Position numbers and translations under genes: made by a program. 64,000 bases of DNA from positions 1-64,000 of the forward strand of contig NZ_WUQY01000003.1 in the NCBI RefSeq assembly GCF_009829085.1, written 5' to 3'. Below, piece by piece: positions 1 through 64,000 of the stretch. The stretch is from Sphingobacterium bovisgrunnientis. GTDB lineage: Bacteria; Bacteroidota; Bacteroidia; Sphingobacteriales; Sphingobacteriaceae. Numbering within the stretch: the stretch's first letter is position 1; each line of letters begins with the position of its first letter. A model generated the notes under the pieces. The model searched no databases. It was given only the letters and a program-made list of their open reading frames with translations, and was not told where the DNA came from.

Positions 1-85
1 TAAATCCAGTGGCAATAAGTCCAAATTATTGGTTAAAACTGGTGTACTTTACAGCGGAACAGCTGGTGTACTTTGTTCGGAATAA
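1..85. mobile_element. Right end of an IS21-like insertion sequence (partial)
   Basis: Two copies of CTGGTGTACTTT start at 39 and 63, giving a tandem 24-bp arrangement just before the point where integrase coding sequence resumes. Tandem terminal repeats of this kind are typical of IS21-family ends. Most of the element, including any istA/istB genes, lies outside the window, so the family call is an inference from the end structure alone. An in-frame stop at 83-85 separates it from the integrase fragment. Confidence 0.45.
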
Positions 86-634
86 TCATTAGAGGAAATA
101 AATAAAATTAAGGATGCAGAAATTGATGAATGTTATCATCATGTACGTGATCTTTTTCTAATAGCATGCTATTCTGCATTACGATTTAGTGATTTTTCTA
201 AATTGGAGGTAATTGATATTGATAACGACTACATTCGTATCAAGCAAGATAAAACTGAAAACCGTGTAACAATCCCGATTATGAAAGGGATGAGGGATGT
301 TTTATCTCGTTATGATGGAAAGCTCCCTCCTGTGTGTAGCAATCAGCACTTTAATAGAACTATTAAAGAAATTTGTGCACTCAAAGAAATTGGCATTGAT
401 AGAATGATCGGGCGCGATAAGGATGGTCAGAAAATTATGCTCAGCTCAATGGTTACAAGTCATACAGGAAGGAGATCGTATGCAACCAATATGTTTAAAC
501 TTGGTGTACCTACGTTATTGATTATGTCAGCAACTGGACATAAAAAGGAGGAAATGTTTCTACGTTATATCAAAGCGACGAACGAAGAAAAATCACATAT
601 GTTATCAGATTGGATGAAGAAGCTAGATATCTAA
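86..634 (+). pseudogene. Tyrosine recombinase (phage integrase), C-terminal catalytic part, 5' truncated
   Basis: Reading back in frame from the stop at 634, coding sequence extends to about 86. It includes the first catalytic arginine in LRFSD, the H-x-x-R box in SHTGRRSYATN and the late His and Tyr in ATGHKKEEMFLRYIK. Everything N-terminal, meaning the arm-binding and core-binding domains, is missing because a stop at 83-85 and IS-like DNA precede it. The only available start inside is a TTG at 203, which would drop the first catalytic Arg. The family cuts and rejoins att sites to integrate and excise the phage. This copy should not work unless the missing half is restored. Confidence 0.8.
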
Positions 635-999
635 TCCTTGGAGTATACGTCGCGCACAAGCTTGTTAACAGTGCTTCTTAAATTGTCATATAACTTGGAG
701 AGATCTTCATAATCTTTTTTTATCGTTGCTAAATCTGCAAGAATAGTAGATTTGTCTTCCTCTTCATTTAGCATCGTACCCTGGCCAGTGATATACCAAT
801 TTATATTGAGTTTATATTTTTTACGAAGAATTCTTAGCATAGAAAATGTTAATGGTCTTTCACCTTTTTCAATTTTACTAATATTAGGTTGCTTGGTTTC
901 TAGGATTTTTGCTATTTCCACCTGTGAAAGCTCCATCTTTTCTCTAAATTTGACAAAGCGTGCAGCTTCGGCGTTGTATTCAATTTCTTTTAGTGCCAT
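631..999 (-). CDS. XRE-family HTH protein with coiled-coil tail
   Basis: This 122-residue protein has an XRE/Cro-type helix-turn-helix at roughly residues 17-70 (LSQVEIAKILETKQPNISKI is the recognition region). The C-terminal 45 residues look like a coiled coil that could dimerise. It is the last gene of a three-gene leftward immunity operon. Its stop overlaps the integrase stop by 4 bp, and its ATG overlaps the end of the next gene by 1 bp. It is probably a second lysogeny regulator beside the CI-like repressor; its DNA target is unknown. Confidence 0.75.
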   Translation of the reverse strand: MALKEIEYNAEAARFVKFREKMELSQVEIAKILETKQPNISKIEKGERPLTFSMLRILRKKYKLNINWYITGQGTMLNEEEDKSTILADLATIKKDYEDLSKLYDNLRSTVNKLVRDVYSKD

Positions 1000-1379
1000 T
1001 ATATTGATGTAAATTTAAATTTTAGATTTTTGAAATATAGATCTTTTGAAACTTTGAATAAATGTTCGTTAGTGAATTCTAATCTATAGTTACCTATAAT
1101 GCTTTCGTCAAGAAATAAATTTAGAATCTCTCCGATATACTCAATCCAAATGGTATCTTCATCTTGTATATTTACATTAAGACTCCCGATTATTTCATTA
1201 TCGTCTTCATCCTGCATTGCAAACAAGGTGTTAACCAAAATTAATTTGGTCCTGGATGGTCTTTGCTGTTTTCCTGTTACAAAATGTATTTCATCGTTTT
1301 TAAATATATCTTTTGATTTTAGGAAATCTATAACCGTATCGGATATATTTATTTCATTTTTCACGTTGTTTATGCTCAT
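999..1379 (-). CDS. Hypothetical protein in the immunity operon
   Basis: A 126-residue acidic protein without a motif I recognise. It lies between the repressor (stop at 1380, directly adjacent) and the XRE protein (1-bp overlap), so it is almost certainly co-transcribed with them. The segment DEDDNEIIGSLNVNIQDEDTIW suggests a small beta-rich fold. Its position suggests a role in immunity or superinfection exclusion, but nothing in the sequence shows it. Confidence 0.6.
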   Translation of the reverse strand: MSINNVKNEINISDTVIDFLKSKDIFKNDEIHFVTGKQQRPSRTKLILVNTLFAMQDEDDNEIIGSLNVNIQDEDTIWIEYIGEILNLFLDESIIGNYRLEFTNEHLFKVSKDLYFKNLKFKFTSI

Positions 1380-2195
1380 CTATATTTCTACTTCTCTTTT
1401 TACTACATTATAAATAAATGCGACCTCTTTTAAATCAACTGTAAAGTCAGGGTAGGTTTCCTTGTCTTCATTTAAAGAGTGGAGTGTTACTATGCCTTCA
1501 TTTACATTGTGATCGACTAACTCTTTAAAAATAATTCCATCATTTTTAGTTACAAAAATATAAAATGGATATTTGTGGGTGTGGAAACGAGATTTCCATA
1601 ACTCAGGAGCTATTTCTCTTCCAATTACAACATCACCATGAATAAAGGTCGTTCTTTTGTCAACATCCATGCTGTCTCCCATTACTCGGAAAGCTTTGTA
1701 TCTTCCTTTATGATACCTATAAACAGTAGTTACTATGTATTCTTGATCTTCAATATATTCAGCGTCTGCAAAACCTGAAAGAACACCAGCTTTAGCAGTC
1801 TCGCTAATCAATGGAACTTTCATTCTATATACTCCTGGAGATATTTCATAAAACTTTGTATTGCCATCCTCGTCAAACATGGCTATTTCATTGTATGGAA
1901 TGTCTCCTAAAATGTTTCCATTAGAATTTAATTGAGATTTAAGATTATTTATTTGGAAATTATTATGCTTCTCACTACTGTATTTTATTTCTGATTTTCC
2001 AAGAAGCCACTCAATATTATATTCAGGAAATGTTTTTTCTAATTTAACAATTGTAGTGTTCCAAAGATTATCCACAGCTTCTTCTGGAGTGGCAATAAGC
2101 TTGGATAAATTGCCTTGATTCATGTTTAATGCTTGGGCTGCTAATCCTTTTTTTATAAACTTTTCTTTGATGGCAATCTCCAAATTTTTTAACAT
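1380..2195 (-). CDS. CI/LexA-type phage repressor with S24 peptidase domain
   Basis: The 271-residue protein has an N-terminal DNA-binding region (about 1-65, with QALNMNQGNLSKL resembling an HTH) and a C-terminal S24 peptidase domain. The self-cleavage site is probably A136-G137 in AKAGVLSGF. The nucleophile is S175 in MGDSMD and the general base is K224 in IIFKEL. Family knowledge: RecA filaments trigger self-cleavage after DNA damage, which releases the lytic genes. It is divergent from the early genes across a 101-bp region with a perfect inverted repeat. All key residues are present, so inducibility seems intact. Confidence 0.88.
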   Translation of the reverse strand: MLKNLEIAIKEKFIKKGLAAQALNMNQGNLSKLIATPEEAVDNLWNTTIVKLEKTFPEYNIEWLLGKSEIKYSSEKHNNFQINNLKSQLNSNGNILGDIPYNEIAMFDEDGNTKFYEISPGVYRMKVPLISETAKAGVLSGFADAEYIEDQEYIVTTVYRYHKGRYKAFRVMGDSMDVDKRTTFIHGDVVIGREIAPELWKSRFHTHKYPFYIFVTKNDGIIFKELVDHNVNEGIVTLHSLNEDKETYPDFTVDLKEVAFIYNVVKREVEI

Positions 2196-2242
2196 TTTTT
2201 CAATTGTTTAATTTGTATAAATTTGTATCTTTGATATGTATT

Positions 2243-2262
2243 GATACAATTTATATTGTATC
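2243..2262. promoter_or_regulatory. Probable repressor operator (inverted repeat)
   Basis: GATACAAT and its exact reverse complement ATTGTATC face each other across TTAT. The site lies in the divergent region between the repressor and the first early gene, with further GTATC half-sites nearby (around 2225). This is the expected place for the repressor to control both directions. The binding protein is inferred. Confidence 0.6.
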
Positions 2263-2296
2263 TTCATTAGTCAAATATTATACCAATATATAATAA

Positions 2297-2518
2297 ATGA
2301 AACTTTTAAACAAATCTATAGAACCAACTGTCAAAGAGGCATTGCTTTCTTTAAAGGTAAATTGTCAATGTTTGCAATTTCCAGCTGAAAAAAGGCATTA
2401 TATAAGGCTTGTAATTGCTAGAATAAAAAAAGAAAATTCTACATATAATTACAAAACAAAAACAAAAAAAGACAGTTTTTATGTATGGCGGAAAGATCCT
2501 AACACAAAGAGTAAATAA
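2297..2518 (+). CDS. Small basic protein, first early gene
   Basis: A 73-residue, Lys-rich protein without a recognisable domain. It is the first rightward gene opposite the repressor, the position that Cro or anti-repressors take in many temperate phages. No HTH is obvious, so I do not call it Cro. It is flanked by GTATC-type operator repeats on both sides (2243-2262 and 2549-2578), so it is probably repressed in the lysogen. Confidence 0.5.
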   Translation: MKLLNKSIEPTVKEALLSLKVNCQCLQFPAEKRHYIRLVIARIKKENSTYNYKTKTKKDSFYVWRKDPNTKSK

Positions 2519-2548
2519 AAATACAAAAATAAATATTAAAATAAATTT

Positions 2549-2578
2549 GTATCTATATGTATCTATATGTATCTTTGA
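2549..2578. promoter_or_regulatory. Three tandem 10-bp operator-like repeats
   Basis: TGTATCTATA, TGTATCTATA and TGTATCTTTG follow one another without a gap, then a half-site AGTATC. The 10-bp spacing matches one turn of DNA, and the GTATC core is the same as in the inverted repeat at 2243-2262. This looks like a second operator controlling the main early operon. Confidence 0.5.
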
Positions 2579-2594
2579 GTATCAAAACAAATAA

Positions 2595-2614
2595 AGCCCT
2601 ACGGTAATAGGGCT
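2595..2614. terminator. Hairpin before the early operon
   Basis: AGCCCTA and TAGGGCT form a perfect 7-bp stem with a 6-base loop. No T-run follows, so it may be an attenuator or leader structure and not a true terminator. It lies just after the tandem operator repeats and before the AAAGTAACACAC leader at 2620-2631. Confidence 0.4.
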
Positions 2615-2619
2615 TATTA

Positions 2620-2631
2620 AAAGTAACACAC
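2620..2631 (+). promoter_or_regulatory. Recurrent leader AAAGTAACACAC, copy 1
   Basis: Exact 12-base copy of a leader that recurs at 3177, 7851, 12700 and, on the minus strand, 56013-56024. Here it lies 34 bases before the ATG at 2666. Other copies abut the ATG, which suggests a translation-initiation or mRNA 5'-end signal. Confidence 0.5.
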
Positions 2632-2665
2632 CCGCAAGGGATGCATTTTAACACAAATCAAAGTT

Positions 2666-3019
2666 ATGAAAGATTTAACAATTATCGAAGGTCAATCAGA
2701 AAAGTTTGTTCTCGTAGATCAAGAAAATGACAATTACAGCTTAAAAGCATATTATGTCAATTTGTCAAATTACAATGAAGGGTTTTTTAATGATGAAGAC
2801 CTTAAAGAGGTAGAAGTAGAATTTTCTGCTCAAAGAAGTTCATCTATTAGGGGTTGGTTTAACAATGATTATGACGCACCTAATTTTGAAGATATAAATG
2901 CGTATCCTGGTGATGATTCCTACGATTATACTTTGGCGATACAAACAGCCTTAGAAGTAGCTAATGAGCAAGTATTACAATTATTTGATATAAATGAGAA
3001 AGTATGTATGACGCAATGA
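2666..3019 (+). CDS. Hypothetical early protein
   Basis: A 117-residue, strongly acidic protein with Asp- and Asn-rich stretches around residues 45-90 (FNNDYDAPNFEDINAYPGDD). No known domain is recognised. It heads the early operon and its stop overlaps the ATG of the next small gene at 3016, so the two are translationally coupled. High acidity is common in DNA-mimic or host-takeover proteins, but that is only a possibility. Confidence 0.6.
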   Translation: MKDLTIIEGQSEKFVLVDQENDNYSLKAYYVNLSNYNEGFFNDEDLKEVEVEFSAQRSSSIRGWFNNDYDAPNFEDINAYPGDDSYDYTLAIQTALEVANEQVLQLFDINEKVCMTQ

Positions 3020-3147
3020 TCTATAATAAATTGCCTCACGGTACTGAGGTGATCTTTATTAAAGTAGAAGATGGTAAAGAGATCATTTATGAAGATTGGT
3101 TTTCGCACCACGACATAAAAAAAATTCAAACTGAGTATATCAAATAG
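3016..3147 (+). CDS. Small hypothetical protein, 43 residues
   Basis: The ATG at 3016 overlaps the previous stop as ATGA. The product begins MIYNKLPHGTEVIFIKVEDG and ends at a TAG at 3145-3147. No domain is recognised. Translational coupling and a coherent small beta-rich sequence support it as a real gene. Confidence 0.5.
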   Translation: MIYNKLPHGTEVIFIKVEDGKEIIYEDWFSHHDIKKIQTEYIK

Positions 3148-3176
3148 GAATATTAGATATTTTTTTTTAACACATA

Positions 3177-3188
3177 AAAGTAACACAC
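3177..3188 (+). promoter_or_regulatory. Recurrent leader AAAGTAACACAC, copy 2
   Basis: Exact 12-base copy ending directly at the ATG at 3189. It stands in the usual ribosome-binding region, yet no Shine-Dalgarno sequence is visible. Confidence 0.55.
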
Positions 3189-3344
3189 ATGAAATCAATT
3201 CTTAAATTTTTCCGTTCGCTTGAATACAATGTAGTATCTAGTGAATTTAGCCCAGCTAAAGAAGCTTTACATTTCTTTTTTCAATTAGCTGTTATAGCTC
3301 TAATTTTTGGGTCTTTCTGTTTTATTATCATTATAAACCTTTAA
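3189..3344 (+). CDS. Small single-pass membrane protein, 51 residues
   Basis: Starts at an ATG directly after the AAAGTAACACAC leader and ends at a TAA at 3342-3344. Residues about 28-49 are strongly hydrophobic (FFFQLAVIALIFGSFCFIII), giving one membrane span with a cytoplasmic-looking N-terminus. The function is unknown; small early membrane proteins in phages often act on host envelope processes or superinfection. Confidence 0.55.
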   Translation: MKSILKFFRSLEYNVVSSEFSPAKEALHFFFQLAVIALIFGSFCFIIIINL

Positions 3345-3355
3345 TATCTGACATT

Positions 3356-4156
3356 ATGACAAATTTAGTGAGTGCTATTCTTGCCGTTATGGGTGAGGTA
3401 GAAAACATCGAAAAAAATATGACCGTTGGAAGCGGTGCAAGCTCTTATAAAGGTGTATCTGATAAAGATGTAAAGTTAGCTATTGGTAAAGCTATGCGTA
3501 AACATGGATTAGTTATTTTTCCTTTAGAAGTTAATCCAACTGTAAAAGTTGAACGTTGGGAAGAAGACACGTATTATAATGGCCAAAAAAGCGGTGTAAA
3601 GGTTAAGCAATCAGTATTTACAGAGGTTGAACCGAAATACTTAGTAATGCACACAAGTGGTGAAAGTCAAATTATTTCAGGATATGGCCATGGTGTGGAT
3701 TCTCAAGATAAAAGCGCAGGTAAAGCAACTACATACGCTTTGAAAAATGTATTACTCAATTTATTTCTTGTGCCTACTGGAACGGTTGACGATACAGATA
3801 ACAAACATTCTGATGATATGCCAGTACCAGGTCAAAAAGGTTCTGAAAATCAATCCGAAAATGCAAAACCAGTTACTGCAACAACTCTTGCACCTACATT
3901 AGTGAAGGTTGTCGGTAAAACAACTGATTTAGTGGCTCTCAATACTATTTGGAACAACAATAAACAGTTACACGAAAATGCTGAATTTTTAAAACTTATC
4001 TGCATGCGTAGAATTGATTTTGCAACAAGTACAGAGGATTTAAGTAAAATCTTTGATGACGCTCAATTATTACACACTGATACTGATTTTGTGTCTCAAT
4101 TAGGCGTTAAAAAGAAAGAGTTTTTAAACGCTAATACCAAAAAACAAACTGCATAG
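3356..4156 (+). CDS. erf: ERF-family single-strand annealing protein
   Basis: The 266-residue protein has the ERF core at about residues 25-145. YKGVSDKDV near residue 30 and the GYGHGVDSQDKSAGKATTYA block with LVPTGTVDDTD at the end are typical. ERF proteins coat single-stranded DNA and promote annealing for phage recombination and genome circularisation. The tail after residue 150 is less conserved. It is followed 2 bp later by a RecE-like nuclease, the usual exonuclease plus annealase pairing. Confidence 0.87.
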   Translation: MTNLVSAILAVMGEVENIEKNMTVGSGASSYKGVSDKDVKLAIGKAMRKHGLVIFPLEVNPTVKVERWEEDTYYNGQKSGVKVKQSVFTEVEPKYLVMHTSGESQIISGYGHGVDSQDKSAGKATTYALKNVLLNLFLVPTGTVDDTDNKHSDDMPVPGQKGSENQSENAKPVTATTLAPTLVKVVGKTTDLVALNTIWNNNKQLHENAEFLKLICMRRIDFATSTEDLSKIFDDAQLLHTDTDFVSQLGVKKKEFLNANTKKQTA

Positions 4157-4158
4157 TT

Positions 4159-5025
4159 ATGATACTTTTAAATGAAAATCCAGCCTTAGAAAGTAAACTC
4201 TCTGAGGCTGAAAAAAGAGCTAATTTCATAAAAAATTTGATTAAGGATATAAAATCAGGTACCTCAAAGTTGAGTTATTCTGCCTTATCAAAATTCAAAA
4301 GAAGTCCAAACGCTTTTATTAATTATAAAATGAAAGCTTTTGAAACTACTGATTCAATGTTATTGGGAAAACTTGTACACGCAATGGTTTTAGAGCCACA
4401 TACTGTAGAAGATCAGTTTTTCACAGATTCTGAAATGGTTGTTGAAATTGGCGGTGCAAGTCCTAGATCAACAAAGGCTTATAAAGAATGGAAAGCTGAA
4501 CAAATAAGCTTATATCCAAATAAAGAGCTTGTTTCTGCTGATACTTTAAAGTTAGCTGAACGAATGGCGAATGCAGTAATAAATAATAGGGCTGCTAAAC
4601 AAGTCTTGAGTTTGATTCAGCAAACTGAGCACAAAATAGAATGGGATTTTGAAGGTCTTAAGTTTATCTCTTTTTTAGATGGAATAGGTGAAGTTATAAT
4701 TGACTTAAAAATATGTGCTGATGCAGAGCCTCGAAAATTCCAACGTGATATTATTTATCAAAATTACCATTTACAAGCAGGCGTATATACAACTGCAGTA
4801 GGTGAAGTTTTACCATATTATATCATAGCTGTTGATAGAGAATGTGAAGTGTCTGTGCATCATTTGATGGAAGACCTTGTCTTAAAAGGTGTATCAATTT
4901 TTGAAGGACTAATTAAAGAGTTCAAATCATGCCTTGAAACAGGTTATTTTAATGAATCGTTCGAATACAGGGCTTCAACTGATGAAGGTATTTATAAAAT
5001 GGATCTTCCACCTTATTTAATATAG
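4159..5025 (+). CDS. RecE/exonuclease VIII-like PD-(D/E)XK nuclease
   Basis: The 288-residue protein shows the layout of the exonuclease VIII catalytic domain. SYSALSKFKRSP opens the fold, LLGKLVHAMVLEP carries the first active-site histidine region, SFLDGI gives the metal-binding Asp, IIDLK is the D-x-K motif, and YHLQAGVY is the closing Gln motif. It should digest one strand of double-stranded ends to give substrate for the ERF protein upstream. Spacing to both neighbours is 2 bp, so the genes are one operon. Confidence 0.82.
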   Translation: MILLNENPALESKLSEAEKRANFIKNLIKDIKSGTSKLSYSALSKFKRSPNAFINYKMKAFETTDSMLLGKLVHAMVLEPHTVEDQFFTDSEMVVEIGGASPRSTKAYKEWKAEQISLYPNKELVSADTLKLAERMANAVINNRAAKQVLSLIQQTEHKIEWDFEGLKFISFLDGIGEVIIDLKICADAEPRKFQRDIIYQNYHLQAGVYTTAVGEVLPYYIIAVDRECEVSVHHLMEDLVLKGVSIFEGLIKEFKSCLETGYFNESFEYRASTDEGIYKMDLPPYLI

Positions 5026-5027
5026 AA

Positions 5028-5594
5028 ATGGCTAAAATTCTTTTTAACGACCTGGAAACAACTGGTACCATGTTTTGGAAAAATGGTATTCATCAATTAT
5101 CTGGAATTCTTGAAATTGATGGTGAGGTGAAAGAATCATTTAATTTTAAGATGCAACCCAATCCAAATGCAGTAATAGATGATAATGCATTAAAAGTAGC
5201 TAACGTTACACGTGAGGATTTAAACGGTTACGAATTAACAATGATTACAGGATATCAAAAGTTTATTCAAATGCTTTCTAAGTACGTGGATAAATTCGAT
5301 AAAAAGGATAAAATATTCTTATGTGGATTCCGAAATACCGGCTTTGATGATCCTTTTCTAAATGCTTTTTTCAAACAGAACGGTGATGATTATTTCTTTT
5401 CATGGTTTTGGGGCAATAGTTTAGATGTTAATGTTTTGGCTACTCAAAAATTCAAAGATGTACGATCCACACTAAAGGATTTTAAGCTTTCTACAGTAGC
5501 TAAAATAGTAGGTATAGAAGTGGATGATTCGCGTCTACACGATGCGTTATACGACGTAGAATTAACACGATTAATCTATTATAAAGTATGCTAG
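5028..5594 (+). CDS. DnaQ-like DEDDh 3'-5' exonuclease
   Basis: The 188-residue protein has the DEDD signature: D8-x-E10 in FNDLETTG, an Asp in NTGFDDPF, and H-x(4)-D in LHDALYDVELT near the C-terminus. It is a compact stand-alone exonuclease of about the size of phage RNase T/DnaQ relatives. It is the third member of the recombination operon and may trim 3' ends during recombination or replication. Confidence 0.8.
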   Translation: MAKILFNDLETTGTMFWKNGIHQLSGILEIDGEVKESFNFKMQPNPNAVIDDNALKVANVTREDLNGYELTMITGYQKFIQMLSKYVDKFDKKDKIFLCGFRNTGFDDPFLNAFFKQNGDDYFFSWFWGNSLDVNVLATQKFKDVRSTLKDFKLSTVAKIVGIEVDDSRLHDALYDVELTRLIYYKVC

Positions 5595-5830
5595 AGGCTA
5601 TCGAAATAAGCATTGATAAATTAATTACCAATGCTTGCAAATTATCGGATAAAGTAGAGCAATCTGCAGTTCAAAATTTAATTCATGAAGACGTAGATAA
5701 AGTAATGCTTTTAGTTTCAGTTCGTCAATTATCATCAGTTATTAACAGTATAAAAAAACAATACAATGAAGGAACAGGAGCACACCAAGAGTCTGCAAAA
5801 GTTGTCGATAATGATTACCCAGATTGGTGA
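5588..5830 (+). CDS. Hypothetical protein, 80 residues
   Basis: A mostly helical 80-residue protein that starts 7 bp before the end of the exonuclease gene. No domain is recognised. Its 3' end overlaps the next frame, so translational coupling is likely. Confidence 0.55.
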   Translation: MLEAIEISIDKLITNACKLSDKVEQSAVQNLIHEDVDKVMLLVSVRQLSSVINSIKKQYNEGTGAHQESAKVVDNDYPDW

Positions 5831-6167
5831 AGCTATCGAGCAGCAAATAGATAGAGACAATCCAGACGAAGTGCTTGGAAAACTTCAAGAATTAGCGTCT
5901 CTTCAAAGCACAGCGTCTTATTGTCTTGCTACTGCAAAACAATTGTACAACACTAAAATTGCAACATTATTAATAAGTGATTTTTACAAGGGGTATACGG
6001 CAACGGATAGAAAAACAATCTTCCTTGAGCTTGCAAAAGAAGAACTATTCTTATTAAACCTTATAGATAGGTTCGTAGCAAATATTAGTCACTCGATTGA
6101 AAGTCTTAGGAGCATTCTTTCATTTAAAAAGCATGAGTTAGATCAAAGTCGTTATCAAACAACATAA
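5811..6167 (+). CDS. Hypothetical helical protein, 118 residues
   Basis: I chose the ATG at 5811 (MITQIGEAIEQQ), which leaves a 20-bp overlap with the previous gene; an in-frame ATG at 5766 is the longer alternative. The protein is almost entirely amphipathic helix and resembles four-helix phage proteins of unknown function. It sits between recombination genes and the SSB-like gene. Confidence 0.6.
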   Translation: MITQIGEAIEQQIDRDNPDEVLGKLQELASLQSTASYCLATAKQLYNTKIATLLISDFYKGYTATDRKTIFLELAKEELFLLNLIDRFVANISHSIESLRSILSFKKHELDQSRYQTT

Positions 6168-6172
6168 AAAAT

Positions 6173-6544
6173 ATGGATATAAAAGGTAGAGTCCACGAAA
6201 TAGGACCAGTTCAACAAGTAACTGACAGTTTCAAAAAGAGAGAACTAGTTTTAGCATATTGGGAAAACCCACAATTTGTGGAGTATATTACATTTCAGGC
6301 AATGCAAGATAGAGTCTCAATTTTTGATAATTTAAAAGTTGGACAAGATGTTTCTATAGATTTCAATATTAAAGGACGTCCTTGGACAAATAAGGATGGT
6401 GCAACTACTTATTTTAATTCTTTGGTTGCCTGGAGAGTTTCACCATTAAGCAATCAACAACCAGCTACTAATACTGATTATTCTAACATCCCTGCACCAG
6501 TTGATATTTCTGGCGGAGCGGACGATGATGATTTACCATTCTAG
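6173..6544 (+). CDS. DUF3127-type SSB-like protein
   Basis: The 123-residue protein fits the DUF3127 family, an OB-fold-like family of Bacteroidota and their phages. It has MDIKGRVHEIGPVQQV at the start, then FNIKGRPWTNKDG, then a flexible linker and an acidic end DDDDLPF. That end is the same kind of tip that single-strand binding proteins use to recruit partners. It probably binds single-stranded DNA made by the neighbouring nucleases. Confidence 0.8.
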   Translation: MDIKGRVHEIGPVQQVTDSFKKRELVLAYWENPQFVEYITFQAMQDRVSIFDNLKVGQDVSIDFNIKGRPWTNKDGATTYFNSLVAWRVSPLSNQQPATNTDYSNIPAPVDISGGADDDDLPF

Positions 6545-6581
6545 TTTCAAACAAAATATAAATTCATTTTAAAAATATATC

Positions 6582-7091
6582 ATGAAAGATTTAAATAACA
6601 ATATTATCCAATGGGCAGACGATAAAGGTATATTATCTAATGCTACACCATTAACTCAAATCAAAAAGACATTTGAGGAACTTACAGAGTTGATTACAGC
6701 TTTGATTGATAAAAATCCAGAAGAGGTAAAAGATGCAATAGGAGATGTTAACGTAACATTAATTATAGTTAGTAAGCTTGCAGAACTTAAACCATCTTTT
6801 GAGGAACTAGGTAAATCAAATGTTTTTATAACAGCTAACTGGATCGTCGAAATTTTCCAAAAGATAGCTAGAAATAAAGATATTTCCATTGATGTAATTC
6901 GAGCTCAAGAGGCATTAAATCGATTAGCAAAAGAGAACGGACTAACATTAGAGGTGTGTACTCAGTCAGCTTATGAAGTTATTTCAAAGCGTACAGGAAA
7001 AATAGTTGATGGTGTTTTTGTGAAAGATGAAAAGAACGTAACATCAGGTAAATCAAGACGCAATACTTCAAAAGACAAGGAGGTGAAATAA
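6582..7091 (+). CDS. MazG-like nucleotide pyrophosphohydrolase
   Basis: The 169-residue protein carries the MazG metal motif: E32-E33-x-x-E36 in FEELTEL and E48-x-x-D51-x-x-G54-D55 in EEVKDAIGD. These residues bind magnesium and hydrolyse NTPs to NMP and pyrophosphate. The C-terminal VISKRTGKIVDGVFVKDE is typical of phage versions. The phage role may be nucleotide-pool cleaning or interference with host (p)ppGpp signalling. The tail after residue 150 is basic. Confidence 0.78.
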   Translation: MKDLNNNIIQWADDKGILSNATPLTQIKKTFEELTELITALIDKNPEEVKDAIGDVNVTLIIVSKLAELKPSFEELGKSNVFITANWIVEIFQKIARNKDISIDVIRAQEALNRLAKENGLTLEVCTQSAYEVISKRTGKIVDGVFVKDEKNVTSGKSRRNTSKDKEVK

Positions 7092-7092
7092 T

Positions 7093-7413
7093 ATGAGCGA
7101 AATAACCTTTGAACAAGTTCCGCATGTATTAGGATTGATCTTAAAAAAAATGGAGGGTCTTGAAGAGGAAATCAAAGGCTTAAAGGAAAAGTATGAATCT
7201 GCTCCAACTCTTCCAAATGATCATGATGAGCTTTTAACCTTTGATGAAGCATTAGTTGTGCTAAAAATCAAAAAAAACACATTACACAGATGGAAGCGTG
7301 ACGGGATAATTCCGTATCGTAAAATAGGTACAAAGAATTACTTTAAAAAGTCTGATCTTGAAGAATACAACAAGATCGAAATTAAAAAGCCAAAAGGCTT
7401 ACGTCGTTTTTAG
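7093..7413 (+). CDS. Excisionase-like MerR-type HTH protein
   Basis: In this 106-residue protein, residues about 50-98 form a helix-turn-helix of the excisionase/HTH_17 type (LTFDEALVVLKIKKNTLHRW, then GIIPYRKIGTKNYF). An N-terminal coiled coil precedes it. In Bacteroidota mobile elements such proteins act as excision or transcription factors. It begins 1 bp after the MazG-like stop and ends the first early operon. Confidence 0.75.
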   Translation: MSEITFEQVPHVLGLILKKMEGLEEEIKGLKEKYESAPTLPNDHDELLTFDEALVVLKIKKNTLHRWKRDGIIPYRKIGTKNYFKKSDLEEYNKIEIKKPKGLRRF

Positions 7414-7433
7414 TGTTTTCTTTATTTTAAAAT

Positions 7434-7457
7434 ATATCTAAAAAATATATTTGATAT
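7434..7457. promoter_or_regulatory. 24-bp palindrome ATATC-N14-GATAT, site A
   Basis: One of four sites with exactly ATATC, 14 AT-rich bases and GATAT (others at 11818, 40019 and 52783). It contains its own TATATTTG (7446-7453), a good -7 promoter element, and sits just after the excisionase-like gene in a 214-bp gap. It is probably an operator or a promoter for the next transcript. Confidence 0.5.
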
Positions 7458-7472
7458 ATAAATAAATAGGTT

Positions 7473-7480
7473 TATATTTG
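7473..7480 (+). promoter_or_regulatory. Bacteroidota-type -7 element TATATTTG
   Basis: TATATTTG matches the TAnnTTTG -7 consensus of the Bacteroidota housekeeping sigma factor. It is placed to start transcription near 7486, at the head of a structured leader before the gene at 7628. Confidence 0.5.
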
Positions 7481-7486
7481 TGGTGT

Positions 7487-7612
7487 TAATCGTTTTTAAT
7501 TTAGCCTGGTGAAGCAGTAGCATTGCTTACAGATACTTATTCTAATTTTCAAATTTTGAAGCCCTTGGTCCTTAAGATGATGCTACCATCGAGAGGATTA
7601 AAGGGTTTTTAA
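7487..7612 (+). ncRNA. Candidate structured leader or small RNA ending in a terminator
   Basis: This gene-free stretch has a promoter just before it and ends in a terminator-like structure. CCCTT near 7563 pairs with AAGGG near 7602, with an inner TCCT/AGGA pairing, followed by a T5 run. Inside are a hairpin AAGCA/TGCTT (about 7512-7528) and GATG/CATC (about 7578-7592). It could be a free small RNA or a conditional leader of the gene at 7628. No known RNA family is recognised. Confidence 0.45.
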
Positions 7613-7627
7613 TTAAAATTTAACGCA

Positions 7628-7834
7628 ATGGATATTTCACTTAAAACATTCGACGATGTAAAAATTGCGCCACAGTATGGCAATTATGCTTGTAATTTAG
7701 AGCTTAAAGGGATTTCAATAGAAGAACTAGTAAAAGGTATGACAGATGATGAAAAGAAAGAATTATTATCTCATATCTCAATGGATCTTATTCAAGAACA
7801 TATTGAAGACTACATTTCCAGCGTCGAAGCTTAA
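7628..7834 (+). CDS. Hypothetical protein, 68 residues
   Basis: A small acidic protein (MDISLKTFDDVKIAPQYGNY start) without a known domain. It lies directly after the candidate terminator at 7612, so its expression may depend on read-through. Its helical second half contains EELVKGMTDDEKKELLSHIS. Confidence 0.55.
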   Translation: MDISLKTFDDVKIAPQYGNYACNLELKGISIEELVKGMTDDEKKELLSHISMDLIQEHIEDYISSVEA

Positions 7835-7850
7835 TTATTAACACAAATTA

Positions 7851-7862
7851 AAAGTAACACAC
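7851..7862 (+). promoter_or_regulatory. Recurrent leader AAAGTAACACAC, copy 3
   Basis: Exact 12-base copy ending directly at the ATG at 7863, without a promoter nearby. This copy argues that the motif works at translation and not only as the 5' end of a promoter-proximal transcript. Confidence 0.55.
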
Positions 7863-8060
7863 ATGAAAAATTCGAAATTAATTGTACAAATAGCCGGTAA
7901 GCTAGTTGTAGAAGGTTTAACATCTGAGGTAGTAACCAAAGAAAAGGCTGTCAAAAAAACTATGAATTGCGTTTGCTCAATTCTAATTCATCAAGAAATA
8001 GACCGAAATTTTGATGAGATAGTGACAGTAATGGCTGGTATGACGGTAACTTTAAATTAG
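7863..8060 (+). CDS. Hypothetical protein, 65 residues
   Basis: A small protein starting directly after the AAAGTAACACAC leader. No domain is recognised. It is followed 6 bp later by the GHKL-like gene, suggesting co-expression. Confidence 0.55.
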   Translation: MKNSKLIVQIAGKLVVEGLTSEVVTKEKAVKKTMNCVCSILIHQEIDRNFDEIVTVMAGMTVTLN

Positions 8061-8066
8061 TTAGAT

Positions 8067-9098
8067 ATGCAAAATAAAATCTATTACGGATTTGGCACCG
8101 ATTATTTAAAAGATTGGGGTGTTGAGCACGCATTACGTGAAATTTATCAAAACTTTTTTGATTATGGCAAATTTAAAGAAACGGTAAAGCCTCATAAAAA
8201 ACACCATAACCTTTTAACGGTCACTTTGTCGAATGATTGGCAACCTGAAAATTTAGACTTTCTAAGAATAGGTAATTCTCGTAAAAAAGAAGGTTCAATT
8301 GGTAAACATGGTGAAGGTGTTAAAATGGCATTTATGATCTTGTTAAGAAACGGATTTGTTAGCAGGATTGTCACTAATAAAAGCGTTGTTATTCCTGGTA
8401 CTTATTCAGACGCTGAAATTGGTGAATGTTTCTGCTTTAATTATTTTCCCATAAAGGGCAATGTAGGTAAATTCACTATCCAATTTGAAGTAGAGGCAAA
8501 AATATTCAAATCTTTTCGGTCCAATATTATTACTAAAAAGGATATAATTTACACAGATCCTTATTACGGTGATATTGTTGATAAACCTAAAGGGAATGTC
8601 TATTCAGGCGGTTTGTTTGTGGCTCAATTAAACAATTTAAGCAGAGCGTATAATATTCGTCCTGAACACTTACAACTTGATCGGGATAGATCAGTGCCAA
8701 GATCGTTTGATGTAAACTGGTCTGCATCAAGAATACTTGACAGTTTTGAAAAATGGAATTTTGTTGATGAAACTTATGACGATACACAGTTTATTTCTAA
8801 AGTTCCAGATTATATCAAAACTGAGGTTAAACCAATTATAGTTGGTAGCTCAGTTGAGTTTGTCCGTAAAGACGAAAAAGGTGAAGATGTTATTATCACA
8901 AATTCCAATATAAAGGAAGTCTTAAAAAAGGACAATTTCTTTCAAGCAGCAATTAAAAAATTAAAGCTTTTTGTTGCTAAGCAATTAGGCCTTTACGATA
9001 TGCTTATTGAATTCAGAGAAAAGCATATTCATTCACATGAAGCTAGGATTGATTTTGATCTGATCTTAGAAAGAGTGGAAGCGGAAAAAGTGAAGTAA
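8067..9098 (+). CDS. GHKL/HATPase-like phage protein
   Basis: The 343-residue protein has an N-terminal region like the GHKL ATP-binding fold of Hsp90, MutL and histidine kinases. The N-box is E25-x-x-Q28-N29-x-x-D32 in REIYQNFFDYG. A G1-like stretch LRIGNSR lies near residue 66, and G79-x-x-G82-x-G84 in GKHGEGVKMA is a good ATP-lid box. The second half is not recognised. No phosphoacceptor domain is present, so it is not a kinase. It may be an ATP-driven DNA or protein clamp. The canonical DxGxG of G1 is not evident, so activity is uncertain. Confidence 0.6.
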   Translation: MQNKIYYGFGTDYLKDWGVEHALREIYQNFFDYGKFKETVKPHKKHHNLLTVTLSNDWQPENLDFLRIGNSRKKEGSIGKHGEGVKMAFMILLRNGFVSRIVTNKSVVIPGTYSDAEIGECFCFNYFPIKGNVGKFTIQFEVEAKIFKSFRSNIITKKDIIYTDPYYGDIVDKPKGNVYSGGLFVAQLNNLSRAYNIRPEHLQLDRDRSVPRSFDVNWSASRILDSFEKWNFVDETYDDTQFISKVPDYIKTEVKPIIVGSSVEFVRKDEKGEDVIITNSNIKEVLKKDNFFQAAIKKLKLFVAKQLGLYDMLIEFREKHIHSHEARIDFDLILERVEAEKVK

Positions 9099-9114
9099 CC
9101 ATAATTTATAATCC

Positions 9115-9531
9115 ATGCATATTAAATTTAAAATTAATCAAATCCTCAATAGGATTTCATACGTCCTTTCTAAAGAAATTAAAGGACAATTCAATTCAGA
9201 ATATGTCAAAGGCTTTGAACACGCTGTAAAACTCTTTGGAATAGCTGTATTTAACGAATTTGGTAAGTACGTACAAATAGAAAGCAATAAAATCCATGAG
9301 AATAGAGAGCTTAAAAAGGAAGTTGAACGGCTTAATACATCTTTAGGCAATTCGCATCGTTACATTGATCATCTCGAAAATATGCTAATCCAAGCGAATC
9401 AAGTAAAATTAAGCAATACCAAGAAAAAGAAAATTTTCAAAGCTATTGAGGAAATGACTGGTCAACCTTACTTATATGTAAGAGAGCAATTCTTAGAACT
9501 TGTTGAAGGAAAGGGGGCAAAAAGTGCGTAA
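9115..9531 (+). CDS. Hypothetical coiled-coil protein, 138 residues
   Basis: Residues about 55-105 are predicted coiled coil (KIHENRELKKEVERLNTSLG), followed by a basic C-terminal part. No domain is recognised. It overlaps the next gene by 8 bp when that gene's GTG start is used. Confidence 0.55.
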   Translation: MHIKFKINQILNRISYVLSKEIKGQFNSEYVKGFEHAVKLFGIAVFNEFGKYVQIESNKIHENRELKKEVERLNTSLGNSHRYIDHLENMLIQANQVKLSNTKKKKIFKAIEEMTGQPYLYVREQFLELVEGKGAKSA

Positions 9532-9709
9532 AACATTATCAAAGATCATATTAAAATTTATTGTCAGCGGTGGAATACTTGTTTTCTTTTCTTCTAATAG
9601 TTTTAAAATATTCCAAGATGGATATTATGCTTTTAGTTTAGCTATATTTTTTCTGGGATTATTTACTGCTATGATGTCGTACTTTTTAATTGAAGGAAGG
9701 GGGGAGTAA
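9524..9709 (+). CDS. Small two-span membrane protein, 61 residues
   Basis: I chose the GTG at 9524 because a strong purine-rich ribosome-binding site GGAAAGGGGG lies just upstream, which is unusual for this genome; a TTG at 9500 is the longer alternative. Two hydrophobic segments (about residues 9-25 and 35-53) suggest an inner-membrane protein. The stop overlaps the next ATG by 1 bp. Confidence 0.55.
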   Translation: MRKTLSKIILKFIVSGGILVFFSSNSFKIFQDGYYAFSLAIFFLGLFTAMMSYFLIEGRGE

Positions 9710-10548
9710 TGTCCAATACATTAGGGTGGATAAAGTTGCATAGAAGTCTTTTAGATTGGGAATGGTACAAAGACTTAAACACCAGATCGCTTTTCCTGCA
9801 TTTGCTTATTAGGGCTAATCATAAAGACAATAAATTCCAAGGAAATGTTATAAAAAGAGGACAATTATTAACAGGAATTAACGCATTATCGGTTGAAACT
9901 TCTTTGTCAGTTCAACAGCTAAGAACTTCGTTGAAAAAACTAAAATCAACAAACGAAATAACAATCGAAAGTAGCACCAAAAACAGTGTTATTACTATTG
10001 TAAACTATGATTTTTATCAAACAGTAGATGACGATCAACTAGCAGAGCAACAAACGAATAACAATCAATCAACAAGCGAGCAACAAACGAATAACAAACG
10101 AGCAACTACAAACAAGAATATAAAGAATAATAAGAATATAAAGAATGAAAGAAATAAAGAATCTATAAAGTTAAATAGTGCCGAAAATGAATTTTCGTCC
10201 ACACCTCAAAATGATAAAAAAGATATTGAAAGCAGAAAAGTTGAGTTTATTGAAAAAATTACTCCATACGTCGGTAAATACGAAAAAGAAATGCTTAATG
10301 AATTTTATTCATACTGGACTGAAAAAAATGATAACAGCAAAAAAATGAGGTTCGAAATGCAAAAGGTTTTTGATATCGGACGCAGGTTAGCCACATGGTC
10401 AAAAAATACTAAACAAAATTTCAATGGAAAAACAACAATTACAACTAGTCAAAGCAGACAACAGAGAGCTGATGACGTTGCCAAAGTTAGAGATCTGGCA
10501 AAACAAATTATCCTCTCTAGTTCTGAACAATCAAATGGATGTTCTTAG
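9709..10548 (+). CDS. Phage replication initiation protein (O/DnaD-like N-terminal domain)
   Basis: In this 279-residue protein, residues 1-105 (GWIKLHRSLLDWEWYKDLNT start) look like the winged-helix N-terminal domain found in phage replication O and DnaD-like proteins. A Gln/Asn-rich linker at about 106-150 and a helical C-terminal domain follow. Such proteins bind the phage origin and load helicase; the linker region often overlaps the origin itself. A clear GGAAGGGGGG ribosome-binding site precedes the ATG. It is translationally coupled to its neighbours. Confidence 0.7.
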   Translation: MSNTLGWIKLHRSLLDWEWYKDLNTRSLFLHLLIRANHKDNKFQGNVIKRGQLLTGINALSVETSLSVQQLRTSLKKLKSTNEITIESSTKNSVITIVNYDFYQTVDDDQLAEQQTNNNQSTSEQQTNNKRATTNKNIKNNKNIKNERNKESIKLNSAENEFSSTPQNDKKDIESRKVEFIEKITPYVGKYEKEMLNEFYSYWTEKNDNSKKMRFEMQKVFDIGRRLATWSKNTKQNFNGKTTITTSQSRQQRADDVAKVRDLAKQIILSSSEQSNGCS

Positions 10549-11161
10549 AGCTGATATCCCATCATTAGTAAGAATGAAAAAGCATTATGGAGACACACCT
10601 GTTAAGGCGGTTTTAGTGGACCTTATTGCTGATTTTACGGAAAGTTTGAATTTAGGAAAAAACATGTCGGTACCACAAATAGCATCTCTTATTCAGCAAA
10701 TTCAACAAACATTTTACTATTTGAATTTTGCTGATCTAAAACTCTTCTTTCAAAAAATGAAATTAGGTGCTTACGGCAAATTTTACGATAGGATGGATGA
10801 GAGTGTTATTTTAACAGCATTGACCGAATATGATATCGAAAGAGCTGAATATGTGAGAATGAAAGACGGAGAGCAGAAGAAAAATGATTTTCAAACTTAT
10901 CATCCTGATATGCTTGCTGTAATTAGTAAAGCTCATAAAGAAATTTCCGATAAGATGCATGCTGAAAAAGTAAACATTCGGAAACCAGCTACTCCTACAG
11001 AAGCAGAATTATTTCATAAGAGAGCATTAAAGCAATTCGATAATCTCTTTTCCAAATACGGAATACAAATTGGTCTGAGGGCTTTAAAAATTGGCCAAAC
11101 GGTATTTACCATTGACACCTTCATTGAGAGAAAAGTAAACAATATCATTAATTCGAAATAA
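10535..11161 (+). CDS. Replication-associated protein, 208 residues
   Basis: I chose the ATG at 10535 (MDVLRADIPSLVRMKKHYGD), giving a 14-bp overlap with the replication initiator; a longer in-frame start at 10424 would overlap by 125 bp. The region around KLGAYGKFYDRMDESVILTA is typical of uncharacterised proteins that follow the initiator in Bacteroidota phages. It may be a helicase loader, by position only. Confidence 0.6.
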   Translation: MDVLRADIPSLVRMKKHYGDTPVKAVLVDLIADFTESLNLGKNMSVPQIASLIQQIQQTFYYLNFADLKLFFQKMKLGAYGKFYDRMDESVILTALTEYDIERAEYVRMKDGEQKKNDFQTYHPDMLAVISKAHKEISDKMHAEKVNIRKPATPTEAELFHKRALKQFDNLFSKYGIQIGLRALKIGQTVFTIDTFIERKVNNIINSK

Positions 11162-11171
11162 TACACACACC

Positions 11172-11372
11172 ATGACAAACTTAAAAGATAAAATTGTTAG
11201 AAGATTACCAAGTATCATTGCTACTGAAACCGGGTTTTTAAAATTAAACGAGGAGCAAAAGGAAGCATTAGCACGTCGTTTAGAAATGTTTTTCCAAATT
11301 GAATTAGCTTCAGCTCATGAAGAGGGTAAAATAAATGAGCGTAAGCAATTGCCAACCATATCATTGAATTAG
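11172..11372 (+). CDS. Hypothetical protein, 66 residues
   Basis: A helical, charged small protein without recognised domains. A CACACACC stretch before its ATG is a weak relative of the AAAGTAACACAC leader. It lies in the replication operon. Confidence 0.5.
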   Translation: MTNLKDKIVRRLPSIIATETGFLKLNEEQKEALARRLEMFFQIELASAHEEGKINERKQLPTISLN

Positions 11373-11374
11373 GT

Positions 11375-11809
11375 ATGATTAAAGCAAAAAAGGGCAGTTG
11401 CTCTGAGTGCTCCAAAGAATCTTACATTACTGCTGGAAAATGTGGTTATTGCTATTGGAAACACCGGAGTAAACTGAAAAAGTTAGAAAAGGAAAAAAGA
11501 GGTATTATAACCCCTACAAATAAAATTTATAATATCCCAAAATTTAGCAAAAAAAGAAAGATTGAAAATGCTTTGTATGTTAAAAAAAGACGTATCTTTA
11601 TGGAGCATAACAAAACATGTCAAGCTCAATTATCTGGTTGTACTCATTTAGCTACTGATTTACATCATCCTCGGGGCCGTTTGGGTAAAAATTTAACTGA
11701 TGAAACTAACTTTTTAGCATTATGCAGGCCGTGTCATAATTATATTGAGACACACCCAGAATTTGCAAAGGAGAAAGGTTTTTCTTTAAGTAGACTAGAA
11801 TTTTTTTGA
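11375..11809 (+). CDS. HNH nuclease-like protein with N-terminal zinc ribbon
   Basis: The 144-residue protein has CSEC and CGYC pairs at residues 9-26 forming a zinc ribbon. The C-terminal half carries an HNH-like core: CQAQLSGC, the DLHHPRGR pair of histidines, an Asn in TNFLALCRPCHNY, and the CxxC that holds the structural zinc. Similar phage proteins (NinG/Rap-like or HNH) cut branched or target DNA. It follows the previous gene by 2 bp. Confidence 0.75.
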   Translation: MIKAKKGSCSECSKESYITAGKCGYCYWKHRSKLKKLEKEKRGIITPTNKIYNIPKFSKKRKIENALYVKKRRIFMEHNKTCQAQLSGCTHLATDLHHPRGRLGKNLTDETNFLALCRPCHNYIETHPEFAKEKGFSLSRLEFF

Positions 11810-11817
11810 ACTTAAAT

Positions 11818-11841
11818 ATATCTAAAAATAATATTTGATAT
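11818..11841. promoter_or_regulatory. 24-bp palindrome ATATC-N14-GATAT, site B
   Basis: Ends 1 base before the ATG at 11843. The inner 14 bases resemble site A and the reversed sites C and D (pattern close to TAAAAATAATATTT). Its position over the translation start suggests repression at the operator or a leader element. Confidence 0.55.
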
Positions 11842-11842
11842 A

Positions 11843-12184
11843 ATGGCTGAAAGTGATATTCAAAAATCTTGTGTTGACTGGTTCACGTTAAAATATCAAA
11901 ATAGGGGATTAGGGCTGATAGTGTCAATTCCAAATGAAGGACGCAGGAATGCAAGAACAGGGGGGAGGTTAAAAAAAATGGGACTGAAAGCTGGATTTCC
12001 TGATCTACAAATCATCAAAGAGAAGGATATACTGTTTGTGGAAATGAAAACACTCCATCGGAATAGCCAAACAAGCGACAAACAAGATGCTGTCCATGTT
12101 GTTTTGCGTCAATTAAAACATAAGATCGTAATCTGCAGAAGCATAGAGGAATTCATTGCAGTGGTTGATAAGTTTATGAAATAA
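11843..12184 (+). CDS. VRR-NUC domain nuclease
   Basis: The 113-residue protein is the stand-alone VRR-NUC form. GFPDLQI gives the metal-binding D54, FVEMKT gives E67-x-K69, and a Gln-bearing helix follows. Relatives in phages are structure-specific nucleases, for example of four-way junctions. Its start is preceded directly by palindrome site B, so it may be controlled separately from the operon upstream. Confidence 0.82.
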   Translation: MAESDIQKSCVDWFTLKYQNRGLGLIVSIPNEGRRNARTGGRLKKMGLKAGFPDLQIIKEKDILFVEMKTLHRNSQTSDKQDAVHVVLRQLKHKIVICRSIEEFIAVVDKFMK

Positions 12185-12211
12185 AATCTATAACTCTTAA
12201 AATTTTCTTAT

Positions 12212-12643
12212 ATGGTGGCTGAAAAAATGAAACTTAAAATCCTGGAGGCTATATCATGGGATTTAGCAAAACATGTTGATACCGTTTTCAACGATCTTCT
12301 TCAAAAGGACGGTAATACAGATTTTTCAATTAATGACATCATTGAGGACTATTTGAAAGAAAGAGATAAACCAATCGATTTGCTAGAATCTAATGTTAAA
12401 ATACCTGGAATTGTTGAAATCAAAAGAGATATAGCATTTATCTATTATTGTTTATGTTGTCCTTTCTATTACTCATTAGGCGTTGATCAACGATTAACTA
12501 AAGAACAAACTAAAATTCTTTTGAATGCTTTAAAAATACATCCAAAAAAATACATTACCAGTGCAAAGCATTATTACCGCATTTATTCGGATTATAGAGA
12601 TATGATAAATTCTTTTGTTTTAAAGTATATCAAAAAAGAATAA
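12212..12643 (+). CDS. Hypothetical protein, 143 residues
   Basis: A mostly helical protein without a recognised domain; an ATG at 12227 (MKLKILEAIS) is an alternative start. The middle contains FIYYCLCCPFYYSLG, which is hydrophobic but short of a clear membrane span. It ends the operon that includes the VRR-NUC gene; a new promoter follows at 12684. Confidence 0.55.
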   Translation: MVAEKMKLKILEAISWDLAKHVDTVFNDLLQKDGNTDFSINDIIEDYLKERDKPIDLLESNVKIPGIVEIKRDIAFIYYCLCCPFYYSLGVDQRLTKEQTKILLNALKIHPKKYITSAKHYYRIYSDYRDMINSFVLKYIKKE

Positions 12644-12683
12644 AAAATATATAAAACTATTTGTTTATATAAATAAAGTTGTT

Positions 12684-12711
12684 TATATTTGTTGTATTGA
12701 AAGTAACACAC
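12684..12711 (+). promoter_or_regulatory. Promoter (TATATTTG) and leader AAAGTAACACAC, copy 4
   Basis: TATATTTG at 12684-12691 is a -7 element, with TTG at 12661 as a possible -33 element. The 12-base leader at 12700-12711 begins about 9 bases after the -7 element, so it would be the very 5' end of the mRNA. The same promoter-leader arrangement stands before the minus-strand gene at 56009. Confidence 0.6.
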
Positions 12712-12726
12712 AAAAACACAACATTA

Positions 12727-13203
12727 ATGAAATTTTTCAACAACTGTAAAACCCTAGACGAGGTAAAGAGTCTATTCAAAAAATTAGCATTTGAAAACCA
12801 TCCTGACAAAGGTGGATCTACTGAAATCATGCAAATGATTAATGCTGAATATAAGCTAGCAATAGCAAAGTTAGCAAGCAATAAGGGCTTCACAAGTCAA
12901 GAAACTGAGGATATATTTGAAATGTCTGAAAAGTATCAAAACGCTATTAATGGCATTGCTGGCTTAGATGGTTTAATAATAGAACTGGTTGGGGCATGGA
13001 TTTGGGTAACCGGTGATACATTTAAAAATAAGACGCAATTAAAAGAGGCTGGTTTTATGTTTGCTTCAAAAAAATGTGCCTGGTATTTCAGACCAGAAGA
13101 AAAGAAGTCATCTGGTCGTAGTAGACACGATTTAGACACTATAAAATCAAAATACGGAAGTCGTGTTATCACTACTTCAAACAGAGCTGCTTTAAGCGCT
13201 TAA
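12727..13203 (+). CDS. J-domain phage protein
   Basis: I chose the ATG at 12727, after the promoter and leader; the product has 158 residues. Residues 8-50 form a DnaJ-like J-domain with the diagnostic H25-P26-D27 in FENHPDKGGS. The C-terminal half has WIWVTGDTF and a KEAGFMFASKKCAWYFRP segment, a small module common in Bacteroidota phage and plasmid proteins. J-domains stimulate Hsp70 (DnaK) ATPase, so it probably recruits host chaperone to phage replication or assembly. Confidence 0.8.
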   Translation: MKFFNNCKTLDEVKSLFKKLAFENHPDKGGSTEIMQMINAEYKLAIAKLASNKGFTSQETEDIFEMSEKYQNAINGIAGLDGLIIELVGAWIWVTGDTFKNKTQLKEAGFMFASKKCAWYFRPEEKKSSGRSRHDLDTIKSKYGSRVITTSNRAALSA

Positions 13204-13248
13204 ACATCAAAAAAGCATATAATACTTGACATATTAAATCATCCATTC

Positions 13249-13271
13249 AGCAACAAAGCTATTTTGTTGCT
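13249..13271. terminator. Strong hairpin between operons
   Basis: AGCAACAAA and TTTGTTGCT form a perfect 9-bp stem with a 5-base loop. A weak T-rich stretch follows. It lies between the J-domain gene and the small HTH gene, and could be a terminator or the operator of the HTH gene. Confidence 0.45.
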
Positions 13272-13294
13272 AGTGGATTTAATTCAAATTTATT

Positions 13295-13522
13295 ATGGAA
13301 ATCGATATAAGAAATACATTCGCAAAAAACATTATTTCCTATAGAAAGACAAAATCTTTGACACAGGAACAATTGTCTAATAGCCTAGATGTAAATAGAT
13401 GTGTCATTGGATCGTGGGAAGAAAGACGATCATTTCCTAAAGTTGAAACACTGATAAAAATAAGTCATCTTCTTCAAGTGTCAATTAATGACATTATAGA
13501 AAAGAATGTTGTTTGGAACTAA
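13295..13522 (+). CDS. XRE-family HTH regulator, 75 residues
   Basis: Nearly the whole protein is one XRE/Cro HTH domain (TQEQLSNSLDVNRCVIGSWE is the recognition part). It may control the second early operon. It has no effector domain. Its stop overlaps the upstream reading of the next frame, but the next gene most likely starts at 13545. Confidence 0.75.
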   Translation: MEIDIRNTFAKNIISYRKTKSLTQEQLSNSLDVNRCVIGSWEERRSFPKVETLIKISHLLQVSINDIIEKNVVWN

Positions 13523-13544
13523 TAAAACCCCAAAATCTCACATT

Positions 13545-13898
13545 ATGAAAAAGAACGGAATCGCTCGCGCAATTGAATACGGCAAACATTTAACAAAAGA
13601 GCTTAGTCCAAAAATCCACTATTTAGCAGGATACAATCAGGCTGTAGAAGACTATAACAGTATTGAAGCTGATGCAATTCAGGATGTTTTATCAACCGAG
13701 ATAATGGTATTGAGAGAGAAGAATGCAGAGCTGGTGGATGCTTTGAAAGAAGCTAAGTCAATGATAGGTAAACTGAGGCGTTCAATGTCTGTACATCCTG
13801 ACTGCACTATAGGTAGTGAATTTGACGACTACACAACCGATGCTCAAAACTTGGAGGACGAAATCGAATTATTAATCAATTCAAATATTACGGAATGA
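13545..13898 (+). CDS. Hypothetical coiled-coil protein, 117 residues
   Basis: I chose the ATG at 13545 (MKKNGIARAIEYGKHLTKEL). Residues about 45-85 are coiled coil, and the C-terminal part is acidic. No function is recognised; it is probably a small phage regulatory or DNA-metabolism factor. Confidence 0.55.
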   Translation: MKKNGIARAIEYGKHLTKELSPKIHYLAGYNQAVEDYNSIEADAIQDVLSTEIMVLREKNAELVDALKEAKSMIGKLRRSMSVHPDCTIGSEFDDYTTDAQNLEDEIELLINSNITE

Positions 13899-13981
13899 AA
13901 GAGCAAACAGTATTTATAAAAAGATACCCAAGTAAGGGAGAATTGCCAGTACTTAAAATCTATTTAATAAACCTATCGTAA
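13895..13981 (+). CDS. Tiny protein, 28 residues
   Basis: The ATG overlaps the previous stop as ATGA. The product starts MKEQTVFIKRYPSKGELPVL and looks like the N-terminal remnant of a family of short phage proteins with a VFIKR/K-P start. It overlaps the 3' end of a minus-strand membrane protein gene. Possibly a decayed gene. Confidence 0.3.
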   Translation: MKEQTVFIKRYPSKGELPVLKIYLINLS

Positions 13982-14136
13982 AGAGCAAGGATGATAATGG
14001 ATAAACCTAGTATTAATAGTTTATAAAAAAATCTCTTTACACGATACGTGTCTCTTTTTACTAGAATACGAACTAGAAAAGCTACAAGAATACAGGAGCA
14101 ACCTAATAATAGTCCGACAAGTTGATTTTCGTCCAT
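13960..14136 (-). CDS. Small membrane protein on the opposite strand, 58 residues
   Basis: The product starts MDENQLVGLLLGCSCILVAF and has two hydrophobic segments (about 6-25 and 40-53) separated by a basic loop (VKRDTYRVKRFFYK). It runs against the early operon and overlaps the tiny plus-strand gene at 13895-13981. The good membrane topology supports it as real, but no clear promoter is seen. Confidence 0.4.
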   Translation of the reverse strand: MDENQLVGLLLGCSCILVAFLVRILVKRDTYRVKRFFYKLLILGLSIIILALYDRFIK

Positions 14137-14184
14137 CAATCTAAATTAAATAAAAAATATAAAACTGAAAGGAGAAACTAAGTA

Positions 14185-14772
14185 ATGTATAAGACTTTAA
14201 TAAACGACAAAAGATTAACCCCTACAATGCAAAGAGTCAGATCAGGACCTACTCAATTATTCAGAGAGCAAAAACCGAATGATAGGTCTTTTATCTCTAA
14301 TGACAATGCTGATGTTGTACTTACTCACGATACAGATCAAGCTATGTATGCAGAGCTTATCGACGGTGAATGGTATTGGGTAAGTGGTTGTAACGAATGT
14401 ATAGGTAAGCCTAGGGGCTATAGCTACATTGAATGTGATAAGCATAATGTATGTTCTTGTTGTGGAATTTCACGAAAGGAAATTGAAGGTTCAGTTTGGG
14501 GCGGTGGCCATGGATGGACTTGCCCTTCTTGCCATGATTTTAAAAAGCTTGAAGCTAGACAAAGTGCGTTCAAAAAGCTCAATGGAAAAGACCATGACAC
14601 ATTTTACACAGACAATCCGACTTGTCCTCATTGCGGTACTGAATACGACTCAGACTTTGTTAGTGATAATTCAATAAATGATTGCGATGTGTGTGAAGGT
14701 TCTTTTGAAGTAGAAATACATTTGTCGCCTAGTTATACAACTACGGTTGTTGGTAAAAGATTAACAAACTGA
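14185..14772 (+). CDS. Multi-zinc-finger phage protein
   Basis: The 195-residue protein has four Cys pairs in order: SGCNEC, CSCCG, CPSC and CPHCG, then a final CDVC near residue 166. At least two zinc sites can be formed. The C-terminal VVGKRLTN end is typical of phage proteins that probably bind nucleic acid. It is preceded by the strong ribosome-binding site GAAAGGAG, repeated exactly before 14789. Confidence 0.65.
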   Translation: MYKTLINDKRLTPTMQRVRSGPTQLFREQKPNDRSFISNDNADVVLTHDTDQAMYAELIDGEWYWVSGCNECIGKPRGYSYIECDKHNVCSCCGISRKEIEGSVWGGGHGWTCPSCHDFKKLEARQSAFKKLNGKDHDTFYTDNPTCPHCGTEYDSDFVSDNSINDCDVCEGSFEVEIHLSPSYTTTVVGKRLTN

Positions 14773-14788
14773 AAGGAGAAACTAACTA

Positions 14789-14851
14789 ATGAATCCCTAC
14801 CACCAGACTAACCACGGATATTCTACCAAAACATTAAGGAGTATTAAGTAA
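14789..14851 (+). CDS. Tiny peptide, 20 residues, with strong ribosome-binding site
   Basis: The ATG at 14789 is preceded by the same CTGAAAGGAGAAACTAA sequence as the zinc-finger gene at 14185. The product starts MNPYHQTNHGYSTKTLRS and stops after 20 residues. It may be a truncated copy of a gene whose initiation region was duplicated. It overlaps a minus-strand membrane protein gene. Confidence 0.25.
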   Translation: MNPYHQTNHGYSTKTLRSIK

Positions 14852-14919
14852 ATAGCTGACAATCCTAGTATAAAAACAATAATTGCCAAAACATTAGTGA
14901 TAGTAATATTTGCTCTCAT
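14797..14919 (-). CDS. Small single-pass membrane protein on the opposite strand, 40 residues
   Basis: The product starts MRANITITNVLAIIVFILGL and has one long hydrophobic segment (about 8-32), ending VEYPWLVWW. A minus-strand TATTTTTG at 14941-14948 fits the -7 consensus and stands 22 bases before the ATG. It is antisense to the tiny plus-strand peptide. Function unknown. Confidence 0.4.
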   Translation of the reverse strand: MRANITITNVLAIIVFILGLSAIYLILLNVLVEYPWLVWW

Positions 14920-15031
14920 AAGTTGAAGTTTTAATTGGTGCAAAAATAGATTTTCGCTGTTAGTTAGAGATTAACAAACAATAAATTAAAAAGTTTCTGT
15001 AGTTAAAAATTTACTCAACCATTTTCGAATT

Positions 15032-15199
15032 ATGACACCAACCGAGCAGGCAAACCAAATAATAGCATTCCTCAGTGAGTTTGATTTAACAACTGAGGAA
15101 AAGCTAGAAGTAATCGCTCTTGCAAAAAGGAAATTAGAAGCGATGAAGCAAGAAGAAGAATTAAACAAACCTTGTAAACAGATAAAAATGTTTGAATGA
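15032..15199 (+). CDS. Hypothetical helical protein, 55 residues
   Basis: A short amphipathic protein starting MTPTEQANQIIAFLSEFDLT. Its stop overlaps the ATG of the PAPS-reductase-like gene as ATGA, so the two are coupled. No domain is recognised. Confidence 0.5.
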   Translation: MTPTEQANQIIAFLSEFDLTTEEKLEVIALAKRKLEAMKQEEELNKPCKQIKMFE

Positions 15200-16116
15200 T
15201 GAAGCACATAATATGTTATTCTGGAGGTCATAGCTCCGCACTAGTAGCGATTGAAGTTGTTAGAAAATATGGCAAAGAAAACGTCATTCTATTGAACCAT
15301 AATATCAATCCAAGATATGAGGTTGAAGATATTAAGAGATTTAAACGCGAGGTCGCTGATTATTTAGGATTACCAATTACTTACGCAAACTATGAAGGCA
15401 TTGATGATGAAAAAGAAATACCCAGTCAGTTTGAAATTGCTATCCGTAAAAAAGGCTTTAAAGGTACTAATAGTCCAGAATTTTGCACATATGAGCTTAA
15501 AACAAAGCCATTCTACGATTACTTAGCTAAGAATTTCCCTAATAAAGATTGCATTGTTTACTATGGATTTGATGATAACGAGCTTCACCGAGTAGAGCGG
15601 AGAAAATCAATACTTAATGACATTGAAATTATGTCTGATTATCCTCTAGCTGTATGGGGAAGCTATCTATACTCATTGCTGGTTGAATACTTTACAAGTC
15701 AAGGAAAACAATTTTCTACAATTGCAATGGTAGAAAAATACAGAGATACATCTAACGATATAAGGACTATTGAAAGCACTCTGGAAATTGGAATACTACC
15801 ACCAAACACTTATAGTATTTGGAAGCACGCGAATTGCTTAGGATGCCTAAAAGCTGGAAAACAACATTGGTATTGTGTTTACGTTCATGCTGGACATATT
15901 TTCGAAGAAGCTAAAGAAACAGAAGCAATTATTGGTCACGCAATTATTGCCAAAGGTGTATGGTTAAAGGATTTAGAAAAAGATTTCGAGTTAATGTATA
16001 AAGCAGGCGTTCCAGCTAATGAGAATATACCTTTTGGTAAATTCTGGAAGTCAGCGAAAAAATACACAAAACAAATGAATCAAGACCTATTCCCTTGCGA
16101 ATGCTGGTCTGCTTAA
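15196..16116 (+). CDS. PAPS reductase-like PP-loop protein
   Basis: The 306-residue protein has an N-terminal ATP-pyrophosphatase loop SGGHSS (residues 9-14) in HIICYSGGHSSALV, the mark of the adenine nucleotide alpha-hydrolase fold of PAPS reductases and ThiI/DndC-like enzymes. A Cys-rich C-terminal part (NCLGCLKAGKQHWYCVY) could bind metal or act in sulfur transfer. Phage members are common and poorly understood. A second, different member is encoded at 53617-54303 on the minus strand. Confidence 0.75.
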   Translation: MMKHIICYSGGHSSALVAIEVVRKYGKENVILLNHNINPRYEVEDIKRFKREVADYLGLPITYANYEGIDDEKEIPSQFEIAIRKKGFKGTNSPEFCTYELKTKPFYDYLAKNFPNKDCIVYYGFDDNELHRVERRKSILNDIEIMSDYPLAVWGSYLYSLLVEYFTSQGKQFSTIAMVEKYRDTSNDIRTIESTLEIGILPPNTYSIWKHANCLGCLKAGKQHWYCVYVHAGHIFEEAKETEAIIGHAIIAKGVWLKDLEKDFELMYKAGVPANENIPFGKFWKSAKKYTKQMNQDLFPCECWSA

Positions 16117-16126
16117 ACAATAGAAC

Positions 16127-16309
16127 ATGAAACATGCAGATGAAATAATAATAGAACTGGTAGAGCATTTGATGCACATCCAAGAGGAAATAAAACCACT
16201 TTTAAGAACAGAGGAGGGCACGCTGACTACAAGTAATTATGAAATGCACGATACTATTGCAAGAGTTTATTTAAGAATAGATAAGGTATTAAAAGAAGCA
16301 AGAAAATGA
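16127..16309 (+). CDS. Hypothetical helical protein, 60 residues
   Basis: A small, His-rich amphipathic protein (MKHADEIIIELVEHLMHIQE start). It is 10 bp after the PAPS-reductase-like gene and overlaps the next gene by 4 bp. No domain is recognised. Confidence 0.5.
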   Translation: MKHADEIIIELVEHLMHIQEEIKPLLRTEEGTLTTSNYEMHDTIARVYLRIDKVLKEARK

Positions 16310-16509
16310 CCGACTCAATCCACATAGTAGAACTAATAGACGGCTACGGCTTCATCATTGAAGAAGTAGCCTTTGCTAAAAGAATGGATGCAATAGAAGT
16401 AGAAAGGATATACAGCTCTATTACTACGTTTCTCAATGTGTATGATAGGATAAATAATGAGCTGGTGGTATTGCCTTCAATTAATAATGAAATGAGTGAT
16501 AATCGATAA
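16306..16509 (+). CDS. Hypothetical protein, 67 residues
   Basis: The last gene of the early plus-strand operon, ATGA-coupled to the one before and followed by a bidirectional terminator. Acidic, with no recognised motif. Confidence 0.5.
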   Translation: MTDSIHIVELIDGYGFIIEEVAFAKRMDAIEVERIYSSITTFLNVYDRINNELVVLPSINNEMSDNR

Positions 16510-16528
16510 TATCACAGTATTTAATGAT

Positions 16529-16559
16529 ATGAGCCGATTAGGTTAGTTAATTGGCTCAT
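16529..16559. terminator. Bidirectional terminator at the end of the early operon
   Basis: ATGAGCC (16529-16535) pairs with GGCTCAT (16553-16559), extended inward by GATTA/TAATT with a G-T pair. It lies between two convergent genes (stops at 16509 and 16572), so it probably serves both strands. Confidence 0.7.
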
Positions 16560-16571
16560 TAAATAAAACAA

Positions 16572-16775
16572 TCATATTTCTTCCAAAATTTTTCCAATTT
16601 CATCAATTGAAGATTGATTAGGTAGATAATCTGCTCCATTAACTATAGACCAATCTCCTCCTAATCTTTGGAATTTTGTCTTACCATGCGAGTCAAAGGC
16701 TACCTCAAACTGCAAAGGATTATCTGATGTCTTAACAACATCATATTCAGCACCATTATACAATATATTACTCAT
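16572..16775 (-). CDS. Hypothetical protein, 67 residues
   Basis: A small acidic protein starting MSNILYNGAEYDVVKTSDN, convergent with the early operon. No domain is recognised. It could be a lysogen-expressed accessory gene since it is transcribed alone. Confidence 0.5.
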   Translation of the reverse strand: MSNILYNGAEYDVVKTSDNPLQFEVAFDSHGKTKFQRLGGDWSIVNGADYLPNQSSIDEIGKILEEI

Positions 16776-16796
16776 AATTAAATATAGAGTTATTTT

Positions 16797-16958
16797 ATGA
16801 AACTTAATAAAAATCAGCGTAATATCCTAAAAGAAAAATATCAAGGTCGTTGCGCTTATTGTGGCGACCTTCTTGGAGATCGTTGGCACGCTGATCGTAT
16901 TGAGGGTTTTTTAAGTAAATTTAATTTACTAAATTCAAAAAAGGATTTTCTTATATAA
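16797..16958 (+). pseudogene. HNH endonuclease, N-terminal fragment
   Basis: The frame starts MKLNKNQRNILKEKYQGRCA and reads CAYCG, then RWHADRIEG, matching phage HNH enzymes up to the first catalytic His. After about 16908 the sequence becomes unrelated and stops at 16958. The matching C-terminal part with CPSCN is found at 18811-18999. The middle, with the HNH Asn/His core, is replaced by inserted DNA. Confidence 0.7.
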
Positions 16959-17172
16959 CAATTAATGGAAAAAGATATTTTATCAATTATAAAAGAATTA
17001 GGAGAGGTTGGAATTGACCAGCTCATTGAACAAAGTATAGTTAGGGATATTCCTATTGTATCAACATTATTTTCCATATCTAATATAATCAATAGTATTT
17101 CAGATAAAATGCTCTCATTAAAAATTAGAGCATTCTTATCAGAATTAAATAATATTGATAAAAGTAAAATCT

Positions 17173-17182
17173 CAGAATTTGT
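17173..17182. repeat. Left target-site duplication of the ISAs1-family element
   Basis: CAGAATTTGT directly before the left inverted repeat; the identical 10 bases follow the right end at 18415-18424. Intact duplications mean the insertion is recent or at least undisturbed. Confidence 0.9.
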
Positions 17183-18414
17183 CAGGGTTAACGCATAATA
17201 GCGATAAAAATTCGTAGCTGTATTCACATTTTGTTGGCTTCTTGTTGAAAAGAAATGGTTCGATAGCCTCTATTGAAGGAGTATCTTTCTGGCATGAAAA
17301 CCGAAAAAACTTCCCTTCATCGTTATTTTGAGAATATTCCCGATTATCGTATGGCTCGCAATAAAAAACACGGTTTGAGTGACGTGATTATCCTTTCCAT
17401 CCTTGCTGTGATTTGCGGTGCGGAATCATGGAATTCGATCGAAGAGTTTGGTAAAACGAAGATAGGCTTTCTTCGCACATTCTTGAAATTGCCAAACGGG
17501 ATACCCTCTCACGATACGATTAATCGAGTCTTTTCCAATCTCCGTCCCAAAATTTTTGAGGAACTCTTTGTGAAATGGGTCGAAGAAATAAAGGATGACA
17601 GAATAAAAAAGGAGGTGATTAGTATTGACGGGAAGTGTATCAGAGGCTCCAAAGACAGCTTTCGTGGCCAAAGCCCTATTCACATGGTAAGCGCCTGGGC
17701 TGCTGATAATGAACTGGTTCTGGGTCAAATCAAGGTCGATGAGAAAAGTAATGAGATTACCGCAATTCCACAGCTTTTGAGGTTGCTGGATATTGAAGGC
17801 AGTATAATCACCATCGATGCAATCGGCACACAGACTGATATTGCAGAAAAGATTATAGAAGACAAAGCTGATTATATTCTTGCGGTAAAAGGTAACCAAC
17901 ATGATTTATTGGATCAGATCCAAGGACGATTTTCCCAGCAGTCGCCTTGCTGTAGTGATACGATTATGGAGAAAGGACATGGTCGGATCGAAACCAGAAC
18001 GTGCGAGGTAATTACCAAATTGGACTTCGTAGATGACCGTATTTTCTGGAAAGGACTAAAGTCGATAGTCAAAATAACTTCAAGTCGCCAGATTAATCAA
18101 AAGATAACGAAGGAAGTTCGTTATTATATTAGCAGCTTGGACGCCAGTTCAACGGAGTTCAATAAATTTATACGACAACATTGGGGCATAGAAAATAAAC
18201 TACATTGGAGCCTGGACATGGTATTTGACGAGGATAGGCAACGAAAAAGAAGTAAGAATGCTGCCAATAACTTCTCCTATATCCGAAAAATAGCCCTTAA
18301 TACCCTAAAAAAGGATAGATCTAAGGGGTCACTGGTAACAAAAAGGCTAAAGGCAGGATGGGATAATAAATTCCTCCTAACTCTGGTAAACCTAATTTAA
18401 ATGCGTTGACCCTG
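17183..18414 (+). mobile_element. ISAs1-family insertion sequence, complete, 1,232 bp
   Basis: The ends are CAGGGTTAACGCAT at the left and the complement of CAGGGTCAACGCAT at the right (13 of 14 matching). Both flanks carry the 10-bp duplication CAGAATTTGT. One full-length transposase gene is inside. The family typically makes 8-10 bp duplications, in agreement. Confidence 0.9.
17294..18400 (+). CDS. ISAs1-family transposase
   Basis: I chose the ATG at 17294 because a GAAGGAG ribosome-binding site stands upstream; the product has 368 residues. The N-terminal LHRYFENIPDYRMARNKKH, the first catalytic Asp in ISIDGKCIRGS, a second Asp in TIDAIGTQ and the QHWGIENKLHWSLDMVFDE block with the final Glu are all hallmarks of ISAs1 DDE transposases. 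The frame is intact, so the element is probably active. Confidence 0.92.
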   Translation: MKTEKTSLHRYFENIPDYRMARNKKHGLSDVIILSILAVICGAESWNSIEEFGKTKIGFLRTFLKLPNGIPSHDTINRVFSNLRPKIFEELFVKWVEEIKDDRIKKEVISIDGKCIRGSKDSFRGQSPIHMVSAWAADNELVLGQIKVDEKSNEITAIPQLLRLLDIEGSIITIDAIGTQTDIAEKIIEDKADYILAVKGNQHDLLDQIQGRFSQQSPCCSDTIMEKGHGRIETRTCEVITKLDFVDDRIFWKGLKSIVKITSSRQINQKITKEVRYYISSLDASSTEFNKFIRQHWGIENKLHWSLDMVFDEDRQRKRSKNAANNFSYIRKIALNTLKKDRSKGSLVTKRLKAGWDNKFLLTLVNLI

Positions 18415-18424
18415 CAGAATTTGT
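18415..18424. repeat. Right target-site duplication of the ISAs1-family element
   Basis: CAGAATTTGT, identical to 17173-17182. The interrupted gene resumes here in the same frame. Confidence 0.9.
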
Positions 18425-18810
18425 AACAAAAACACAAAATGATAAAAAATTTAATTACAGAGTCTCTAAACAACTTGTTTTTATCTTAGATAAAGCAGAT
18501 GATGAGTATAAATCTAAATTAATAGGCAAGTTATTTATATCATTCATATTAGGAGAAATTGATGAATTTGACTTCAATAGTGCTACAAAAGGTATAAATC
18601 AAATTCCTAAAATGGATATAGATTACTTTCTAGGATCACCATCTTTCGAGTTATTTGATGGCGGGCCATTACTAGCGGTAGGATTTGTTGGTATGGAATT
18701 GGTAAATGAGGATATTTACCATAATGGTAAATCTAATTCATATTTAAATATTTATATTACTCCACTTGGTGAAAAAATTCGAATTATACTAAAAACCTAA
18801 ATTTAAATAA

Positions 18811-18999
18811 AACTACTATCCCTCATGCCCCAGTTGCAATATCTTAAAGAGCTCTATGTTTTTAGAATCTTTCCGCAAAATCATAGGAGGATTCATTACC
18901 TCATTGAATAGAGATAGCACCCAATACAAATTTGCAAAGCGTTACGGATTACTAGAAGAAAAAGAGATTGAAGTTAGGTTTTGGTTTGAAACTGTTTAG
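18811..18999 (+). pseudogene. HNH endonuclease, C-terminal fragment
   Basis: One frame reads YYPSCPSCNILKSSMFLE, then LNRDSTQYKFAKRYGLLEE, and stops at 18997-18999, the typical C-terminus of phage HNH enzymes whose N-terminus is at 16797. The second CxxC of the zinc site is here. An in-frame stop at 18808-18810 marks the junction with inserted DNA. Confidence 0.65.
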
Positions 19000-19010
19000 T
19001 ATATTTGGAT

Positions 19011-19196
19011 ATGAATCTAAAAATTGTCCGCAAAATAATTATAGCAATAGCAATAATTTGTATACTGATAGGTTTTTACAATTTGCTTTTTGTTGGTAAA
19101 GAATCAAAGGGTATATATGGATTTATTGTTACATTATTAGTTTTAATTTGCATAATTATATTAAATATAATTGAGAGAAGAATAAAAAATAGATGA
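19011..19196 (+). CDS. Small two-span membrane protein, 61 residues
   Basis: ATG at 19011 (MNLKIVRKIIIAIAIICILI), with a TTG at 19005 as alternative. Hydrophobic segments at about 7-24 and 36-53 and a basic C-terminus. A strong terminator follows. Function unknown. Confidence 0.5.
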   Translation: MNLKIVRKIIIAIAIICILIGFYNLLFVGKESKGIYGFIVTLLVLICIIILNIIERRIKNR

Positions 19197-19211
19197 TATT
19201 TAGACATTTCA

Positions 19212-19236
19212 AGCCTAACCTAACCGTTAGGCTTTT
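19212..19236 (+). terminator. Rho-independent terminator
   Basis: AGCCTAAC and GTTAGGCT form a perfect 8-bp stem with a 6-base loop, followed by TTTT. It ends the small membrane-protein transcript. Confidence 0.75.
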
Positions 19237-19259
19237 GTCTTGAAAAATGAGCAGTCTAT

Positions 19260-19580
19260 CTAACTTACATCGGTCTTTTTGAAAAAGATTTCGAATTTGA
19301 TATTACAATTTTTCATTACCTCTTCGGCGTCTTTTTTTAAACTAGATAGATCATTGCTTGATGAATTGATTTTTTCGTCCCTCATATTTTCAAGCTTTTC
19401 TAAGGTTAAATCCATTTCTCCTTTCCATCCTTGTAGATCTTCCAAACCTTCAGGCCAGTATTCTAATATCGTATCTCGGTAGTTTTTAAAGCTAATATAC
19501 AGGTCTCCCCCTGTTATTGCTTTCTTAACATTAGTGGTTAATTCGTCAAGTTTTGCAATTATATCATTTTTAGTTTCCAT
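19260..19580 (-). CDS. Hypothetical helical protein, 106 residues
   Basis: A Lys/Glu-rich helical protein (METKNDIIAKLDELTTNVKK start) with a central GGDLYISF segment. No known domain. It is transcribed alone in the accessory zone and convergent with the plus-strand terminator at 19212. Confidence 0.5.
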   Translation of the reverse strand: METKNDIIAKLDELTTNVKKAITGGDLYISFKNYRDTILEYWPEGLEDLQGWKGEMDLTLEKLENMRDEKINSSSNDLSSLKKDAEEVMKNCNIKFEIFFKKTDVS

Positions 19581-19749
19581 AGCATAAAGATTAAAATAAT
19601 GTGATTTTTAAGTACTGAATAAACTGGGAAGATTAGTTGAACTGCAGCAATTCGTCATCACTTCCTTTAAGTAAATGCTCTAAATCTGATACTCCTGTAT
19701 TCAGCATCCTTACTTGAAAACAATATTCAAGTTGTTTAGTTTTGTCTAT

Positions 19750-20007
19750 ATGAAAGAATGGATAGATAAAATACTAGTAGTGCTCAACGAGTGTAAAGAT
19801 CCAATCAAAAACTTACAAGCTCGTCATCTGCGTGATGATGCTTTGGATGCTCTTAGCCTTGAAGTAAAACATCTTTCACGCAAAGAATTCGAATCCTACG
19901 CTGCTAATGATAAAGAGCTTCACGATCTATCTTGGTTTTATACTAGATTTGTCCATAATAAATATTTGACATCTGGATCTGGAAGAAGCCTACCCGATAA
20001 TGAGTAG
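19750..20007 (+). CDS. Hypothetical protein, 85 residues
   Basis: I chose the ATG at 19750 (MKEWIDKILVVLNECKDPIK); the frame is open further upstream but without a better start. The hairpin AGCCTAC/GTAGGCT overlaps its last codons. No domain is recognised. Confidence 0.45.
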   Translation: MKEWIDKILVVLNECKDPIKNLQARHLRDDALDALSLEVKHLSRKEFESYAANDKELHDLSWFYTRFVHNKYLTSGSGRSLPDNE

Positions 20008-20065
20008 GCTAAAGTTTATTCGATTAAAAATAGGGGTGTGATTTTAAGACTTCAATAAGGAAAAG
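20008..20065. repeat. Imperfect direct repeat, copy 1 (non-coding)
   Basis: TTATTCGATTAAAA followed by a GTGTGATTTTAAGACTT-like stretch recurs at 20908-20970, in each case followed by a hairpin (here AGTCTA/TAGACT at about 20064-20090). It lies between short accessory genes. Confidence 0.5.
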
Positions 20066-20226
20066 TCTACCCATTACAGATAGACTCTTCCAATTACTTT
20101 ATTCGATTTATCCTATAATTGAAACAAAAAATTAAAGAAAAGGTTTTTAACAACACTCTGTAATAAAATAATCTATTTAACGTTTATATATCACATAGGT
20201 GATTTTTCATAAATTAATAAAGGATA

Positions 20227-20254
20227 ACCTACTCATTTATTTGGGTAGGTTTTT
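20227..20254 (+). terminator. Rho-independent terminator
   Basis: ACCTAC and GTAGGT form a 6-bp stem (7 with a T-G pair) followed by TTTTT. The DNA from 20008 to 20226 before it holds only the repeat, hairpins and no gene I can support. Confidence 0.6.
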
Positions 20255-20267
20255 ATATTTTAGATAC

Positions 20268-20378
20268 ATGAAAATTAAAGAGAAATATATAATAATTGGC
20301 GCGGTTATAATCTTTATTGCTGCATGTTATTTCTTTGGTTATAATATTGGAAAGTTTATAGCTCAAAGTACGAAATAA
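20268..20378 (+). CDS. Tiny membrane protein, 36 residues
   Basis: Starts MKIKEKYIIIGAVIIFIAAC, with one hydrophobic segment over residues 7-24, and ends at TAA 20376-20378. A plausible small membrane peptide just after a terminator; no promoter stands out. Confidence 0.35.
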   Translation: MKIKEKYIIIGAVIIFIAACYFFGYNIGKFIAQSTK

Positions 20379-20485
20379 AGCCTTCCACGTCCCAGTTGGC
20401 AGGCTCAATCTTCGATCAATTATGTATTGATGAATTACAAACCAAAATAATAACCAGAAAAATTTAATTTGGTTGATGAGAGATA

Positions 20486-20689
20486 TTAATTATTTAAAGA
20501 CATTTTATACTGATCAAATATTTCTCTTGATATTTCTTTTTCGTTCAGAAAATATTTTAAAAAATAATTTAAGTTGTTTTTTGCGGCATTAATATACACG
20601 ACAGATTTTATTACACTTTTATCTTGGAGCAAATACTTTTGGGATGATATCCCTTTACCATCATAGTCTTTATTATTATTTATTTCCAT
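20486..20689 (-). CDS. Hypothetical protein, 67 residues
   Basis: A small basic protein starting MEINNNKDYDGKGISSQKYL. No recognised domain. It is a lone minus-strand gene in the accessory zone. Confidence 0.4.
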   Translation of the reverse strand: MEINNNKDYDGKGISSQKYLLQDKSVIKSVVYINAAKNNLNYFLKYFLNEKEISREIFDQYKMSLNN

Positions 20690-20859
20690 AACTAAGTTTA
20701 ATTATATGATGTAACTGAATCTATAATAAATACGTTGAATTCACGAGTTTATTGCAACGACCTGAAATTAAAACATTTATATTAAAATAAAATGAACTAA
20801 ATAATAAACTATTGGTTCTCATAGTACGTATATATCAAAATATAATACGATCTCCAACG

Positions 20860-20890
20860 AGCCCGCTTGTAATAAGTGGGCTTATTTATT
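20860..20890 (+). terminator. Terminator-like hairpin
   Basis: AGCCCGCTT and AAGTGGGCT pair over 9 bp with one G-T pair, followed by a T-rich tail. Confidence 0.6.
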
Positions 20891-20907
20891 TTAAAAAAGG
20901 GTATGCT

Positions 20908-20970
20908 AAAACTTATTCGATTAAAATATGAGTGTAATCTTATGACTTAGTTTAATTTGAGTAAAGCCTG
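20908..20970. repeat. Imperfect direct repeat, copy 2 (non-coding)
   Basis: Related to 20008-20065: both carry TTATTCGATTAAAA and then a diverged GTGTRATYTTA stretch, and both are followed by a hairpin, here AGCCTGCC/GGCAGGCT. Confidence 0.5.
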
Positions 20971-21122
20971 CCCTTAGGGATAGGCAGGCTAAACATTTAA
21001 CTTTATTTTGCTGTACTAAAACCTAATCTATAACACTTGTGATTTAATATTGTTTTATGAAATAATAATTCACTAGAATTATGTGAATTCAGTTCGTTAT
21101 ATTTGATTAACCAATATTAATA

Positions 21123-21314
21123 ATGATGGACATTAATAATCTTTTTGACCTAAACAACCCAGAGGATCAATTTCGCTTAGCAACTTACTGTTTAATGGTA
21201 GCAATAGTTATTATACTTTATATTTGGCGTAAAAGATTGGAGAGAGACAAATTAAATCAGGATTTAATAGATGTTCGAAAAAGAGTAATAGAAAGACTAA
21301 AACAGAATGAATAG
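21123..21314 (+). CDS. Small membrane protein, 63 residues
   Basis: Residues about 18-34 form a membrane span (LATYCLMVAIVIILYIW), followed by a charged helix. It starts at an ATG at 21123 (or 21126). It is convergent with the minus-strand gene at 21317, with stops only 2 bp apart. Function unknown. Confidence 0.5.
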   Translation: MMDINNLFDLNNPEDQFRLATYCLMVAIVIILYIWRKRLERDKLNQDLIDVRKRVIERLKQNE

Positions 21315-21316
21315 GT

Positions 21317-21598
21317 TTAATCCACATTTAATATTGCTTCTTCTATATTATTTAACGCTATAAACAATTCACCTAAGCCAAAATCATTACAAGCTTCTAT
21401 ATCCATATTCCAATGAACATCAGGATAATGAAAATATGTAAATTCACAAATGGCGTCACTCTCATTTAAAATCCTTGGAAAAATCATTTTATAATCAAGA
21501 TCATTATCCATATTTAAAATATCATTATACAGAATAGTTAACCTTTCTTTTATCTGTACTAATTCTGATTTTGTATATTTTGATGTTTTGGCTTCCAT
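21317..21598 (-). CDS. Hypothetical protein, 93 residues
   Basis: An acidic protein starting MEAKTSKYTKSELVQIKERL, with FTYFHYPDVHWNMDIEAC in the middle. No domain is recognised. It is the last minus-strand gene, just beyond the terminator of the late operon. Confidence 0.5.
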   Translation of the reverse strand: MEAKTSKYTKSELVQIKERLTILYNDILNMDNDLDYKMIFPRILNESDAICEFTYFHYPDVHWNMDIEACNDFGLGELFIALNNIEEAILNVD

Positions 21599-21670
21599 AA
21601 TTCATGGTAGGTTATAATCAAAGGTATTAATTTGACAGTCAACAACAAAAAAAGATATTTTATAACAGAA

Positions 21671-21693
21671 AGCCTAGATGATTAGTCTAGGCT
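21671..21693. terminator. Terminator at the end of the late operon
   Basis: AGCCTAGA and TCTAGGCT form a perfect 8-bp stem with a 7-base loop; the stop codon of the last late gene lies inside it. T-rich sequence follows on both strands. Confidence 0.65.
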
Positions 21694-22248
21694 TTTATTA
21701 CTCCTTTGATGATTTCTAAGTGCTCTTCTAGCTTTATTCATAGCTGAATCAGCTTCAGAATAATTTTTCGAAGATTTTTTATCTAATGATTTTTTAATTG
21801 GATTTTCAATTTTTGGCTTCGTATTTAATGTAAGAGTTTGAGCAATATTATTTTTAAAATTTAACGCTATTGAAATATAAAATATCAATGCCAGGATAAA
21901 TAACTTAAAATTATTATTCTTTTCAAGCTCTTCAGTTATAACATTTATTACAGGCGCTCCTAAAGCACTTAAATTCTCTATAAATTCTTTTTTCGAATGA
22001 TCATGATCTTTAGTTATACTTGCAATATTTAATAGTGATAATAACTGTTCTTTAGATAAGCTTTTTAATCCATTAATTAATGTCGCATTACCTTTATTAT
22101 CAAATTGGAATTCACCTGATAAATCATTTTTTGTCCTGCATCGTGGACAAGAAATTATGTTACCTGACATTTTTACGATCATATTTTGAGCCGAAATGCC
22201 TGAATTAAAGACAAATCTACATCGCGGATTGGAGCACATCATCAACAT
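21682..22248 (-). CDS. Zinc-ribbon membrane protein, 188 residues
   Basis: C5 and C10 (MMCSNPRC) and C34 and C37 (CPRCRTKN) form an N-terminal zinc ribbon. A membrane span follows at about 110-130 (FKLFILALIFYISIALNF). The C-terminal 40 residues are basic. It is the last gene after the lysis genes and is coupled (1-bp overlap) to the gene before. It may be a lysogenic-conversion membrane protein. Confidence 0.55.
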   Translation of the reverse strand: MLMMCSNPRCRFVFNSGISAQNMIVKMSGNIISCPRCRTKNDLSGEFQFDNKGNATLINGLKSLSKEQLLSLLNIASITKDHDHSKKEFIENLSALGAPVINVITEELEKNNNFKLFILALIFYISIALNFKNNIAQTLTLNTKPKIENPIKKSLDKKSSKNYSEADSAMNKARRALRNHQRSNKSLD

Positions 22249-22787
22249 TATAATTCTTTTTTATTTAATTTATCCTTTAAAATCTGATCCTCAAAAAATT
22301 GCACCTTTTTATACCACAACCTTCCAAAAACAACTAGCGAAATAGAGGAAATTAATATTAGAATTCCATATATTATTTTGGATATTGAAAGGCTTTCTAG
22401 TTTTCCATTATATTCTTCAACGTGCTTTTTATTGATGTTTTTTTCAACATCTAATTTTGATTTTTCGTTTTCAAGGTTTTCTAGCTGAGTTGTTAATCTG
22501 ATTGTAGTTAAACTATCGATATTTGAATTGGATATTTCTGCGATTAGATTTGCCTTTGTTGTTATAGACTCATATTTTACATCTAACTCTACAGTTTTTA
22601 AATCAATTTGAAAGCTATAATCCTTCTGTTTCTCAATTTTATTATTAAGTATATTAATGAAAAAAACCAACAAAACTAGACTCCCTACGAATCCAAACTT
22701 GTATAAATTATCAGTAGGAAGACTTGAAAACATATCGTTTAGGTTATTAATTGTAGTAAGTCTACGTATTTTCATATAAATTTCCAA
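22248..22787 (-). CDS. Two-span membrane protein with periplasmic coiled coil, 179 residues
   Basis: Membrane spans lie at about 28-47 (FGFVGSLVLLVFFINIL) and 137-157 (IIYGILILISSISLVVFG), with about 85 residues of coiled coil between them. The start may also be the inner Met at residue 5. It stands after the spanin candidate, so a role in lysis or envelope change is possible. Confidence 0.5.
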   Translation of the reverse strand: MEIYMKIRRLTTINNLNDMFSSLPTDNLYKFGFVGSLVLLVFFINILNNKIEKQKDYSFQIDLKTVELDVKYESITTKANLIAEISNSNIDSLTTIRLTTQLENLENEKSKLDVEKNINKKHVEEYNGKLESLSISKIIYGILILISSISLVVFGRLWYKKVQFFEDQILKDKLNKKEL

Positions 22788-22795
22788 ATTCTTTT

Positions 22796-23305
22796 TTAAT
22801 ACTTAAATCCAAAATATAAACCTATCCCCAAAACTACTATCAATACTCCTACAGCTCCCCAAACAAAAGCTTTTCCACTTGGCTCAGATTGTGTAGCAAC
22901 ATCCTTATCATATTGCTTATCTTTAGTTTTAACCCTCTCCTCCGCAATTTCACCATACTTAATATTTGAATCAACAAATCGAGCAATACTATCTTTCCTT
23001 GATTTCTCAGCCAGAGCAAGTCCGTCAATTTCTGCTTCATCAGCTGTAAATGATCCATCAGCATTAAACTTTACGCCCTTAGCTTTAACTTTATAGCCAT
23101 TAACTACAAACTCACTTGTAAGACTTGTATTTACTTCAGCTGTTTTACTCTTATCTGAATAATCTAGCTCCAATTTTGATTGTACATCAGAAGTTTGCTC
23201 CGATTTCGAAATATCAACCTGCTTAGTCTTTTTACGGAATAATCCGCACCCACTAATTAAGGTGCAGATTATCGTTAATAGTATCAGTTTTTTCATTTGC
23301 TTCAA
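22796..23305 (-). CDS. Candidate unimolecular spanin (lipoprotein with C-terminal membrane span)
   Basis: The 169-residue protein has a lipoprotein signal with lipobox LISGC (C20), a helical, charged middle (about 30-140), and a C-terminal membrane span at about 146-167 (VWGAVGVLIVVLGIGLYFGF). An outer-membrane lipid anchor plus an inner-membrane anchor in one chain is the layout of unimolecular spanins such as T1 gp11. These fuse the two membranes at the last step of lysis. It overlaps the holin-like gene by 53 bp and follows the amidase. Confidence 0.65.
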   Translation of the reverse strand: MKQMKKLILLTIICTLISGCGLFRKKTKQVDISKSEQTSDVQSKLELDYSDKSKTAEVNTSLTSEFVVNGYKVKAKGVKFNADGSFTADEAEIDGLALAEKSRKDSIARFVDSNIKYGEIAEERVKTKDKQYDKDVATQSEPSGKAFVWGAVGVLIVVLGIGLYFGFKY

Positions 23306-23684
23306 TTGTTAGTCTGAGTAGCTTACATTCTTCTTTCAATCCTTCGAGTTCGATCTTTTGGGCTTCGAATAGATTTCTAAATTGTTCCAATTCTTCACGT
23401 ATGGCTTTAAGTGCTTTTTTACAGGCGTTCTCTTCTTCCAGAGCAATACGAAGTTTTTCCTTTAGTTGCTCGATAATACCGTCTGATGCTTCAAGCTGCT
23501 TTTCTAAACGTTCGGTTATACCTTCCGACATTTCAAGAACCTTTTTGGCATTTTCAACGATTCCGCCATCATTCTCAATTTTCTCTTTTGGCCGTGAACG
23601 AATCCAAACCCAAATAGCAGTGATTAAACCGATCCCCGCCCCCCACAGGTTCGGTAATACATGTTCTTGTATAAAGTTTTCCAT
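23253..23684 (-). CDS. Holin-like protein with long cytoplasmic coiled coil
   Basis: I chose the ATG at 23684 (MENFIQEHVLPNLWGAGIGL), 5 bp after the amidase stop; an ATG at 23705 would overlap it. One membrane span (about 12-29) is followed by over 100 residues of charged coiled coil. Its position between endolysin and spanin suggests a holin or pinholin partner, although the long tail is unusual for one. Confidence 0.5.
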   Translation of the reverse strand: MENFIQEHVLPNLWGAGIGLITAIWVWIRSRPKEKIENDGGIVENAKKVLEMSEGITERLEKQLEASDGIIEQLKEKLRIALEEENACKKALKAIREELEQFRNLFEAQKIELEGLKEECKLLRLTIEANEKTDTINDNLHLN

Positions 23685-23689
23685 CAATT

Positions 23690-24163
23690 TTACTTTACTA
23701 AGCATTTAAATTTTGCCCATGGAAATTGCTTTCCTGGATCTCCTTTTCTCCCTGGTGCGATATCACTGTGACCAACAATTTCCTGAATTGGATAAGCTCC
23801 GCAAATTGACAAACACACTTCCATTGCTTTCACAATTTGGATATCCGTGTATTCTTGACTTCCTGTGTTTTGAAGCTCAATACCAATAGAATGATCATTT
23901 AGGTTTTTGTAACCTTTCCATTCCGATTTACCTGCATGCCACGCTTTCACATTGAATTCAACAAGCTGAGTAACCACTCCTTCACGCGAAATATGAATAT
24001 GTGCTGATACTTGGCTTGTTGGATTGGTCATCCAATTAATGGCACTAGTTGAATTGGATGCTGCATCGTAATGCATCACAATGAATATTGGCTTAATTAT
24101 TCCCCCTTTGTTTGGTGTAGGCTTAAAAGCAACACCTTCTAATCTGTTTTTAATTACTTTCAT
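23690..24163 (-). CDS. N-acetylmuramoyl-L-alanine amidase (endolysin)
   Basis: The 157-residue protein is a single amidase_2 (T7-lysozyme-like) domain. Zinc ligands are H31 in IVMHYDAAS, H132 in VGHSDIAPGRKGDPG and D142 in the same block, with K140 in the catalytic Lys area. It cuts between MurNAc and the peptide in the cell wall. There is no signal peptide, so it depends on the holin. It is the first of the lysis genes. Confidence 0.9.
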   Translation of the reverse strand: MKVIKNRLEGVAFKPTPNKGGIIKPIFIVMHYDAASNSTSAINWMTNPTSQVSAHIHISREGVVTQLVEFNVKAWHAGKSEWKGYKNLNDHSIGIELQNTGSQEYTDIQIVKAMEVCLSICGAYPIQEIVGHSDIAPGRKGDPGKQFPWAKFKCLVK

Positions 24164-24190
24164 GATGATTATTCTTTATGACCAACTTAT

Positions 24191-26131
24191 TTATGGCATT
24201 GAATCAATTTGAATTTGTGGAGTCCCACTTCCGCATGTGTTACCGCCAGATTCAATTGTATCCCACTGAATATTATTTATTGTTAGGTTTTTAATTACTC
24301 CAACTTCACCTCCCGAATTGATATAGTAGAGTTGAATATTAAGATTAAAAACAATTTTTCTGTCGTCTTCATAGGTGCTCCTACCGCTCATTACGTCACC
24401 CAATCTATAATACCACCCAGATGCAATTGGAGTAAGACCATTATTTGCTGTAACATACATAGTATCTTCATGTGTACTTACTCGCTTCCACACTGATCCT
24501 GAATCAGCACTTAAACCTAGGTATAGGTAAAACTGTGTATATTCGTAATACCCACACCACATGGACCTTGGAGTATATATACTTGATGATGGGTTTAGGG
24601 CAAACAGTACATTAATTAAATCGGCATTTGATGCAGAAGCACCTAAAGATGATGATATCAGCCTATGTCCAGAAATCTGAAAATATTGAACAGTATCTGC
24701 TCCAGAGTTATATTGTAAACCACCATTCTGAGTATAGGAGTCAACAACGTATAATATTGGAGAACCTACTTCATCCTTGAAAACAACTTTAGCATGCCCG
24801 TCTACAGTTCTATTTATACCATTAACTTTTATGACTACACCAGTTACTATACCTTCATACATAGAAATTCTTCCACTTTGATGATATTGGCGTATAGCAT
24901 CTGCTTTATAATAATTCTCATTAGATGTAGGATTGGTTGCGTCGATAGGTAAAACATTAATTGTAGTTCGTGCACCAATGTTATTCGTTTGAAAATGTTT
25001 AGCGAATAAATTTTCAACTATAATGGCTGCAGCCCTTACAGATTCTGCTTCTAGCATTGCTCCGTTGATTGTTACTTTGCCTGGCACTTTCCAACCGTAA
25101 AAGATATCCCTTACTTCTTCAAACTCCGTTGGATCAGAACCAATTACTTTAGTGATCACCATTTCCTTTTGTATAGGGTTATTTAGTGATTCAGCATAAA
25201 TCAATACTTTGATAACACAAGTACTAGCAGAAATTGTAGCAAGCTTAAATGAATTATTATTAACACGTAAGGCAGTTCCTCCCGTCACTAAATCAACATT
25301 ATATCTAAACTGACCTATTCCGGGTGTAGCATTTGCAGCAACTGGAGTAAGTACTATTGACCCTCTACGAACCGTTATAGAACATACCGCTGTGTCAATT
25401 GAAGCCTGGCTAACCGAACCATCATGATTTGCAGGAAGCGTATGCGCTTCATTAGATAAAGTTATTGATAAACCATCTTTACCAGGTAAACCATCATTCC
25501 CATTTTTAGTAACTGAAAAAGGAACATTGACATAAGACTCATACGGATCACCCGTTGCTTTGAAATGAATTTGTAGATTGCCAGTCAATGCACTTACAGT
25601 TGTTATCGTAGCCTCATTGGTAGCATGACTTGCAGTACACCCTGTAGCCACAATTGATGTGATGGTAACAGGAATATTTACTCCAGCTTTACTCAATAAA
25701 ACGCGAGTTTTTGCTCCAGTTAGAATTGGATTAGAACCATCCGCATTAGCAGGTATAACAATATTAGAAGGTGTACAGTTAATCGTATATCCATCATCTA
25801 CAATAGAAATTGTGATTTGAGCTTTTCCAATGAACTTAACCAAGAAAAATGGTATAGTAAACAATCTAAAGTTTACTCCAGATTGCGCATATAAATCAAC
25901 TGATCCATTATTGGCTGATACTCCTGTAATCGTAGCGACATTTGCTGATCTAGTAACTGTACAATTCGTACCAATTGCATTTGTAAAACCAGTCGCTAGT
26001 GGCGTTTCAACTCCTGAATCATCATCAACTTCATAGCACTGAACAGAGACTTTCGCATTTGACAAATCAGGCACATCATTGTTAGTTAGAATGTAAATAG
26101 GATTAGCGGACACCTTCCAAATAATTGACAT
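24191..26131 (-). CDS. Tail fibre/tip protein with Ig-like repeats, 646 residues
   Basis: About four Ig-like beta modules in the first 330 residues (each with the plan ITIVDDGY...IPANADGS or similar) are followed by a GNDGLPGKDG collagen-like turn. A C-terminal domain (340-646) is probably receptor-binding. It is the last structural gene before lysis, the normal place for the tail tip or fibre that decides host range. Confidence 0.65.
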   Translation of the reverse strand: MSIIWKVSANPIYILTNNDVPDLSNAKVSVQCYEVDDDSGVETPLATGFTNAIGTNCTVTRSANVATITGVSANNGSVDLYAQSGVNFRLFTIPFFLVKFIGKAQITISIVDDGYTINCTPSNIVIPANADGSNPILTGAKTRVLLSKAGVNIPVTITSIVATGCTASHATNEATITTVSALTGNLQIHFKATGDPYESYVNVPFSVTKNGNDGLPGKDGLSITLSNEAHTLPANHDGSVSQASIDTAVCSITVRRGSIVLTPVAANATPGIGQFRYNVDLVTGGTALRVNNNSFKLATISASTCVIKVLIYAESLNNPIQKEMVITKVIGSDPTEFEEVRDIFYGWKVPGKVTINGAMLEAESVRAAAIIVENLFAKHFQTNNIGARTTINVLPIDATNPTSNENYYKADAIRQYHQSGRISMYEGIVTGVVIKVNGINRTVDGHAKVVFKDEVGSPILYVVDSYTQNGGLQYNSGADTVQYFQISGHRLISSSLGASASNADLINVLFALNPSSSIYTPRSMWCGYYEYTQFYLYLGLSADSGSVWKRVSTHEDTMYVTANNGLTPIASGWYYRLGDVMSGRSTYEDDRKIVFNLNIQLYYINSGGEVGVIKNLTINNIQWDTIESGGNTCGSGTPQIQIDSMP

Positions 26132-26132
26132 C

Positions 26133-27674
26133 TTAAACCTCCTCTTGCTTTAATTCACGACTGATTAAAGAGAATTGCTGAAGGTGGATAGGTTCAGTAT
26201 AACTGATCTCGATATTACCATTTACGTCGACTTTTACGTAATCTTCTGGTGCTGGTTGCCATGCTGTTATAGTACTTTTATTTTCAAATTTAAGTCTCCA
26301 CCAAATAAGGTCTAATACATCAGCAACATTAGTTACTCTTGCTTGAAATTGTAAAGATGTTGATCCATTTCCTGAAATATCTAAAAATTCTATTTTTTTA
26401 GCTTCACCAGGAGCTAATGTAGTTGATGACGCACCTAAGTTACTATGGATAGCTATGTTTGACGCGCCGTTATTACGGAACCATCCGCTTAAGCTGGATT
26501 TAGTATTTAATGCTGGTATAGTTAAACTTTGAACGAGACGTATAACATCTGTACCTCCACTAGTTACTATTCTGCTTGCATCTTTTGCCCCCCATTCAGG
26601 CACTTCAATATTAGAATATCTTGTAACACTTGAGCCCGCAAAGCCAGTAAAAAGAGTAGATGAATTACTGTTTTTTAACAAATTTTTCCCTGAAATAGAT
26701 AGCTTATCCATTCCATTACCCATCCATGTAGCTGGCCATTCTGCCGTTTTAACATTAATAGAGTTTTTATTAAAAACAGCAGTTGGACGTTTACTTAGTA
26801 CTTTATCAGCTAAACGTGTTGCAATAGCGGTGGTTGTAGGAATATATGAAGTAGCAACTGGACCTTCTTCGAGTTGAATGTCAGCGATAAATAAATCTGG
26901 AAGATTTTCAGAAACAATTGTTTTGTAAAAATGAAGAATATCATTATTTGAACCTGCTGGAACAGTAAAAGATTTAGTTATTCTTTGCCAGTTAGTTGTT
27001 ATAGGATGAGTCGTGTTATTATAACTACTAGCACTAGCGAAGTTCCTAAGTTGTAATGTAAAAGCCGTAGCTGCTTTAATCCAAAAAGAGTATGTATACA
27101 TTTTATTAGGACTAAGAACTATAGAAGCCAAACGTAAAGAGGGACTAGTCCCATTAATTTTAACACAAGATAATCCAGACTCTGTTACATTACTGCATCT
27201 TACTCTGTCCTCAAATAGAAATGCTCCGAATGTCCCATAATTCCCCATACCACTCCATAACACCAAATTAGATGAAGCTGGCTCAATCAATAACCCCTTA
27301 GAAATACCAGCATCAAAATTGATTCGCGGTACATTAGCAGCAGCCAATTGCATAACACCACTCGCATCGAAATATGTTCCTGATGATCCGCGCTGAAATT
27401 CAAACTCTTCTAAAGTTTTACTATCACCATTCATAGCATATACGACACCAGCTTTATTTGCACTTGGTGTAAGAGCTAGTGAAGCATTGTTCTTAACAAC
27501 TGTCGGATAAGCATTTAATTCAGCATTCACATGAGAATCAGTATAAGAGGCTCCTTGAGCTGTCAAATCAGCATAATATAAAGCTGTATTTAATGTTGTT
27601 GTTGGCACATCAATCTCCTTGAGACGATTACCAACTAACTTTCTGGTTTTATTTGATGTTACGATTCCAGCCAT
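26133..27674 (-). CDS. Fibre/spike protein with carbohydrate-binding-like domains, 513 residues
   Basis: The start GIVTSNKTRKLVG and the segment FEFQRGSSGTYFDASGVMQL resemble phage spike/fibre proteins. Two jelly-roll-like regions (about 150-270 and 340-480) have the YSFWIKA and TTTNWQRITKSF patterns of carbohydrate-binding modules. It probably binds surface glycans. It is one base from its neighbours on either side, so it is translated with them. Confidence 0.65.
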   Translation of the reverse strand: MAGIVTSNKTRKLVGNRLKEIDVPTTTLNTALYYADLTAQGASYTDSHVNAELNAYPTVVKNNASLALTPSANKAGVVYAMNGDSKTLEEFEFQRGSSGTYFDASGVMQLAAANVPRINFDAGISKGLLIEPASSNLVLWSGMGNYGTFGAFLFEDRVRCSNVTESGLSCVKINGTSPSLRLASIVLSPNKMYTYSFWIKAATAFTLQLRNFASASSYNNTTHPITTNWQRITKSFTVPAGSNNDILHFYKTIVSENLPDLFIADIQLEEGPVATSYIPTTTAIATRLADKVLSKRPTAVFNKNSINVKTAEWPATWMGNGMDKLSISGKNLLKNSNSSTLFTGFAGSSVTRYSNIEVPEWGAKDASRIVTSGGTDVIRLVQSLTIPALNTKSSLSGWFRNNGASNIAIHSNLGASSTTLAPGEAKKIEFLDISGNGSTSLQFQARVTNVADVLDLIWWRLKFENKSTITAWQPAPEDYVKVDVNGNIEISYTEPIHLQQFSLISRELKQEEV

Positions 27675-27985
27675 TATAGTAATGTATAATTCGGTGTGTT
27701 CGGTTCAGGTAGAATCTGAACTGCTGACTTTACCGACTTTGTGAAAAAATCCATGTTGTTTTGCCCTTTTAGATACACATTGAAGAACTCACCTTCTTGC
27801 CATTCGACAAGTTCTTCTTCTTCCTCCGTGCCTTCGTTTATTACCTTTGTTGATTGAGGAATTTTACCAATCCAGTGAAGAATCCAACCATTTCCACTAT
27901 CGTAGAATGTTGGTGTATCTAATGGAAGCCCCAACTCATTGAGTAAGGCTTCCTTATTTGTTGTTTTGAAATATAATTGATCCAT
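27674..27985 (-). CDS. Small tail protein, possible fibre accessory, 103 residues
   Basis: I chose the ATG at 27985 (MDQLYFKTTNKEALLNELGL), overlapping the previous stop as TAATG; a longer start at 28006 would overlap by 22 bp. It lies between fibre genes and could be a fibre chaperone or connector. No domain is recognised. Confidence 0.55.
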   Translation of the reverse strand: MDQLYFKTTNKEALLNELGLPLDTPTFYDSGNGWILHWIGKIPQSTKVINEGTEEEEELVEWQEGEFFNVYLKGQNNMDFFTKSVKSAVQILPEPNTPNYTLL

Positions 27986-29265
27986 TATACTGACATTAGG
28001 GTACACACAAAAGTTGCTTTGTTGGTCACATCAGCTGGTAATATTGTGATTGATTTTCCAGTTCTGCTAAAAGCAACATCTGCATCACCGTTCTGATCAT
28101 ATTTAGCCCATGTGTAGGTATATTCAGTACCCGCAACATCAATTAATTCTCCACCACGTCGAACATCTACAGTTAATTGAATTGTCCCTGATCCATTTTT
28201 AATTATATCACCATCGGGTGACCATATTTTAAGGTCAATAGGATCAGACATATCATTCAATGTCTCAACTGCCTGAGCCGTTTGCCCAGAAGTAGACGCC
28301 CCAGTAGAATTATCCTTCGCAAGACATTTAAATACTTCAAGATTTAATACTGCAGCATTTGGAATAACAAGAGTCTTGGCATTGAATCCTGTAATACCAT
28401 TGAAATAGGGATCAGATGAAATCTTTGCCCAACCTGCTCCAAATGTTGTATCATAGTGAGGTGAAGTCACAGCAGCTCCCGAAGCTACTGCAGCAGTTAG
28501 ATTGCTTGTAAGTGTAACTACTTTAGAAGTAGAGTTTACGCTCAATGCTGTGTAAGTTACTCCAGCTGCTCTAATTTGCGAGCCTGCTTGAACATTAGCG
28601 ACATTGGCAAGGGTAATCGTATTTTGTCCAATATTTGCAGCTGCTGTAGCAGTTGTTGGAGCAAATACTTTCATGTCGCGTTTACCCCAATTGTATTGCA
28701 CATTGTTCACTAATACCTCAGATGCTCTATATAAATCACATGTAAGGGTTAATGAAGCTATTTGATCGTTTTGAAAGATTGTACCTTGATCAGCTGTGAT
28801 TACAGCAAGCAATCCCGATCCAGCATTCTGTACCGTATTGAAAGAAATAACTGCAGAAAATGGCGTTTCCATTCCGTTATTCGGATCAACAAAGATTGCT
28901 GAAAAAGTATATTTTACGTTACCTGAACCTGTAACATCATTTTTCTTTACTGTCAGCGTGTAAGGAGCTGCCGCGCTTATTACATAATCAGCTGTATTGG
29001 TAAGAAGAACATTATCTCTACGCCATTGCGCTGAGCCTGGTTTAATTCTTCCTGCTACCGATGCACTATCTCCTGGAATACCTGAGATAAATAATTGAGG
29101 TGTCAACACCAAAAATGGGGATGCTGCCCAGCTTGGTAAATAACTGTTGTTATCCTGTGAATAAATTTGTGTCAACGGCTGATTTGAGCCGATGAATGCT
29201 TGAAACGATACTGCATCGTTTTGGTCGATAATGGTGATCTGACCTTTTGCTTTAATTACTGCCAT
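27985..29265 (-). CDS. Tail tip protein with Ig-like modules, 426 residues
   Basis: Beta-rich protein of two or three Ig-like modules (for example TFSAIFVDPNNGMETPFSAV), without enzymatic motifs. An alanine/threonine-rich middle holds a short repeat of small beta turns. It sits between the tail hub and the fibres, so it is probably a tail-tip adaptor. Confidence 0.6.
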   Translation of the reverse strand: MAVIKAKGQITIIDQNDAVSFQAFIGSNQPLTQIYSQDNNSYLPSWAASPFLVLTPQLFISGIPGDSASVAGRIKPGSAQWRRDNVLLTNTADYVISAAAPYTLTVKKNDVTGSGNVKYTFSAIFVDPNNGMETPFSAVISFNTVQNAGSGLLAVITADQGTIFQNDQIASLTLTCDLYRASEVLVNNVQYNWGKRDMKVFAPTTATAAANIGQNTITLANVANVQAGSQIRAAGVTYTALSVNSTSKVVTLTSNLTAAVASGAAVTSPHYDTTFGAGWAKISSDPYFNGITGFNAKTLVIPNAAVLNLEVFKCLAKDNSTGASTSGQTAQAVETLNDMSDPIDLKIWSPDGDIIKNGSGTIQLTVDVRRGGELIDVAGTEYTYTWAKYDQNGDADVAFSRTGKSITILPADVTNKATFVCTLMSV

Positions 29266-29278
29266 TGTATAATTGTTT

Positions 29279-31297
29279 TTAAAGATTAATTGTTACTTCA
29301 CATTCGAAAACTGCTTTTTTATACACATCAGTTTCGTCAATGTGTACTTCCTTTTTATCCTTACCTTCATGGAAATTCCAAAGCTCATCAGCATTACGAT
29401 CGTTTGAGATTCTATACCACTGGAAAGCATTTTCAGGTAATTGATCGTTGATCATTTCACCGCCCCAATAAGCATAGGCTCTGAGCGTGGTATCGATATT
29501 CCCATTCATGAAAATGTCGCCATAGTCCGAGATCACAACCACTTTCAATTCTCCCACACCACTGTAAACTTTAATGATCGTCATCTGATCATATTTGTCT
29601 CCAACGCTGTAACGAATTAGGACAGAATCCAGACCGTGCCAAATAGCTGATTGATGATGAAGAGTGAATGTTAGCGTATTAAATGTTCCTGGAATATCAA
29701 CCCAAGCATTGTTATAGAAATATTGCCATTTACGCTCTTCAGGCTTACCAACGAAATTGTACTCAGCTGCTGTAAGAGTAATGGATTCTTTATCTACTAC
29801 TTTGGTGATATCGTCGGAGTACGTAAATACCTGATCGCCTGTTAAGGTGATAAACTGTGCATTCGTCCGTTTTGCAATTAGCTTGTTTTGCTCATTTTGA
29901 GTGCGCTCAACGTTGCCCAAAGTGATTTTATTGACCGCTACATCACGAATGATCTTTTCAGCTAAAGTGTAGCTTACAACATCAGCAATCTTTGCTGTGA
30001 CTTTACTTGGATTCGCAATAGGATAGCTTAGTTCCGTAATTCTTAAGAAGCGATTAACATTAAGTTTAGTCGATACAACATGAATCCAGGTACCAACATT
30101 AAGCGCGCCAACTAAACCACGTCTTCGTAGCTCCAATTCATCTAATTCAAGTTCAAATCCAACAGAAGGATGGGAATGCTTTTCAGCATATTCTATCGTC
30201 TTTTCAGCAACTTTATTTTCAGCTGCTGTGACATACGATTCAGGCATAATAATGCCAACAAGCTTATATTTATCGCCAGCCTTAGGAGAGAATGTTTCAT
30301 TCGGTAAAAAGTATCCCTCTGTCTCCTCAAGTCGATTGATTCGCATGGCTTTGGTAGCATGATCATAAGAAGCTATTTCAAACTCTTGACCACCAAGTTC
30401 ACCCGACATAAATACAATCTTTGCGCCTTCAATCTGCTGATCGTTTAAATCGAAATCTAAGCTTGAATCAGTTAGTGTAAGGAAATCAGCGGATACAGAT
30501 GTCAATGTTCCTATTCTTGTAGGTACCACGTCCTCGAAATAGATATTCTGAACAATAAGACCGTATAGATTAACATTACGCTCCACATAATTTCCTGTCA
30601 TCACAAGGTTTTTTCTTCCTTCTTTATAATCTAAAGGAAGATTCTCTGATCCTCCAAATCCATAGAAGCGAGTTGCAAACGGACTGTCTGGTACCGAAAC
30701 CTCAGTTAGTGTATAAAGTCCATTACCTTTACCTTGAGAAAAAGTAATACCTTCTAATCTATTACCAACGGATTTACCTACGTATAGTACATGGCCATCG
30801 AAGTTGTATTCTAATCCAAATAACTCACATACTTGAGTAACCGCTTGTCTGCACGTCACATTATCGAAGTAAATATGAAGAGGTTCGATATCTACAGGCT
30901 CGTCGATTTCCAGTACAAAGCCATCATCAATAACCGACATGCAATCAATAACTAATGCAAGAATTTCACTAGGTGTACCGAAATAATCAAATTTGGATTC
31001 TCCCAAATGAGACAATGGCATATCATGCATACGGTATTCAGGAGATTTGAAAACGATATCATAATCAAAGCTTCTTTTACCATACTCTTTACGCGACGGC
31101 ATTTCATTTCCTTTGATGCTGTATTTTTTGCCGTTATGGATAATGTAGTCATATGGCAAAAAATCGATTATCTCAGGATTGGAAAAGCTAACGCGAATGC
31201 GATCGTCACCCATGAAATATGATTCACGGATAGTATCATCACCGATGTTAACCTCCACCATTTCTGTATTATCTCTATATATTTTAAGTTTTGCCAT
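29279..31297 (-). CDS. Tail hub/tip attachment protein, 672 residues
   Basis: Residues 1-380 have the plan of phage tail hub proteins of the Tal/gp27 type: MAKLKIYRDNTEMVEV, DYDIVFKSPEYRMHDMPL and CRQAVTQVCELFGLEYNFDG. The region after 450 is beta-rich and contains Ig-like stretches shared with the next gene. It should close the tail tube and anchor the fibres. The order after the distal tail gene matches siphoviruses. Confidence 0.75.
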   Translation of the reverse strand: MAKLKIYRDNTEMVEVNIGDDTIRESYFMGDDRIRVSFSNPEIIDFLPYDYIIHNGKKYSIKGNEMPSRKEYGKRSFDYDIVFKSPEYRMHDMPLSHLGESKFDYFGTPSEILALVIDCMSVIDDGFVLEIDEPVDIEPLHIYFDNVTCRQAVTQVCELFGLEYNFDGHVLYVGKSVGNRLEGITFSQGKGNGLYTLTEVSVPDSPFATRFYGFGGSENLPLDYKEGRKNLVMTGNYVERNVNLYGLIVQNIYFEDVVPTRIGTLTSVSADFLTLTDSSLDFDLNDQQIEGAKIVFMSGELGGQEFEIASYDHATKAMRINRLEETEGYFLPNETFSPKAGDKYKLVGIIMPESYVTAAENKVAEKTIEYAEKHSHPSVGFELELDELELRRRGLVGALNVGTWIHVVSTKLNVNRFLRITELSYPIANPSKVTAKIADVVSYTLAEKIIRDVAVNKITLGNVERTQNEQNKLIAKRTNAQFITLTGDQVFTYSDDITKVVDKESITLTAAEYNFVGKPEERKWQYFYNNAWVDIPGTFNTLTFTLHHQSAIWHGLDSVLIRYSVGDKYDQMTIIKVYSGVGELKVVVISDYGDIFMNGNIDTTLRAYAYWGGEMINDQLPENAFQWYRISNDRNADELWNFHEGKDKKEVHIDETDVYKKAVFECEVTINL

Positions 31298-31741
31298 TTA
31301 TACTATTGCGAATGTATCTGTAGGGTAATCGTCTGTTAATTGAATGGTGATGTAGCATCCAACTTTATTATTTCCGTTAATTCGTGTAAGGTTTTGAAAA
31401 GAGCTCATATCAGCATATCGGACCTTAAATCTTCTCGCCATTTTCAAGAAATCAAGATTGAATTCTTTAGCGTTTAGAAGAAAATTTCTAAGTGCGTTAT
31501 ATCTGCTGTAAAATTGGACCTCGTTATCTGCCTCCAAATAAATTGGAAGATTATAAGTCTGTCTTTCGAATACTGGCTCTTCGTCTGGATCTGTTTCAAT
31601 ACCATCTTCATCACCCCAGTTGTATTCATAACCAGCTTTACGTTTTGGGGCTTTTAAAAGTTCAGCATATGTTCCTGGTCTAAAACTGATACCGTAAGTA
31701 GTGTAAGCATCTTGGCCATTAATCTTTGCGAATCCTATCAT
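31298..31741 (-). CDS. Distal tail protein, 147 residues
   Basis: A Dit-like protein (MIGFAKINGQDAYTTYGISF start) with a RRFKVRYADMSSF beta segment. It follows the tape measure gene with a 4-bp overlap and precedes the hub, the standard place of the distal tail ring. Confidence 0.7.
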   Translation of the reverse strand: MIGFAKINGQDAYTTYGISFRPGTYAELLKAPKRKAGYEYNWGDEDGIETDPDEEPVFERQTYNLPIYLEADNEVQFYSRYNALRNFLLNAKEFNLDFLKMARRFKVRYADMSSFQNLTRINGNNKVGCYITIQLTDDYPTDTFAIV

Positions 31742-34700
31742 AATCCCATCCCTTCTGCTGATCTGCCTGTTTTTGAAGTGTTTTTAACAATAGTATCTAA
31801 GTGCTTTACTGCAACATCTAATCTTTGAACTGTATTGGCTGTATTCACCTGAATAGCGTTCAATGCGATAAGCTTTTCGTTGGCAATTGCAAGAATATTT
31901 ACATTTGTTGCAGACTGAGCTTGTATTGCAACTAATTGTTGTTTCCAGATATCATACCCTGCTCTGAATATTCCTACAATTTCACCACCTGTTTTTTCGG
32001 TGATTTCTCTTTTAAACTTGCCTCCTATGGTAGTGTCAGATGAAGAGTCAGCTGGTGACCCTATAACATCCATAATAGCTTTGTATCTGGCATTTTGAGC
32101 CTCAGCAATTGATTGATACTGTTGTTTTAAGAGATCCGCTTCATCCTGAGTGAGGTTTTCATCTTCTGTAGCTGCAAGTAAATTGTCATACCATCTCTGC
32201 ATATCAGCTGAGAATTTCTCATCCTGAATCATACGCAAAACCGCTTTTTGCATATGCTTATAAAATGATTTTGAAATATCTTCGAAAGTCAAATCAGCCA
32301 TTGAAGCAAGATTTTCAAATTCACCTCGTAAATCATCTAATGAAACTCCTGTTAATGCTTCTTGAATTGCTTTTTTAAGATCTTCAGTTTCTCCTTTAGC
32401 GTCAATAACACTTTGAGCATATGTTCGTACTTCCTCAGGTAATTTCGCCCATAGTTCTGGTTGTTTTCTAAGTAGGTTTTCCCATTCAGAACCACTCATA
32501 TTGAGTAACTTTTGTCTACTTAAGACATTACCTAATTCCTTATCATAGTTATACCAATTGGAATGACTTTTCCAACTAGCACCTTGCGCGAACCAAGCCT
32601 CTAAACTTTTACGGTTTGCAACTTGCTTTGAACCGATTAAGTCTAATGCATCTCTATAAGCTTTTAATGCTCCTTTACCATTCTTTTCCTCGAATAGTTG
32701 CTTTTGCTTTTCAATCAGAACATCGAATGTATCGGAAAGAACATTGTAGTATTCCTGTTCTTTTTTAAGTTCTTCATTACGTCGTTTTGCTGCACCATCA
32801 ATAAAGCTGAATACAGCTTGCATAGCAACTAATGCAGCCTGAATAATGGCTAATACTACACTTGCCTTCTCTGCGCTTTTAATAGCTGTTGCAACAGCTG
32901 TGGCTGTCATGGCAACTCCCGACAATACCGACATAGCTTTTTTTCCTGTTTCCCCTAATGCGTCACCTAAAAACTCAGCGGAGTTAATAGCGTTTTCGAT
33001 GAATGCAAAACTTTTATTTGTTGCTTTAGAAAGATTGGTCCAATGTTGACGTATCTCTTCAGCACTTTCTGTACTATCATCAGATGCTCCTTTGAAAATT
33101 CCCTTTAGAGCTACACCTACAGCTTTGAAAGGATTAGTGTCAATGATAATATCTTTCGCTTCTTGAAGCTTTTTGCGAGTGGCCGCAAGATCAATAGGGT
33201 CAAAATTTACTGACAGATCATCGAATTGCTTTTCGATTTCTGCAATAAGCGTTTCAATTTGCTTAACCGTTTTGTTATCTAAATCTGAAAACAAAGATGC
33301 CCATGCATCAGATTCTTGTAGCTGTGTAACTGCTAATTGTGATTTCTCTTTATTTTCTTTACGAGTTAATTCCTTATCTTCTTCAGGAGTTATGGCTTTA
33401 CCAAGTGAAACACGAGCATCTTGATATTTTTTTTCGATTTTTAATCTTTCAGCATTGAAATCTTGAGCTAACTGCAAAGCTTCAGCTATTCTATTTCTTT
33501 CGTTAGCTACTCTTTTATCATTAACATCCTTTTCTAAAGCATCAATACCGTCACTAACTTCTTTTTGAGCTTGTGTTAAAGCTCCGCTGACTCCATCAAA
33601 AGAGTTGGATGCTAAATCTCCTAAAGAAGCAAATTGAATTTTTGCAGCTCTTAACCTATCTATAAATCCATTAATTAATGGTAAATCATCTTTAAATCTT
33701 TTATCAGCTTCTTCTTTTGAGGTGGATTCTAAATAACTGTAATACTCATCGTAAATTTTACGTTGTTCATTTAATTGTTTAAGAAGATCATTGCCCTCCT
33801 GACGTGTTTTGGCCTCGCTAATTTCAAAATCTTGCGCTTGCTTTAACTTTCCTTCATCGACTTTCAAGCCTTTATTCTTGGGATCAGCATAAAATTTGCG
33901 TATCTCCTCACTCATTTTAGCGTATTTGTCCTTAATTGAAGCTATTTCTTCCTCATTACGACTAAGTTGATTACGTGTAGACTGATTTGCTAATGTATCA
34001 ATATCACCCTGAAGTTTACGTTCACGTTCTAAGGCTTGTCTGGCTTGTTCTAATTTGCGTTCTTGTTCTCTTTGAGCTGCATCTGCTTTTTTGCTCGACT
34101 TACCATTGATTGCTTCTATTTGTTTTTGATAACCAGCAATTTCTTTTCGAAGTTTAGCCTGTTCGTTTTTGTCAACACTTGTTTTAAGAGCTGTTTGCGC
34201 ACCTGATAGTTTTTCCTCTAATTCTTCTAAATTGAAAATCCCTTGTTTTTGTCTATTCTGTTTATCTAATTCCGCGTTAGCACCTTTAAATTTCAGTAAA
34301 GTAGCCTCTAAAGCATTAAGTTTCTCTAAGCTTTTATCAAGGCCTTTTTGCTGAGATAAGGTAGAAACAAAAGCAGCATCTACTTTTCCATATCTTTTAA
34401 TTGACTCCTGTTCAATGCTTTTTGCAATGGATTGAGAACGTTTTTTTTCAAAATCTAATTCGGATTGAATTTGATTAATTACCTTTTTTTGCTGTTCTGA
34501 GTTTCTGTTATCAAAACCTTCATATGCTTTGTTTAAGGCAATAACATGTTTCTCTATACCTTCGGGAGAAGCTCCGCCAGCACCTGTGTAAAACCAGGCA
34601 CGCATAGCGTCTGATATCTTCTTTTTAACATTTTCCCATCTTGCAGCTAACCTGTCTGTCTTGTCAGAAAGCATATCAATAACCTGACCTCCTCTAGAAA

Positions 34701-36393
34701 GATCTTTATCCATAATATTGGATACTGCTTTCATAAAATTGCCAGTTTTTTCAATTTCTTCTGAAAGCTCTATAGTAGAGATACCAAGATTATCTAAAAT
34801 AAGCTTTGATTGACGCCCTAAGCCGTTAACAAATGATTCTGTAAGGTAATCAATGCTTTGACCAGTTTCATTTGCTCTACGACGTGCAAACTCTAATCCT
34901 TTAGCTAAAACATCCATTGGTATACGGAACTTATCAGCACGAACCGCTTGAGTCATTAAATCAAGATCGGATACAGTGCCTTTTGTTGCGACACGGAGTC
35001 TATCTAAAGCAGTTGGATCACCAATTCTAGCAAATGCTAATTCCACACCCTCAGCACGCTGAGCAATGCTAAATAACTCTTTACCGAAAGAAACTAATTG
35101 CTGAGTACCAAAGGCGATTCCCATTACTCCGGCTATTCCTTGTATAGATGAGAAAAGAGCGCCTACACCGTCACTTTTAGTACCAGATAAGGACGTATTA
35201 AGTTTGTTTACCTCTTTGGTTAAATCTTGATACTCCTTACGGATTTTTCCACCAACATTGATATTATTCCTTTGAGCTTCTGAAAGTTGATCGTAACGCT
35301 GTTTTAATTGAGTTAGTTTTGCTGTTTTCTCAGCAATAGAACCGATAGCTTTACGCTCTGCAGCGTCTATTTGAGAAATCTCTTTACGAGTTTCAGCAAT
35401 ACGAGTTTTAATCGCTCCTTGTTGAACCCCTAAATCACGACTAGCTTGAAGATATTGGTTTAGTGTTATATCACCTCGTTTGTATGCTTCATCTAGTTCT
35501 TTTTGAGCAGAAACAAGTTTTCTGTTTTCTTCCCGGAGGCCAACAAGGTTATTTGTTAATTTCTGTGCTTCTGGACTGATCGATTGAAATGCACTGGAAG
35601 CTTCGCTAATAAGCTCTTTATATTCAGATGATACAGCATCTAAAACAGTTTTTTGTTTTGATATTTCCTCGGTAGGAGCGAAGCCTTTACCAATATTTTG
35701 ATTAAAATGCTCTTGATTTAATTGTGCTTCCTTTAGCTTATTATTTATATCAGCAGTACTCTTAGCGTATTGATCATTAGTAATAGCTCCTGATTTCAAA
35801 TTTGCATCTAACTCAAGAAGTTCAGCGTTTAATTTATCAATACTCTGTTGAGTCGCTCGAGCAAATGCTTCAGTGGCCGATAGGTTAGGGGATGCTGATA
35901 AATTTCCATGAGCAGATCCTAATTCGTTTAACGTGTCTTGACGTGTGAATTTAGGCTTTGTGCTGGCCACTGAATTATATTGTTGAAGTTGAGCTTTATT
36001 ATCTTTCAATTGAGCACTTAAACGCTCCCTAACTTGAGCTAATTGTGCACTTTTTTGAATATATTCTTCGTCGGTAATTAGTCCACGACGCATTTCAGCA
36101 TTAAGATAATTTTGCTCAACATTAACTTTACGTAATGCTAATTCTGATTTAGCTATGGCTGAATAGAAACGATCATTGGAGGTGACAAAATCATTGAATG
36201 ACTGTGTTACATCAGTTAGAATAGATTTGTATTGACCAGAAGATTGATTAACAGCTTTGGCGGCATTATTACTCACACCTTTAGTATTGATGTTCTGAAC
36301 TTTTTTCAAAAATTCATCCATCTTCATTTCAGCGTCCTTACTTTCAAAAACTGCTGTAAATTTTAAAGGTTTTCCTTCTAGTTCCGTTGCCAT
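31738..36393 (-). CDS. Tape measure protein, 1,551 residues
   Basis: This very long, helical, Gln/Lys/Ala-rich protein has coiled coils over most of residues 80-440 and 740-1,150 and a hydrophobic stretch around 1,170-1,240 (VLSGVAMTATAVATAIKSAE). That layout is typical of siphovirus tape measures, which set tail length and assist DNA entry. At about 0.15 nm per residue it would fit a tail of roughly 200 nm or more. It starts right after the stop of the frameshifted chaperone reading frame. Confidence 0.92.
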   Translation of the reverse strand: MATELEGKPLKFTAVFESKDAEMKMDEFLKKVQNINTKGVSNNAAKAVNQSSGQYKSILTDVTQSFNDFVTSNDRFYSAIAKSELALRKVNVEQNYLNAEMRRGLITDEEYIQKSAQLAQVRERLSAQLKDNKAQLQQYNSVASTKPKFTRQDTLNELGSAHGNLSASPNLSATEAFARATQQSIDKLNAELLELDANLKSGAITNDQYAKSTADINNKLKEAQLNQEHFNQNIGKGFAPTEEISKQKTVLDAVSSEYKELISEASSAFQSISPEAQKLTNNLVGLREENRKLVSAQKELDEAYKRGDITLNQYLQASRDLGVQQGAIKTRIAETRKEISQIDAAERKAIGSIAEKTAKLTQLKQRYDQLSEAQRNNINVGGKIRKEYQDLTKEVNKLNTSLSGTKSDGVGALFSSIQGIAGVMGIAFGTQQLVSFGKELFSIAQRAEGVELAFARIGDPTALDRLRVATKGTVSDLDLMTQAVRADKFRIPMDVLAKGLEFARRRANETGQSIDYLTESFVNGLGRQSKLILDNLGISTIELSEEIEKTGNFMKAVSNIMDKDLSRGGQVIDMLSDKTDRLAARWENVKKKISDAMRAWFYTGAGGASPEGIEKHVIALNKAYEGFDNRNSEQQKKVINQIQSELDFEKKRSQSIAKSIEQESIKRYGKVDAAFVSTLSQQKGLDKSLEKLNALEATLLKFKGANAELDKQNRQKQGIFNLEELEEKLSGAQTALKTSVDKNEQAKLRKEIAGYQKQIEAINGKSSKKADAAQREQERKLEQARQALERERKLQGDIDTLANQSTRNQLSRNEEEIASIKDKYAKMSEEIRKFYADPKNKGLKVDEGKLKQAQDFEISEAKTRQEGNDLLKQLNEQRKIYDEYYSYLESTSKEEADKRFKDDLPLINGFIDRLRAAKIQFASLGDLASNSFDGVSGALTQAQKEVSDGIDALEKDVNDKRVANERNRIAEALQLAQDFNAERLKIEKKYQDARVSLGKAITPEEDKELTRKENKEKSQLAVTQLQESDAWASLFSDLDNKTVKQIETLIAEIEKQFDDLSVNFDPIDLAATRKKLQEAKDIIIDTNPFKAVGVALKGIFKGASDDSTESAEEIRQHWTNLSKATNKSFAFIENAINSAEFLGDALGETGKKAMSVLSGVAMTATAVATAIKSAEKASVVLAIIQAALVAMQAVFSFIDGAAKRRNEELKKEQEYYNVLSDTFDVLIEKQKQLFEEKNGKGALKAYRDALDLIGSKQVANRKSLEAWFAQGASWKSHSNWYNYDKELGNVLSRQKLLNMSGSEWENLLRKQPELWAKLPEEVRTYAQSVIDAKGETEDLKKAIQEALTGVSLDDLRGEFENLASMADLTFEDISKSFYKHMQKAVLRMIQDEKFSADMQRWYDNLLAATEDENLTQDEADLLKQQYQSIAEAQNARYKAIMDVIGSPADSSSDTTIGGKFKREITEKTGGEIVGIFRAGYDIWKQQLVAIQAQSATNVNILAIANEKLIALNAIQVNTANTVQRLDVAVKHLDTIVKNTSKTGRSAEGMGL

Positions 36394-36656
36394 TTAATTC
36401 ACTTTCTTCTTAAATCTCGATGCTAAATCTTTACCTGATACCTCTTTAGGAGCCTCTACTTTATTGCCTTTTTCGTCATATTCTGGAATGCTAGCATTTA
36501 GCATGATCAAATTTTGGTATGAGATATTCCAGAGGCATTGATCGTATGTTAATCGCCAATACTTCATAGCATTGCCTATTATCTCCCAATGGTTTATTTT
36601 GTACTTTCCTGGCTTTCTTTTTCGGGCGCTATTATCTCGTCCGTTTGAAGGCTCAC
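36394..36656 (-). CDS. Tail assembly chaperone, T part reached by -1 frameshift
   Basis: The -1 frame stays open past the chaperone stop and ends one base before the tape-measure ATG. It codes for INHWEIIGNAMKYWRLTYDQ and ends ASRFKKKVN. A likely slip site is the A-run in CGAAAAAG at 36617-36624, where the P-site Lys tRNA can re-pair one base back. This copies the lambda G/GT arrangement. Only a short inner ATG exists in this frame, supporting frameshift expression. Confidence 0.6.
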
Positions 36657-37094
36657 CCCCGTCATTGAGATGATAGAATTTAAAAAAGCCTGTGTGTTTA
36701 ACGATTCAAATGCAAATTCAATTACTTGATCTAAATCGTCCTGATTCATTTGCTCAATACAATCAATCAACCACGATGGAGGAGTACTTTTTTTATTCCA
36801 TAAAACAGTAGCAAGAAACATTATTAAGTTTTTAGACTCATGTTCCGCTAGTTCTGTTCCAGCTCTGAAAACAGTATTATTTAAATATTTATCAAAAGAT
36901 AATTTATTAATGTAGGTGGAACACAATGATCTTGCACCTAAACAAATAGGAGAAACATACAAAGTTCGTTCTTTAGGCTGCAACCCAACTAATTGAAGAA
37001 ATTTATCTTTCCAATCTTTAGGTCTGATCTTAAAAACAAACGCCTTACTTTTTTCAGCAAATGCTCCGAATATTACTTTTTGAGATATATCCAT
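36594..37094 (-). CDS. Tail assembly chaperone, G part
   Basis: The 166-residue protein is directly upstream of the tape measure. It contains RPKDWKDKFLQLVGLQPKER and a helical C-terminal end. In siphoviruses the gene at this place makes the tail assembly chaperone in short and frameshifted long forms. The open -1 frame after its end supports this call. No conserved motif alone would prove it. Confidence 0.6.
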   Translation of the reverse strand: MDISQKVIFGAFAEKSKAFVFKIRPKDWKDKFLQLVGLQPKERTLYVSPICLGARSLCSTYINKLSFDKYLNNTVFRAGTELAEHESKNLIMFLATVLWNKKSTPPSWLIDCIEQMNQDDLDQVIEFAFESLNTQAFLNSIISMTGVSLQTDEIIAPEKESQESTK

Positions 37095-37211
37095 TATTAT
37101 TTTATGATATAATCACAAATATTGAAACTTCAAAATGAAATAAGGAATAGTTTCAAATAAAATAAGGTGCTAAAGTTTTTTTAACCCTTTTTAGTTGCTT
37201 AAAAAAGAAAA

Positions 37212-37228
37212 AGCCTCGATGAGAGGCT
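37212..37228 (-). terminator. Terminator of the secreted moron gene
   Basis: On the minus strand AGCCTC, a 5-base loop and GAGGCT are followed by a long T-rich run. It ends the gene at 37260-37856 before the chaperone gene. Confidence 0.75.
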
Positions 37229-37259
37229 TATATTTTAAAACATTTGAATTTTTAGCCAT

Positions 37260-37856
37260 TTACCAATCAGATTTGTCGCTTTGATCAATAATGATGTTTA
37301 ATATTTTTGATAAGTCCTTTTCAAGCTTTTCCTTTGTTGTTTTTTCAATAAGTTTATCTTTTTCATCGTAAATATATAGTTTCTTTGCGCTATTACTCCA
37401 CATATCCCTCTTGCCTTTTATACCCATTTCTATTGTAAATTGCACACCTTGGTTAACACTAACGGCGTGTCCATCATATTTTTGGTTTGCTGAGATATTA
37501 ACTATTGGTGCATTTACACGATATTTATTATCCTTAATATCTACTGTTATTTTATACGAAAGATCTAAGAGATATGCACTACCTGCAGCTTTATCAGTTT
37601 TTGTATATCCTGGAATAAAATCATTTATGATTATAACATCATCTTCAGTATCAATTTTTATATATTGAGATTGATGCTTTGATTTTACATTTTTAACAAT
37701 TTGACTAATAGACTCCTTTGCTAATTTATTATTTTCGATAATAATATCATTTTTTCCATTAGTAAAGTTAATACCTTCAGGATTAATAACAACCTGCTGA
37801 GAGTATGATTTAAAAGATACTATGGTTACTAATAATATCAAGATATATTTTTTCAT
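37260..37856 (-). CDS. Secreted moron protein, 198 residues
   Basis: The signal peptide is MKKYILILLVTIVSFKSYSQ, with cleavage probably after YSQ. The mature part is beta-rich with KYRVNAPIVNISANQKYDG. It has its own minus-strand promoter (TATATTTG at 37882-37889) and its own terminator (37212-37228), and it splits the tail operon. This is the classic layout of a moron expressed from the lysogen. A role in superinfection exclusion or host fitness is inferred from layout only. Confidence 0.65.
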   Translation of the reverse strand: MKKYILILLVTIVSFKSYSQQVVINPEGINFTNGKNDIIIENNKLAKESISQIVKNVKSKHQSQYIKIDTEDDVIIINDFIPGYTKTDKAAGSAYLLDLSYKITVDIKDNKYRVNAPIVNISANQKYDGHAVSVNQGVQFTIEMGIKGKRDMWSNSAKKLYIYDEKDKLIEKTTKEKLEKDLSKILNIIIDQSDKSDW

Positions 37857-37881
37857 AATTTAATTTGAGATTAATTTTAAT

Positions 37882-37889
37882 CAAATATA
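37882..37889 (-). promoter_or_regulatory. Promoter -7 element of the secreted moron gene
   Basis: TATATTTG on the minus strand matches TAnnTTTG and stands 25 bases before the ATG. Confidence 0.6.
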
Positions 37890-37953
37890 TGAAAAGTAAA
37901 ATTATGTTGTCTCAACCGTGTGTGAAAGTTATATTATGATACTTATTGATACC

Positions 37954-37990
37954 AAAAAAGCCTTTACAAATTAATGTAAAGACTTTTTTT
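37954..37990. terminator. Bidirectional terminator after the tail tube gene
   Basis: CTTTACA and TGTAAAG pair over 7 bp, with an A6 run on one side and a T7 run on the other, so both strands have a T-tract. On the minus strand it would stop or slow late transcripts after the tail tube gene. Confidence 0.7.
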
Positions 37991-38011
37991 AAGCAAATAT
38001 CATTAGAAATT

Positions 38012-38527
38012 TTATTCTCCAGATACAGGCTCTTCCCATAAAACAGATCCTTCTGTGTGGTCTTGAGCTGTAATAGTTAATGAAACTGTTGCTAATCCTG
38101 ATTTAGCTAAGGCGAAAGTTACTAACGCTACAACTTTTCCATTTGGAATATAAAGCTTATATCCATCTAGAGTAACCAGTTTAACCGCTTTATTAACTTC
38201 AAATGAAGAATCTTTATTAGACCAAGTCTTACCTTTACCTGCTGCAGGAGCTGTAACGGTACCGCCTTTAAGCAATTCTAAATTGTCTACTGATACATCA
38301 TATAATTGAACAGCAAAAACAGTCGATCCTTCTTCTGTAGTGATAGTCCGATAAATACCGCGTCTCTGTTCAATTCTAATATCCTCCGTAGTTGGTTCAT
38401 TTTCTGTAACGCTTGCGGAATCAATTACAGCGTCTTCCAATTCTGTATAAACAGTTGGAACAGCATTGGCTGTAACATCTGCTACACCAATGTATTGTAA
38501 GCCTAAGCTTGAATTTTCTACTGCCAT
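38012..38527 (-). CDS. Major tail tube protein, 171 residues
   Basis: A beta-rich protein (MAVENSSLGLQYIGVADVTA start) with TTEDIRIEQRRGIYRTITTE, typical of siphovirus tube proteins in Bacteroidota. It is between the tail completion genes and the chaperones, the expected order. It should form the stacked hexamer rings of the tail. Confidence 0.75.
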   Translation of the reverse strand: MAVENSSLGLQYIGVADVTANAVPTVYTELEDAVIDSASVTENEPTTEDIRIEQRRGIYRTITTEEGSTVFAVQLYDVSVDNLELLKGGTVTAPAAGKGKTWSNKDSSFEVNKAVKLVTLDGYKLYIPNGKVVALVTFALAKSGLATVSLTITAQDHTEGSVLWEEPVSGE

Positions 38528-38529
38528 CT

Positions 38530-38952
38530 TTATAGATTTTTGATAGTTAATTTTACTCTGTTATTAATTATTGTTTGCTCGTTTTCAGGTAGTATGTTTT
38601 GAGTTTGAAGCTCCAATAAAACATGCTTAGTTTTGTCGTAATTGAATTTTAAGACCACATTACAAAAGGCAGATAAAACGGATATTCTTTGTTGATTTGG
38701 AAGATCTCGCAACCTTACAGCTTTACCATCTACAGTAGCTGAATACTCAGGATTAGGCACAAAAACATTAACGTTGAAAATTCCTTCCTGTAACTGCTCA
38801 AAATCAATTGGATTTAGAACATTGATAGTTACATCTTCGTTATTGCTATTTGTTGGCCTAAGGTATCGTCTTACAGCTCCTGATATATTGGTTTTAAGAG
38901 TGCTATTCCAAATTATAAAAAAGACATGATCTAATCCCTCCGCTGCTGTCAT
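38530..38952 (-). CDS. Tail terminator/completion-like protein, 140 residues
   Basis: A small protein two bases before the tail tube gene, with FNVNVFVPNPEYSATVDGKA. Its place between the HK97-gp10-like gene and the tube gene matches a tail terminator (lambda gpU-like). The call rests mainly on gene order. Confidence 0.55.
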   Translation of the reverse strand: MTAAEGLDHVFFIIWNSTLKTNISGAVRRYLRPTNSNNEDVTINVLNPIDFEQLQEGIFNVNVFVPNPEYSATVDGKAVRLRDLPNQQRISVLSAFCNVVLKFNYDKTKHVLLELQTQNILPENEQTIINNRVKLTIKNL

Positions 38953-39371
38953 ATTAATTTTTGTAATGTTTTAGATAACTCCATTGAGCTACCAGAAATA
39001 ACCCATTTATTATTTTTAGCCTCGACGTACAATGCGTAATCTTCACCGGCTACTAACATCATTCCTATGCCTGATTTGGGGATATTAGCCTCTGCAACTG
39101 CTTTGCCTTTTTTGTATCCATCATCACCTCCAACGTCTTTAAAATTCTCGTAGACTATATTTCCATCACGGAAAACAACAGTGCCTAATGAGCTTCTAAG
39201 ATTGAATGTGTGATTTAAGAAGTCTGCGTTCTTACGTAAACTCTCAGCGGAGTTGTCTGCTAATGATTTCAACACTTCAACCACATGATCATTAATATGA
39301 TTTTTGTAGTCACTGAAATGCTTTTTTACATCAGCCATTTTGAAAGATGCTTTAATCCTTATTTCAGCCAT
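38949..39371 (-). CDS. HK97 gp10-like head-tail protein, 140 residues
   Basis: The plan (N-terminal helix with DVKKHFSDYKNHINDHVVEV, then FRDGNIVYENF, then AGEDYALYVEA) resembles the HK97 gp10 family of neck or tail-completion proteins. The YALYVEA motif is typical. It overlaps its neighbours by 4 and 13 bp. Confidence 0.65.
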   Translation of the reverse strand: MAEIRIKASFKMADVKKHFSDYKNHINDHVVEVLKSLADNSAESLRKNADFLNHTFNLRSSLGTVVFRDGNIVYENFKDVGGDDGYKKGKAVAEANIPKSGIGMMLVAGEDYALYVEAKNNKWVISGSSMELSKTLQKLI

Positions 39372-39697
39372 ATACGTGTTACTCTTTGACCTCTTTCAAA
39401 CTTCACCACCTCACCTTTGCCAAATATTTCACCAGTTTTGTCAATGGTGATTTCAACAGGAGTAGAGTAGGGTAGTTCTTTAATTTTTGTGTCCGTAAAC
39501 ACTAAATAGTTGTATTCAAAATTGAAAACGTCAGTACCTTTCGTACGGCCATCAAGAGTGTTGCTTTCAGCTCTGCATGATCTTTCTACAACTTCACTAC
39601 TTCCATCAGGAAAGATAATATTGCCGTTGGCATCTTCGTATGGCTCCTGAGAACTGCTAATTGTAGCCTTTAACGTATGGATTCTTCTTTTAATCAT
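39359..39697 (-). CDS. Head-tail joining protein-like, 112 residues
   Basis: A small beta-barrel-like protein (MIKRRIHTLKATISSSQEPY start) ending in GQRVTRIWLK. It lies among the connector genes and overlaps both neighbours, so it is probably a head closure or stopper protein by position. Confidence 0.55.
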   Translation of the reverse strand: MIKRRIHTLKATISSSQEPYEDANGNIIFPDGSSEVVERSCRAESNTLDGRTKGTDVFNFEYNYLVFTDTKIKELPYSTPVEITIDKTGEIFGKGEVVKFERGQRVTRIWLK

Positions 39698-40020
39698 CGC
39701 ATACGGCTTATATTTTTCACTTTAACAGAAGGATTCAACGCATTAGTGATATCCTTTCTTCCGTGTTTACGAGCAAAAAAAAGAAGCCTTTCACGGAGTA
39801 ATTTTGCATCTCTCGAAGTGCTGTATTGACTTTCTGATTCAGATGTTACCGAAATAACTTGAAACATTAAATCAATTGTGCTTTTTTCAACTGCAGATTG
39901 CAAACTAGCGTTATATTCACCTGATCCGTCAAGGCCAGCATTTAATAACGCTAATTCTACATCCTCTTCATCTACTTCAAAAGGCTTAATTATACTGTGA
40001 AAGGCTTCTTTAATATTCAT
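39694..40020 (-). CDS. Head-tail connector-like protein, 108 residues
   Basis: A mostly helical protein (MNIKEAFHSIIKPFEVDEED start) like gp6-type adaptors. Its ATG lies inside the GATAT arm of palindrome site C, so its start may be controlled separately from the capsid gene. Confidence 0.55.
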   Translation of the reverse strand: MNIKEAFHSIIKPFEVDEEDVELALLNAGLDGSGEYNASLQSAVEKSTIDLMFQVISVTSESESQYSTSRDAKLLRERLLFFARKHGRKDITNALNPSVKVKNISRMR

Positions 40021-40042
40021 ATCAAGTATTATTATTTGATAT
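40019..40042. promoter_or_regulatory. 24-bp palindrome ATATC-N14-GATAT, site C
   Basis: It stands at the start of the connector gene, in the only gap (37 bp) between capsid and connectors. Read along the gene, its inner bases are AAATAATAATACTT, close to those of sites B and D. Confidence 0.55.
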
Positions 40043-40057
40043 AATTAGTTGCAAAAT

Positions 40058-41152
40058 TTAAGCTCCTAATGTATTAAGAATAACTACTTTTTTAGCTTGC
40101 TCAAATCCTGGGAAAGCATTATATACTGCCTCTGTTATTTCTGCACTTGGTTTACGAGTTCTCCATCTTGATAAAAGAACGTTATCGGCAACTAAGTAAT
40201 CAACATTGTCAACTGGTGTGATTTGCTCATCAGCTAGTGCATTATGGATAACACCTAAATCACCTGCAGGAACAAAAATAGCATTTGTTTGACTCCAACC
40301 ATTTTGAGGAACAGCTTGTTTTTTGCCATCTGAATCGATGTAAGCTAAATCCGAAACTATTTCGAAAATAGGGAAACGTTCAGCGGTAAATGCAGCGTTC
40401 ACATTCTCCAAGTTTGTAGCAAAGCGTGCATTCGACCCTGGATTGAAATAACCTTTCAAGAAGTCGCGTAAAGATTTATTCTTGATGATTTTGAACCAAA
40501 GAGCTTCTGAGATCATTACACGCTCAAAAGATACTCCTAATTTAAGAGCTTTTAAACGCATTTTTTCGAAGTCTTGAATGATATCCGTATCTACATTGGA
40601 CCAATCACCAACTGAATTAACCTTATTGTCTGCTCCAACTAATGGTACATCAAAGAAAATACCTTTAGGGTTGTTGTCTAAGTTAATTGTGACAGAACCG
40701 TATGAAACAGCTTGCTTACACATAAAGTCCAAACGACGTAAAACAGAGTTACGACAGTATGCGTAGTCTTCAATCTCACGTGCCATTACTTGACGTAATC
40801 TTTCTGGAAGACCTAATGCATTAGAACCTAAAAGGATTTCAAGGTTTCTCAACTCTTGAGCATTGAATTTACGCCCCACAAAAATAGGAGGCACTTCACC
40901 TTTTAATTTTTCTAAACCTTGACGGCCGTGTAATGGAACTTCTGATTCACGAGAGCCAACGGTTGCCATAGCTTCTAAAGTCTCAGCAGAAAGAATCGTT
41001 TGAAACTCTAATGAAACAGTCGGATCTGCAGTTCTAAAATATTGAGGGAACCATAAAGGAGCGAAACGTGCTTCTGCCGTTTCAAGCATGATTTCTGGCG
41101 TGATACCCTCATTCGCCAAAAATTGTAATAGAGCTGATCTTTGTAAATCCAT
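40058..41152 (-). CDS. Major capsid protein, 364 residues
   Basis: The protein begins MDLQRSALLQFLANEGITPE and contains ETAEARFAPLWFPQYFRTAD and REIEDYAYCRNSVLRRLDFM, as in capsid proteins of the lambda gpE type (HK97 fold). Its size is usual for that group. It stands between a decoration-like gene and the connectors. No N-terminal delta domain is obvious; a separate scaffold gene at 41726 fits that. Confidence 0.82.
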   Translation of the reverse strand: MDLQRSALLQFLANEGITPEIMLETAEARFAPLWFPQYFRTADPTVSLEFQTILSAETLEAMATVGSRESEVPLHGRQGLEKLKGEVPPIFVGRKFNAQELRNLEILLGSNALGLPERLRQVMAREIEDYAYCRNSVLRRLDFMCKQAVSYGSVTINLDNNPKGIFFDVPLVGADNKVNSVGDWSNVDTDIIQDFEKMRLKALKLGVSFERVMISEALWFKIIKNKSLRDFLKGYFNPGSNARFATNLENVNAAFTAERFPIFEIVSDLAYIDSDGKKQAVPQNGWSQTNAIFVPAGDLGVIHNALADEQITPVDNVDYLVADNVLLSRWRTRKPSAEITEAVYNAFPGFEQAKKVVILNTLGA

Positions 41153-41159
41153 CCCTCAA

Positions 41160-41699
41160 TTATTTTGTTTGTGAAAAAATAACGTTTGGTAAATTTGCCT
41201 TAGTAGTAGCGGAAATAAAACCGATACGACGAGCATAAACCAAACCACCTACCACTGCATCAACTGGATGTGTGTTACCAGTAATAACTTTGATTGAATT
41301 GTACAATAAAGCATTACCGTCTCCTGAACCAATTGTATTACCATTTGCCTCCGCTTTTCCATAGGCTGCAGCTAAAGTAATTTTATCATGAGTTGATTCT
41401 GATGTGTCAATAGCGGAAATAGTTTTACCATTCAACTTATCACCAACTACTAGGACGTGACCTTTTGCAACCTCAATTTCCGTGTCAGCAGTAACAATTG
41501 CTTTTGTTACTGTAGCTGATTTAACAGGAATCGCTGTTCGTGCTAATTCGTCAACCATAATAGCTGTACCCATGCGGATAATATGGCCATTAGGAAAACC
41601 TGTTACATTCAAAACAAAACCTCCAGTTAATAATTGTAAGGTTTTGTCGTGTTGAAATACAGGTGGTTCTGGGCTGTATGATTCTCTACGAATATTCAT
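41160..41699 (-). CDS. Head decoration-like protein, 179 residues
   Basis: A beta-rich protein (MNIRRESYSPEPPVFQHDKT start) with GHVLVVGDKLNGKTISAIDT, similar in plan to capsid decoration or cement proteins. It lies directly before the capsid gene (7 bp). The function rests on composition and order. Confidence 0.6.
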   Translation of the reverse strand: MNIRRESYSPEPPVFQHDKTLQLLTGGFVLNVTGFPNGHIIRMGTAIMVDELARTAIPVKSATVTKAIVTADTEIEVAKGHVLVVGDKLNGKTISAIDTSESTHDKITLAAAYGKAEANGNTIGSGDGNALLYNSIKVITGNTHPVDAVVGGLVYARRIGFISATTKANLPNVIFSQTK

Positions 41700-41725
41700 T
41701 TCAATTTGAATTTAAATAAGATCGT

Positions 41726-42373
41726 CTATTTTTTAGCGTGACGATCATTCGCTTTTTTCAAACCTTCTAAAGCAGCTTTACCATTTGCTGTAAGGTCTTT
41801 TGGTTTATTTGAATTTGGATCACCAGGTTCTCCTGAATTAGGTTTGCCAGGCGAACGTTCGTTTGCAGCTTTTTTAACAAATTCTTTGCTAAATGCTTTC
41901 AACTCTTCCATTGCGCTGTCAAAATCTTCTTCTTGGGATGGTTGCCACTTGTTAATAAGTGTTTCGTTAGTGATACCATTAGCTTCTGCTAATTTTGCCC
42001 ATTTTTGCTTAATGGTCATGTCGTTGTTTTGCTGTAATAACAAATCAACTTTTTTTGCCAACTCCGCAATAACTTTATCTGCACCGGTAGGTTCAGGATT
42101 TGCTGGATTTGGGTTGTTAGGTTCTGTAGGAGCAGGATTCGCAGGTTGTTGGGTCTTCTTTTTGATTTCGTTAGCATAACGGGTGTTTTCCGCTTGCATA
42201 CGATTAAAAAAAGGCATAGCCCCATTAATTGCGTTTGTAATTTCCTCGTCCGTACTTTCATCTGTTAGATTAGCGCTCAGGTCTGATGCCAGCCCTTCCA
42301 CTGTAGTAGCTCCGAACCCCTTACTTGCAACTAAGGGTTTCAAAGTAGATAATACTCTTTCTTGGATGTTCAT
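41726..42373 (-). CDS. Capsid scaffold-like protein, 215 residues
   Basis: An acidic, helical protein with a Pro/Asn-rich linker (about 75-95, including PAPTEPNNPNPANPEPTG), then a coiled coil and a basic, Asn/Gly/Pro-rich C-terminus. That plan is common to phage scaffolds. It is two genes before the major capsid gene. No protease motif is seen. Confidence 0.65.
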   Translation of the reverse strand: MNIQERVLSTLKPLVASKGFGATTVEGLASDLSANLTDESTDEEITNAINGAMPFFNRMQAENTRYANEIKKKTQQPANPAPTEPNNPNPANPEPTGADKVIAELAKKVDLLLQQNNDMTIKQKWAKLAEANGITNETLINKWQPSQEEDFDSAMEELKAFSKEFVKKAANERSPGKPNSGEPGDPNSNKPKDLTANGKAALEGLKKANDRHAKK

Positions 42374-42506
42374 ATTTGTTAACTATTTTATGAAGTTCTG
42401 TTTTCACAAAAATCATTTATATTCAAAGAATAAAGGAAAAACCAAAGGAGTAATAAGGGCTTAAAATATTATAGAGCCTTATTTATTATAAATCTTATAT
42501 TTAACC

Positions 42507-42725
42507 ATGAAAGAACTAATTACAGCAACCCTTACCCTCTCAATAAACATGATCGATGGAGATAAAGGTGATAAGTTTTTGCAGAGTCAAATCCAAGTGA
42601 TAGCAGAGGACCTACAAGAGCAGTATGATTATAAATCGATTGAATATGTCGATCATGAGATAAACAGCGATGAAATTGGGTCTGGGGAGATTGGTTATAC
42701 AATTACTTATGAAGTGGAGATATAG
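42507..42725 (+). CDS. Hypothetical protein, 72 residues
   Basis: A short acidic protein (MKELITATLTLSINMIDGDK start) transcribed against the late genes, with an AT-rich hairpin-bearing region upstream. It opens the cargo bay between scaffold and portal genes. No domain is recognised. Confidence 0.45.
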   Translation: MKELITATLTLSINMIDGDKGDKFLQSQIQVIAEDLQEQYDYKSIEYVDHEINSDEIGSGEIGYTITYEVEI

Positions 42726-42796
42726 ATATTATTCTCCACTTTATTTTTTCAAGATAGATTATAATGAATATATCTGGTAATCTGAATTGTTTAATT

Positions 42797-43099
42797 TCAG
42801 GTCCGCTTACCCTTCATTTGAATCATATGTATATGCCAGTTGTATACTTTATGGGTCTTATATAATTCGTGCCTGTTCAATCTATCATGCCCTTCACGCA
42901 ATAAAACTTTTATTAATTTATATTTAATCCATGAATCCACTGTTTTACGACCATACTTTTTGTAGGCCCAGTTTTTAGAGACTTCAACTTTGGTGTCTTC
43001 ATTGTGATCCTCCATTGCTTTATCATACCCAATTTGGATACAGTCAATAATTATTTTCTCCAGTAAATTTAATTGCATTGCTAGTTCCATGGTGTTCAT
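42797..43099 (-). CDS. Hypothetical protein, 100 residues
   Basis: I chose the ATG at 43099 (MNTMELAMQLNLLEKIIIDC); a TTG at 43126 is an alternative. The protein is helical and basic, with HDRLNRHELYKTHKVYNWHI near the end. It may bind nucleic acid, but no known domain is visible. Confidence 0.5.
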   Translation of the reverse strand: MNTMELAMQLNLLEKIIIDCIQIGYDKAMEDHNEDTKVEVSKNWAYKKYGRKTVDSWIKYKLIKVLLREGHDRLNRHELYKTHKVYNWHIHMIQMKGKRT

Positions 43100-43257
43100 T
43101 TTTTTTTGGTTATATATTAATTGCAATTTAATATTTTAAGAGAAGATATAAGGACGAGACTGTAAGAATACATATTCCCATAATGTTAAAAAATGCTAAT
43201 GTAAAACCACTTCTGGCAATTTATGGGTAAATTGAGAAATAAATAAATTGAAGAACT

Positions 43258-43545
43258 ATGAAATGTCCTAACTGTAACGAAACGCTATTAATGACGATGC
43301 GTCAAAATGTTGAAATTGATTATTGTCCTAAATGCAGAGGCATTTGGTTAGATAAAGGTGAGCTGGATAAACTGTTAGAATATTCTGCTACACAAAGTAC
43401 AGATGTAAACTATAATAGACCTCAACAACAAGAGTACGATCGAAGGACACATCCACAAGAGTACGATAGAGACGATAGATACTCCCACCCACAGCATAGA
43501 AAGAAAAAGAAATCTTTCTTATCCGACTTATTTGACTTTGATTAA
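43258..43545 (+). CDS. TFIIB-type zinc-finger protein, 95 residues
   Basis: MKCPNCNETLL and YCPKCRGIWLDKGELDKLL make the zf-TFIIB zinc ribbon, found in many small bacterial proteins. A His/Arg/Tyr-rich tail with imperfect repeats (QEYDRRTHPQEYDRDDR) follows. It has its own terminator. The family is mostly chromosomal, so it is probably cargo and not a core phage gene. Confidence 0.75.
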   Translation: MKCPNCNETLLMTMRQNVEIDYCPKCRGIWLDKGELDKLLEYSATQSTDVNYNRPQQQEYDRRTHPQEYDRDDRYSHPQHRKKKKSFLSDLFDFD

Positions 43546-43580
43546 GATTTAAATATTCTACAATTGTGTTAATAGTATTG

Positions 43581-43611
43581 AGCCCATATCGATTAGGATG
43601 TGGGCTTTTTT
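43581..43611 (+). terminator. Rho-independent terminator after the zinc-finger gene
   Basis: AGCCCATAT and ATGTGGGCT pair over 9 bp (one T-G pair) with an 8-base loop and a T6 tail. Confidence 0.75.
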
Positions 43612-43841
43612 ATTTACTGGTGGGTTGATGGAAAAATTGTTATTTCCATGATGTTGGGGATTGAGTAAAGGTAGTAATATGCAAAGTGGTTGAAAAATAG
43701 GTTCAAAGAAGGGATTTATATCTTGCCCACAAAAGATAACTTTTATATCTTGTTTTTGCTAATTTTATATCCTTATATTGAGAAGGGAATGTTTTAAAAC
43801 TTTAAGATAACCTAAATATTACTCTTAACCAATTATTAAGA

Positions 43842-44537
43842 ATGCCTGTTGTAAAGAAGAAAGATGAGTTAAATTATGATTTCGGAAACAATTTATATTC
43901 AGAAAAGATATTTGATGATTATAAACCAGAAAATATACCCTCACGAATGTTTGAAGCGATAAAAGTATCTAAGGATCAATTAACTTTCAAATTAATCGAT
44001 AAAAATCAACGTGACACTATGTCCCTTGTTCATGGAGAAATAAGGGAGTATTTTAATAAACAATATTTTGAAATTATATGGACATATTCAAAAATTAGGC
44101 AAAGAGGGTTTTTAACATATTTATTTGAATTATTAATTAAAGATTTTGGATATGAAATTTTATCTGATAAATATCATACTTGTCCTGGATCAAAAGAATT
44201 TTGGCAATCCTTAATTCGAAAAAATAAATTTCAAGTCTTACGAATTAACCTTAACTCTAAAAAGAGACACACAAGGAAAGCAAATAAGTGTAAAGAAAAC
44301 ACAATATGGGGATTAGCAGATTCAGATTTTTTACATGATATTAATAATTATGGGAATTTTTTAGAGAGTAATCCACAGGATGTTCTAAATGAGGATTATA
44401 TTGATGAATTACTTGATTCTATTGATAAGTCAAATGATCTTCAGTTGGGGGGGATTGAAACATCATTTAATTATAAACCATTAATTAATAACGTTTCAAA
44501 AGAACATATTAGACTTATTGCTAGGTTATCAAATTAA
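43842..44537 (+). CDS. GNAT-like acetyltransferase-fold protein, 231 residues
   Basis: Residues about 45-145 look like a GNAT fold: YFEIIWTYSKIRQRGFLTYL carries the R-x-x-G acetyl-CoA loop before a helix, and SKEFWQSLIRKNKFQVLRI resembles the end of the domain. The C-terminal 80 residues are not recognised. The upstream 230 bp are AT-rich with TTTATATCTTG repeats. It is the first of three plus-strand cargo genes and could be a toxin, modifier or defence factor; none of these is shown. Confidence 0.5.
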   Translation: MPVVKKKDELNYDFGNNLYSEKIFDDYKPENIPSRMFEAIKVSKDQLTFKLIDKNQRDTMSLVHGEIREYFNKQYFEIIWTYSKIRQRGFLTYLFELLIKDFGYEILSDKYHTCPGSKEFWQSLIRKNKFQVLRINLNSKKRHTRKANKCKENTIWGLADSDFLHDINNYGNFLESNPQDVLNEDYIDELLDSIDKSNDLQLGGIETSFNYKPLINNVSKEHIRLIARLSN

Positions 44538-44661
44538 TGTATTCAATAGAGTTTGTAGCTCATTTAAACTAACAGAATTTTCATTGGTGTCTATAAGTAT
44601 TTTTAAAATCTAATTTATATCACTTAATTCTGCTGTTTAGCCGAATAAAAATGCTGCATAA

Positions 44662-44734
44662 TTACAGCAAATTTCATTATTGTGTATATAAGTTCATTTA
44701 AAATAGTATATTTGTGTTGTAATTTTACAGCAAA
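44662..44734 (+). promoter_or_regulatory. Promoter flanked by two TTACAGCAAA operator copies
   Basis: TATATTTG at 44707-44714 is a -7 element. TTACAGCAAA occurs upstream (44662-44671) and downstream (44725-44734), 63 bp apart, which is about six DNA turns. The layout suggests autoregulation by the HTH protein encoded next, perhaps by looping. Confidence 0.55.
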
Positions 44735-44742
44735 AGTTTGAT

Positions 44743-45954
44743 ATGTCTGATTTTAATGTTGATGAGATCCTAAATAAAGCTTTAGGAAAAGGAAGAGTTT
44801 CGAATAAGCTTTCTTTGAAGGAATATTTTGAGAAAAGGATGAAGGATTTAAATATTTCTTTTAGAGGTGTTTGTGATCTTTTAGATATCCAACATCGAAC
44901 ACTTGTGGGAATACTGGATGGAGAGCAAAAACGCGTAGATTATTCTGTATTATTAAAACTCGGTACTTTCTTGCAACTTAGTAAAGATGAACTAGTATTA
45001 CTCTATCTTGAAAGTATTGAAAGAAATAATGTGGATAATATTGGTATAGATGTTACAACAATTGAATTTATACAAAATAACTTCGATTTATTGGCATTTA
45101 AAAAGTGTGGCTTCATTAACAATTTAACAGATTACACCGATATAAATAATAAATTATGTGCGCTTTATGGAGTTGAAAATATACAGTTTTTAAAGTTAGG
45201 TGTCATTAAGCCCGCTTTTAGTGCAGGAAAAATTCCCCCAAAAAATGTAGCGGAACGAGACCAATGGATATTAGCTGCTGAAAAAATTTTTGAAGACATC
45301 TCCAATCCTTACGAATATAATCGTAAAGAGCTTATCGAATATATTCCTGAAATAAGATGGCACTCTACAAAGCCAGAGGAAGGATTAAAAAGTGTAATAA
45401 AAAAACTTTACAGACTTGGTGTTACAGTAATATATTTTCCACCAACTTCCGGACTACATTTAAGAGGAGCAACTATTTCATTTAACGATAAACCATGTAT
45501 TGTTTTAACAAATTATAAAGGGTTTTATGCTACAATTTGGTTCGCTTTACTGCATGAGCTATTTCATGTACTTTTTGATTGGGATGAAATAAAAGAAAGT
45601 AAATATCACATATCTGATAATGATGATGAAGATTTAGCCCTAAAAGAAAAAGAATTGGAAGCTGATTCTTTTGCTCGTAAATATTTCTTTTCTGAAGAAA
45701 AAACAAGAAGGGTTAAGGAATTTATTAATAATAAATATGAGATAGCAAGAATTGCTAAAATTAATGATATTCATGAAAGTATGATATATACATTTGATGC
45801 ATTTGATTCAGGAAAGAAAAATAGATATGCTTGGGTAAGAGCAAATGATTTCAACCCTGATAAATCTATCTGGCTAAGTAATCTTGATTCAGATTGGAAA
45901 GATCTTGCTTCAATTAGTAATTATTACAACCGAAATAAAGAATTATATAATTAA
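44743..45954 (+). CDS. HTH plus ImmA/IrrE-family metallopeptidase, 403 residues
   Basis: Residues about 25-90 form an HTH (FRGVCDLLDIQHRTLVGILD). A helical linker follows. Residues about 215-320 form an ImmA/IrrE (M78-like) peptidase with H271-E-x-x-H275 in LLHELFHVLFDWDE, and the third ligand Glu in KELEADSFARKYFF. In known cases such proteins cleave repressors (ImmA, IrrE) or act as antitoxins. It is followed 16 bp later by a P63C-type gene. A promoter with paired operators precedes it. Confidence 0.8.
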   Translation: MSDFNVDEILNKALGKGRVSNKLSLKEYFEKRMKDLNISFRGVCDLLDIQHRTLVGILDGEQKRVDYSVLLKLGTFLQLSKDELVLLYLESIERNNVDNIGIDVTTIEFIQNNFDLLAFKKCGFINNLTDYTDINNKLCALYGVENIQFLKLGVIKPAFSAGKIPPKNVAERDQWILAAEKIFEDISNPYEYNRKELIEYIPEIRWHSTKPEEGLKSVIKKLYRLGVTVIYFPPTSGLHLRGATISFNDKPCIVLTNYKGFYATIWFALLHELFHVLFDWDEIKESKYHISDNDDEDLALKEKELEADSFARKYFFSEEKTRRVKEFINNKYEIARIAKINDIHESMIYTFDAFDSGKKNRYAWVRANDFNPDKSIWLSNLDSDWKDLASISNYYNRNKELYN

Positions 45955-45970
45955 CCATATAAACATAAAC

Positions 45971-46582
45971 ATGAGAAATAGAAATATTAAGGGCTCTAAA
46001 CAATTGCCCATGTCTAAAAAAACAAGTCAAGACATCCTAAAGGATGAAAAACAAAGTGAATTACAATTTATTTTTGACAATTTAAATCATAAAATAGAAA
46101 GTAAGTTTTCTGACAAGTCTTTAGATTTCGAAAGTCAAAAAATCCAGTTATTTAGTGGCAAAATAATCTCAGAAGAAGAGATTTTGAATAGAAGAGTATA
46201 TCTCTTAAAAAACGTTGCAACATACGAAAAAATGTTCCCTCAGGAATTTTATGATAATATTTTTAGATTAAATCACTGGCAACAGAATAAAAATAAAACT
46301 TTAAGACCAAGTGTAGTTGGGAAATATACTAATTTTTGCATATATGCAAGATTTGACAAATCAATTCTTCCCCAACTTCAATCTATAAATCCTTATATCG
46401 AATTTGGAATTAGACAATTTAAACATTTTCAATGGCTTAATGAAGATGGAAGACAACAGCTTCTTGTTTATATCCAACAATCAATTGATATGATGAAAGA
46501 GTGCACAGAGTGGAATGCATTTGTACAAAAATATGGAGCAAAATATAATATACCTGTTCAGTCGCAAATTGAATTTAACTAG
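45971..46582 (+). CDS. P63C-domain-like protein, 203 residues
   Basis: I chose the ATG at 45971, after the stop of the peptidase gene; a longer open frame would overlap that gene. The second half has the P63C plan as I recall it: FPQEFYDNIFRLNHWQQ, RPSVVGKYTNFCIYARF and HFQWLNEDGRQQLLVYIQQS. The domain is widespread in phages and plasmids and has no established function. The first 60 residues are charged and may be flexible. It is probably the partner of the HTH-peptidase protein. Confidence 0.65.
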   Translation: MRNRNIKGSKQLPMSKKTSQDILKDEKQSELQFIFDNLNHKIESKFSDKSLDFESQKIQLFSGKIISEEEILNRRVYLLKNVATYEKMFPQEFYDNIFRLNHWQQNKNKTLRPSVVGKYTNFCIYARFDKSILPQLQSINPYIEFGIRQFKHFQWLNEDGRQQLLVYIQQSIDMMKECTEWNAFVQKYGAKYNIPVQSQIEFN

Positions 46583-46625
46583 AGGCGGATATTGAAAGAT
46601 TTATAATTATTATGTGTTATTTATA

Positions 46626-46662
46626 AAAAAAACCGCTCAAATCACCTGGCGATGCAGAGCGG
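46626..46662 (-). terminator. Terminator of the secreted protein gene (minus strand)
   Basis: On the minus strand CCGCTC and GAGCGG pair around an 18-base loop, followed by a T-run (46626-46632). The flank TTAGTTAGACCG is shared with a similar hairpin at 47365-47400. Confidence 0.65.
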
Positions 46663-46700
46663 TCTAACTAAACGTTTACGGCTCATTTTTTGAACCATCA

Positions 46701-47288
46701 TCATCTCTTATTATATTCATTTAGTGCTTTTTCGAGCTTATTTTTTTCTAATAATTTTACTGCAGCTGGATTATCAGAGATCATCTTTTTTAAATTGTCA
46801 ACAGTAAATTCTACTATTTCTGCTAGATCCCCTTTTTGAATGTGTGTTATGACTTTAACGACTTCGTGATCTGGTGTAATGGTATAAGTGTTTATGTTGG
46901 AATATTTTAATAAAAACACCCACCTATCTTTTACAGCAAGTCCTTTAAATGCTTGATACTTCTTATTAGTAAAATATATTTTGTTTGTTTCTTGAGGGTA
47001 TAATGTTTTGGTTTTTCCGTCAACTTTCCATTTTAAATAAGAAATAGAGTCTTGAAAATGAATCTTAGAACGAACTTCTATTACTTCACCATTTTTTAAT
47101 TCTACGGAATAATCATGTTTTGAAGATGGAATTCTTTGATAATATTGATGATTAAAGAATTGGGGGTTGTAATTTCCTTTAACCGTTACTGCTCCATATG
47201 GTGTGTTTATACGCGTCGGAGGAGTAAATTGTGCAAAACAAAAATTGATACAAGTAAGTAAAGTAATGGATAATATTAAAAATTTCAT
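46701..47288 (-). CDS. Secreted moron protein, 195 residues
   Basis: The signal peptide is MKFLILSITLLTCINFCFAQ. The mature part is beta-rich with GEVIEVRSKIHFQDSISYLK and ends in a helical region. It has its own promoter (TACTTTTG at 47317-47324) and terminator (46626-46662), so it is an independent unit in the cargo bay. Function unknown; its plan recalls the other secreted moron at 37260. Confidence 0.6.
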   Translation of the reverse strand: MKFLILSITLLTCINFCFAQFTPPTRINTPYGAVTVKGNYNPQFFNHQYYQRIPSSKHDYSVELKNGEVIEVRSKIHFQDSISYLKWKVDGKTKTLYPQETNKIYFTNKKYQAFKGLAVKDRWVFLLKYSNINTYTITPDHEVVKVITHIQKGDLAEIVEFTVDNLKKMISDNPAAVKLLEKNKLEKALNEYNKR

Positions 47289-47316
47289 TTTGGTGAATAA
47301 TTTAAAAGTTTGTGGC

Positions 47317-47324
47317 CAAAAGTA
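47317..47324 (-). promoter_or_regulatory. Promoter -7 element of the secreted protein gene
   Basis: TACTTTTG on the minus strand matches TAnnTTTG and stands 28 bases before the ATG at 47288. Confidence 0.5.
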
Positions 47325-47364
47325 ATATTTTAATCACTTTCAATGACATTTATTTTTATATAAC

Positions 47365-47400
47365 AAAAAACCGTGCAGAAGCTGGGAACAACTACACGGT
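47365..47400 (-). terminator. Terminator downstream of the tRNA-like RNA
   Basis: On the minus strand ACCGTG and CACGGT pair, followed by T6. It is the first T-tailed hairpin after the tRNA-like RNA. A further hairpin ACCACCC/GGGTGGT stands at 47446-47476. The stretch 47401-47683 holds these hairpins and no gene I can support. Confidence 0.65.
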
Positions 47401-47683
47401 CTAACTAACCAATTATAAACCTAAATTATGAAAAGACGATTTTAAACCACCCAACATAGTAAACTAACGGGGTGGTGTCGCTATCATTCCGACTGTCATA
47501 TCATTCACTACCGACTTTCTAACAAGTATCAATGATAAAGAGTTAACTTGTAGATATGGTATTCTGTCTTTCCAGCTGTCAATTACTATTCTATTAGTCA
47601 AGTATTATTTGTCATACTAAACACTTTTACCTTATGAGCGAATTGCTAACTCTCCTTTTATTTTTACCCTTAGGATCGGGTTG

Positions 47684-47817
47684 TCAAGGCGACAGGATCC
47701 GAACCTGTATGAGTAACCGTGTGTGCCTCTTCCTTACTTACTCTATAATTCGTTTTGTAGATTTCCATACTACAAGACACCACACGACGGTGCGTCTACC
47801 AATTCCGCCACACCTCA
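47684..47817 (-). ncRNA. tRNA-like RNA with expanded anticodon arm, about 134 nt
   Basis: Read on the minus strand, a 7-bp acceptor stem (TGAGGTG with CGCCTTG, with three G-T pairs) and TG at positions 8-9 come first. Next is a D-arm GCGGAATTGGTAGACGC identical to that of E. coli tRNA-Leu. A normal T-arm (ACAGG, TTCGGAT, CCTGT) is at 47692-47708. Where the anticodon arm should be there is a 9-bp helix (CCGT-GTGTG with CACAC-ACGG, one bulged C), closing about 55 nt that contain a 6-bp hairpin TTGTAG/CTACAA. CCA is not encoded. No standard anticodon loop can be drawn. Confidence 0.65.
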
Positions 47818-47828
47818 ATGTTTCAACA

Positions 47829-47992
47829 AACCAAAGTATAAAGAACGTATACTCAATTAACTTTGGTTATCCCTAGCTAAGCGTTATTATTCGCTAGGTT
47901 ATTTTCTTTCCCCAACCGACTACGTGTCGTTAATCTTCTCGAAAATTGGGTTTATGTCATAAATGTAGACCTTTGTTTCATGCCGCCCAATT
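47829..47992 (-). other. Structured non-coding region upstream of the tRNA-like RNA
   Basis: Four stems occur in 165 bp: AACCAAAGT/ACTTTGGTT (47829-47868), CCTAGC/GCTAGG (47872-47898), CGAC/GTCG (47917-47929) and AATTGGG/CCCAATT (47944-47992). No gene fits. It may be the 5' part of a longer RNA that ends in the tRNA-like domain. Confidence 0.4.
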
Positions 47993-48140
47993 CCAAAGCT
48001 GTAGCAAAATCTCTTTGCTCACCATACGGACTACATTTTATTTTCTATCTATTTATTTCCTTACTTGTGTTAAACAAAGATATAAAACACTTTTTATATA
48101 AACAAATACAATTATATATTATTTATTCTTTTTTGATATA

Positions 48141-49625
48141 TTATTTTTCAAAAGTTTTGCTTTGAAACTCTTGATCCTGTCTAGCCTCTTCCAGTATTTG
48201 TCTTTGTTCCGCTTCAATATCGGTTACTTCACCTAACATTTGCATAGCTGTTTTACGTGAAAGCAATTTAGCATTTACCATACTAGTTACATGCGAGATT
48301 AATTCTTCTTTGTTGACTGGTAATGCATCTTTAACTTTGATTGCTGGTATAACATCATCCATATCTTTAAAATCCTCAGGGCTGAAAGAAATAAGCATTT
48401 TTCGGATAACATTGTTTCTCCTGGTTAGCATTTCCTTTAAACGTTTCTGAGCTTTATTGCCTTTCATTTGTGGCCCCATAAATAGCAAACGCAAAGCGAT
48501 TCCAGATGTACCATTGCTCATTAATTGAGACATGGTATTGAAGCTAATGTCGGGAGTGTTGGTGATATCGAACTGCTCTTGTTTCAGACGATCAAATTCA
48601 AGCTTTTTAGATTCTACCATTGCATCAGGCTGCGCGAATGATACACTACCTCTTTGACCTTGATCACCTCCTTTTACTTGAATAACTTTCGCAACTTCAC
48701 CTTGAGAAGGGAGGGATTCCGCCTCACCTTCAACCACCATTGTAGGGTCACCGTAATAATCATTTGTATCAGCAAGGTTTGATAAGTTGGTTTCTTCTCT
48801 ATTAGCTAGTGGTTGAATGTTTGCCCACTCAGGACGTTTTTGCTCATGGTAAACAATAGGGAGAAATCCGTAACCTTCTTTTGTTTCTGTTACCCACGGA
48901 CCACCATCGTCTTGACTTCCTAAAATAATGTGATCAGCATGATAAAAATCAAAGTGTATAGTCTTGATATCGGTTACTGGATCAGTAGTTTCATAACGTC
49001 TACCAAGTCCTATAAGGTCACCGTGTTCATCCCAAACTGGATAGATATCGTCTCCATTTTCTTTACAGAGAAGTAAGTAACCTGGTCTACGTATACTACC
49101 TTCTAATGTAGTTCCTTTCCAGTAATTTTCATCTTCATAGTCATACCAAAGCTCAGCGCAATGTGTTTCAATCATTCGACGCTCTACAATAGCTTCAGTT
49201 TCGAAATAGAGCTTATTATCTTTCCAAACCTTTTGAATGAGTTCGAATAATCCTTTCTTAGCTTCATTGTCTTGGTTGTATTCAAGGGATATTTCGGCAC
49301 CACACTCAAAAAATACTGCTGCTTCAACAATTTGCATTTGACGCGCCAATTGAAGGCGGTTAACTTCTACTTCTGATTGTTCCGTTGACGTTTTGGTGTC
49401 TCCGCTGATGGCATCATCGTATTTTTCACCTTCATGATCTAACATCCGGTTTGCCCTTATATTTGTATCGTTTACATCATGCAGAAAAGGATCGTATTGC
49501 TTCATGCAATCAGCCACTGACAAAGTGTTTTTACCCAGCTTGATTACCTTTTCAGTTTTTTTTATGACATCGACAAGCTTGCCAAAATCACCGCTTATAA
49601 GCGTCTCTAATTGTTCTTTTTTCAT
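48141..49625 (-). CDS. Phage portal protein, 494 residues
   Basis: The protein has the plan of SPP1 gp6/DUF-type portals: a helical N-terminus, EVNRLQLARQMQIVEAAVFF, a central beta part with YYGDPTMVVEGEAESLPSQG, and a long helix plus SLPFLKEMLTR-like region near the end. It follows the large terminase with a 4-bp overlap. It forms the dodecameric gate for DNA packaging. It starts MKKEQLETLISGDFGKLVDV. Confidence 0.85.
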   Translation of the reverse strand: MKKEQLETLISGDFGKLVDVIKKTEKVIKLGKNTLSVADCMKQYDPFLHDVNDTNIRANRMLDHEGEKYDDAISGDTKTSTEQSEVEVNRLQLARQMQIVEAAVFFECGAEISLEYNQDNEAKKGLFELIQKVWKDNKLYFETEAIVERRMIETHCAELWYDYEDENYWKGTTLEGSIRRPGYLLLCKENGDDIYPVWDEHGDLIGLGRRYETTDPVTDIKTIHFDFYHADHIILGSQDDGGPWVTETKEGYGFLPIVYHEQKRPEWANIQPLANREETNLSNLADTNDYYGDPTMVVEGEAESLPSQGEVAKVIQVKGGDQGQRGSVSFAQPDAMVESKKLEFDRLKQEQFDITNTPDISFNTMSQLMSNGTSGIALRLLFMGPQMKGNKAQKRLKEMLTRRNNVIRKMLISFSPEDFKDMDDVIPAIKVKDALPVNKEELISHVTSMVNAKLLSRKTAMQMLGEVTDIEAEQRQILEEARQDQEFQSKTFEK

Positions 49626-51034
49626 CGTCTTATTCTTCTTTTTGAGGTAGCTTTAATTTTTTCTAATGCTTGTTTTGTTTTTTGCTTAGCGTTTGGATCA
49701 TTCTTAGTCAAGAAGTCGAATGCATACCTAATTGCGTCAATAGTGTGATTCCATTTGTCTATGGGGATTCCAGCTTTTTTATCGTTCCAGATGTAGTTTT
49801 TAAGCTCCGTTTTGATGTTTCTACTTCGTTGAGTATAAACAATTGTGTAATCTTTCATCTTCAGAAGAGAAGCAGCAACAGAGCCAGGAGCTTTCCAACA
49901 TTCGATTATATTTAGTTTGCCTTGTTTCTTGATATCAGCAATCAATCGATCTTCTGCACTATCTCCGACAATTAAATCATTAGGCTTGAGAATGCGTGAT
50001 TTATTAAGTGCAATGATATCGTTGGTACCGAGGTCTTTTTTGTCGCAATATTCCTCATCAACATAAATAAGCATTTTTTTACGATCAACAGCCACGCGTA
50101 TAAGCGTATCAGGATCGACAGAAAAACCATAATCTTGGCCATAACAATAGGGGAGGTATTCATCAAATTCACCTTCTCTCGTATTAGGGAGGATAACACC
50201 TTCTTTGATATCAGCCCAACGACCAATAACAACGTTGGCGTATTTGGTCATTTGGAATTTTGCACGATCAAAGTTTCCTTGTGCATCAGTAGCTTGAGCA
50301 ATAGATTCCTGCTTTATTTGCTCTATACGCTCTAAGAAGTTGCTAGCAAGATTCTCAATGTTATCTAAATAGCTGGTATGAATGTGTAATACATTCGGAT
50401 GCGTCGATATCTGAACGTCTACGCCATCGATAGTAACGATTTTATGAGTGTCTTTGATGTACTGCTCATAAACGAAATGGGAGTCATCAGTAGGGTTCAT
50501 TATCAGAATGATTCTGTTTTGAATACCCTTTTGACGAATGGATAACATTAGCTTTTCATAGCTGTCAAAGTCGGTCCATTCCTCCATCTCATCACCAACA
50601 AAGGTTGTTAAGCCCTGTATTGATTTAAGTTTTGCCGTTTGATTACCTGATCCGGTTTTGATACCACGGAACATAATAGGCACTTTGGAAAACTTATTGA
50701 TGATGTTGTTTTTCTTGACTTCAAAAAACTGCTGTGTGCCTTCAAGATCGATTTTCTCTTGAAACTCTGGGATTACAGAGTCTGCAGCACTTGACATCGT
50801 ATAACGGGAGAAAAGGACACTATGACCTTTCTCAAAACTAAGCCTTTCAAGGAACAATGAACCATTAAACGATTTTCCCGAACCACGTCCACCAGTAATT
50901 AAGATGATGAACTTATCAGTATTTTCGTATAATGGAACGTAAGGAGGAGCAATTTTAATCTTAGGTCGTTCCCTAGTTATCTTCTTCCTCGTTGTCGTCT
51001 TCTTCGGAATCTTCCCCTGCTTCGTTATCGTCAT
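49622..51034 (-). CDS. Terminase large subunit, 470 residues
   Basis: Walker A is G48-G-R-G-S-G-K-S55 in LITGGRGSGKSFNGSLF, and the Walker B/catalytic Glu is in TFVGDEMEEWTD. The nuclease half has GQDYGFSVDPDTLIRV, IVGDSAEDRL and HTIDAIRYAFDF, which supply the metal-binding Asp residues. It powers packaging and cuts the DNA. It resembles the PBSX-type group used by many Bacteroidota siphoviruses. It overlaps the small subunit gene by 62 bp. Confidence 0.92.
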   Translation of the reverse strand: MTITKQGKIPKKTTTRKKITRERPKIKIAPPYVPLYENTDKFIILITGGRGSGKSFNGSLFLERLSFEKGHSVLFSRYTMSSAADSVIPEFQEKIDLEGTQQFFEVKKNNIINKFSKVPIMFRGIKTGSGNQTAKLKSIQGLTTFVGDEMEEWTDFDSYEKLMLSIRQKGIQNRIILIMNPTDDSHFVYEQYIKDTHKIVTIDGVDVQISTHPNVLHIHTSYLDNIENLASNFLERIEQIKQESIAQATDAQGNFDRAKFQMTKYANVVIGRWADIKEGVILPNTREGEFDEYLPYCYGQDYGFSVDPDTLIRVAVDRKKMLIYVDEEYCDKKDLGTNDIIALNKSRILKPNDLIVGDSAEDRLIADIKKQGKLNIIECWKAPGSVAASLLKMKDYTIVYTQRSRNIKTELKNYIWNDKKAGIPIDKWNHTIDAIRYAFDFLTKNDPNAKQKTKQALEKIKATSKRRIRR

Positions 51035-51527
51035 CTACATTGTTTGCTGCTAACCAAGAAGTAATGCTAACACTGCCGTTTAGCTCCTTGCCGTTTGTTG
51101 TAACATCTAATTTCTTGCCGTCAATAACTTTTTTACGCCATTCTTCATCGTGATTGAATAACCAAGTAGCTAATGCTTGAGGATTTGGTGGAAGCTCTTC
51201 CGTGGTTTCCATTACAACCATACCGTCTTCTTGAATATATCTTCCTGATTCCATCATTGACGGTAATTTGCGTGTGGTAGACTTGCGTTTAAGACCTCCC
51301 AAAGCAACAGCAAGGTATTTTTGCCTAACTGCTGAATTGATCTTCGCACGCCCACGCGCTAAGGCATCAGATATTGAATCATACTTTGACTTTAATTCTA
51401 GAAAGTAGGTTGGGTTTAAACTAACCTCAATAGCGATTTCTTTATCGGTCAATCCTTTCATGGCGTAGTTCTCCATTGCATTTGAAAACTCTTCGCTTTC
51501 GTAATCCCATCTATCTTTGTTGGCCAT
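50973..51527 (-). CDS. Terminase small subunit, 184 residues
   Basis: The N-terminal part (about 10-60, with MKGLTDKEIAIEVSLNPTYF) is a DNA-binding HTH, the middle is helical for oligomer formation, and the C-terminus is very acidic (EDSEEDDNEEEDN). Position directly upstream of the large subunit supports the call. It should recognise the pac or cos site, which often lies in or near this gene. Confidence 0.8.
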   Translation of the reverse strand: MANKDRWDYESEEFSNAMENYAMKGLTDKEIAIEVSLNPTYFLELKSKYDSISDALARGRAKINSAVRQKYLAVALGGLKRKSTTRKLPSMMESGRYIQEDGMVVMETTEELPPNPQALATWLFNHDEEWRKKVIDGKKLDVTTNGKELNGSVSITSWLAANNVDDDNEAGEDSEEDDNEEEDN

Positions 51528-51531
51528 TTTA

Positions 51532-51762
51532 TTACGTTTTCAAAACCTTCATTTTTGTTACTTTCTTAGGAAATGATACTTTGGAAATACTAACAGTAAT
51601 TGATTCATCTTCATAAAAATCTGTATCAACTGGAGCTAAGGTAAAAACCTCATTATCGAAATGTGCTGCTAATAACATCATCTCAACATCCTTATCTCTA
51701 TCATGAAAGATCAAAATCATATAAGGTTTGAAGGACCTTTTTACTATTTCTTCTCTTGTCAT
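51532..51762 (-). CDS. Hypothetical protein, 76 residues
   Basis: A small beta-rich protein (MTREEIVKRSFKPYMILIFH start) next to the small terminase gene. No domain is recognised. It is tightly spaced with its neighbours. Confidence 0.55.
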   Translation of the reverse strand: MTREEIVKRSFKPYMILIFHDRDKDVEMMLLAAHFDNEVFTLAPVDTDFYEDESITVSISKVSFPKKVTKMKVLKT

Positions 51763-51767
51763 AATTC

Positions 51768-51992
51768 CTACTTTAACTTTTTAAATTCGTCAATAGCGTT
51801 CTCAAGGCAAACCTCAAAGAGGAAATGTCCAAATTCGATAATTGCCAGTACAAGAAAGTAGAACGGTATCAGATCTAGTAATACACGATATTTGCGAGTG
51901 TATTCGCCTTCACCTAATTCTTTGAAAACTATTAGCACTTGAATAATATAAATTACGATGAGTGCTCCGATTAATATGTATGTCCAATTCAT
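51768..51992 (-). CDS. Small two-span membrane protein, 74 residues
   Basis: Hydrophobic segments at about 3-23 (WTYILIGALIVIYIIQVLIV) and 42-64. It is located before the terminase genes. It could be an antiholin-like or exclusion protein, but the lysis genes are far away. Confidence 0.5.
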   Translation of the reverse strand: MNWTYILIGALIVIYIIQVLIVFKELGEGEYTRKYRVLLDLIPFYFLVLAIIEFGHFLFEVCLENAIDEFKKLK

Positions 51993-52004
51993 TTTATTAA
52001 TTTT

Positions 52005-52241
52005 TTACCACTGAATTTTATAAGTAGGTAGATTATCTCTCGGATCGCTAATATCTTCAACAGTGTAGCCGTCTTCTTTTAATTGCTCTTTTGTCTCTGA
52101 CGATAGTCTTCCATAATAGAAAATATCGAACTCACCTTTTAAGACTGCTGCGTTAATTCGTTTGTAAACTGTCTCTAGGTCTTTACCTGATTTATTACTA
52201 CGCTCCTTTGAACTCAATAACCTTGCTTCACTTGCTTTCAT
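52005..52241 (-). CDS. Hypothetical protein, 78 residues
   Basis: A small protein with MKASEARLLSSKERSNKSGK at the start and LKEDGYTVEDISDP near the end. Proteins of this type are common next to terminase genes in Bacteroidota phages and have no assigned function. Confidence 0.55.
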   Translation of the reverse strand: MKASEARLLSSKERSNKSGKDLETVYKRINAAVLKGEFDIFYYGRLSSETKEQLKEDGYTVEDISDPRDNLPTYKIQW

Positions 52242-52243
52242 AA

Positions 52244-52516
52244 CTATTTTCTAAGTTTTAAACGATTCGATTTCTTAACTCTGCTTTTCCCATTTCCATG
52301 GAGTTCACCGTATTGTTTTGGTGTCATGATGAGACCGTTTAAATAATAGGCGGTGGCTGTTTTGTCTTTTCCTTGACCGAAATCCATCCCTGCAATGACG
52401 TTTTTATTTGGTTGAGAAAGAAATGCGTCATCAATTAAAATTGTATCCTGTTTTTTCGCTTGGAAATAGCCGTAAAATATTAAAGCTATGATTCCGATAA
52501 TGATTAATATTTCCAT
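52244..52516 (-). CDS. Small membrane-anchored phage protein, 90 residues
   Basis: An N-terminal hydrophobic segment (MEILIIIGIIALIFYGYFQA) is followed by AGMDFGQGKDKTATAYYLNG, which looks like a stretch of the terminase nuclease motif (a D-x-G-x-G-like turn), and a very basic end. Function unknown. Confidence 0.5.
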   Translation of the reverse strand: MEILIIIGIIALIFYGYFQAKKQDTILIDDAFLSQPNKNVIAGMDFGQGKDKTATAYYLNGLIMTPKQYGELHGNGKSRVKKSNRLKLRK

Positions 52517-52577
52517 TTATAGTTTAATAAGTGTATCAATTAGTATCATAATGTAACTTTGCCACACGGTGGAGACG

Positions 52578-52784
52578 CTAAATCCCTAACTTTTTGTTGC
52601 TGTTCTGCTCTCTGGATAATTCGAAATCATAGGCATCATGTTTCGAGTTTCCGCAAGCAATCGTATATACACAAACATTATTTGGATGAAGGAATATGTC
52701 AGTTATTATCCATTGCTCCTGATTAACGTCTGTTTTCAAATAAACAATATCCCCAAAGGTGTATTCTGTAAAATGTTGATGCAT
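52578..52784 (-). CDS. Hypothetical protein, 68 residues
   Basis: A small protein starting MHQHFTEYTFGDIVYLKTDV, with a beta-barrel-like plan typical of short phage proteins. Its ATG lies in the GATAT arm of palindrome site D. Confidence 0.55.
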   Translation of the reverse strand: MHQHFTEYTFGDIVYLKTDVNQEQWIITDIFLHPNNVCVYTIACGNSKHDAYDFELSREQNSNKKLGI

Positions 52785-52806
52785 ATCGAATATTATTTTT
52801 TGATAT
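52783..52806. promoter_or_regulatory. 24-bp palindrome ATATC-N14-GATAT, site D
   Basis: At the start of the gene at 52784. Along the gene its inner bases are AAAAAATAATATTC. A degenerate relative (one base off in the first arm) stands at 48116-48139, just past the portal stop. Confidence 0.55.
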
Positions 52807-52960
52807 ATCTATTTTCAAATTTTTTTATTTGTTCGAACGTAGGTACTTCTAAATTCATTTCATGGCATTTATTCCTAATCAGTTGCCATGCGCCTGTTTT
52901 ACTATTTGCTACTGCAGTTATTCCGTGAATGGAGTCGATGAACATTTGTTGTTTAGGCAT
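52793..52960 (-). CDS. Hypothetical protein, 55 residues
   Basis: I chose the ATG at 52960 (MPKQQMFIDSIHGITAVANS), which overlaps the ParB-like stop by 8 bp; the longer start at 52987 overlaps more. It is helical at the C-terminus. No domain is recognised. Confidence 0.5.
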   Translation of the reverse strand: MPKQQMFIDSIHGITAVANSKTGAWQLIRNKCHEMNLEVPTFEQIKKFENRYIKK

Positions 52961-53642
52961 TGAACACCCTTTCCGCCACTTCTTCACCTTTCACAATTTT
53001 GTCGTATAGATCTTTACCCATTGCTTCCATAAATTCTGCTTTATTTTCGAAGGAATCAAAAGAGAGTGTTACCGTCGGTTCTCCTTCCCATTTTTCGTCA
53101 ACCTCTTGACTGTATTTTTCTTTTTTCGCTCTGATTTCCTCTTTAGTCTGTGGTGCAGTAGGAGGGTTGAGCTTTGATGCTTTTTCCATTATATCGGTGA
53201 AGTCTATTGCTGGTGCATCAAGCGAAAGCATTGTTAAATCGTATTCGTCAAGTCCAGCTAATAACGGGTCAATATCGGTGATGATATTAGCCATTAGATC
53301 GCTATCAAATTCACCTTGAACGGATTTCGAATTAAGGAAAATGTTTTGCTCCATTTCCTCTTTTTCTGATAAATTAACCTTTTCGACTGTTACATCGTAA
53401 TCGTTGGTAGGGTATTTATTGATCTCATCAAGGATAGCTATTTTTTGATGACCACCTACTAAATTACCTGTTGCTTCATTCCAGATGATGCCACCCATGA
53501 TTCCAAGGCGCTTAATATTTGCCTTAAGCTGTTTTTTAGCTTCGGGAGATATCTTGCGTGGATTATAATGTGCCAGCGTAATTTGTGACCGTTTTAGGGT
53601 TACTGGTTCTGATGATTTATGCTTGTTGGTACTCATGTTCAA
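52953..53642 (-). CDS. ParB/Srx-like nuclease-fold protein, 229 residues
   Basis: The N-terminal 110 residues have the ParB/sulfiredoxin fold: LAHYNPRKISPEAKKQLKAN, then the box G63-G-H-Q-K67 in GNLVGGHQKIAILD, close to the canonical GGHRR/GGHQR. The rest is helical and acidic. It overlaps the PAPS-reductase-like gene by 26 bp. This pairing is seen with IbrB (ParB-like) and IbrA (PAPS reductase-like) in E. coli prophages, where they alter gene expression. Confidence 0.78.
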   Translation of the reverse strand: MNMSTNKHKSSEPVTLKRSQITLAHYNPRKISPEAKKQLKANIKRLGIMGGIIWNEATGNLVGGHQKIAILDEINKYPTNDYDVTVEKVNLSEKEEMEQNIFLNSKSVQGEFDSDLMANIITDIDPLLAGLDEYDLTMLSLDAPAIDFTDIMEKASKLNPPTAPQTKEEIRAKKEKYSQEVDEKWEGEPTVTLSFDSFENKAEFMEAMGKDLYDKIVKGEEVAERVFNA

Positions 53643-54303
53643 ATATTATTGTTGCAGCTTCCGGATATTCATTAATTACTTTTTGATAATCTTCAGGGCA
53701 ATATCGTTTACACCAAAGAAGGAAATTTAAATCACCAGGAGTAACGCCTTGTGATTGATGTTTTGGATCGTATACCGTTGGCCGTGGTAATCGCATCTTG
53801 TCGATATAAGCTAACACATGTCCGTTTTTCCAACTTTCAATAGGGTATACGTTTTTCGTTTTCGGATTATAGCCTTTAGTGCCTTCTTTTTCTAATGCCA
53901 TCATCATTAGACGACGCTGTAGGCCGTCAGTACGTTTAAATCCAAAACAAGCCCATTCGATGCCAGTTTCGGACTTTACATCTTGAGCAATTTGGGCTAA
54001 TGTCCTGCGTTTTAACTTTTCATGTCCTTTATAGCCTAACCATTCGTTTTTTTGATATCCATACAATGCAAAGTGTGGACGCTCAATAAAGGTGATGTTC
54101 TTGTATTTAGCTGAAAATGTATTTTTAAAAGCTTCTATATGCGAAAGGTCTTTAACCGTATATAAGTAAACACTTACAACTCGATCAAAGACCTTACAAC
54201 ACATGTCTGTCAACAATATTGAGTCCTTGCCATTCAAAGAACTGAATAGAATAATCTCGTTAGTCTGTGATCTAACATTTCTCAATATGTCTAAAGGCGT
54301 CAT
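53617..54303 (-). CDS. PAPS reductase-like protein, IbrA-type, 228 residues
   Basis: The PP-loop variant SSLNGKDSILL near residue 21 marks a PAPS reductase-like fold. WACFGFKRTDGLQRRLMMMA is a typical conserved Arg block, and WKNGHVLAYIDKMRLPRP resembles the substrate-binding end. It is coupled to the ParB-like gene (26-bp overlap). It is a different lineage from the one at 15196 and lacks that protein's Cys-rich end. Confidence 0.75.
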   Translation of the reverse strand: MTPLDILRNVRSQTNEIILFSSLNGKDSILLTDMCCKVFDRVVSVYLYTVKDLSHIEAFKNTFSAKYKNITFIERPHFALYGYQKNEWLGYKGHEKLKRRTLAQIAQDVKSETGIEWACFGFKRTDGLQRRLMMMALEKEGTKGYNPKTKNVYPIESWKNGHVLAYIDKMRLPRPTVYDPKHQSQGVTPGDLNFLLWCKRYCPEDYQKVINEYPEAATIIFEHEYQQA

Positions 54304-54452
54304 TATCTAGTTCTACGAGTAATACCAGGTTGACGCATGTCACGACGCGCGGCCGCATTTGATGGTGTGATAGTTCTAACACCACTGTTTGAAGTACCGA
54401 TACGATATCTTGGTCGTTCAGTTCTTCGTCTTTGTTCAGCTGTTTCTGCCAT
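54303..54452 (-). CDS. Small arginine-rich protein, 49 residues
   Basis: The product starts MAETAEQRRRTERPRYRIGT and ends in GITRRTR; about a quarter of residues are Arg. The stop overlaps the next ATG as TAATG. It may bind nucleic acid. It belongs to the IbrA/IbrB-like operon. Confidence 0.5.
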   Translation of the reverse strand: MAETAEQRRRTERPRYRIGTSNSGVRTITPSNAAARRDMRQPGITRRTR

Positions 54453-54462
54453 AGTTCAATAA

Positions 54463-54801
54463 TTAAACGTTATCAGTCTTTTTGACCTTTCCTAGTTCAA
54501 TGACAAAGCATTCGTCACCTTTTTCAAATCCTTCTGGGATTTCGTTTTGAAATTCACAGATATAAATGTCTTTTACTTCAACAAGGGCCGTTTTGCGATT
54601 CTTGTTGTAACCTACTGCTAAAATGATTTCATTAACAGGCTTCATTTTGTCGTAATAGCCATCCTTACCTTTTTCGCAAAACATTTTGAAATAATGCTCG
54701 CTTAAGCTTCTGTATTCTTCAACTTTTTTCCCTTCTAGGATTTCTTTGAAATACTCATCTTTAATGATGAGGATTGGTGTTTTGATGATTTTTTTTGACA
54801 T
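54463..54801 (-). CDS. ASCH-domain-like protein, 112 residues
   Basis: The line KTPILIIKDEYFKEILEGKK followed by VEEYR matches the ASCH (PUA-like) fold entry, where a GKK-x-E-x-R motif is typical. ASCH proteins bind RNA or modified nucleosides. It lies ahead of the PAPS-reductase/ParB pair, so a link with nucleic-acid modification is possible. Confidence 0.65.
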   Translation of the reverse strand: MSKKIIKTPILIIKDEYFKEILEGKKVEEYRSLSEHYFKMFCEKGKDGYYDKMKPVNEIILAVGYNKNRKTALVEVKDIYICEFQNEIPEGFEKGDECFVIELGKVKKTDNV

Positions 54802-54896
54802 AAGCTAGAGAAGGCTTTAAAATTCAAAATTAATCTTAAAGCCTGTTTAATTATTGGATACACTAATATAATAAGGTTCTATAAAATTTTAAGACC

Positions 54897-56009
54897 TTAT
54901 TTTATAGCAATGTCGAACATTTTTTTAACTGCATATTTTGTATTTAGGGTAATTTTTCTTTGCCAGCATCCATGAAAGCGTGACCAGTTGAAAGAATTCT
55001 TTTTGAGAAGTTCAATTATTTCTTTGCTGGGCTTTTCATCATGTTTGATTTGAATACGATCAGCTTCAAAGTTTACGATTATTTGCCCGTTAGGAATAGA
55101 ATAAGTTTCGCTTTTATGTGGGGATTCTTTTGCCTTATTTTTATCGAAAGCAAGTTCGCGTAAATTCCAAACCTTATGACGAGGTGTTATGATAGGCTTC
55201 TTAAGAGGTTTGTTGATTTCTTCAATCAAACTAAGAGCTTTTTCTACTAATTCGGTTTTACCGTTTTTAGCTGCTGTTTCGATCGGGTTGACTAATGAGG
55301 AAACAAACAGTGCGCGGCTATATGGTTCGGTACCATTATCGATACCCTGAATTACTGCAGACTGTTTAATAATATGATCTTTAAGGATATTCCAGCTTTC
55401 TTCATTCTTTTGCTCGGCTGGTTTATTTCTTTCAACTCGCTTTCTAATTCCTTCTTTTGCTTTTTCGCGCCATTCAGAGAAAGTCTGGTATTTATTGCGT
55501 TCTGCATTTAACGCTTTCTCATTTCTTCGAGTGTTGAAATTTGCAGGTCCAGTAACCATTGACGAAGCTGTACGACTTTTAGACGAAAGCCAGTCCAAAA
55601 ACAATTTCACATATTTTTCAGTATACCAGGTATGATCTTCTAAAGGGATTTCTAAAAGATCCTGATTTAATTCAGCAATATGTTCATTAAGATTTATTCT
55701 TGCAGCCTTATCGGGGTTCATTGAGCACCAATAATACGCTTGACGTGCTTTTTCGTAATGTTGAAAAAGAGGTGATTTTGTTAATTCGTAAATATCATAA
55801 AGGAATGATTTTACAGTACCAAATTTTTTAAAGTTTTCACCTCTTTGAGGATTGACGATTAACCACTGTTCTAATGATCTACCAGTAGGTATATCTAAGT
55901 TTGTGATTCTATTAAATTCTAGGGTAACGATATCACCAAAATCCAATATGGAATCAATGATGTAGTCAGCAAACTGATCGCAATTTTCGAAAGTGTTTTG
56001 TGTGTTCAT
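54897..56009 (-). CDS. Bacteroidota phage protein, polyvalent-like, 370 residues
   Basis: I chose the ATG at 56009, right after promoter and leader. The middle part has ASSMVTGPANFNTRRNEKAL and YQTFSEWREKAKEGIRKRVE, seen in large polyvalent-type proteins of mobile elements. The C-terminal 60 residues (NSFNWSRFHGCWQRKITLNT) resemble in plan the C-terminal module of the J-domain protein at 12727. It is the first strongly promoted late-side gene and shares the J-domain gene's promoter and leader. Confidence 0.6.
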   Translation of the reverse strand: MNTQNTFENCDQFADYIIDSILDFGDIVTLEFNRITNLDIPTGRSLEQWLIVNPQRGENFKKFGTVKSFLYDIYELTKSPLFQHYEKARQAYYWCSMNPDKAARINLNEHIAELNQDLLEIPLEDHTWYTEKYVKLFLDWLSSKSRTASSMVTGPANFNTRRNEKALNAERNKYQTFSEWREKAKEGIRKRVERNKPAEQKNEESWNILKDHIIKQSAVIQGIDNGTEPYSRALFVSSLVNPIETAAKNGKTELVEKALSLIEEINKPLKKPIITPRHKVWNLRELAFDKNKAKESPHKSETYSIPNGQIIVNFEADRIQIKHDEKPSKEIIELLKKNSFNWSRFHGCWQRKITLNTKYAVKKMFDIAIK

Positions 56010-56012
56010 AAT

Positions 56013-56040
56013 GTGTGTTACTTTTAATAACACAAATATA
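56013..56040 (-). promoter_or_regulatory. Minus-strand promoter (TATATTTG) and leader AAAGTAACACAC, copy 5
   Basis: The leader is at 56013-56024 and the -7 element at 56033-56040. Upstream sequence includes TTGTTTATATTTGT, nearly identical to the promoter at 12679-12692. The two genes are therefore likely co-regulated. Confidence 0.6.
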
Positions 56041-56079
56041 AACAATTGTATTTATATATCGAAAAGGAATATTCAAATA

Positions 56080-56313
56080 TTATTTAATGTTTGAATCGAT
56101 ATATTGATTAATAGAATCTCTTAATTTCGTAAGAGCCTTTACTGACGCTTCTACATCAACAGGTAGTATTCTTTGCTTTCCACTTCCAACTTCTCTTTCT
56201 TCAAGTTTATTTAATAACTTTGATGAAGGAGATTTGTTTTCTGGATACATTGCTTCCGAAAGTTTCTTCTTGTTGATGATAGGATTTTGACTTAAAAATT
56301 CTTTTAGCTCCAT
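56080..56313 (-). CDS. Hypothetical protein, 77 residues
   Basis: A small helical protein (MELKEFLSQNPIINKKKLSE start) with MYPENKSPSSKLLNKL. It may be a small DNA-binding factor. It is the rightmost prophage gene, about 140 bp from the candidate att site. Confidence 0.5.
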   Translation of the reverse strand: MELKEFLSQNPIINKKKLSEAMYPENKSPSSKLLNKLEEREVGSGKQRILPVDVEASVKALTKLRDSINQYIDSNIK

Positions 56314-56442
56314 AGTATTACAAATATAAACATATTAAATTATATGGAGAAGTAAATCATTAAAAGTGTGTGCAATTCTGTGTGCACTTGAAAACAATCA
56401 AATGTATATGCCTGATATTCAAGTGTAAATTTCAAAATATTG

Positions 56443-56465
56443 TAGCCTGCTCCCCGCTACTATAA
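56443..56465. other. Candidate attR: tRNA-like 3' end
   Basis: CCTGCTCCCCGCT reads as the 3' half of a T-stem (CCTGC) followed by an acceptor strand (TCCCCGC), the usual target of tyrosine integrases. It is followed immediately by a strong terminator. The prophage genes end before it and IS/chromosomal genes lie after it. The other att copy would be left of the window, so the call is an inference. Confidence 0.4.
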
Positions 56466-56466
56466 A

Positions 56467-56494
56467 AAGCTTCAAGGCAACTTGAAGCTTTTTT
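56467..56494 (+). terminator. Strong Rho-independent terminator
   Basis: AAGCTTCAAG and CTTGAAGCTT form a perfect 10-bp stem with a GCAA tetraloop and a T6 tail. It fits the terminator of the tRNA gene whose 3' end precedes it. Confidence 0.85.
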
Positions 56495-56568
56495 GCGTTT
56501 ATAGGCTTTTGAGCCTGTTTTTGGATGTTCGGAGGGATCATTCTGAAAGTTTGGGGGGATAATCACTT

Positions 56569-57552
56569 TTAAGCATACAATTTCATCACACGGTATAGGA
56601 AAAAGGTAGTATCTCTTGCACCTCGAAATATACTCCTGAATGTCTTAAGTTTTGCATTGAAGGATTCTGCGGACGCGTTTGTACTTCTATTGTCGAAGTA
56701 ATGTAGAATTTGAGGATGGTGGGCAGCAACTGATTTTGCGACACTTTCAAATGAAGCAATTCCCGCATTTTCTACCTGATTGTGCCACAGTCCTAACTTT
56801 GTAAAAGCGACTTTTTTATCCTTGCATTTATTGAAGACGTCACCTAAGGCAACACCAAGATCATAAGCTTGTTTTAACTTGGAAAAGCGCATGAACAACA
56901 ACTCAGCTCGTTGTTTTTGGTTTTCGGACCATTTGCTTGGGTGCTTGAACAAGAGGTGTCTAGATCGAGCCAATAGTTGCTTGAGCGTATCTCCATTAGG
57001 AAGTAACTCAGGCTCATATTCAATTCCTCGCTTTCGAGATTCTATTATCTTCTTACTTTCTGTATCCAATACCTCCCAACGATACTTGATGCGTAGTTCT
57101 TGGACTGCATCATAAGCTAGCTTTTGGACATGGAATCTATCAATTACGCGCCTAGCATTCCTGAAACATCTACAGATAGCCTTAGCCATGTTTAGTGCTA
57201 TATCCATGGTTACCTCTTTTACTTTATTTCTTGCGCGTAAGGGTATTTTTTCAAGAACAGCTATGATATCATCTGCTTTTGTTCCCCTTATAGTCGCTAA
57301 TATGGTTCCTTTCTTCCCCTTTGCTGATTTACAACTTACGATCGTATAAAGTTCACCGTTGCTAAAACTAGTCTCATCGATGCTCAGACGTTCAGAGATG
57401 TTTTCAGCAAACAATGTCCAACTCTCTGCATGTGGCTTTTGGTCCCAATCATGGAAATCACTCAAGTGGTTTTTGTACTGAGCCTGTAGTTGCTTGCCAT
57501 CCATTTGAAAGAATAATCCTACCAAATGAGTGCTTACGGGATGGTTATCCAA
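56569..57552 (-). CDS. ISAon1-family transposase, catalytic part, 327 residues
   Basis: LSIDETSFSNGELYTIVSCK holds the first catalytic Asp, ARRVIDRFHVQKLAYDAVQE the second, and the NASAESFNAKLKTFRS block near the C-terminus the Glu, as in ISL3-like DDE transposases. It has only a TTG start, overlapping the first frame by 8 bp, so it is probably made as a fusion with the N-terminal frame by frameshifting or by restart. Confidence 0.85.
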   Translation of the reverse strand: MDNHPVSTHLVGLFFQMDGKQLQAQYKNHLSDFHDWDQKPHAESWTLFAENISERLSIDETSFSNGELYTIVSCKSAKGKKGTILATIRGTKADDIIAVLEKIPLRARNKVKEVTMDIALNMAKAICRCFRNARRVIDRFHVQKLAYDAVQELRIKYRWEVLDTESKKIIESRKRGIEYEPELLPNGDTLKQLLARSRHLLFKHPSKWSENQKQRAELLFMRFSKLKQAYDLGVALGDVFNKCKDKKVAFTKLGLWHNQVENAGIASFESVAKSVAAHHPQILHYFDNRSTNASAESFNAKLKTFRSIFRGARDTTFFLYRVMKLYA

Positions 57553-57898
57553 ATATCTTCTTTAAAAAAAGCCCGAATTCCGTAGTCATTCGAGTACCCT
57601 CACGAACTAGATTCCAATCTCTTGTGATGATCTGTCCCGTATCTAGAACCGTCCAGCGACGACAACGAATATTTAGCGTAACTTTCTGACCTCGGATAGG
57701 AAAGTCTGAAATCTCAGTGGATGGCATAAATCCTTTTGATTCCAGCTTGCTAGCCTCATAGCTAACTGGAGCTATATTAAGTTCAACTAAATAAATATGG
57801 AGTTGATTCTCAATCTGATTGACTTCTAAAATTTGAAAGTATTCTAAAAGCCCTTTGGGCATCAAAAGCGATAGTAATTTACGCTCGGCTTCTTGCAA
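57545..57898 (-). CDS. ISAon1-family transposase, N-terminal region, 117 residues
   Basis: MQEAERKLLSLLMPKGLLEY begins the typical N-region protein; RCRRWTVLDTGQIITRDW is a DNA-binding-like segment. A T7 run precedes its end (FGLFLKKIFG), but the classic -1 shift there would hit a stop, so the joining mechanism is unclear. Confidence 0.8.
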   Translation of the reverse strand: MQEAERKLLSLLMPKGLLEYFQILEVNQIENQLHIYLVELNIAPVSYEASKLESKGFMPSTEISDFPIRGQKVTLNIRCRRWTVLDTGQIITRDWNLVREGTRMTTEFGLFLKKIFG

Positions 57899-57970
57899 CG
57901 GATATCTAATTTAAAATGCTAAAATAAGAATTTTTTTAGTATCCCCCAAAGGATTCTGCTTGATCTGTAA

Positions 57971-58527
57971 TATGTAAAGTTTTAAAAAACAATTAATTAC
58001 TGTACGGAATTCAAAGCGATACGCGTGCGTGACAGAAATTATATACTGAAAACAAGATAAATAAATTGGCTGACATATATTTCAAATTATAGATTTATTC
58101 TATACGTAAATCCTGTACATATTTTTTATTTACTGCATTCGCATCTCTAATAATAGATGAAACAAGATTTGATTCAATGTACTTATTCACAATCATCAAA
58201 ATAGCCTAAGTATTCGCTAGGAATAGTGATGTCGCCAGGTTTGTGGATTATAAACTGACGTTTGTATCTGCTTTTGCCCATTCAACATTCCTTAAGTCAA
58301 CCAAATTTTAACCTATCGTTACCGGGATTTAACAAGTTCGCTAGTGTTCGACAATAGTGTTCAATATTTATATAAATTTATCTTCTGTTATTAACCAATG
58401 AAAACCATTAATCAGTATTAATTAAAAATAATGACCTAAGAAATCTATGATAGTATTTTAATAAGTGTGCAATTAACATTTATTAATAGCTTTTTAAATT
58501 TAACAATGAAACCTATAGTTACCAATT
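57971..58527. other. Intergenic region before the SusC gene
   Basis: No well-supported gene is present. There is one 32-residue minus-strand frame (58183-58281, MGKSRYKRQFIIHKPGDITI), too short to judge. The last 200 bp are AT-rich and hold the promoter region of the SusC gene, but no clear TAnnTTTG element could be fixed. Confidence 0.5.
58183..58281 (-). CDS. Possible tiny protein, 32 residues
   Basis: ATG at 58281, stop TAA at 58183-58185. The sequence MGKSRYKRQFIIHKPGDITI then PSEYLGYFDDCE is not low-complexity, so it may be the remnant of a chromosomal gene cut by rearrangement near the prophage and IS. Confidence 0.2.
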   Translation of the reverse strand: MGKSRYKRQFIIHKPGDITIPSEYLGYFDDCE

Positions 58528-61500
58528 ATGAGAGACAAAATTTACTTAAAAACAAGCCTGTTTAAGCGATTGTTGTTATCCTTGATGTGTTCCTTGATGA
58601 TTCTTTCATCATATGCACAAGAAGATGTGATACGCGTCGCTGGTGTGGTCACAGGGACAGAAGGACCACTCTCAGGAGTTACCATATCCTTGCAATCGGG
58701 AAGGGCACTGGGATCTACTGATGTAAAAGGCTATTACGAATTTGAAATTCCTAGAAATTCCATAGTGATTTTCAATCACCTTGCTTATGAAAAAACAGAG
58801 ATTAAGATCACGGATTATAAACCAAACTCCACTGGTGTTTATGTTATTGACCTTGTTTTAAACGAAAAGATAGGTAATGAAATCGATGAAGCTGTAGTAG
58901 TTGGTTTTGGTACACAGAAAAAAGCATCATTAGTCAGCTCAATTACGGTGGTGAATCCGAAGGAACTTAAAGGACCAAGTTCTAATTTGACTACTATGCT
59001 TGCTGGACGTGTTTCAGGCATGATTGCTTATCAGCGCTCGGGAGAGCCTGGTGCAGATAATGCACAATTCTTTATTCGTGGTTTGGGATCTTTTGGGTCA
59101 GGAAAAACAGATCCTTTAATATTAATTGATGGTATTGAGTCTACATCAACAGATATGGCTCGTTTACAACCTGATGATATTTCGGCTTTTTCTGTGTTGA
59201 AAGACGCAACAGCTGCAGCTGTATACGGTGCTCGTGGTGCAAATGGTGTTGTTTTAATTACCACTAAGACCGGTGCTCAAGGTAAGACAAAATTTATGGT
59301 AAGAACTGAAGGTAAGCTTTCTACTAATACGCAGAATATTCAGTTGACCGATAATATTACATACATGAACTTGGCTAATGAAGCAGTTTTGACAAGACCA
59401 ACTCCAAAACCTTTGCCCTATTCACAGGCTAAAATTGAGCACACTATTCGAGGAACAGATCCTTATCTGTACCCAAATAATGATTGGGTAGATATGTTAA
59501 TCAAGGATTATACATTTAATCAAGGTTACAATTTAAGTGCAAGTGGTGGCGGTAATAGAGCACGTTTTTATGTGTCAGGGACTTATAATGCTGATAATGG
59601 TATATTGAAAAAGCATGGTACAAGCAATTTCAATAACAATATTAAATTGATTAACTACTCATTGCGTTCGAATATCAATATTGACTTAACTAAGACTACG
59701 GAAGCTCGTGTAAATCTGTATGGTCAATTTGATGATTATAATGGACCTACTCGCGATGGTGCAGAATATTTTAGAATGGCATTATGGTCTAATCCTGTTC
59801 AATTCCCTGCAGTATACCCTGCAGAATATCTACCTTATATTCAACATCCATTATTTGGTGGGCATGTTGTAATGGACGGTAATTCTACAAATGGTGTGTT
59901 ATTGTCAAATCCGTATGCTGAATTGGTGCGAGGCTATAGACAGTATAATCGTTCTACATTAATGCCGCAATTGGAAATCAAACAGAATTTAGATTTTATC
60001 ACAAAAGGTTTGAATTTCCGAACGATGGCTTATGCTAAGCGCTATTCGTATGGTCAGACTTCTCGCTCTTATAATCCATTTTATTATTCGGCAAGATTAG
60101 ACCCAGCAGATTATACTATAGATTTAAGTGTAATCAATGATGGAACAACTGGATCTGTTGGGCAAGTAGGACAAGAATTCTTGGGTTATGGATCATCGGG
60201 TTCAGACATAAACGCTACTTTATACTTAGAAGCTGCAGCAAACTATGCGCGTAATTTTGGTAAACATGATGTGTCCGGTATGTTAATTACTTTATTCCAA
60301 GATTATAAAATTGCAAGAGATAATATTACTTCATTACAGCTTGGTCTTCCTCGTCGTAACAATGGTCTTTCGGGTCGTTTTACGTACGGATACGATAATC
60401 GTTATTTGGCTGAATTTAATTTCGGATATAATGGTTCGGAACGTTTCCATGAATCAAAACGTTTTGGTTTTTTTCCATCATTTGGTCTAGCATATAGAAT
60501 TTCGAATGAAAACTTCTTTGAAACGCTGAAACCAGTGATCTCCGATATGAAATTTAGAGCGACATATGGTATAATTGGTAATGATGCGATAGGTTCTGAT
60601 ACAGATCGATTCTTTTACTTGTCAGAAGTTAATATTGGTAATGGAGGTTATGGTTCTACATTTGGTTATGATTATCAATATTCAAGACCGGGTGTAAGTG
60701 TGAGCCGTTATGCAAACCATGACATCGCTTGGGAACAATCTAGACAAATTAACTTAGGTTTTGATATGTCATTTTTGAATGGAAGTATCAATATCGTAGC
60801 TGACGCGTACAAAGATTATAAATCCAATATTCTAGAATCAAGATCATACATCGGTACTACCATTGGTCTTCAGGCAACCCCTATGGCAAATACGGGTAAA
60901 GTTGAGAAACAAGGCTTTGATATTTCCGTTGATTACAGCAAAAGCTTATCTACAGGATGGTTTTTCCAATACAGGGGTAATTTAACATTCGCGCAATCAA
61001 AGATTACAAAACGTGATGAGTTGTTGTATCCAGAACATATGTCTTATAGATATCAAGTAGGGCATTCCGCAGCACAAGCTTTTGGGTTAATCGCTGAGCG
61101 CTTATTTATTGATGAGTATGATGTTGCTAACTCTCCAATCCAACAATTTGGTGATTATATGGCCGGTGATATCAAATATCGTGATATGAATGGGGATGAA
61201 ATGATAACTTGGAATGATGCTGTTCCGATTGGATATCCTACTTCTCCTGAGTTGATATATGGATTTGGTGGTACTACAGGTTATAAAGGTTTTGATTTCT
61301 CATTTTTCTTCCAAGGTTCAGGTAAATCTTCATTCTTCATCAATCCAGAAAACATAACACCATTTGTTCGTAATGGTGGTGCACAAAATGGCCTATTAAC
61401 TGCGATTGCTGAAAGTCATTGGTCTGAAGAAAATAGAAATATGTATGCTTTATTCCCAAGATTGAGTGATTATTTTGTAGGTAATAATAACCAACAATCT

Positions 61501-61734
61501 ACATGGTGGATGCGGAATGGCGAGTTTTTACGTCTTAAAAACATTGAATTAGGGTTTAATGCGCCTTCATCTCTATTGAATCGCTATAAGTTAGGTTCAG
61601 TTCGTTTCTACGCCAATATGATGAACGTATTTACCATTAGCAATTTTAAATTGTGGGATGTTGAGATGGGAGGTAACGGTTTAGGTTATCCAATTCAACG
61701 TACATACAATTTTGGTATTCAAGCAAATTTTTAA
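58528..61734 (+). CDS. SusC/RagA-type TonB-dependent outer-membrane transporter, 1,068 residues
   Basis: A signal peptide (about 1-30, ending SSYAQ) is followed by a carboxypeptidase-regulatory-like domain (about 35-110, VAGVVTGTEGPLSGVTISLQ) with SusC-type plug start VVVGFGTQKK. A plug domain then contains FIRGLGSFGSGKTDPLILID and AAAVYGARGANGVVLITTK, and a 22-strand barrel ends in NFGIQANF. It imports glycans or other large nutrients with the SusD partner encoded 2 bp later, driven by TonB. It is full length. Confidence 0.95.
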   Translation: MRDKIYLKTSLFKRLLLSLMCSLMILSSYAQEDVIRVAGVVTGTEGPLSGVTISLQSGRALGSTDVKGYYEFEIPRNSIVIFNHLAYEKTEIKITDYKPNSTGVYVIDLVLNEKIGNEIDEAVVVGFGTQKKASLVSSITVVNPKELKGPSSNLTTMLAGRVSGMIAYQRSGEPGADNAQFFIRGLGSFGSGKTDPLILIDGIESTSTDMARLQPDDISAFSVLKDATAAAVYGARGANGVVLITTKTGAQGKTKFMVRTEGKLSTNTQNIQLTDNITYMNLANEAVLTRPTPKPLPYSQAKIEHTIRGTDPYLYPNNDWVDMLIKDYTFNQGYNLSASGGGNRARFYVSGTYNADNGILKKHGTSNFNNNIKLINYSLRSNINIDLTKTTEARVNLYGQFDDYNGPTRDGAEYFRMALWSNPVQFPAVYPAEYLPYIQHPLFGGHVVMDGNSTNGVLLSNPYAELVRGYRQYNRSTLMPQLEIKQNLDFITKGLNFRTMAYAKRYSYGQTSRSYNPFYYSARLDPADYTIDLSVINDGTTGSVGQVGQEFLGYGSSGSDINATLYLEAAANYARNFGKHDVSGMLITLFQDYKIARDNITSLQLGLPRRNNGLSGRFTYGYDNRYLAEFNFGYNGSERFHESKRFGFFPSFGLAYRISNENFFETLKPVISDMKFRATYGIIGNDAIGSDTDRFFYLSEVNIGNGGYGSTFGYDYQYSRPGVSVSRYANHDIAWEQSRQINLGFDMSFLNGSINIVADAYKDYKSNILESRSYIGTTIGLQATPMANTGKVEKQGFDISVDYSKSLSTGWFFQYRGNLTFAQSKITKRDELLYPEHMSYRYQVGHSAAQAFGLIAERLFIDEYDVANSPIQQFGDYMAGDIKYRDMNGDEMITWNDAVPIGYPTSPELIYGFGGTTGYKGFDFSFFFQGSGKSSFFINPENITPFVRNGGAQNGLLTAIAESHWSEENRNMYALFPRLSDYFVGNNNQQSTWWMRNGEFLRLKNIELGFNAPSSLLNRYKLGSVRFYANMMNVFTISNFKLWDVEMGGNGLGYPIQRTYNFGIQANF

Positions 61735-61736
61735 TT

Positions 61737-63671
61737 ATGAAAGCGAAAAAAATAAAGAAATATATCACGTTAGCTTCTGTATCAGCTGTATTGTTGAGTA
61801 CAACGAATTCTTGTAAGAATTTTCTGGATATCGTACCCGACAACGTTGCGACCATAGAATATGCATTTAGATTACGTGTAGAGGCTGAAAAGTACTTATT
61901 TACGCTATATAACTATATTCCTAAAGAAGGAAATGTATGGAATAATCCAGCATTTCTTGCAGGAGATGAAATATGGATTCCATATCAGACCAGTATTTCT
62001 CCTTGGTCCTTCGAGATTGCAAGAGGAAATCAGCGCGTAACCGACCCTTATGTAAACTTTTGGTATGGGAATTATGATGCTAATAGAGGTTTGTATCAAG
62101 GGATAAGACATTGTAATATTTTTATTGATAATATGTCTGACCCTGCTTTAGTTCCAGATATTGGTTCTTCTGAACGTGCTCGTTGGATATCTGAAGCTAA
62201 ATTTTTGAAAGCTTATTTTCATTTCTATTTGATGCGTATGTACGGTCCAATTCCTATAATGGATGACGATATTCCAGTTAGTGCGCCTAAAGAAGCGATG
62301 GATGTTCCGCGTAATTCAATCGACGAATGCGTAGATTATATCGTTAATCTGTTGGAAGAGTCTTATTCAGACTTGCCTGATCAAGTCGTGGATAGAAATA
62401 ATGAATTGGGACGTATTACATTGCCCATCGCAAAGGCATTAAAAGCACAAACATTATTATTAGCAGCAAGTCCATTATTCAATGGCAATTCAGATTATTC
62501 AAGTATGAAAAATAAAGACGGTAAATCTTTATTCCCACAAGAGTTTGATAATACAAAATGGGCTAGAGCGGCAGAAGCTGCTAAAGACGCTATTGAAACT
62601 GCGGAAGCGAATTTACATTCTTTATTTACCTTTACACAAGGTGGGAACTTGTCGATTTCTGATGCTACGAAGCTAGAATTAACATTGAGACAGGCTATAT
62701 CTGAAAAATTCAATGAAGAACATATTTGGGCAGATCCTAATAGCCGTACTTGGGATTTACAACGTGATGCAATGCCTCCATTGAGTGCAGAAGAAAACCA
62801 CAATGATAACCGTAAAATTTTCTCTCCACCATTGAAAATTGCAAAAATGTTTTACACAAAAAATGGTGTGCCTATCAATGAAGATAAAACATTAAATTTT
62901 AGTGACGATACGGAGTTGCGTACAGCTACACAAGATGATAAATATTATATCGAACCAAATTTCACCACAGCAAGATTACATTTTGATCGTGAGCCTAGAT
63001 TTTATTCATCATTAGCATTTGATGGGGCGCGTTGGTTTAAATACGATACTCCAGGATACTCTGACGAAAATTCAAAAGTCGTTCGTAGTAAAAGACCTGA
63101 CTATGCGGGTAGTACTCATGCATTTCATTTTAATGAAACAGGTTATTTCATTAAAAAACTAATTGATTGGAATCAAGTAACTACAGCTTCTGGTGTAACG
63201 TATAAAGAATATCCTTGGCCAAAAATTCGTTTGGCGGATTTATACCTGATGTATGCTGAAGCTCTAAATGAAGCCGAAGGTCCTTCTAATGAAGATGTAT
63301 TTGTGTATTTGGATAAAATAAGAGAGCGCGCAGGCTTAAAAGGTGTCAAAGAATCATGGACAAATTTCTCGAGCAATCCAAATAAATTTACGACAAAAGA
63401 AGGTCTAAGAGAGATTATACGTCGTGAGCGCCTGATTGAGTTAGCATTTGAAGGTCAACGTTTTTGGGATTTGAGAAGATGGAAAACAGCGGCAATATCT
63501 TTAAATGAACCTATTACAGGCTGGAATATGCAGGGAGAAAATACTGCCTCGTATTATGTGATCAGAACAGTGTATAATCAGCGATTCATCGCGCCAAGAG
63601 ATTATTTCTGGCCTATTAGTGAAAATACGGTAATTCAGAACTTGAATCTTGTTCAAAACTATGGTTGGTAA
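61737..63671 (+). CDS. RagB/SusD-family nutrient-binding lipoprotein, 644 residues
   Basis: The lipoprotein signal ends at TTNSC (about residue 26). The SusD fold follows with TPR-like helices: SEAKFLKAYFHFYLMRMYGP, then the C-terminal RERLIELAFEGQRFWDLRRW motif that is diagnostic of the family. It caps the SusC barrel on the cell surface and binds the substrate. The substrate cannot be told from the sequence. Confidence 0.95.
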   Translation: MKAKKIKKYITLASVSAVLLSTTNSCKNFLDIVPDNVATIEYAFRLRVEAEKYLFTLYNYIPKEGNVWNNPAFLAGDEIWIPYQTSISPWSFEIARGNQRVTDPYVNFWYGNYDANRGLYQGIRHCNIFIDNMSDPALVPDIGSSERARWISEAKFLKAYFHFYLMRMYGPIPIMDDDIPVSAPKEAMDVPRNSIDECVDYIVNLLEESYSDLPDQVVDRNNELGRITLPIAKALKAQTLLLAASPLFNGNSDYSSMKNKDGKSLFPQEFDNTKWARAAEAAKDAIETAEANLHSLFTFTQGGNLSISDATKLELTLRQAISEKFNEEHIWADPNSRTWDLQRDAMPPLSAEENHNDNRKIFSPPLKIAKMFYTKNGVPINEDKTLNFSDDTELRTATQDDKYYIEPNFTTARLHFDREPRFYSSLAFDGARWFKYDTPGYSDENSKVVRSKRPDYAGSTHAFHFNETGYFIKKLIDWNQVTTASGVTYKEYPWPKIRLADLYLMYAEALNEAEGPSNEDVFVYLDKIRERAGLKGVKESWTNFSSNPNKFTTKEGLREIIRRERLIELAFEGQRFWDLRRWKTAAISLNEPITGWNMQGENTASYYVIRTVYNQRFIAPRDYFWPISENTVIQNLNLVQNYGW

Positions 63672-63687
63672 TAATAATTTATATATC

Positions 63688-64000
63688 ATGAAGAAATTAA
63701 TTTTAGGAATAATGATGCTGTGTAATATAGCATTGTTGACAACTTCCTGCGAAGAAGAGAATATGCTAAACCCATTGGAGTCAAATTCTACTCCTCCGGG
63801 CAAAGTAACGAATGTGCAGGTGTTGAATAAAAAGGGATTATCAGTTTTGACTTATAGCTTACCTAACGATAGAGATTTGTCGTATGTAAAAGCTGAATAT
63901 GTGCTTCCAAATGGTTCAACGCGATCAGTTATTGCTTCTTATTATACTAATCAGCTAATTGTCGATGGGTTTTCGGAGCCAGGAACATATAATATAAAAT
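63688..64000 (+). CDS. DUF4959-like lipoprotein (partial, runs off the window)
   Basis: The start MKKLILGIMMLCNIALLTTS is a lipoprotein signal with the Cys in TTSCEEEN. NPLESNSTPPGKVTNVQVLN followed by SLPNDRDLSYVKAEYVLPNG is typical of the DUF4959 fibronectin-III-like module of surface lipoproteins in Sus-like loci. It is probably a surface glycan-binding protein of the same operon. The 3' end is outside the window. Confidence 0.75.
   Translation, partial: MKKLILGIMMLCNIALLTTSCEEENMLNPLESNSTPPGKVTNVQVLNKKGLSVLTYSLPNDRDLSYVKAEYVLPNGSTRSVIASYYTNQLIVDGFSEPGTYNIK

Follow-up and report, generated by a model that had tools for sequence, protein, structure and literature searches.

Within a 64,000-nt stretch of Sphingobacterium bovisgrunnientis DNA (the window), which by our reading of its genes is a prophage, we find a minus-strand RNA with a tRNA acceptor stem, a tRNA-Leu-type D-arm, a T-arm and, in place of the anticodon and variable arms, an 83-nt middle. 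What can be read from the sequence is the shell, the missing anticodon arm, an exchange of the middle that begins exactly at the end of the D-arm, and a spread of such elements in viral contigs. On these grounds we think it probable, if some way from certain, that the RNA is a natural 'tRNA scaffold', that is, a tRNA shell in which the anticodon and variable arms have been replaced by a segment that phages exchange.

Results

A tRNA shell without an anticodon arm

A first reading of this DNA, made from its letters (the sequence-only reading), had described an acceptor stem, a Leu-type D-arm and a T-arm, and we located all three at 47684-47817 on the minus strand (Table 1). The class II tRNA features, a 7-bp acceptor stem, a D-arm with G18G19 and a T-arm with UUC, are all present in the window, and U8G9 lies between the 5' strand of the acceptor and the D-arm. 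An anticodon arm of 5 bp and 7 nt is absent from the correct position of the element. The distance from D-arm to T-arm is 83 nt, compared with 31-36 nt in most ordinary Leu-type genes of the fetched loci; the extra RNA reported in place of an anticodon arm is thereby borne out. It is also true that no CCA is encoded, yet this is ordinary, as the sole host tRNA-Leu gene that we inspected (L002) has none either. At E ≤ 0.001, a search of the window's own genome for further copies returned the locus itself and, beyond that, just the D-arm region of a host tRNA-Leu.

In the window, neither ARAGORN at its default (no introns) nor Rfam at gathering scores, including its tmRNA models, reports anything. 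The ARAGORN check proposed in the sequence-only reading therefore gave no call without introns; with introns allowed the shell was found at these ends and called Val or Thr with a 59-nt intron, the outcome depending on the options. The cloverleaf is missing from the unconstrained minimum-energy fold of 47670-47825, for which the folding z-score is −0.09, and enforcing the tRNA shell costs 1.2 kcal/mol (−33.6 versus a free minimum of −34.8). The 17-nt D-arm recurs identically in 133 of 177 long elements, its last 12 nt being prescribed, in most cases, by the search pattern. Among 183 long Leu-type elements the window copy is the only one with G58, where A58 is pattern-forced for most others. 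Because of this G58 and the three G-U pairs of its acceptor stem, the window copy may be decaying.

The 9-bp helix and inner hairpin described earlier for the middle can be located as predicted folds, but the single helices of the middle do not go beyond chance, the best of them being equalled in 137 of 1000 shuffles. An alternative with a pseudoknot, in which 47790-47781 would pair with 47725-47717 and 47743-47738 with 47716-47711, has a score reached in 33 of 1000 shuffles. Our searches for a diverged relative of the window cargo returned only the identical L062, and the fold of the cargo is a predicted one. We also considered the cargo as antisense to the host genome and rejected this, the best non-self match (26 nt at 88%, E 0.08) being unconvincing.

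Table 1. Features of the tRNA-like RNA and of the RNA island around it (window coordinates).
Feature	Position	Strand	Remark
Whole tRNA-like RNA, acceptor to discriminator A73	47684..47817	−	
Acceptor stem, 5' strand UGAGGUG	47811..47817	−	7/7 pairs, three G-U
Acceptor stem, 3' strand CGCCUUG	47685..47691	−	
Leu-type D-arm GCG-GAAUUGGUAGA-CGC	47792..47808	−	3-bp stem, G18G19
Middle (cargo), 83 nt	47709..47791	−	replaces anticodon and variable arms
T-arm ACAGG-UUCGGAU-CCUGU	47692..47708	−	5-bp stem, loop UUCGGAU, G at 58
Discriminator A73	47684	−	
Predicted cargo helix, 5' strand	47781..47790	−	9 bp, one bulged C
Predicted cargo helix, 3' strand	47717..47725	−	
Predicted inner hairpin	47755..47775	−	6 bp
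Possible pseudoknot strand GAGUAA	47738..47743	−	
Possible pseudoknot partner UUACUC	47711..47716	−	close to T-arm
Portal protein gene	48141..49625	−	upstream of island; named via relatives
Bacteroidota-type promoter-like site, TTTG-N20-TATCTTTG	48075..48106	−	start of RNA island
Conserved leader RNA element CCCAA..GAGAA..ACGTAGTCGG..TTGGG	47911..47950	−	pattern in 15/15 loci
Two more island hairpins	47831..47898	−	read by eye
Intrinsic-terminator-like hairpin and U-run	47365..47400	−	island end; read by eye

Close relatives can keep the shell and exchange the middle

The closest diverged relative that we found for the window element is L063. The portals of L063 and of L062, the latter agreeing with the window at every base over 840 nt and perhaps coming from the same genome, are 99% and 100% identical to the query, respectively. 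Between the window (or L062) and L063 a stretch of 56 identical nt ends at the last base of the D-arm and does not run on by a single base into the middle. The two middles, of 83 and 138 nt, have an identity of 0.45 (0.43 when shuffled), and the match resumes in the T-arm and 3' acceptor strand with an identity of 0.76. L073 and L074 have an identical 5' shell of 26 nt and cargos of identity 0.47 (shuffled 0.46). Close relatives can thus keep the shell and swap the whole middle, and the middle therefore looks like cargo; what we find is the mark of a tRNA scaffold, a kept shell with an exchangeable insert at the anticodon position. Judging from these alignments, exchange among near relatives is frequent but not constant, since some of them share one cargo, namely L074, L077 and L337, and likewise L067-L070. 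The cargo of L073 recurs in L066 outside a Leu-type shell, where by eye a plain stem closes it, and compensatory changes in this L073/L066 cargo do not exceed expectation (p 0.25).

The element lies in a phage RNA island

Named genomes carry terminases 84-90% identical to that of the window, and from such relatives the host genus of the prophage is probably Sphingobacterium. The terminase and portal genes lie upstream of an RNA island and on the same strand. This island spans the DNA from the portal stop to the terminator-like hairpin at 47400-47365, and related phages have it too. Fifteen island loci were compared (11 from IMG/VR, 3 genome contigs and 1 further genome), among which L067-L070 are near-identical and L062, being the same as the window over 840 nt, was not counted as independent. 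A strict Bacteroidota-type promoter pattern, resting on what we take to be the consensus of that phylum, was counted 35-37 nt beyond the portal end in 12 of the 15 relatives' loci, several of them near-identical, and in 2 of 750 shuffles. Eleven of the 15 islands hold a Leu-type element with a middle of more than 38 nt. ARAGORN calls a same-strand tRNA in 10 of the 15, and in 4 of those a tRNA-Asn call covers the tRNA-like unit.

Read by eye, the phage islands resemble mosaics of exchangeable RNA modules, made up of units with their own closing stems. The hairpin module ACCACCC..GGGTGGT at 47446-47476 of the window is also seen in the phage island L093, and GACAGCTGGAAAGACAG at 47560-47580 is one version of an nGGAAAGACn hairpin that recurs in relatives' islands (both by eye). 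On the plus strand, 47634-47876 of the window holds an opposite-strand ORF with SGCQGDRIRTC, presumably a spurious protein of the sort that often arises from the complement of a T-arm.

A large class in viral contigs and genomes

We scanned IMG/VR with patterns of a Leu D-arm and a T-arm separated by 50-80 or 81-111 nt, each of which matched at least 120 loci, with 80 listed for each. The first counts used only the loci listed (160 Leu-type and 80 of another pattern, which likewise matched at least 120 loci), and later ones all fetched loci. The patterns force the D-arm (A15, G18G19) and, for most elements, A58; they do not force U48, A73 or acceptor pairing. At these pattern-chosen loci there are at least 183 distinct long Leu-type elements, whose middles range from 43 to 196 nt with a median of 70. 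Among the matches listed, all seven acceptor pairs form in 169 of the 183, with 104 different acceptor stems. Elements with 7/7 pairs occur at no fewer than 163 IMG/VR loci and 14 others, some of the loci overlapping. Judged by sequence pattern, then, elements of such build are present in more than a hundred viral contigs, and the proposal of a tRNA-shaped phage RNA lacking an anticodon arm is supported, the RNA of the window being one member of a large class.

A strict shell search of both strands of 2.48 Mb of fetched loci, which were mostly chosen by shell pattern, gave 647 matches, 190 of them with middles of more than 44 nt; the window copy, having G58, falls outside its strict T-loop pattern. 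Reversed sequence gave 0 matches in the same search, and because of this difference we conclude that the shell type is not due to chance. A correctly placed anticodon hairpin can be drawn in 34 of 179 long Leu-type elements (shuffled 33), versus 79 of 84 ordinary ones. BLAST clustering sorts the middles of 179 elements into 155 clusters, and one scaffold holds 49 clusters. As RNA, the middles fold slightly better than their shuffles (mean z −0.96).

In genomes the 50-80 pattern is rare, occurring in 3 of 395 from the phylum and 6 of 399 from the family (these six all belong to the genus of the window), and this rarity fits phage carriage. The shell test was passed by 3 of the 3 phylum genomes and 4 of the 6 family genomes with the pattern. 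G58 keeps the window's own genome from matching the pattern. Of 168 elements, 54 have an ordinary tRNA no more than 1 kb away, in all 54 cases on the same strand (17% for random positions). ARAGORN at default overlaps only 2 of the 168, and 7 of 20 elements score at or above the cut-off of the Rfam tRNA model.

The main scan found the Leu type only because it was anchored on Leu-type D-arms, and we rejected the idea of a Leu-only class, as patterns with class-I and Ser-type D-arms also yield long elements. For the class-I pattern these make up 59 of the 81 matches listed, and 78 of 103 when distinct elements are taken among the matches listed; with the Ser-type pattern we obtained 7 contigs, in each of which the acceptor has 7/7 pairs. 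A general island scan added a few weaker non-Leu candidates.

Named phages gave no full match to the L117 element, and only 24-30 nt of the shell of L436, a member of family A below, were matched in them (20 records). In Bacteroides phage BS-TP2 (host Bacteroides salyersiae BG8) an unannotated element at 19544-19651 has a same-strand gene on either side, 20 and 25 nt away, a placement as expected if the element is cut from mRNA. Two loci of the window's phylum, L332 and L333, by eye hold tRNA-Leu-like RNAs in which the variable arm is kept and a long closed helix replaces the 17-nt anticodon arm, and they represent a possible intermediate form.

Covariation in the middles and the class-I families A and B

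Among the class-I elements, family A, a cluster of 16 (L388, L409, L424, L436 and others), has a conserved, covarying middle of about 49-72 nt. In an alignment of 14 of the 16 members (L451 and L419 left out), 16 of 27 pairs across shell and middle are changed on both sides, including all five pairs of the main middle helix. The covariation score is 0.500, versus 0.151 when shuffled and at most 0.085 when slid. An anticodon arm could be restored in 0 of the 16 members. Rfam gives, in five scanned loci of this family, the tRNA model only or no match.

For the Leu-type cargos the compensatory signal is modest: of 27 pairs, 24 were usable, and in these we count 19 double changes versus 9.1 expected, with one pair reaching p ≤ 0.05. 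The cargo pattern of L101/L153 was found in 28 contigs, 5 of them with a tRNA shell and two distinct cargos.

Family B (L470:905-1026 and relatives, a cluster of 15) consists of class-I phage tRNA genes with a 39-54-nt insert in the anticodon arm, mostly in the 5' strand of the anticodon stem and mostly with an ACAGCAA motif. The hairpin of the insert covaries strongly (score 0.818, versus 0.210 shuffled; 13 of 15 members aligned, L389 and L457 left out). Omission of the insert leaves a canonical anticodon arm in 14 of 15 members (shuffles 0.03), and in 17 of 47 other class-I long elements (shuffles 0.05). From their sequences the family B inserts look like very small tRNA introns. Matches to this family lie in Serratia phage BF (296567-296688), Cronobacter phage GAP32, Pectobacterium phage CBB and Erwinia phages, and database records label the matching RNAs tRNA-Lys, tRNA-Phe or tRNA-OTHER/pseudo.

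Discussion

Were the RNA a natural tRNA scaffold, the island would be transcribed from its own promoter, and RNase P together with the 3' tRNA enzymes would free the shell from the island transcript, after which CCA would be added. The tRNA fold would shield the RNA from exonucleases. The cargo would be the working part and turn over fast, and its targets, in host or phage, would vary from one phage to the next. Many Leu-type members could also be leucylated, but the model does not need it. It could also be, though here we would not go as far as to lean that way, that phages at large hold an overlooked RNA class which resembles the laboratory tRNA scaffold in build, uses a tRNA body for maturation and stability and presents fast-changing effectors at the anticodon position; such RNAs would have been overlooked because tRNA finders reject them. 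If true, phages found the tRNA scaffold before biotechnology did, many phage genomes hold small RNAs that the standard tRNA finder misses, and the cargos are candidate anti-defence or host-control RNAs. The class would then also provide new natural shells for RNA production in cells, and it offers a handle on the old question of the role of T4-type stable RNAs.

The shell could itself be the active part, as a tRNA mimic that is leucylated or that binds LeuRS, EF-Tu or a tRNA-targeting host factor, with the middle serving as a spacer. As far as the accessible part of PMC9976931 goes, A73, A15-U48, G18G19 and D/T-loop contacts are what E. coli LeuRS requires, the anticodon and the long variable arm being dispensable; in favour of a mimic, 179 of the 183 long Leu-type elements keep U48 and 145 of 183 keep A73 (among the matches listed). 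The latter count compares with 82 of 84 for ordinary-length elements, again among the matches listed, so that roughly one in five members of the class lacks A73. Moreover, class-I shells and D-arms with long middles also occur, and the window copy has lost A58, whose contact with U54 the same part of PMC9976931 calls important for LeuRS. A spacer needs no covarying middle, yet that of family A covaries, and a main role as a decoy for a synthetase, EF-Tu, RNase P or an anticodon nuclease, as the sequence-only reading had proposed, sits poorly with close relatives that can keep the shell while swapping the whole middle. We consider a mimic unlikely. A decayed tRNA-Leu gene, left in the prophage as a pseudogene, would account for the three G-U pairs and G58 of the window copy and for its lack of an anticodon arm. 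Decay would, however, damage shell and middle equally, whereas most of the other elements keep perfect shells (7/7 pairs in 169 of 183 among the matches listed) round unrelated middles, and we judge a pseudogene to be quite improbable.

A tRNA with an intron-like insert, the removal of which gives an anticodon arm, is what family B appears to be (14 of 15 restored). In the Leu-type class, however, removal of one insert restores both an anticodon and a variable arm in 6 of 176 long elements (shuffled 4.7); relaxed rules give 36 real versus 36.3 shuffled cases (n=176) and a narrower search 5 versus 2.8. The strictest rule gives 5 of 176 versus 1.2 shuffled, and therefore a few true intron cases exist, but by these counts the Leu-type elements do not, as a class, seem to be intron-bearing. 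For the window itself, intron removal with a class-II variable arm has zero solutions; one class-I type arm is obtained by omitting 57 nt, but it comes with an 8-nt variable region and by a rule satisfied by 7 real and 3.1 shuffled middles out of 176 each. An intron-like insert in the window element is thus, to our mind, very improbable. Another alternative is that the whole island, which is bounded by a promoter-like start and a terminator-like hairpin, gives a single large ornate RNA of the GOLLD or ROOL kind, in which the element would form a domain. GOLLD and ROOL are phage RNAs of unknown function that lie near phage tRNA islands, according to the portion of PMC12286853 available. Both are much larger than the window element. 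Searched at gathering scores, the window has no Rfam hit and those islands of relatives that were covered have hits to the tRNA model alone, with GOLLD and ROOL absent from both; by eye these islands look mosaic, with units closed by their own stems. We regard such a large RNA as scarcely probable.

To return to the tRNA scaffold, no phage tRNA shells with exchanged anticodon arms appear in the titles and abstract openings surveyed, a survey that most subscription journals fall outside. The same layout is found in engineered tRNA scaffolds, in which, as described in the available sections of PMC3753655, the acceptor, T- and D-arms are kept and the anticodon stem-loop is replaced by an RNA of interest; these sections add that stable RNAs (tRNAs and derivatives) can be produced in E. 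coli, being recognised, precisely processed and not polyadenylated. Engineered scaffolds are man-made, whereas the phage elements are natural, have many cargos and are known here from sequence alone. RNA C of phage T4, encoded in a tRNA cluster, is seen on Northern blots and has no known function (PMC3014915 and PMC9697503, as far as accessible). This RNA (rnaC, species 1 RNA, 139 nt, NC_000866) resembles the window element in carrying a T-arm and an acceptor, the latter only partly paired, and differs in having no Leu-type D-arm and, by eye, two mismatches in the acceptor; it gives no Rfam tRNA match above cut-off. The bacterial Y RNA YrlA is permuted, and its free ends are not at the acceptor. 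It contains a tRNA-like domain (PMC7790460, in the part available), and neither the window nor the islands searched match an Rfam model of the YrlA kind. tmRNA, as does the window element, combines tRNA-like ends with other RNA in place of the anticodon arm. It is longer and without a normal D-stem, and Rfam gives no tmRNA match for the window or the searched islands. In one viral contig a Leu-type tRNA-like element is preceded, at a distance of some 250 nt, by a match to the Rfam permuted tmRNA RF04321 (L147:1518-1779; 51.1 bits against a cut-off of 47).
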